DNA of 18,530 nt from Elusimicrobiota bacterium (GCA_003557485.1 PWOI01000051.1:1-18530); one strand, 5' to 3'. Shown: positions 1 to 18,530, numbered from the stretch's first letter. Program-made: numbers and translations. The notes: generated by a model not told the origin, from the letters alone.

Positions 1-949
1 ATATGCTTAATTTTTCAAGCGTACCTATAAACGGCAGAAAGACAGCCGTGTTAAATAGATTGAAGAGGGTGTGCGAAAAGGCAATATAAAACATTATGGT
101 TGAAGTTGTCATTTGACCCGGGACAAGAAAATTAACAGCGCTTGTAAACCAGCCGAGATAAACAAAAACAAGCATATAAGAAACTCCTATTAAATTAAAA
201 AGAGTGTGTGACATAGCGGCCCGCCGGGCAGAAAGGTTTGCGCCCAGCGCCGAAATCTGGGCAGTGATTGTTGTTCCTATATTTTCCCCCAGAATAATCG
301 GCACGGCCGCTTCAAAAGGTATTATTCCGTTAAAAGCCAGCACCTGGACAAGAGCTATTGTGGCGCTTGAACTCTGAAGAACGATAGTGAAAACAAGCCC
401 AGCTAAGACTCCCAGGATGGGATTGCGGCTGAAGGAAATAAACATATTTTCAACATATTCGCTTCCCCTCAAAGGATCGACAGCGGTTCTCATAAGAGCA
501 AGCCCCGTAAAGAGCAGGCCTATGCCAAGTATGACCTCACCCATAAACCTTGCCTTCCTGGTCTTTGCGGTCTTCATAATCAAAACCCCAACCCCTACAG
601 CAACAAGAGCATAGGCTGCTATATCAAAAGCACCGATCAAAGATACAATCCAGGCGGTGAAAGTTGTACCGATATTGGCCCCGAGCAGTACGGATATAGC
701 CTGGGCCAGGGTAAGCAGGCCTGCGTTTACAAACCCGACAACCATTACCGAAGTAGCGCTTGATGACTGGACAAGAAAAGTTACAAGAACTCCAACGCCG
801 ATGCCGACTACCGGCAGTTTGGTAGCCCTGTGAAGAAAGCTTTTAAGGCGATCCCCGGAAACCTTCTTCATTCCGTCAGACATAAGCTGCATTCCAAAGA
901 AGAAAAGCCCGAGTCCGCCTATAAGTGTAAAAACAGATTGTTGTATCAT
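1..949 (-). CDS. Na/Pi cotransporter family protein (partial, C-terminus outside window)
   Basis: The frame opens at an ATG at 949 and stays open to the window edge, giving 316 residues of a membrane protein. Two copies of the family's signature lie at about residues 61-66 and 192-197, both reading QSSSAT and each followed about 30 residues later by an N-I-G-T-T motif (ANIGTT, ENIGTT). This inverted-repeat layout is the hallmark of the Na/Pi cotransporter fold (NptA/SLC34-like, PF02690), which uses the sodium gradient to import phosphate across the inner membrane. Bacterial members often carry a C-terminal PhoU-like domain; that part would lie outside the window. The start is supported by the lack of further upstream sequence similarity and by a promoter about 60 bases upstream. 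The ribosome binding site is weak (TGGGGT). The substrate is inferred from the family; family assignment is secure. Confidence 0.93.
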   Translation of the reverse strand, partial: MIQQSVFTLIGGLGLFFFGMQLMSDGMKKVSGDRLKSFLHRATKLPVVGIGVGVLVTFLVQSSSATSVMVVGFVNAGLLTLAQAISVLLGANIGTTFTAWIVSLIGAFDIAAYALVAVGVGVLIMKTAKTRKARFMGEVILGIGLLFTGLALMRTAVDPLRGSEYVENMFISFSRNPILGVLAGLVFTIVLQSSSATIALVQVLAFNGIIPFEAAVPIILGENIGTTITAQISALGANLSARRAAMSHTLFNLIGVSYMLVFVYLGWFTSAVNFLVPGQMTTSTIMFYIAFSHTLFNLFNTAVFLPFIGTLEKLSI

Positions 950-1163
950 AATAACCCCAAATGTTTCAAAGCATTAAAGAAAATTCCGTAAGTTATATAC
1001 GGGTTTTATGGGTTAATTATCTTTTTATTATGGTAGTTTGTCAACTTTATTAAAACCCTGCTTTACTCTTACATCCCGGTCGATGGGAAAAACTCCCGAA
1101 TGCCTCTCTACTCCTTTTTTTAAAATATATATTGTCTATTTATTGGTATCCCGCATAAACCCT
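950..1163. other. Intergenic region between antiporter remnant and Na/Pi gene
   Basis: Apart from the promoter at 1016-1044, I see no gene here. No convincing terminator follows the antiporter: a GGGA/TCCC stem around 1085-1097 is short and lacks a U run. The region is AT-rich with several homopolymer runs. Confidence 0.5.
1016..1044 (-). promoter_or_regulatory. Sigma70-type promoter for the Na/Pi cotransporter gene
   Basis: On the minus strand there is a perfect -35 TTGACA (1039-1044), a 17-base spacer and a -10 GATAAT (1016-1021; five of six consensus bases). Transcription would start near 1008, leaving a leader of about 60 bases that contains a small CCGTA/TACGG stem. It is the best housekeeping-type promoter in the window. 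Confidence 0.75.
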
Positions 1164-1268
1164 TCAATTTCTTTTAAGCAGGTGTTTTGAAGACCAGTTT
1201 ATTCCTATAGCTCCAAGAGGTGCCGTTATGATTATGGACAAAACTGCTATGGCAAGTATCAGATCCCC
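1164..1268 (-). pseudogene. C-terminal 34 codons of the antiporter, cut off by an in-frame amber codon
   Basis: Reading on from the TAG at 1269-1271 in the same frame gives 34 codons ending at TGA (1164-1166). The peptide begins GDLILAIAVLSI, continues ITAPLGAIGI and ends in a basic tail (KHLLKRN). This is a complete last transmembrane helix of the kind that follows the conserved GIP motif in this antiporter family. No shift of frame is needed; a single substitution of the TAG restores a protein of 393 residues. Confidence 0.8.
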
Positions 1269-2345
1269 CTAAGGTATACCCATAGAAAGGGGTATGGCTC
1301 CTACAGCAGCCTGAACAGTCGCTTTAGGAAAATAGGCTATTATGCAGAACAATCTTTCTTTTGCGTTCAGGTTTGTTGCTGCTGTGGAAAAAGCCACACC
1401 GGCACTTCTGCCGGCAAGGCCTATCAGGATTATTAACGCTCCTATGGGGCCCGCATCCCGGGCAAGATGGATATTGACCTGCGCCCCGATGAGTACAAAA
1501 AGAAGTATTTCAGCAAAAATCCATATTTTCCCGAATTTCTCCGCTATCCTTTTAGCTGTTTGCGGAGTTTTCTCAAGTATTATGAAACCAACTACCGTTA
1601 CTCCGAGCAGTCCTGCTACCTGAACGGTTCCGCTTAAAAGGTCTTCAATGGCAGTTATAAGAATCGCTATGCCCAGTATGTAAAGAACTTTTTTTGTATC
1701 TCTCATACTGAAACGGGAAAAAGATTTTATAAGTAAAAATCCTGCAAGAATGCCAATTGCAATGCCGAGCAATATAGAAGAGAAAAACGTCAGCACCTGT
1801 CCCGTAACATTTACAGATGCCGCTGCGTATATAGCAAGGAACGATGTCAACATGGTCACGGCAAAAACATCATCAACAGAAGAGCCCGCCAGTATCAGAG
1901 TCGGGATACCTTTATCGGCACCTATGCCTTTCTCGGAAAAGTGAAGCATCCTGGGTACAACTACTGCCGGAGAGACAGCGGCTACAACAAATCCAAGAAT
2001 AGCGCCTTCAATGAAACCGAAACCCAGGAAATGCATTGAGATGAAAGCTATTGTGAAACCTTCTATGAGCCCGGGAATGAAACTCAGCTTTATAGCGGTC
2101 TTTCCAACTTTCTTAAGCTTCTGCTTTTCCAGTCCCAGTCCTGCGCGCAGCAAAATGATAACAAGTGCAATAAGCCTGAAGTCAGAAGAAACCCTGAGCA
2201 GTTCCGGCGTAAGCCAGCCAGCCCCGTACGGACCTATTACTATTCCTGCCAGAAGCATCCCGAGAATACCCGGGAGTTTCATGGCTTTGAATACATAATT
2301 CGCAAGCAGCCCCAGTATAATTATAATGCCTATACTTGTAGCCAT
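1269..2345 (-). CDS. Fluoride-riboswitch-controlled cation/proton antiporter (CPA type), ends at an in-frame TAG
   Basis: This is a polytopic membrane protein of 358 residues from the ATG at 2345 to a TAG at 1269-1271. It belongs to the cation/proton antiporter superfamily. The N-terminal hairpin (KLPGILGMLLAG, about 23-34), the central SPAVVVP segment (125-131), the SSVDDVF motif with a carboxylate pair at D158-D159, and a conserved lysine at 341 (FPKATVQAA) match that fold. Antiporters of this type are one of the gene classes known to follow fluoride riboswitches, so a role in fluoride or sodium/proton homeostasis is likely. Two starts compete: ATG 2345 with AAAGGAA six bases upstream, and TTG 2360, which sits seven bases behind the AGGAG in the riboswitch hairpin. 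The protein stops one transmembrane helix early: the same frame continues after the TAG with a typical family C-terminus. It may be a fresh pseudogene, a sequencing error or a read-through gene. Confidence 0.88.
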   Translation of the reverse strand: MATSIGIIIILGLLANYVFKAMKLPGILGMLLAGIVIGPYGAGWLTPELLRVSSDFRLIALVIILLRAGLGLEKQKLKKVGKTAIKLSFIPGLIEGFTIAFISMHFLGFGFIEGAILGFVVAAVSPAVVVPRMLHFSEKGIGADKGIPTLILAGSSVDDVFAVTMLTSFLAIYAAASVNVTGQVLTFFSSILLGIAIGILAGFLLIKSFSRFSMRDTKKVLYILGIAILITAIEDLLSGTVQVAGLLGVTVVGFIILEKTPQTAKRIAEKFGKIWIFAEILLFVLIGAQVNIHLARDAGPIGALIILIGLAGRSAGVAFSTAATNLNAKERLFCIIAYFPKATVQAAVGAIPLSMGIP

Positions 2346-2366
2346 AAAAGTTCCTTTCAACAAATA

Positions 2367-2391
2367 ACTCCTGCCTTTTATAAGCAGGAGT
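2367..2391 (-). promoter_or_regulatory. Riboswitch expression platform: hairpin masking a Shine-Dalgarno sequence
   Basis: A perfect 8-bp stem ACTCCTGC (2391-2384) / GCAGGAGT (2374-2367) with a 9-base loop overlaps the 3' part of the aptamer. Its left arm shares ACTCC with the fluoride pseudoknot; its right arm contains AGGAG (2372-2368), a strong ribosome binding site seven bases before TTG 2360. Fluoride binding would keep ACTCC in the pseudoknot and release the AGGAG. The U-poor tail (TATTTG) makes a terminator less likely, but a weak one is not excluded. Confidence 0.65.
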
Positions 2392-2438
2392 CATCAGCGC
2401 GTATTTGCGCATTTAAAGGCGAACCCCATCGCCTGTGC
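2384..2438 (-). promoter_or_regulatory. Fluoride riboswitch aptamer (crcB motif)
   Basis: Read on the minus strand, the sequence has the crcB-motif signature in order. A first stem GGCGA (2433-2429) pairs with TCGCC (2422-2418) and encloses the loop TGGGGT. A linker with AAA follows. A second stem GCGC...GCGC is followed directly by the conserved CTGATGACTCC block (about 2397-2387). The loop GGGGTT can pair with GACTCC to form the pseudoknot that builds the fluoride/Mg2+ site. The following gene is a CPA antiporter, one of the known targets of this class. Assignment from motif matching by eye; a covariance-model search (Rfam crcB) would confirm it. Confidence 0.93.
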
Positions 2439-2442
2439 TCAG

Positions 2443-2471
2443 AGCCTACAAAAACATTGAGGAATTTTCAA
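2443..2471 (-). promoter_or_regulatory. Candidate promoter for the riboswitch-antiporter transcript
   Basis: On the minus strand TTGAAA (2466-2471), a 17-base spacer and TAGGCT (2443-2448; only three of six consensus bases) would start RNA a few bases before the aptamer's first stem. The position is right but the -10 is poor. Confidence 0.35.
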
Positions 2472-2557
2472 ATACAATAGCCGGACATTTGCATTTTATG
2501 CTTAATTTGAGCCGTGGTTTATTTTTTCGTAAAGGAAGTGCGCGGAATATACCCAGG

Positions 2558-2632
2558 TGGCTGGGGAGGCAGGATTCGAACCTGCAAATGCCGCCTCCAA
2601 AGGGCGGTGCCTTGCCGTTTGGCGACTCCCCA
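2558..2632 (-). tRNA. tRNA-Gln (anticodon TTG)
   Basis: A complete cloverleaf can be drawn on the minus strand. The 7-bp acceptor stem TGGGGAG/CTCCCCA is fully paired, with discriminator G and an encoded CCA (2560-2558). The anticodon stem CCGCC/GGCGG closes a loop CTTTGGA with anticodon TTG. The T arm reads GCAGG-TTCGAAT-CCTGC. It begins one base after the ispE stop codon, so it must be cut out of the ispE transcript or have a promoter inside ispE. No U-rich terminator hairpin was seen after it. Confidence 0.97.
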
Positions 2633-2633
2633 T

Positions 2634-3467
2634 TTAAATCAAAGCGCTTACAATGTGTGTTTTAAGGCCGAATTCTTTATTTATCACTTCTTCACCCGTT
2701 TCAACCAGCTTTTTGTCGTTTGAAAGAGCAAAAACAAAAGATCCACTGCCTGAAAGGAGAGGATACAAGCCCCAGTTTTCAAGCCGGTTCTTTAAATCCT
2801 TCAATGACGGATAAAGATTGAAGACAGTTTCTTCAAGATCGTTTCTCAGTATAGCCTGCCAATCCATATCTTTATACAGTTGTATAATATTATCCAGATC
2901 ACTGCCTCCTGTCAAACGGCCGCCGGAATAGTTTTCATATATTTGCCCGGTAGATATCTCAAGTCCCGGATCTACAAGAAGAATGAAGTAATCCCTGTTT
3001 TTAATTGTTTCCAGGTGGTCAATTACTTCTCCGCGGCCGGTCGCCAGGCATCCTCCTTGACGTAAAAAGAAATTTACGTCACTTCCCAGTTCAGCACCCA
3101 TTTCATCAAGTTTTTCAGGACCAAGGCCTGCGCTGAATATACTGTCAAGCGCTTTGAGGGTGGCAGCGGCGTCTGATGAGCCTCCTCCAAGTCCTGCTCC
3201 CGCAGGAATATTTTTTTCAAGCTTTATCCTGCAGCCTTTTTTTATCCCGGTTTCCCGGAAGAAAAGAGAGGCTGCCCGGTATACGAGATTTTCCTGAAGG
3301 GGGATCCATCCGGGAGCCTCAATCTTTATTTTACTTTCTTCTGTTATTTCAAGCCGGTCAAAAAGAGAAACTTTGACCATTATCGAAATCAGCTCGTGGA
3401 ATGAATCCTCTCTTTTTTTTCCAACATTTAAAAAAAGGTTTATCTTGGCGGGAGCTTTAAATTCCAT
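2634..3467 (-). CDS. ispE: 4-diphosphocytidyl-2-C-methyl-D-erythritol kinase IspE
   Basis: IspE phosphorylates the 2-hydroxyl of CDP-methylerythritol with ATP, the fourth step of the methylerythritol phosphate route to isoprenoids, in the cytoplasm. At 277 residues it has normal length for this GHMP kinase. The N-terminus carries APAKINLFL with the conserved K8. The ATP-binding glycine loop PAGAGLGGGSSDAA lies at 88-101, the catalytic aspartate is D130 in GSDVNFF, and the C-terminal substrate loop reads LSGSGSFVFA (about 238-247). It overlaps the upstream lipoprotein gene by 11 bases and is followed by tRNA-Gln one base after its stop, so it is part of the operon that begins with the HD-GYP gene. 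No clear Shine-Dalgarno precedes the ATG, suggesting translational coupling to the upstream gene. Confidence 0.97.
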   Translation of the reverse strand: MEFKAPAKINLFLNVGKKREDSFHELISIMVKVSLFDRLEITEESKIKIEAPGWIPLQENLVYRAASLFFRETGIKKGCRIKLEKNIPAGAGLGGGSSDAAATLKALDSIFSAGLGPEKLDEMGAELGSDVNFFLRQGGCLATGRGEVIDHLETIKNRDYFILLVDPGLEISTGQIYENYSGGRLTGGSDLDNIIQLYKDMDWQAILRNDLEETVFNLYPSLKDLKNRLENWGLYPLLSGSGSFVFALSNDKKLVETGEEVINKEFGLKTHIVSALI

Positions 3468-3930
3468 AAATTATATGTACGTTAATATTAATGTCCGGAG
3501 ATATTATGTCAACCTCTCCGGGGAACCTGCCTTTTTCTGTTTTTGTCCATCCGCTGTACTTAAGTTTAATATCACCTATTTCAATTTTATCTGTTTTTCT
3601 GCCTTTTGCAGGATTAAAAATAAATGTCCAGAATCTTAAAAGCTCGGCAAGGTCCTCTCCGGCTTTCATCCCGGTGTACTTTACTTTTCTTCCCCTTACT
3701 TCAACCTCACCCCGGGGGACGCCTGTGTAATCGCTGAAAATTACTATGAACTCATCCTTAAACCCATCTAATCTGAAATTGCCGGTTAATATATCAGGGT
3801 ATCCTTTTCCCGGAATATAACAATGAACTTCCATTATTCCCGTGAACTCCGCACGGGGAGGCCGGGGCATTCTTCTTCCGCACCCGTAAACTACAAGCAC
3901 AATAGCCAGGAAAATCAGGCTTTTTTTCAT
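3457..3930 (-). CDS. Predicted outer-membrane lipoprotein, LolB-like by position
   Basis: The 157-residue product starts with a lysine-rich n-region and a hydrophobic stretch (about 4-16) ending V-Y-G-C17, a lipobox with an unusual tyrosine at -2. Export and lipid attachment at C17 are likely. The mature part is a mostly beta, charged domain: TGIMEVHCYI at about 30, GNFRLDGFKDEFIV near 50, and paired lysine/glycine strands up to the end. The gene lies directly upstream of ispE, overlapping it by 11 bases, the position of lolB in many proteobacteria. LolB receives lipoproteins from LolA and inserts them into the outer membrane, and its fold would suit this strand pattern. I see no single residue motif that proves LolB, so this is inference from position, lipobox and size. 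It overlaps the TPR gene by four bases (ATGA). Confidence 0.8.
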   Translation of the reverse strand: MKKSLIFLAIVLVVYGCGRRMPRPPRAEFTGIMEVHCYIPGKGYPDILTGNFRLDGFKDEFIVIFSDYTGVPRGEVEVRGRKVKYTGMKAGEDLAELLRFWTFIFNPAKGRKTDKIEIGDIKLKYSGWTKTEKGRFPGEVDIISPDININVHIIYGI

Positions 3931-5384
3931 TTTATGATTTCTTTTATTTTATCAATCAACCGGCTGTTGCCGGGGTCCATTTTCAGTGTTTCACGGTATA
4001 TTCTGAGCGCAGCAGCCGGATGGCCGAGTTTCAGATAAACATCACCAAGATGCTCAAAAATCTCAGGATCCCTTTCTAGTTTTGCTGCTTTTTTAAGTTT
4101 TGTAAATGCCTCTTCGTATCTGCCCTGGCGGTAATATACCCAGCCTATACTGTCGATATAGGCAGCCTTTCCAGGATTTACTTCAAGAGCCCTTTTTATG
4201 TACTGCTCGGCTTTTTCAAGATTTATGTTCCGGTCTGCCCAAAGGTAACCCAGGTAATTCAGCGCCAGGTCATGTTCGGGGTTAAGCTCTATGCTTTTCT
4301 TAAACATTTCATAGGATACTTCTTCTTTTCCCATTTTGTCGGCTGATACTCCAAGGTTGAAATAGGCATCTGCATCTTCTCTTATATCCACAGCCTGCTG
4401 CAGAGCCATAAAAGCACCTTCATAGTCATCTTTAAAAAGCCTGGCAAAACCCAGAAGATACCAGGCTGAAAATTCTTCCGGATTTGCTTCCGCAATTTCT
4501 TTGAATATTTCCTCTGCTCTTGCGGTTTCATCCGCTTTAAGAAACATTGTTCCCCTGCTGACCGGAATGGAATATTCATCTCCGGTAAGTTCCTCAAGCC
4601 TTAGGTAAAGATTCTCTGCCTTCTGCGTCTTTCCCAGGTCTCCGTATATTCCCGCAATCATATAAAGGGACTGCATATCATCGGGATCACTCCGGAGATT
4701 TTCTTCCAGGTATTTTACCGCCCTGGATTTTCTTTCGCTGTGAATATATATTCTTGCTATCTGAAGATTTACTTCTCGCCTGTCGGCTCCGATTTCAGCG
4801 GCATGCCGGTATACCCTAACAGCGGCGTCATAATGTTTCATATCAAGGTACAGGTCTCCTATTGCAATGACGGCATAAATATTTCCGGGATCCAGCTTTA
4901 ATATTTTAGAATACTGTTTAATAGCTTTCCCCTGCTCGCCTGTTTCCGAAAAGTAAGTGCCCAGTTCCAGCCTTACCCTAAGGTTAGCCGTATCTTCGAT
5001 AAGTATTTTTTTATACATCTCAACAGCTTTTTCCTCATCTCCCAGATAAAAATAAAGCCCGGCCAGAGACTCCATAAAATTTTCATCCGGGCCGGCAAGT
5101 TCAAGAATTTCTTCGGCCATATCCTTTGCCATGGAGTATTCCCCTAATATATAGTAGATTTCAAAAAGATCTTTTCTTACTGTTACGCTTTCCCGGTCCA
5201 GGCCGGCAGCTTTTTCAAGGTAATAGAGCCCTTCCTCAATATTGCCGTCGCGAAGCATAATGCGCGCCATTATATAATTATAATGCGGCGTATATTCAGG
5301 AGCGGGCCTGTAAAACGCCAGAGAAGAGTGAGTAACGGCGTATATAATTGATGCCGCAAAAATAACTGTTTTTTTAAACTTCAT
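3927..5384 (-). CDS. Exported tetratricopeptide (TPR) repeat protein
   Basis: The protein is 485 residues from ATG 5384. The start is chosen because GGCGGAAC lies just upstream and because it places a signal peptide (KFKKTVIFAASIIYAVTHSS) at the very N-terminus; an in-frame ATG 18 bases further upstream is less likely. The rest is about a dozen tandem 34-residue TPR helices. Typical pieces are NLRVRLELGTYFSETGEQGKA, DADAYFNLGVSADKMGKEE and KAAYIDSIGWVYYRQGRYEEA. TPR arrays are protein-binding scaffolds; with the signal peptide it should act in the periplasm or at a membrane. The partner is unknown, but the adjoining LolB-like lipoprotein gene (four-base overlap) suggests envelope assembly. 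TPR protein + LolB-like + ispE is a gene order I associate with deltaproteobacteria-like genomes (from memory, not checked). It overlaps the upstream HD-GYP gene by 11 bases. Confidence 0.92.
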   Translation of the reverse strand: MKFKKTVIFAASIIYAVTHSSLAFYRPAPEYTPHYNYIMARIMLRDGNIEEGLYYLEKAAGLDRESVTVRKDLFEIYYILGEYSMAKDMAEEILELAGPDENFMESLAGLYFYLGDEEKAVEMYKKILIEDTANLRVRLELGTYFSETGEQGKAIKQYSKILKLDPGNIYAVIAIGDLYLDMKHYDAAVRVYRHAAEIGADRREVNLQIARIYIHSERKSRAVKYLEENLRSDPDDMQSLYMIAGIYGDLGKTQKAENLYLRLEELTGDEYSIPVSRGTMFLKADETARAEEIFKEIAEANPEEFSAWYLLGFARLFKDDYEGAFMALQQAVDIREDADAYFNLGVSADKMGKEEVSYEMFKKSIELNPEHDLALNYLGYLWADRNINLEKAEQYIKRALEVNPGKAAYIDSIGWVYYRQGRYEEAFTKLKKAAKLERDPEIFEHLGDVYLKLGHPAAALRIYRETLKMDPGNSRLIDKIKEIIK

Positions 5385-6639
5385 CTGTTCCGCCGTGAGC
5401 ATAGTAACTGTTGAATATCTTTTTCATAGGATTTTCTTTTTTTTCTTTCAGAATCGCGCTCAACTGATCTAAGGTAAGAGCCTTCAGCTTATTCAAGTCC
5501 CTGGCCGGGATTTCATTTTCCCTACCGCTGTTAAGTGTTTTAAGAACAACGGAAACTTTAAGTTTCAATAAAGAGTTTACACACTCGCTGTCAAGTTTTT
5601 TCCCCGAATCGCTTTTTATTTTATCTATTACCGTTTTAAAGGCCATTGGCCTCCTGTAGTATCTTTCATATGTAAGTGAGTCAAAAACGTCAGCAACGGC
5701 TATTATTCTTGCCATATGGGGTATCTCGGATTTCTTTTTCTTAAGAGGGTACCCGCTTCCGTCAATATTTTCGTGGTGCAGGGCAGCAGCCGGCGGTATT
5801 TCCCGGTACTCGGGCTGAAAATAGATATTCTCAAGTATTGCTCCTGTTTTCTCGGCATGGGACTGAATATGCCTGTATTCTTCTTCCGTAAGTTTTCCGG
5901 GTTTTGTAAGGACAGACTCCTTTACTCCTATTTTTCCAAGGTCATGAAGAATAGCTGCATACTCAAGTATTTCCAGTCTCTCCCTGTCATAGCCCAGATT
6001 CCTGCCTATTTCAACTGAATAGTTTCCGACCCTTATTGAATGTCCGGCGGTTTCGGGATCACGGGCATCTATTGCTTCGGAAAGGGTTCTGATAAAGGAA
6101 ACAAATGTTTTTTTGAGTTCCCTGTAAAGTATTGCGCTCTCAAGAATAGCAGCCGCCTGTCCTGAAAAAAGAGCCAGGAGTTCTTCGTCCTCATATGAAA
6201 AAACACCGGAATTCTTATTTAAAACCTGAAACACGCCTATGACTTTCCCTTTCTGGTTTTTCATGGGCATACATAAAACTGTTTTTGTCCTGTAACCGGT
6301 TTTAGCGTCAAACTCCGCATTGAAGCGGCTATCCATATAGGCGTCTTCTATTCTTACTGTACTGCCCGTGGAAGCAACGTCTCCGGCAAGGCCTTTAAAA
6401 ACCGGCAGTCTTATTTCAACTCCTTCAAGACCGTGGGCAACCCAGCTGTAGAGTTCCTTTTTTCCTTCATCCAGAAGAAAAACGGTGCACCTGTCAGCGT
6501 TAAGTATGTTTTTTACGCCGTCGGTTATTTTTTTAAGCATAGTCCTGATGCTGTCTGTCGCTGAAATTTCCGATGAAAGCTCAAGAATAAGTTTAAGCTT
6601 TTCCCTGCTTGATAAATCTGCGGTTTTTGATGTATTCAT
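5374..6639 (-). CDS. GAF domain / HD-GYP phosphodiesterase
   Basis: This is a cytoplasmic two-domain signalling enzyme of 421 residues. A GAF domain (about 25-170) contains the segment DSRFN...DAKTGYRTKT and VLNKNSG, similar to GAF domains that sense cyclic nucleotides. A helical linker leads into an HD-GYP domain (about 185-370) with AGHSIRVG (H200), HDLGK (H232-D233), H261, HHENIDGSGYP (288-298) and ADVFDSLT (D317). All metal ligands and the GYP motif are intact, so hydrolysis of cyclic-di-GMP is expected. The C-terminal tail (about 370-421) is charged and unassigned. It is the first gene of an operon with the TPR, lipoprotein and ispE genes. The ATG lacks a Shine-Dalgarno sequence. Its GAF domain resembles that of the protein encoded at 10775-11908. 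Confidence 0.95.
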   Translation of the reverse strand: MNTSKTADLSSREKLKLILELSSEISATDSIRTMLKKITDGVKNILNADRCTVFLLDEGKKELYSWVAHGLEGVEIRLPVFKGLAGDVASTGSTVRIEDAYMDSRFNAEFDAKTGYRTKTVLCMPMKNQKGKVIGVFQVLNKNSGVFSYEDEELLALFSGQAAAILESAILYRELKKTFVSFIRTLSEAIDARDPETAGHSIRVGNYSVEIGRNLGYDRERLEILEYAAILHDLGKIGVKESVLTKPGKLTEEEYRHIQSHAEKTGAILENIYFQPEYREIPPAAALHHENIDGSGYPLKKKKSEIPHMARIIAVADVFDSLTYERYYRRPMAFKTVIDKIKSDSGKKLDSECVNSLLKLKVSVVLKTLNSGRENEIPARDLNKLKALTLDQLSAILKEKKENPMKKIFNSYYAHGGTDEV

Positions 6640-6765
6640 TAAATATATGTAAATTTTTATTAGCTATGCACTATTATTTACCTTTTCAATTATTATAGGA
6701 GTATACTATTTAACCTTCTAAAATTCAAAAAACAATTTATGAAAATGAATAAAATATTGGATATG

Positions 6766-6795
6766 TTGACGGCTGCAGTTTAATTTAGCTATATT
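6766..6795 (+). promoter_or_regulatory. Promoter of dinG, predicted to give a leaderless mRNA
   Basis: TTGACG (6766-6771), an 18-base spacer and TATATT (6790-6795) match the consensus at five of six bases each. The -10 ends five bases before the dinG ATG, so transcription should begin at or next to the start codon. This fits with the absence of a ribosome binding site there. Confidence 0.6.
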
Positions 6796-6800
6796 GTGGT

Positions 6801-8792
6801 ATGGAAGAAATGAAAAAATATCTCGGTCCGGATTCAAAGGTAGCTCAAATTGTCGAAAACTACGAATACCGCAGCGAACAGGTTCAGATGGCTGATAAGG
6901 TTTCCGAAGCCATAGAAAAGGAACAAAACCTTCTTGTGGAAGCCGGAACCGGGATAGGAAAAAGTTTTGCATATCTTGTCCCTTTTATGTTATGGGCGGC
7001 CGCAGAAAAAGACAGACGAGTGGCTGTTTCAACATATACAAAAACTCTACAGGAACAACTTCTGAAAAAAGACATACCTCTTCTGCAGAAAATTATGCCG
7101 GGAAAAATAAAAGCGCTCCTCTGTGTGGGTAGCAACAACTACATATGCCTGTTGAGGTTCAATAAGACCTTCAGCGGAAGGATGACTGATACAAAAAAGG
7201 AAGCTGAACAACTAGAGAAAACAGCCCGTTGGCTGGATAAAACTAAGACCGGACTTAAAATGGAAATCGATTTCACTATTTCTCCCGAACTATGGACGGA
7301 TATATCAAGAGACCCTGCCCTCTGCAGGGAAAGAAGCTGCCCTTTCCATGGCAAATGCTATTTTTACAGGAGCCGACGCGACCTGTCAAAGGCGGATTTA
7401 CTTATAGTCAACCACCATCTTTTTTTAACGGACGTAGCTTCCGGAGGCCATGTACTCCCCGCTTCGAAAGCCGTTATCTTTGACGAAGCCCATAATCTTG
7501 AGGACATAGCAAGCGACACTTTAGGGCTGACAGTTTCACTGCTGGGAATAAAACAACTTCTTGGGAAAATACACAGCAGCAGATCTTCCAGGTGCCTTAC
7601 GGCAAGGGCTTCTATAGAGAACAGTGAAAAGCGCAAAATTATAGAGAAGGTCCGAAAGACCCTACAACAGGCATCTCTTTTCTTCTCGTCAGTAATAGAT
7701 GAACTTGGGGCTGAATCTTCCCTGAGTTACAGAATACATTCTCCGGGACTTTTTGAAAACACCCTCTCCCCTCACCTGGTCAATCTTGCCGAATGCCTGG
7801 ACCTGAGTGCGGGCATGTGCGGAGATGACAGTCTGGCAAATGAATTTCGTTCATATTCTTCGAGACTAAAAATGACAGCAGAAACTTTAAAGAACATTAT
7901 TTTCACAGAACTGGAAAACTACGTATTTTACATAACAATACGCATTAAAAAAGGAAGAGTATTCTGTTCATTTAACGCCACTCCGGTTGAAGTCTCTTCA
8001 CTTCTGAAGGAGCTTGTCTTTAAACCTTATACCCCTACGGTCATGACTTCCGCCACGCTCACAGTAGGGCATTCTTTTGAATTCATAAAGTCCAGAACGG
8101 GAATGACCGACGCGATGCAGGTCAGGCTGGAATCACCTTTTGATTATTCAGACCGGGTTCTTTTCTACATACCGGATTCAATGCCCGATCCTTCCCTGGA
8201 TATGAAGATTTTTGAAAGGGAAGCCGTTGAGCAAACAGCATCTATTATTGAAATAACCTCTGGAAGGACATTTGTTCTTTTTACCTCGTATGGCATGCTT
8301 GATTTTGCGGCGGAACAGCTTTCCGGAAGGTTTCCGGACTTAAATTTCCTTGTACAGGGCCGTATGCCGAGATACAAGCTGCTGGATTCCTTCAAAAAAA
8401 ACGAATCTTCGGTACTTCTGGGCACCTCAACCTTCTGGCAGGGGGTAGATGCGCCGGGAAGAATTCTCGAATGCGTGATTATAACAAAACTTCCTTTCGC
8501 CGTACCGGATAATCCTGTAATAGAATCACGGATGGAATTGCTCAAAAAAAAGGGACTAAACCCTTTTTGGGATTATCAGATTCCGTCAGCCTCCCTTCTT
8601 TTCAAACAGGGGTTCGGACGGCTGATACGGCACAGAAATGATTTCGGAATAGTAGCCGTGCTGGATCCCAGGTTAAGGGACAGGCAGTACGGCAGAATTT
8701 TCATATCATCCCTGCCTGAATGCATATATGTAAGCGGCATTGACGAACTTCATGAAGAATACGAACGATTATGCAGAAAATATGCCACATGA
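6801..8792 (+). CDS. dinG: DinG/XPD-family ATP-dependent DNA helicase with Fe-S cluster
   Basis: This superfamily 2 helicase of 663 residues is of the Rad3/XPD/DinG type, which unwinds DNA 5'-to-3' and removes D-loops, R-loops and G-quadruplexes during repair. The Q-like N-terminus (YRSEQVQMA) is followed by the Walker A motif EAGTGIGKS (47-55). Four cysteines, C116, C175, C180 and C186, are placed for the [4Fe-4S] cluster; VNHHLF and the Walker B box DEAH (228-231) follow. The second motor domain has the SATLT segment, FVLFTSYGMLD, GTSTFWQGVDAPG and QGFGRLIRH. The start at 6801 is preferred: a promoter ends just before it. ATG 6810 is an alternative, but GGAAG would then be too close. It is divergent from the HD-GYP operon. 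Confidence 0.95.
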   Translation: MEEMKKYLGPDSKVAQIVENYEYRSEQVQMADKVSEAIEKEQNLLVEAGTGIGKSFAYLVPFMLWAAAEKDRRVAVSTYTKTLQEQLLKKDIPLLQKIMPGKIKALLCVGSNNYICLLRFNKTFSGRMTDTKKEAEQLEKTARWLDKTKTGLKMEIDFTISPELWTDISRDPALCRERSCPFHGKCYFYRSRRDLSKADLLIVNHHLFLTDVASGGHVLPASKAVIFDEAHNLEDIASDTLGLTVSLLGIKQLLGKIHSSRSSRCLTARASIENSEKRKIIEKVRKTLQQASLFFSSVIDELGAESSLSYRIHSPGLFENTLSPHLVNLAECLDLSAGMCGDDSLANEFRSYSSRLKMTAETLKNIIFTELENYVFYITIRIKKGRVFCSFNATPVEVSSLLKELVFKPYTPTVMTSATLTVGHSFEFIKSRTGMTDAMQVRLESPFDYSDRVLFYIPDSMPDPSLDMKIFEREAVEQTASIIEITSGRTFVLFTSYGMLDFAAEQLSGRFPDLNFLVQGRMPRYKLLDSFKKNESSVLLGTSTFWQGVDAPGRILECVIITKLPFAVPDNPVIESRMELLKKKGLNPFWDYQIPSASLLFKQGFGRLIRHRNDFGIVAVLDPRLRDRQYGRIFISSLPECIYVSGIDELHEEYERLCRKYAT

Positions 8793-8858
8793 ACGGCATG
8801 CTGCTTAACTTGAATTGTTCGGTCTAATAATATAGAATTTCCACAAAGATTAAAGATC

Positions 8859-8947
8859 GCCGGGATGGCGAAACTGGCAGACGCAGCAGATTCAAAATCT
8901 GCCGGAACTTTGGTTCCGTGGGGGTTCGACTCCCCCTCCCGGCACCA
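8859..8947 (+). tRNA. tRNA-Leu (anticodon CAA)
   Basis: A type II tRNA of 89 bases. The acceptor stem GCCGGGA/TCCCGGC is fully paired, with discriminator A and encoded CCA (8945-8947). The anticodon stem GCAGA/TCTGC encloses TTCAAAA with anticodon CAA, decoding UUG. A long variable arm (GGAAC...GTTCC) and the T arm GGGGG-TTCGACT-CCCCC identify the leucine class. It lies between dinG and pilB. Confidence 0.97.
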
Positions 8948-8994
8948 TCGATGGCAACGAGGCCGTCCCGGAGATAATGAGAAACGTAAAACGC

Positions 8995-9008
8995 AGGGTC
9001 TGACCCCT
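8995..9008 (+). repeat. Short palindrome of the GGGTC-N-GACCC type (REP-like)
   Basis: The core GGGTCTGACCC (8996-9006) is a perfect inverted repeat around a single T, with an extra C and TT behind it. AGGGTC-T-GACCCCTT words are, from memory, a dispersed repeat in many bacterial genomes and are often linked to REP-associated transposases. Here it lies between tRNA-Leu and the pilB ATG, where a ribosome binding site would be expected. No transposase gene is present in the window. Confidence 0.5.
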
Positions 9009-9015
9009 TAATAAA

Positions 9016-10773
9016 ATGGTAGTAAGAAAACTTTCTTTAAGAGAAGTCCTTCTGCAGGACAAAATAATTGACCAGCAGACGCTGAAAAGCCTCGAGTTAA
9101 GGGCTGAACAGCTCGGCAAACCTCTTGAGCAGATTCTAGTTGATTCCCAGACTATACCCAAGCAGAAATTCCTGCAGCTGCTCAGCGCCAAGTGGGACGT
9201 TAAAGCCGTAGATCTTTCTTCTCTTGAAATAGATGAAGAAGCGGCGCGGCTTATACCTGAAACCACCGCAAGAAAATATCTTCTTCTTCCTTTTGCGCGC
9301 GCGGAAAAAATGCTCTATACGGCAATGGCGCGGCCGTGGGACCTTACGGCAATAGAAGACCTGACAATCCGAACCAACTATGAGATTCAGCCCTATCTGA
9401 GCCTTCCTACAGATATCTCTAAAGCACTCAATGAAATATTTTCTCAGGACTCCAGAATTTCCGACTACATATCAAATATTACTGCAGATGAAAATATTGA
9501 CCAGCAGGATTTAAAACAGTCCACCGCAAGGGAAGAAATTTCTATTGAAAAGTCTCCTGCTGACGATGAAAAGCAGGCGCGCCAGATAGCTAACGCGGTT
9601 ATCCTTGAAGGGCTTAAGAGAGGCGCCTCCGATATTCATATAGAGCCCTTTGAAAAAGTCCTTCTTATACGATACCGTATTGACGGACAGCTCCTTAAAT
9701 CATCATTTAACATAGGAACGAATCTTCTTAACGCGATGCTGGCAAGAATTAAAATAATGGCCAAAACTATGGATATAACTGAAAAGCGGATGCCGCAGGA
9801 CGGCCGGATACAGATCACCTTCCAGGGAAAACCTATTGAATTCAGGGTAAACACAATCCCGACTGCCTACGGTGAAAGCTGCGTGATGAGGGTCCTGGAC
9901 CGAACCAGCATAATGGTTGACCTTTCAAAGCTTGGTTTTTTGCCGGATACCATGGAACAGCTCCGGACCGCACTTGCAAAACCATACGGCATAATACTTG
10001 TTTGCGGACCTACGGGAAGCGGAAAATCAACTACACTTTACTCGGCTCTCAATTACCTTTTACAGGAATCAAAAAAAACTGCTGACGGAAAAGGAAAACC
10101 AGTTTCGCCGAAAAAAATACTTACCGCTGAGAATCCGGTTGAATACGACCTGGCGGAAGTTGTGCAGCTCAATATAAATCCTGAAATAGACCTTACTTTT
10201 GCAGAGGCAATGAGAGCTTTCTTGCGTCAGGACCCGGACATAATAATGGTCGGAGAAATAAGAGACAGGGAAACAGCGCAGATTGCAATGGAAGCCGCCC
10301 TTACGGGCCACCTGGTTATTTCGACAATACATACCAATGACGCGCCCAGCGCAGTTTCAAGGCTTGCTGAAATGCAGGTACCTACATATCTCATTTCATC
10401 AACAATTGAAGCCGTGCTTGCGCAGCGCCTGGTCAGGAAAATATGCTCCGCATGCGCTGAAGACATGAATGAAATACCACAGAAACTTAAAGAGGAACTG
10501 GAAAAATATAATATTCCTCTTGAAAAAGCTAAACTTAAAATTGGAAGAGGTTGCAAGGAATGTTCAAATACCGGATATAAGGGACGGATGGGCCTGTACG
10601 AACTGCTTAATTTTGATGAAGATATCAGGAAACTTCTACTTGAGCAGATAGCGGCTTCGCCTATAGCAAAGCTTGCCAGGGAAAAAGGCATGAGGCCCCT
10701 CTGGGAAGACGGAATAATGAAAGTGGCTCAGGGATTAACCACTTACGAAGAAATATTGAGAGTGAGTCAGTAA
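9016..10773 (+). CDS. pilB: PilB/GspE-type secretion and type IV pilus assembly ATPase
   Basis: A hexameric cytoplasmic ATPase of 585 residues that powers pilin polymerisation or type II secretion. The N-terminus (1-145) is an MshEN-like domain, but its ligand motifs are eroded (SLREVLLQDK and PLEQILVDSQ in place of RLG..L...G). The ATPase core has SDIHIEP (205-211), Walker A GPTGSGKST (331-339), LRQDPDIIMVGEIRD (403-417) with the Asp and Walker B boxes, and the His box GHLVISTIHTNDA (431-443). Two CxxC pairs, C477/C480 and C513/C516, form the zinc site typical of PilB/GspE. It is one base from the next gene. No ribosome binding site is visible before the ATG, and the nearest upstream in-frame stop is only four codons away. 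Whether it serves pili or secretion cannot be told from this window. Confidence 0.95.
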   Translation: MVVRKLSLREVLLQDKIIDQQTLKSLELRAEQLGKPLEQILVDSQTIPKQKFLQLLSAKWDVKAVDLSSLEIDEEAARLIPETTARKYLLLPFARAEKMLYTAMARPWDLTAIEDLTIRTNYEIQPYLSLPTDISKALNEIFSQDSRISDYISNITADENIDQQDLKQSTAREEISIEKSPADDEKQARQIANAVILEGLKRGASDIHIEPFEKVLLIRYRIDGQLLKSSFNIGTNLLNAMLARIKIMAKTMDITEKRMPQDGRIQITFQGKPIEFRVNTIPTAYGESCVMRVLDRTSIMVDLSKLGFLPDTMEQLRTALAKPYGIILVCGPTGSGKSTTLYSALNYLLQESKKTADGKGKPVSPKKILTAENPVEYDLAEVVQLNINPEIDLTFAEAMRAFLRQDPDIIMVGEIRDRETAQIAMEAALTGHLVISTIHTNDAPSAVSRLAEMQVPTYLISSTIEAVLAQRLVRKICSACAEDMNEIPQKLKEELEKYNIPLEKAKLKIGRGCKECSNTGYKGRMGLYELLNFDEDIRKLLLEQIAASPIAKLAREKGMRPLWEDGIMKVAQGLTTYEEILRVSQ

Positions 10774-10774
10774 T

Positions 10775-11908
10775 ATGGATAAATGCCAGTCCTGTAACAA
10801 GATAATACTTTCCGATTATGTTTTCTGTCCGCGGTGCGGAAATCCGCTTAAACCCGGCCTTGACGCGCCGGCTTCCGGCAGCGGAAGTATATGCGACGAA
10901 GATGTCGTAAAATTTTTTGACCTTGCCCGGAACCTGAGTTCTGCGGAAAACATTGACCAGCTTCTTAGAAAAATAGGTGTCGCGGCCGAAAGCATACTGG
11001 GAGCCGAAAGGTCCGCAATACTGCTGCTGGACGAAAAACAGGAAAACCTTTACTTCAAAACAGCAACTGGAGAAGAAATATTAAAAAAAATAACCATTCC
11101 CATAACAGAAGGTATTGCCGGATGGATTGCCAGAAACAGGGAGCCTCTTATTGTAAACGACCCTTACAGCGATAGCCGTTTTTCACCGGATACTGATAGA
11201 AAAACAGGCTATAAAACTAAATCTATTGCCGGCGCTCCTATGATAGCTGGAAGCGAACTTGTAGGGGTTGTAGAGGTTCTCAATAAAAAATCAGGGAAGT
11301 TTGAAAAATGTGATATTGATAATCTTACGGGTTTTGCGGGACTGGCAGCAGTTAGTATATTAAATACCCGCCTGCGAGACCGACAGGAAAATATCCTCTC
11401 TAATATTCTTGACTATCTTGTTATGGGCAGCGAAGCTATGGGAAGTGCTGAAGGAACTTCCAAAGGCCATACATGGGAAATGGCAAGGATGGCATCGGTA
11501 ATGACAAAAGAAATGAATTTAAGTGATGAAAAACGCCAGACTGTACATAAGGCAGCAATGCTTCATGACATCGGATTTCTGGGACTGGAAAATCCCAAGC
11601 TGCTGGGTTTTGACATACCTCACGGGCTGCAGGATGAAGCCAAATTCCGGCTTCACCCTGTCATAGGATCTGAAATGATAAAAAGAATTAAGCCTCTGGC
11701 CGGTGCCGCGCCGTACATAGCAAATCACCACAGGTATAAAAACGGTGAAGGTTTCCCTGAAAATATATCAACTGATTCAATAACTCAGGAAACCGAAATA
11801 ATCTCAATACTTGAAGATTTCCTGACCTGCCGGGATAAAAACAAAATTAATTTTGAAAGATATTCTCAGCAGGTCCGGGACGCGTTTCTCAAAACAGTTT
11901 CCGATTGA
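10775..11908 (+). CDS. Zinc ribbon / GAF / degenerate HD-GYP regulatory protein
   Basis: The 377-residue product has an N-terminal zinc ribbon (C4, C7, C18, C21), a GAF domain (about 45-200) with DSRFSPDTDRKTGYKTKS, and an HD domain (about 215-375). The HD part keeps H264-D265, H294 and H318-H319, but the usual HDxGK reads HDIGF, DGSGYP has become GEGFP, and the aspartate of the ADxFD motif is a glutamate (E347). Loss of the GYP tyrosine and of the lysine suggests weak or absent phosphodiesterase activity and a binding or regulatory role. It starts one base after the pilB stop and so is almost certainly coexpressed with it. Its GAF domain is a close paralogue of that in the intact HD-GYP enzyme at 5374-6639. 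A role in controlling the PilB machine is inferred from context. Confidence 0.9.
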   Translation: MDKCQSCNKIILSDYVFCPRCGNPLKPGLDAPASGSGSICDEDVVKFFDLARNLSSAENIDQLLRKIGVAAESILGAERSAILLLDEKQENLYFKTATGEEILKKITIPITEGIAGWIARNREPLIVNDPYSDSRFSPDTDRKTGYKTKSIAGAPMIAGSELVGVVEVLNKKSGKFEKCDIDNLTGFAGLAAVSILNTRLRDRQENILSNILDYLVMGSEAMGSAEGTSKGHTWEMARMASVMTKEMNLSDEKRQTVHKAAMLHDIGFLGLENPKLLGFDIPHGLQDEAKFRLHPVIGSEMIKRIKPLAGAAPYIANHHRYKNGEGFPENISTDSITQETEIISILEDFLTCRDKNKINFERYSQQVRDAFLKTVSD

Positions 11909-12912
11909 AAAAGTCAAAGCGAAAACTAATATTTGTAGCCGGTCTCTTCTTGAGTGCTCTTTTTCTGTTTCTTGCGCTGCGAGGAGTTAACTTCGGTGAA
12001 GTTTTAAAAGTTCTGGCCCGCACAAACTATCTTTTTCTTGTTCCAGCCATTCTTTCCCTGCTGATTGACTTTACTTTCAGGTCGCTCAGATGGAAACTTC
12101 TTCTTGAACCCGTAAAAAAATGCCGCTTCTTAAACGTAATGAGCACTCTTTTTATCGGTTTTTTTGCAAACGTTGCTCTTCCCTTGAGAGCGGGAGAAGT
12201 AATAAGGGTAATAATGATAGGCGAAAAAGAAAATATTTCTAAATCCGCGGCCCTGGCGACAATGGTTCTTGAAAGAACAATGGACCTTTTTGCCGTATTT
12301 GTTCTTTTTTCTCTTTCTCTTGTTTTATTTATTCCGCAGCAGGTTCCTTTTATTATAAACCGGCTCTGGCAGATTACAGGACTTGTACTAATTCTTCTGA
12401 TTGTTATTCTTTACGGTCTTATGTATTCCAGGAAATTCACGGTAAGGACTATAAAAAAGATCCTCAGCCGTCTTCCCGAAAAAGTATCGGAAAGAGGAGG
12501 GGAAATACTCAATTCTTTTATACTTGGACTTGACATTCTTAAAAAAACCGGACGACTATTTTTTGCACTGCTGCTTTCCGTTGTAAGCTGGATAGCCAAC
12601 TCTGCGGCATTCTTTTTTGTAGCCCGGGGCATGGGTATTGCTGAAGTCTCACTTCCGCAGTCGGCATTTATAATGGGTGTTGTCTCTGCCGGTATTTCCA
12701 TTCCGGCAGCTCCAGGGTTTATAGGAACCTACCAGTATTTCGGTTCGCTTGCTATGAGAATACTCGGTGTTTCAAAAAGCACGGCGCTGAGTTTCACTGT
12801 TCTTGACCACGCCTTACGAATTGCCGGAATTTCGGCGGGAGGGCTATTCTTTCTTACACGAGAACATATTTCAGTAGCGCAGCTTGAGAAAAAAGCGGAA
12901 ACGGCTGACTGA
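11905..12912 (+). CDS. Flippase-like integral membrane protein (lysylphosphatidylglycerol synthase TM-domain family, UPF0104/YbhN)
   Basis: The protein has 335 residues with about eight hydrophobic segments, starting at about 8-27. Family signatures are visible: LRWKLLL (61-67), PLRAGEVIR (93-101), ERTMDL (123-128) and IPAAPGFIGTYQ (266-277). This is the PF03706 fold shared by the membrane domain of MprF and by AglD2/YbhN proteins. It has no catalytic aminoacyl-transfer domain, so a role in moving or modifying lipid or lipid-linked glycans is likely, but the substrate is unknown. The start is a TTG whose bases overlap the TGA of the preceding gene (TTGA), pointing to coupled translation; no Shine-Dalgarno is visible. 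The stop codon abuts that of the convergent MshEN gene. Confidence 0.87.
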   Translation: MKKSKRKLIFVAGLFLSALFLFLALRGVNFGEVLKVLARTNYLFLVPAILSLLIDFTFRSLRWKLLLEPVKKCRFLNVMSTLFIGFFANVALPLRAGEVIRVIMIGEKENISKSAALATMVLERTMDLFAVFVLFSLSLVLFIPQQVPFIINRLWQITGLVLILLIVILYGLMYSRKFTVRTIKKILSRLPEKVSERGGEILNSFILGLDILKKTGRLFFALLLSVVSWIANSAAFFFVARGMGIAEVSLPQSAFIMGVVSAGISIPAAPGFIGTYQYFGSLAMRILGVSKSTALSFTVLDHALRIAGISAGGLFFLTREHISVAQLEKKAETAD

Positions 12913-13368
12913 TCAGGCAGGGTAATTACTGTTTATGGCGTCTATTATTTCCTCTTCGGAAGTTATGTAGGCCTCAACCTCCATTCCGGTAAGTACAGAA
13001 ATGGATGTCCGGACTTCTTCTTCCTGGGGTTCAGCCATTGCTATTTTAATTACGTTATTTTCTATTTCAAAAGGTATCAGCAAATGCTTGGCAGCAATGT
13101 TTTTAGGAATATAGCCAAGAACTTCTCTGGAAATATTCCCGTACTCCGAAACTTTTATATAGGGAGTCCCTATCTGCTTACCAACAATTGAAAGAACTAC
13201 TTCCTTATCTACATAGCCCATAGAAGAAAGTATTTCCCCGAGCTTCATCTTGGATCCTTTATGGCGCTGAAGTATGTTTTCCAGTTTTTCATCGTCAATA
13301 AAGTCCAGCGATTTAAGTATTTCCCCCAATCTTTTTTTGCCAAGTATTTTTTTTGATTCTTTGTTCAT
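12913..13368 (-). CDS. Stand-alone MshEN (GspE/PilB N-terminal) domain protein
   Basis: This 151-residue protein consists only of the domain normally found in front of PilB/GspE ATPases (PF05157). Two tandem copies of the helix motif are seen: KRLGEILKSLDFIDDEKL (12-29) and KLGEILSSMGYVDKEVVL (42-59). The alpha/beta part follows (IPKNIAAKHLLIPFEIENN, 87-105; then IKIAMAEP and a C-terminal EEEIIDAIN helix). In MshE these motifs bind cyclic-di-GMP; here the Leu-Gly pair survives in both copies, the arginine is Lys42 in the second and the later glycine is Asp22 in the first, so binding is plausible but unproven. There is no Walker motif. It may act in trans on a PilB-type ATPase. The gene follows a strong terminator, with AGGT seven bases before the ATG. 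Confidence 0.88.
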   Translation of the reverse strand: MNKESKKILGKKRLGEILKSLDFIDDEKLENILQRHKGSKMKLGEILSSMGYVDKEVVLSIVGKQIGTPYIKVSEYGNISREVLGYIPKNIAAKHLLIPFEIENNVIKIAMAEPQEEEVRTSISVLTGMEVEAYITSEEEIIDAINSNYPA

Positions 13369-13379
13369 ATTTTATACCT

Positions 13380-13409
13380 AAAAAAACAGTACCGTTCAAA
13401 ACGGTACTG
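13380..13409 (-). terminator. Intrinsic terminator downstream of tRNA-fMet
   Basis: A perfect inverted repeat CAGTACCGT/ACGGTACTG (13387-13409, 9 bp with a 5-base loop) is followed on the minus strand by seven T (13386-13380). It lies about 90 bases behind the initiator tRNA and 12 bases before the MshEN start codon. The plus strand has no U run behind it, so it works leftwards only. Confidence 0.88.
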
Positions 13410-13499
13410 CTTATTACACATTTTACATATTTATTGTTCTTTTATCTTTATTTATTGACAAGATAATATTTAATTCTTCCTGTCCTGTTATATTAAAAT

Positions 13500-13577
<78 letters not shown>

Positions 13578-13588
13578 TCATTAGTTAA

Positions 13589-13617
13589 ATGCTATATCAT
13601 TTGTTGATGTTTGTCAA
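13589..13617 (-). promoter_or_regulatory. Promoter of tRNA-fMet
   Basis: On the minus strand, a perfect TTGACA (13612-13617), a 17-base spacer and TAGCAT (13589-13594; four of six) lie directly upstream of the tRNA. The predicted start is a few bases before its 5' end. Confidence 0.6.
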
Positions 13618-13632
13618 ATTTTTTGTTATATC
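13604..13632 (+). promoter_or_regulatory. Candidate promoter of mazG
   Basis: TTGATG (13604-13609), a 17-base spacer and TATATC (13627-13632), each four of six consensus bases, lie just upstream of mazG. It overlaps the divergent tRNA-fMet promoter, so the two may compete. Confidence 0.4.
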
Positions 13633-13653
13633 TACCGGTGGAACAATACTTAT

Positions 13654-14055
13654 ATGAGTGAAGATACTGAAAAACTTTTTAAACGGCTTGTTGAAATCTG
13701 CGCCAGGCTGCGCAGAAAAGACGGCTGTATGTGGGACAGACAGCAGGACCATTCATCTCTTGTACCGTATCTCACAGAGGAAACCCAGGAAGTAAAGGAT
13801 GCGATAGCAAAAAATGATATGGAAAACCTTTGCGAAGAACTGGGAGACCTGCTTTACCAGATCCTCTTTCACAGCCGGATCGCAGAAGAAAACGGCGAAT
13901 TTTCAATATATGATGTTCTAGGGGGAATAACCGAAAAAATTATACGCAGGCATCCCCATGTTTTTTCAGATCAGGAAGTTTCGTCCGTGGAGGATATTGT
14001 CAGGAACTGGGAAAAAATTAAAAAAGCAGAAAAAGAAAGAAAAAATCCCGAATAG
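13654..14055 (+). CDS. mazG: MazG-type nucleoside triphosphate pyrophosphohydrolase (single domain)
   Basis: MazG hydrolyses NTPs and dNTPs to monophosphates and pyrophosphate, clearing aberrant nucleotides from the pool. This copy has 133 residues, one domain, about half of the E. coli two-domain protein. The N-terminal segment GCMWDRQQDHSSLVPYL (24-40) corresponds to the usual CPWD...T-SL block with Met for Pro. The Mg-binding carboxylates are E42/E43/E46 (EETQE) and E62/D65 (EELGD), followed by QILFHSRIAEE and RRHPHVF. It ends in TAG, showing that this codon is a normal stop here. GGTGGA lies about ten bases upstream of the ATG. It converges on hypA with three bases between the stops. Confidence 0.94.
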   Translation: MSEDTEKLFKRLVEICARLRRKDGCMWDRQQDHSSLVPYLTEETQEVKDAIAKNDMENLCEELGDLLYQILFHSRIAEENGEFSIYDVLGGITEKIIRRHPHVFSDQEVSSVEDIVRNWEKIKKAEKERKNPE

Positions 14056-14058
14056 GTT

Positions 14059-14379
14059 TTACTCCACTTCAAGAACCCCAAAACCCATACCTGAAATTAT
14101 CTCGTTTTCAATCCCGCCGCAGCCGGGACATTGAAGCGTTTCTTCCTGTTCCGAAATAACAAGTCCGCATCCGGTACATTTAAGGGCCACAACTTCTTCA
14201 ATTATTTCAAATTTTTCTATTTTCATATGGTCCCTTAATATATGTGTAAGTTCATCAAGAGATTCTCCGGATGCTTTGCCGGCTCTAAGTACTACTTTTT
14301 TTATGGTACTTATACCCTTTAACTCCGCTTTGAGGCGTATTTCCTTTTCTATTTCACGGGCTTTCACTGATTCATGCAT
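14059..14379 (-). CDS. hypA: Hydrogenase nickel-insertion protein HypA
   Basis: HypA delivers Ni2+ to the large subunit of [NiFe] hydrogenases together with HypB. The product has 106 residues, slightly short for the family. It begins MHES, so the N-terminal Met-His nickel ligand (H2) is present. The zinc site is C68-T-G-C71 and C84-P-G-C87. It is the last gene of the operon, with its start overlapping the protease gene by 16 bases. No other hyp genes are in the window; hypB-F would have to lie elsewhere. Confidence 0.95.
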   Translation of the reverse strand: MHESVKAREIEKEIRLKAELKGISTIKKVVLRAGKASGESLDELTHILRDHMKIEKFEIIEEVVALKCTGCGLVISEQEETLQCPGCGGIENEIISGMGFGVLEVE

Positions 14380-14867
14380 AGTTTTTTCTCAAGTTCTTCA
14401 GCAAGCCTCTCAACTGATTCTCTTACCGAACGGCTTATACTTCCGCTAAGCGTTTGGGGCTGTATACCTACTACCATTACTTTCGAACCGGCTTCCAGTC
14501 GGAGGAATTCCGCGCTCAAGTCCAACCCCGCCGTGTGCGTGGAGAGCCCCTGAAAAACTTTCTGCGATTCAAAAACCCTAACAGCTCCCGGCCTGCCGCC
14601 AAAATCAACGGCATCTATTATTAAGACAAGCCCCGGCTTAAAGGAAGCTATTTTTCCCAGATAGTTTTCAGGATTTTCACCGCAGGGAAAGGATAGCTTA
14701 AATCCTTTTTCTCTCAGTATTTCTGCAACAGCTACTCCGCTTCCGTCATCGCCGCGGGAGGGGTTGCCTACTCCCATAACAGCTGTCCCGGCAGGGAATA
14801 CTGATTCGCTGAATATATTCAGTTTCCGGCTTCCTTTCTGTAAACTTCGTGCCTGCATACCGGGCAA
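14364..14867 (-). CDS. hycI: HycI/HybD-family [NiFe]-hydrogenase maturation protease
   Basis: After nickel insertion, these endopeptidases trim the C-terminus of the hydrogenase large subunit. The 167-residue protein has the signature GVGNPSRGDDGSG (32-44), IIDAVDFGGRPG (83-94), STHTAGL (109-115) and GIQPQ (134-138). The nickel-sensing ligands are probably D40 or D41, D85 and H111. The start is uncertain: ATG 14867 gives a 49-base overlap with the upstream gene, and ATG 14858 is the next option. The N-terminal 25 residues are not typical of E. coli HycI. Its presence means a catalytic [NiFe] large subunit that needs processing is probably encoded nearby; it is not in the window. Confidence 0.93.
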   Translation of the reverse strand: MPGMQARSLQKGSRKLNIFSESVFPAGTAVMGVGNPSRGDDGSGVAVAEILREKGFKLSFPCGENPENYLGKIASFKPGLVLIIDAVDFGGRPGAVRVFESQKVFQGLSTHTAGLDLSAEFLRLEAGSKVMVVGIQPQTLSGSISRSVRESVERLAEELEKKLCMNQ

Positions 14868-15427
14868 AGGAATGTAAAAATATCGGAACGGGTAATTTCT
14901 TTGCGTTTTGCCTTACCGGGCATCTGTCTCTTTATCTGAATCTGGCGAGCTAGAAGCATATCTGGAGATGAAGACGCAAGAGCGGGACCTATTCTTCCTG
15001 AGACAGCCTCAAGCTGTTTTAAGGTGCCTACCGGACCGGCGCATTTAGAGCATACTACAAGTTCGAACTCCTGTTTTATATTCATTTCATCAGGGGTGTA
15101 ACCGGAAAAATCGTATTCCCTGCTTAATTTTACTCCAGGATGCGGCTGGGGACATTTTTCTTCGCACTGCCCGCAGTAATTACACCTGTCCCAGTAGCGG
15201 GTAATTGTTCTTACGGCTTCTTTCTTCCTGTCCTCTATAACAATAGCATCTGACGGGCAGGCCTGAGCGCAGGCCTCACACCCTATGCACCACTGGTCAT
15301 CAGGGAGAGGTTTACCCCTGAATCCTTCCGGGGCCGGGGAATCCCTAAAGGGAAACCTGGAAGTATATCTGCGGGAAAATACCGCTGTCAGGGCTTCTTT
15401 CAGTTCTCTGAGCTTGGGTAGCTTCAT
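14819..15427 (-). CDS. HycF-like 2x[4Fe-4S] electron-transfer subunit of a group 4 hydrogenase
   Basis: The 202-residue protein carries two [4Fe-4S] ferredoxin motifs: C47/C50/C53/C57 (CIGCEACAQACP) and C82/C85/C88/C92 (CNYCGQCEEKCP). Before them FRGKP (36-40) and after them two further CxxC pairs (C126/C129, C188/C191) follow the layout of HycF/HyfH of formate hydrogenlyase, better than that of plain NuoI. It would relay electrons along the peripheral arm of a membrane-bound hydrogenase. The ATG at 15427 is chosen because it overlaps the mrpG stop (TGATG) and has GGAG eight bases upstream; an upstream ATG at 15442 is possible. The extra CxxC pairs could form a zinc ribbon. Confidence 0.9.
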   Translation of the reverse strand: MKLPKLRELKEALTAVFSRRYTSRFPFRDSPAPEGFRGKPLPDDQWCIGCEACAQACPSDAIVIEDRKKEAVRTITRYWDRCNYCGQCEEKCPQPHPGVKLSREYDFSGYTPDEMNIKQEFELVVCSKCAGPVGTLKQLEAVSGRIGPALASSSPDMLLARQIQIKRQMPGKAKRKEITRSDIFTFLCPVCRHEVYRKEAGN

Positions 15428-15783
15428 CAGTCCTGCTCCCATTCAGGATGTTCGGGCTGCCGGCATATTTCGGAATATTCGTCTCCAACGGATTTTTTCC
15501 ATAGTTTAACTCCGTACCGATACGAGGCCCGGGCAAGGGAATGGGCACCGGTTGGCGATGTCAATCCGACAAAAATCATTGCCAGCAGAGCCTTAAGGCC
15601 CGAGGGATTTATACCCTCGATTATAAAAATTCCCAGAAGAATGCAGCATGTACCCATTGTTACGCATTTGGTAGCGGACTGCAGGCGGTTATATACATCC
15701 GGCATCCTGATCAGACCTATGCATCCGCCTATGTCAAAAAGGATTCCAATACCTATTATTATAATACCGAGAGTATAACTCAT
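15427..15783 (-). CDS. mrpG: Mrp-type cation/proton antiporter subunit G
   Basis: A small membrane protein of 118 residues with three predicted helices. RMPDVYNRLQSATK (26-39) is the MrpG/MnhG signature, and LTSPTGAHSLARAS (74-87) matches its C-terminal part. It belongs to the hydrophobic module that couples ion movement in Mrp antiporters and Mbh/Mrp-type hydrogenases. The start overlaps the stop of mrpF (ATGA). The C-terminal 27 residues are hydrophilic. Confidence 0.95.
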   Translation of the reverse strand: MSYTLGIIIIGIGILFDIGGCIGLIRMPDVYNRLQSATKCVTMGTCCILLGIFIIEGINPSGLKALLAMIFVGLTSPTGAHSLARASYRYGVKLWKKSVGDEYSEICRQPEHPEWEQD

Positions 15784-16040
15784 TCGTCGAACCTTTTTCC
15801 TTCCAGGAACTTTGAAAGAGCTACCGTTCCTATGAAACTCAAAAGCGCCCAGGATATAGCAACATTAATATAGAAATCGTTTCCCGAAACAACTGTGTAA
15901 AGAGCGCTTATCCCTACCACAACCGTACCTACTATATCTATTGCTACAGCCCTGTCCGGAGGAGTCGGACCCGTACCTATCCTGTATATACAGAGAAAAC
16001 AGCACAACAGCAGCAGCCAGAAATAAATTTGAAAAATCAT
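15780..16040 (-). CDS. mrpF: Mrp-type cation/proton antiporter subunit F
   Basis: The product has 86 residues and three predicted helices. GTGPTPPDRAVAID (22-35) holds the conserved aspartate-arginine pair (D29/R30) of MrpF/MnhF. A Shine-Dalgarno (AAGGTG) lies just before the ATG inside mrpE, and the ATGA overlap with the mrpE stop indicates coupled translation. Confidence 0.95.
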   Translation of the reverse strand: MIFQIYFWLLLLCCFLCIYRIGTGPTPPDRAVAIDIVGTVVVGISALYTVVSGNDFYINVAISWALLSFIGTVALSKFLEGKRFDE

Positions 16041-16540
16041 TCAAACACCTTCTTTAGTATGCTCTCAAACCTTCCCCCTATTTCCTCGGTATGCGACTTA
16101 ACGCTTCTTTTCCTTATATATATCCAGTGCACATAGATATCTTCCCCTCTTATATCAATGGCAAGAGTTCCCGGCGTCAGGGTTATGGAATTACATAGTA
16201 TCGCACGGGCTATAGGGTTGTTAAGCGAAGTCTTTATCTTAACTATCCCCGGTTTTATGGGAAGATCGGGATGTACAACCCTGTAGAGAACATCCAGGTT
16301 GGCTTTTATCATGTGCCATACAAGTACCGGCACATAAACAACAGCCCAAATATACCTCTTCGGCTGGGAAAGTTTTGAGCTGTTTATTCCCCTGGGCGTA
16401 GAAGGAAATATCATAAGGACTATTCCCGCCGCCAGCAGGCCGGCTATGAAAGACTGAAGGTCAAACGGACTGAAAGGCCAGGTACACATCAGCCATATAA
16501 CAAACAGAGCTGTAAAGACTATAAGTCTTTTAATTATCAC
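16037..16540 (-). CDS. mrpE: Mrp-type cation/proton antiporter subunit E
   Basis: The start is a GTG at 16540, with GGAGG six bases upstream and a GTGA overlap with the mrpD stop. Longer open frames to 16657 run through mrpD and lack similarity, so they are not used. The 167-residue product has two or three helices in the first 80 residues and the family motif SITLTPGTLAIDI (118-130), followed by a soluble tail. It is a core subunit of Mrp antiporters and of Mbh-type hydrogenases. Confidence 0.95.
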   Translation of the reverse strand: MIIKRLIVFTALFVIWLMCTWPFSPFDLQSFIAGLLAAGIVLMIFPSTPRGINSSKLSQPKRYIWAVVYVPVLVWHMIKANLDVLYRVVHPDLPIKPGIVKIKTSLNNPIARAILCNSITLTPGTLAIDIRGEDIYVHWIYIRKRSVKSHTEEIGGRFESILKKVFE

Positions 16541-18033
16541 AATATACCTCCGGTTGCTATTCTTATATAAGCGGCAGGGTTGAGAAGGACATCTGCCGCG
16601 CCATCCAGCACAACCGCCCTTATTCCTGGAATCAGAAGAATTCCCATTACCGCACATAAAACGGCAAGGAATACCATTGAAAGGGTCATCGGAAGCGGGA
16701 CCTCCTTAATTTTTTTCAGGCCTTCCTTTAACTCTCCTAAAAAAGCGTATCTCTGCACTTTGGCAAAAGAGGCAAGCGTAAGAACACTGCCCAGAACCGC
16801 CCAGAGAGCCAGCCACAGGTAGCCCCCCTGAATCGCGGCGATTATTATCAGCAATTTACTCCAGAAACCGTTAAAGGGGGGCATCCCTGCTATGGAAAGC
16901 GAAGCAACCATAGATGTATAGCCGGTCACGGGCATAACCGCGTTAAGCCCTCCCATATCGCGCAGGTCCCTGGTTGAAGTCCTGTAGAATAGAGCGCCTG
17001 AATTAAGAAAGAGCAGCGACTTGAATACCGAATGATTAAGAAGGTGAAAGAGCCCGGCAACAATTCCCAGGGGCGTTGCTACGCCAAAAGCCAGAGCTAT
17101 ATAACCCATCTGACTTACCGAATGATATGCCAGAAGGCGCTTGAAATCCCATTGTCCCAGGGCAAGAAGAACTCCCACCATAAGTGAAACAGTCCCCAAT
17201 GTACGCAGCAGCATTGAAGCGACGGCAAGATCTGCGGCAAACAACATAAAAAGAATCCTGACCATCGCGTAAATACCCGCTGTTTTAATAAGAACTCCGC
17301 TCAGCATTGCCGATACCGGGGCCGGCGCAGCGGGATGTGCATCCGGAAGCCAGGCATGAAAAGGTATCAGCGCCGCCTTTATGCCGAAACCTACTATCAG
17401 GAATCCGGCGGCAAGATATATGCCGGGACCGGCTGACCCGGAAGAAAGCGCGTTATAAATGAAAACCATGCTTAAATTGCGCGTATGTCCGTATGTAAGA
17501 GCTATTCCCGTAAGAATAAACGTTGTGGCTACCCCTGAAAGAACCAGGTATTTAAAGGCTGCTTCCAGTTCTTCTTTCATCGTGCCGTAGGCAACAAGAG
17601 CAAAAGAAGAAACCGCCGCCAGTTCCATAAACACATAGAGATTAAAAATATCTGAAGTCAGCACTATCCCGTTCATCCCGGCAACCATTAGAAGAAAAAG
17701 AGAGAAAAACTTTTCCCGGCCGCTATACATATCCATGTAGCTGAATGAGAATACTGCACAGATAAGGGATACCAGTCCTGTTACCGCAAGCACCGGCGCG
17801 CTGAATCCATCAAGGACCAGGGCTATCCCTATTGGTATTGACCGGCCGCCCATTTCAAAAACCCCGGTTTTTCCCAAATGCGCTATTGCCAGTACCGTAA
17901 GAGAAAGACAGGCGAGGGCTGCGGTTATATTTGCAACAAGAATTCTCTTCTTATCATTTTTAAGCACATCAAAAGTAGAGAGCGCAAAAGCCGCTCCAAC
18001 AGGTATGAGTATAAAAAGAGGCAGAGTATTCAT
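16537..18033 (-). CDS. mrpD: Mrp-type antiporter subunit D (NuoM/NuoN-like proton channel)
   Basis: A 498-residue protein with about 14 helices, homologous to the antiporter-like subunits of complex I and of Mrp and Mbh complexes. Conserved charged residues are in place: E137 in YVFMELAAVS, K161 in FKYLVLSG, K219 in GIKAALIPFHAWLPDAH, K250, H334 and K338 in LNHSVFKSL, and K393 in GFWSKLLI. These form the ion path. It has one member of the MrpA/MrpD type only; no MrpA lies in the window. Its start overlaps the stop of mrpC (ATGA) with AAAGG directly upstream. Confidence 0.95.
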   Translation of the reverse strand: MNTLPLFILIPVGAAFALSTFDVLKNDKKRILVANITAALACLSLTVLAIAHLGKTGVFEMGGRSIPIGIALVLDGFSAPVLAVTGLVSLICAVFSFSYMDMYSGREKFFSLFLLMVAGMNGIVLTSDIFNLYVFMELAAVSSFALVAYGTMKEELEAAFKYLVLSGVATTFILTGIALTYGHTRNLSMVFIYNALSSGSAGPGIYLAAGFLIVGFGIKAALIPFHAWLPDAHPAAPAPVSAMLSGVLIKTAGIYAMVRILFMLFAADLAVASMLLRTLGTVSLMVGVLLALGQWDFKRLLAYHSVSQMGYIALAFGVATPLGIVAGLFHLLNHSVFKSLLFLNSGALFYRTSTRDLRDMGGLNAVMPVTGYTSMVASLSIAGMPPFNGFWSKLLIIIAAIQGGYLWLALWAVLGSVLTLASFAKVQRYAFLGELKEGLKKIKEVPLPMTLSMVFLAVLCAVMGILLIPGIRAVVLDGAADVLLNPAAYIRIATGGIL

Positions 18034-18392
18034 CCTTTTAGGTCCTTCATCTTAGAGGTATCAAAGGTTTTGTACCTGTCATAGAGCCGTATTGCTATGG
18101 CAATCATCAGAGCTACTATACTCAGCCCTATAACTATTGATGTAATCACAATGGCCTGGGCCAGCGGGTCAACCGCCATAGAGGCAAATTCAGACGCCTC
18201 CTGCCCCTTATCCATTATAGGAGCAATCCCGCCGGAGCGGTATCCTATAAGAAGAATAAACAGGTTTACCGCATTGGTCATAATAAGAAGGGATATGATG
18301 ATTTTTACAGCGTTCTTTTTACAGACAACGCCGTAAAGCCCGACGGCGAATAAAATCATTGCAAGTCCGTATGCAAGAGGCATATTATTCAT
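18030..18392 (-). CDS. mrpC: Mrp-type antiporter subunit C (NuoK-like)
   Basis: The 120-residue product has three helices and the NuoK-like pattern: GLYGVVCKKNAVKIIISLL (18-36), TNAVNLFI (39-46) and DPLAQAIVITSIVIG (75-89). The start at 18392 has GGAG eight bases upstream; the longer frame to 18422 would add ten residues inside mrpB and is not preferred. It overlaps the upstream gene by eight bases. Confidence 0.93.
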   Translation of the reverse strand: MNNMPLAYGLAMILFAVGLYGVVCKKNAVKIIISLLIMTNAVNLFILLIGYRSGGIAPIMDKGQEASEFASMAVDPLAQAIVITSIVIGLSIVALMIAIAIRLYDRYKTFDTSKMKDLKG

Positions 18393-18530
18393 CCTGACTG
18401 CTCCTGAATACCGAAAGGGCAACGAAAACCATAAATATACCCGCTCCTACTTTAAGCCATACGGCAAGGTTGAGGGGAGGTATGATCCCTCCCGAAAGCA
18501 GTGAAAATTCCTGCCCTTTCCAGAGGCTGA
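18385..18530 (-). CDS. mrpB: Mrp-type antiporter subunit B (partial, C-terminal 48 residues)
   Basis: Only the end of the gene is in the window. The frame reads SLWKGQEFSLLSGGIIPPLN, then LAVWLKVGAGIFMVFVAL, and stops at TAA (18385-18387). The G-I-P-x-x-N...K-V-G-A-G-I pattern is characteristic of the MrpB/MnhB C-terminal helix. It is the most upstream gene of the Mrp-hydrogenase operon visible here. Confidence 0.85.
   Translation of the reverse strand, partial: SLWKGQEFSLLSGGIIPPLNLAVWLKVGAGIFMVFVALSVFRSSQDE

Follow-up and report, generated by a model that had tools for sequence, protein, structure and literature searches.

We find that an Elusimicrobiota metagenome-assembled genome (MAG) carries a 19-gene operon joining a predicted group 4 [NiFe] hydrogenase to a Mrp antiporter module, a putative NAD(P)H module (beta and gamma), and a predicted Rex operator. 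The encoded enzyme is probably a Na+-coupled NAD(P)H:H+ oxidoreductase, an Mrp-linked hydrogenase that brings its NAD(P)H module with it, rather than a plain ferredoxin enzyme.

Operon structure and genomic context

The stretch of DNA analyzed (the window; 18,530 bases) is the entire contig C156 of this genome, which comprises 2.07 Mb in 212 contigs and is 86.6% complete. Its final 121 bases exactly match the first 121 of contig C93 (locus L004; 8,690 bases). This contig carries the upstream half of the operon, 8.6 kb beyond the window, and the only PF00346 protein of the genome. Overlaps of 121 bases are typical of graph-assembler junctions, so the match alone is only suggestive. The mrpB reading frame is unbroken through the overlap, and the junction is settled by the identical gene order in the close relatives L025-L027.

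The operon lies on the minus strand of both contigs as one uninterrupted run, in the order rex, beta, gamma, 4Fe-4S protein, nuoH, nuoB, nuoC, nuoD (large subunit), nuoL, mbhDE, mrpB-G, hycF, hycI, hypA. The genes on C93 are:

L004:7872-8495, minus strand: rex, first gene of the operon
L004:6889-7875, minus strand: beta, matching Pyrococcus furiosus sulfhydrogenase I beta
L004:6084-6896, minus strand: gamma, matching P. furiosus sulfhydrogenase I gamma
L004:5669-6097, minus strand: CooF/HycB-like 4Fe-4S protein
L004:4767-5672, minus strand: nuoH-like (PF00146 over cut-off)
L004:4330-4770, minus strand: small subunit, nuoB-like (PF01058 over cut-off)
L004:3908-4330, minus strand: nuoC-like (PF00329 over cut-off)
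L004:2706-3911, minus strand: large subunit (nuoD), with CGIC and DPCYCC Ni motifs
L004:940-2709, minus strand: NuoL-like antiporter subunit
L004:422 to about 940, minus strand: mbhDE/DUF4040
L004:3-425, minus strand: mrpB, remaining (N-terminal) part

The window holds the following, with Pfam calls above curated cut-offs:

18385..18530, minus strand: mrpB, C-terminal end (last 146 bases), its frame continuing through the overlap
18030..18392, minus strand: mrpC (MrpC/NuoK-like; PF00420, 90.8 bits)
16537..18033, minus strand: mrpD antiporter subunit (PF00361, 214.9 bits); nearest solved chain MbhH 6cfw_H
16037..16540, minus strand: mrpE (PF01899, 123.5 bits)
15780..16040, minus strand: mrpF (PF04066, 68.2 bits)
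15427..15783, minus strand: mrpG (PF03334, 84.8 bits)
14819..15442, minus strand: HycF-like ferredoxin subunit; best solved match Escherichia coli formate hydrogenlyase (FHL) HycF 7z0s_F
14364..14867, minus strand: hycI, hydrogenase maturation endopeptidase (PF01750 and TIGR00072 over cut-off)
14059..14379, minus strand: hypA, nickel metallochaperone (PF01155 over cut-off)

The run of mrpB-C-D-E-F-G, HycF-like, HycI, and HypA genes reported by the initial annotation is thus real, with every gene found on the minus strand where it had been placed (Pfam and NCBIfam). Its term "fused" is apt for gene linkage and wrong for the proteins. The linkage is not due to chance: adjacent genes share 1-49 bases, and dozens of independent genomes show this order as well. 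Downstream, a convergent mazG (13654-14055) ends 3 bases from the hypA stop; the operon therefore ends at hypA.

The hydrogenase and its Mrp module

The large subunit has all four Ni-binding cysteines, in RICGIC and DPCYCC, and these motifs are kept in essentially all members of its clade. After the arginine of DPCYCCTER it continues for a tail of ~30 residues, which is conserved in nearly all clade members and includes LIxLSQEKT in many of them; several outgroup large subunits end at that arginine. A cleavable tail would fit the presence of hycI in the same operon. The nearest solved chains are Pyrococcus MbhL and then HycE. Since the complex-I-like partners of a group 4 hydrogenase are also encoded (NuoB, NuoC, NuoH, and the HycF-like ferredoxin subunit), the gene content supports a group 4 [NiFe] hydrogenase linked to a Mrp module. 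Hydrogenase large and small subunits had been predicted to lie upstream of the window, and both are present in the same operon on the overlapping contig. The competing reading, a plain Mrp antiporter beside maturation genes, is ruled out because the hydrogenase subunits share the operon.

All seven Mrp homologues, A to G, are present: MrpA is split into the NuoL-like and MbhDE proteins, and MrpB-G are intact. Antiporter residues are conserved, including E137, K219, K250, and K393 of MrpD. The HycF-like subunit scores 70.5 bits against FHL HycF, versus 45.8 against MbhN. Its best NCBIfam match is the FHL iron-sulfur subunit, at a score under the cut-off of that model. It combines two [4Fe-4S] motifs with two extra CxxC pairs (C131xxC134 ... 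C193xxC196), and 12 cysteines are invariant in 49 sequences.

The operon shares with P. furiosus Mbh (group 4d) a NuoH/B/C/D-like core and homologues of Mrp E, F, G, the A C-terminus, B, C, and D. It differs in gene order, in having an extra NuoL-like subunit, in the HycF rather than MbhN layout of its ferredoxin subunit, and in the added beta/gamma/4Fe-4S module. Two of these differences, the E-F-G genes coming last and the HycF layout, had been noted from the window and hold up. Membership in the Mbh group is ruled out by the large-subunit tree, the gene order, the HycF layout, and the presence of beta and gamma.

The large subunit is nearest to those of Elusimicrobia MAGs (75-71% identity), with which it groups at 100/100 support, and is ~60-63% identical to homologues from Omnitrophota and Endomicrobia MAGs. 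Its HydDB class is probably group 4g, an assignment drawn only from this 60-63% identity to homologues in groups with published 4g enzymes. Mrp-linked 4g enzymes are reported from Omnitrophota and Cloacimonadota (PMC8542988) and 4g from Endomicrobium (PMC11257099); the phyla are the same.

A conserved, putative NAD(P)H module formed by beta and gamma

Beta and gamma match the corresponding subunits of P. furiosus sulfhydrogenase I (SHI), with E values of 4.8e-32 and 9.9e-49, respectively; for beta this is the only solved match. Both also match AsrA/AsrB. Gamma has conserved FAD/NAD motifs (GGGxGxAPLR) and four conserved [2Fe-2S] cysteines (62 sequences), and 15 cysteines of beta are invariant (58 sequences). 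The two proteins thus resemble NAD(P)H-oxidizing subunits, and the hydrogenase probably exchanges electrons with NAD(P)H. SHI (group 3b; 9nez) and AsrA/AsrB have homologous beta and gamma subunits that form an NAD(P)H-flavin module, but SHI is soluble, has group 3 large and small subunits, and lacks an antiporter. Membership in the sulfhydrogenase group is ruled out, as only beta and gamma are of that kind and the large subunit belongs to group 4.

The module is almost always retained. Gamma occurs in all 45 relative loci whose sequence extends at least 5.2 kb upstream of the large subunit, and beta in 44 of them. Each Mrp gene is found in 37-39 of the 40 loci with enough downstream sequence, and HycF in all 40. 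Beta and gamma persist in L105 and L106 (53% and 49% identity) and, in another layout, in L107 (43%); they were not found in L108-L110, L114, and L117. The large subunits that accompany them form one clade (100/100) against Mbh, HycE, and other group 4 or complex I-like sequences, in a tree from which L107 was excluded as a fragment. Deep outgroup placement in this tree is unsure because of long branches.

The main alternative is a ferredoxin-dependent, Mbh-like Mrp hydrogenase, with beta and gamma belonging to a ferredoxin:NAD(P)H or sulfur-reducing enzyme associated with it, or providing only an alternative outlet. We consider this possible but clearly less likely than an NAD(P)H-linked enzyme. 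Among solved structures, both the large subunit and MrpD are nearest to Pyrococcus Mbh, ferredoxin input could enter through the HycF-like and 4Fe-4S subunits, and the genome encodes a pyruvate:ferredoxin-oxidoreductase-family protein and RnfC. HydDB, moreover, describes 4g as putatively ferredoxin-coupled, with an "undetermined role" (PMC5037454), whereas the operon here carries an NAD(P)H module and is under predicted Rex control. Against this, beta and gamma sit within the same overlapping run and are almost never lost, even in relatives at 49-53% identity; Mbh has no such module.

Predicted Rex control

Rex senses NADH/NAD+, and its gene heads the operon. A predicted Rex operator lies directly before the rex start (L004:8496-8513) and matches 13 of the 14 positions of the consensus TTGTGAA-N4-TTCACAA (PMC2883068, PMC6391272), with one mismatch; the chance expectation at this place is 0.01. 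A weaker palindrome ~160 bases upstream of rex was rejected as the operator, as the site near the start fits the consensus far better. We scanned the window's operon and 80 relatives (1.19 Mb), in which operon heads make up ~2.3% of the sequence. All 27 sites matching at least 13/14 positions lie at operon heads; the rest of the sequence has none, nor does Markov-1 random sequence. Operators of at least 12/14 occur at 29 of the 50 operon heads examined, among them bins of Elusimicrobia, Endomicrobia, Omnitrophota, Planctomycetota, Nitrospirota, Latescibacterota, and Clostridia. The other 21 yielded no operator of this quality, which means that Rex does not control every such operon.

Rex control does not prove that NADH is the substrate, since Rex also represses the ferredoxin-dependent NiFe membrane hydrogenase of Caldicellulosiruptor bescii (PMC6391272). 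This ability to regulate ferredoxin enzymes is a further point in favor of ferredoxin dependence. Rex is also predicted to control Ni-CODH/ECH (PMC13077300).

Proposed mechanism, electron donors, and coupling ion

From the subunits encoded, we infer a physical complex into which NADH or NADPH would feed electrons. These would pass from gamma (FAD, [2Fe-2S]) to beta ([4Fe-4S] clusters), the CooF/HycB-like 4Fe-4S protein, the HycF-like protein, and the NuoB-like small subunit, reaching the [NiFe] site, where H2 would be formed. The NuoH-like subunit, the two antiporter-like subunits, and the Mrp module would couple this reversibly to Na+/H+ movement. Na+ is suggested as the coupling ion, and the K subunit of the genome's V-type ATPase is nearest to the sodium ATPase of Enterococcus hirae (156 bits, against 33 for proton types).

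H2 formation from NADH is uphill at standard conditions but becomes roughly neutral, or slightly downhill, when H2 is very low. At low H2, the proposed reaction would be slightly exergonic and could allow ion export. When H2 is higher, either the reaction would need an inward Na+ gradient as its driving force, or the enzyme would instead carry out H2-dependent NAD(P)+ reduction. Because the Rex operator at the operon head would switch the operon on at high NADH/NAD+, the enzyme most likely serves as a redox valve in a fermenting anaerobe.

Production of H2 would also become feasible if NAD(P)H and reduced ferredoxin were oxidized together. In favor of such electron confurcation, the operon encodes input subunits of both types, a flavin NAD(P)H subunit and ferredoxin-type ones. 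Confurcation is nonetheless improbable: gamma belongs to the single-FAD SHI/PyrK type, in which we know of no case of bifurcation, and the operon has no second flavin subunit. Two [FeFe] hydrogenase genes with neighboring NuoF-like genes are, moreover, already available in the genome for this role.

Formate is a very improbable donor in this organism. An FHL relative with its formate dehydrogenase located elsewhere might be proposed, given that HycF, HycI, and the 4Fe-4S protein are all FHL-like; E. coli FHL (4a) shares the HycF layout, HycI, and an HycE-like large subunit with a cleavable tail. However, E. coli FHL lacks a Mrp module and has formate dehydrogenase in place of the NAD(P)H module. 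The formate dehydrogenase that the initial annotation suggested upstream is absent from the operon, which starts with rex. We found no molybdopterin oxidoreductase (PF00384) in the 86.6% complete genome; this genome thus apparently has no formate dehydrogenase, and both formate as its donor and membership in the FHL groups (4a/4b) were set aside. The relatives L028 and L029 do carry formate dehydrogenase alpha upstream (TIGR01591 over cut-off), with FdhD also in L028, so the same core may accept electrons from formate there.

Relation to known hydrogenases

A hydrogenase of this kind is already known, from the 4g reports and from the published description of the Saganbacteria RX5A cluster (Matheus Carnevali et al. 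2019; PMC6349859). The passages on that cluster call it enigmatic and Mbh-like, leave its role open, and place relatives in Omnitrophica and Zixibacteria. As described there, RX5A likewise brings together a group 4 hydrogenase, Mrp-like subunits, asrA, asrB, and cooF, but it includes a molybdopterin oxidoreductase, which the Elusimicrobiota version lacks. The same passages do not mention the breadth of the class, the likeness of beta and gamma to SHI, or Rex control (PMC6349859). In the literature searched, we found no account of the near-universal beta/gamma module, its SHI likeness, or the conserved Rex operator; Meheust et al. 2020, on Elusimicrobia, may already cover part of this.

In that literature, the NAD(P)H link is not assigned to this widespread, uncharacterized class, of which we know of no purified member. 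Group 4g is reported from several uncultivated anaerobic phyla despite its "undetermined role" in HydDB. If its enzymes are run by NAD(P)H, controlled by Rex, and coupled to a Na+ antiporter, 4g would tie together the NADH pool, H2, and the sodium gradient in an energy-converting step. This would alter how the metabolism of Omnitrophota, Elusimicrobiota, and other groups is modeled, and would place an NADH-linked intermediate between membrane hydrogenases and complex I.

Maturation genes

HypA retains its MHE N-terminus and two CxxC pairs, motifs that are conserved. We did not find the Fe(CN)2CO assembly genes hypD, hypE, and hypF in the window's genome, which is incomplete; an active [NiFe] site therefore cannot be taken for granted there. 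They were also not found in five Elusimicrobiota genomes of one family (G008, G009, G010, G012, and G014; 90-97% complete), all of which carry the hydrogenase large subunit. The large subunits L079, L043, and L061, taken as from G008, G009, and G010, keep the four Ni cysteines. Incompleteness may explain the absence in the window's genome and less easily that in the other five. It is unlikely, we think, that an Elusimicrobiota lineage, possibly including the window's organism, builds an active group 4 [NiFe] hydrogenase without canonical HypD, HypE, and HypF; given the five genomes in which none of the three genes was found, this would take another route to Fe(CN)2CO or another metal centre. 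In the closest relatives (G002, G004, and G005), hypF and hypD follow hypA on the same contig.

Related operons and hydrogenase maturation

The presumed cleaved tail of the large subunit shows unusually high conservation across phyla between L004, the upstream half of the operon, and its relatives, many of which carry LIxLSQEKT within it.

L004:2709-2810, large subunit C-terminus, presumed cleaved tail

We found no hypD, hypE or hypF in six Elusimicrobiota genomes (G000, the genome of the window, and G008, G009, G010, G012 and G014), although all six encode the large subunit of the [NiFe] hydrogenase. In close relatives of G000, hypA is directly followed by hyp genes of the hypD/hypE/hypF set.

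Gene content varies among related loci. Formate dehydrogenase alpha lies upstream of rex-beta-gamma in L028 (759-5170), L029 (585-3700) and L033; L029 and L033 have a second beta-like protein there, and L028 additionally has FdhD and a MobA-like gene. Clade members L115, L036 and L032 have beta/gamma and the hydrogenase core, with no Mrp genes, or only NuoL-like subunits, between the large subunit and HycF.

Other energy-related genes

Two further hydrogenases of G000 are probably bifurcating.

G000:C160 and C164 (L119, L120, L123, L125), two [FeFe] hydrogenase genes with adjoining NuoF-like genes

The V-type ATPase K subunit most closely resembles the sodium type of Enterococcus hirae, and the transporter genes of the window are consistent with sodium-based membrane energetics.

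G000:C134:17454-17876 (L127:1237-1734), V-type ATPase K subunit
Window 2-2363, minus strand, Na+/phosphate cotransporter and Na+/H+ exchanger genes

Separately, a stand-alone MshEN protein is encoded a few genes away from a PilB-type ATPase and GAF-HD proteins.

Window 12913-13368, minus strand, stand-alone MshEN-domain protein
Window 9016-10773, PilB-type ATPase with MshEN domain
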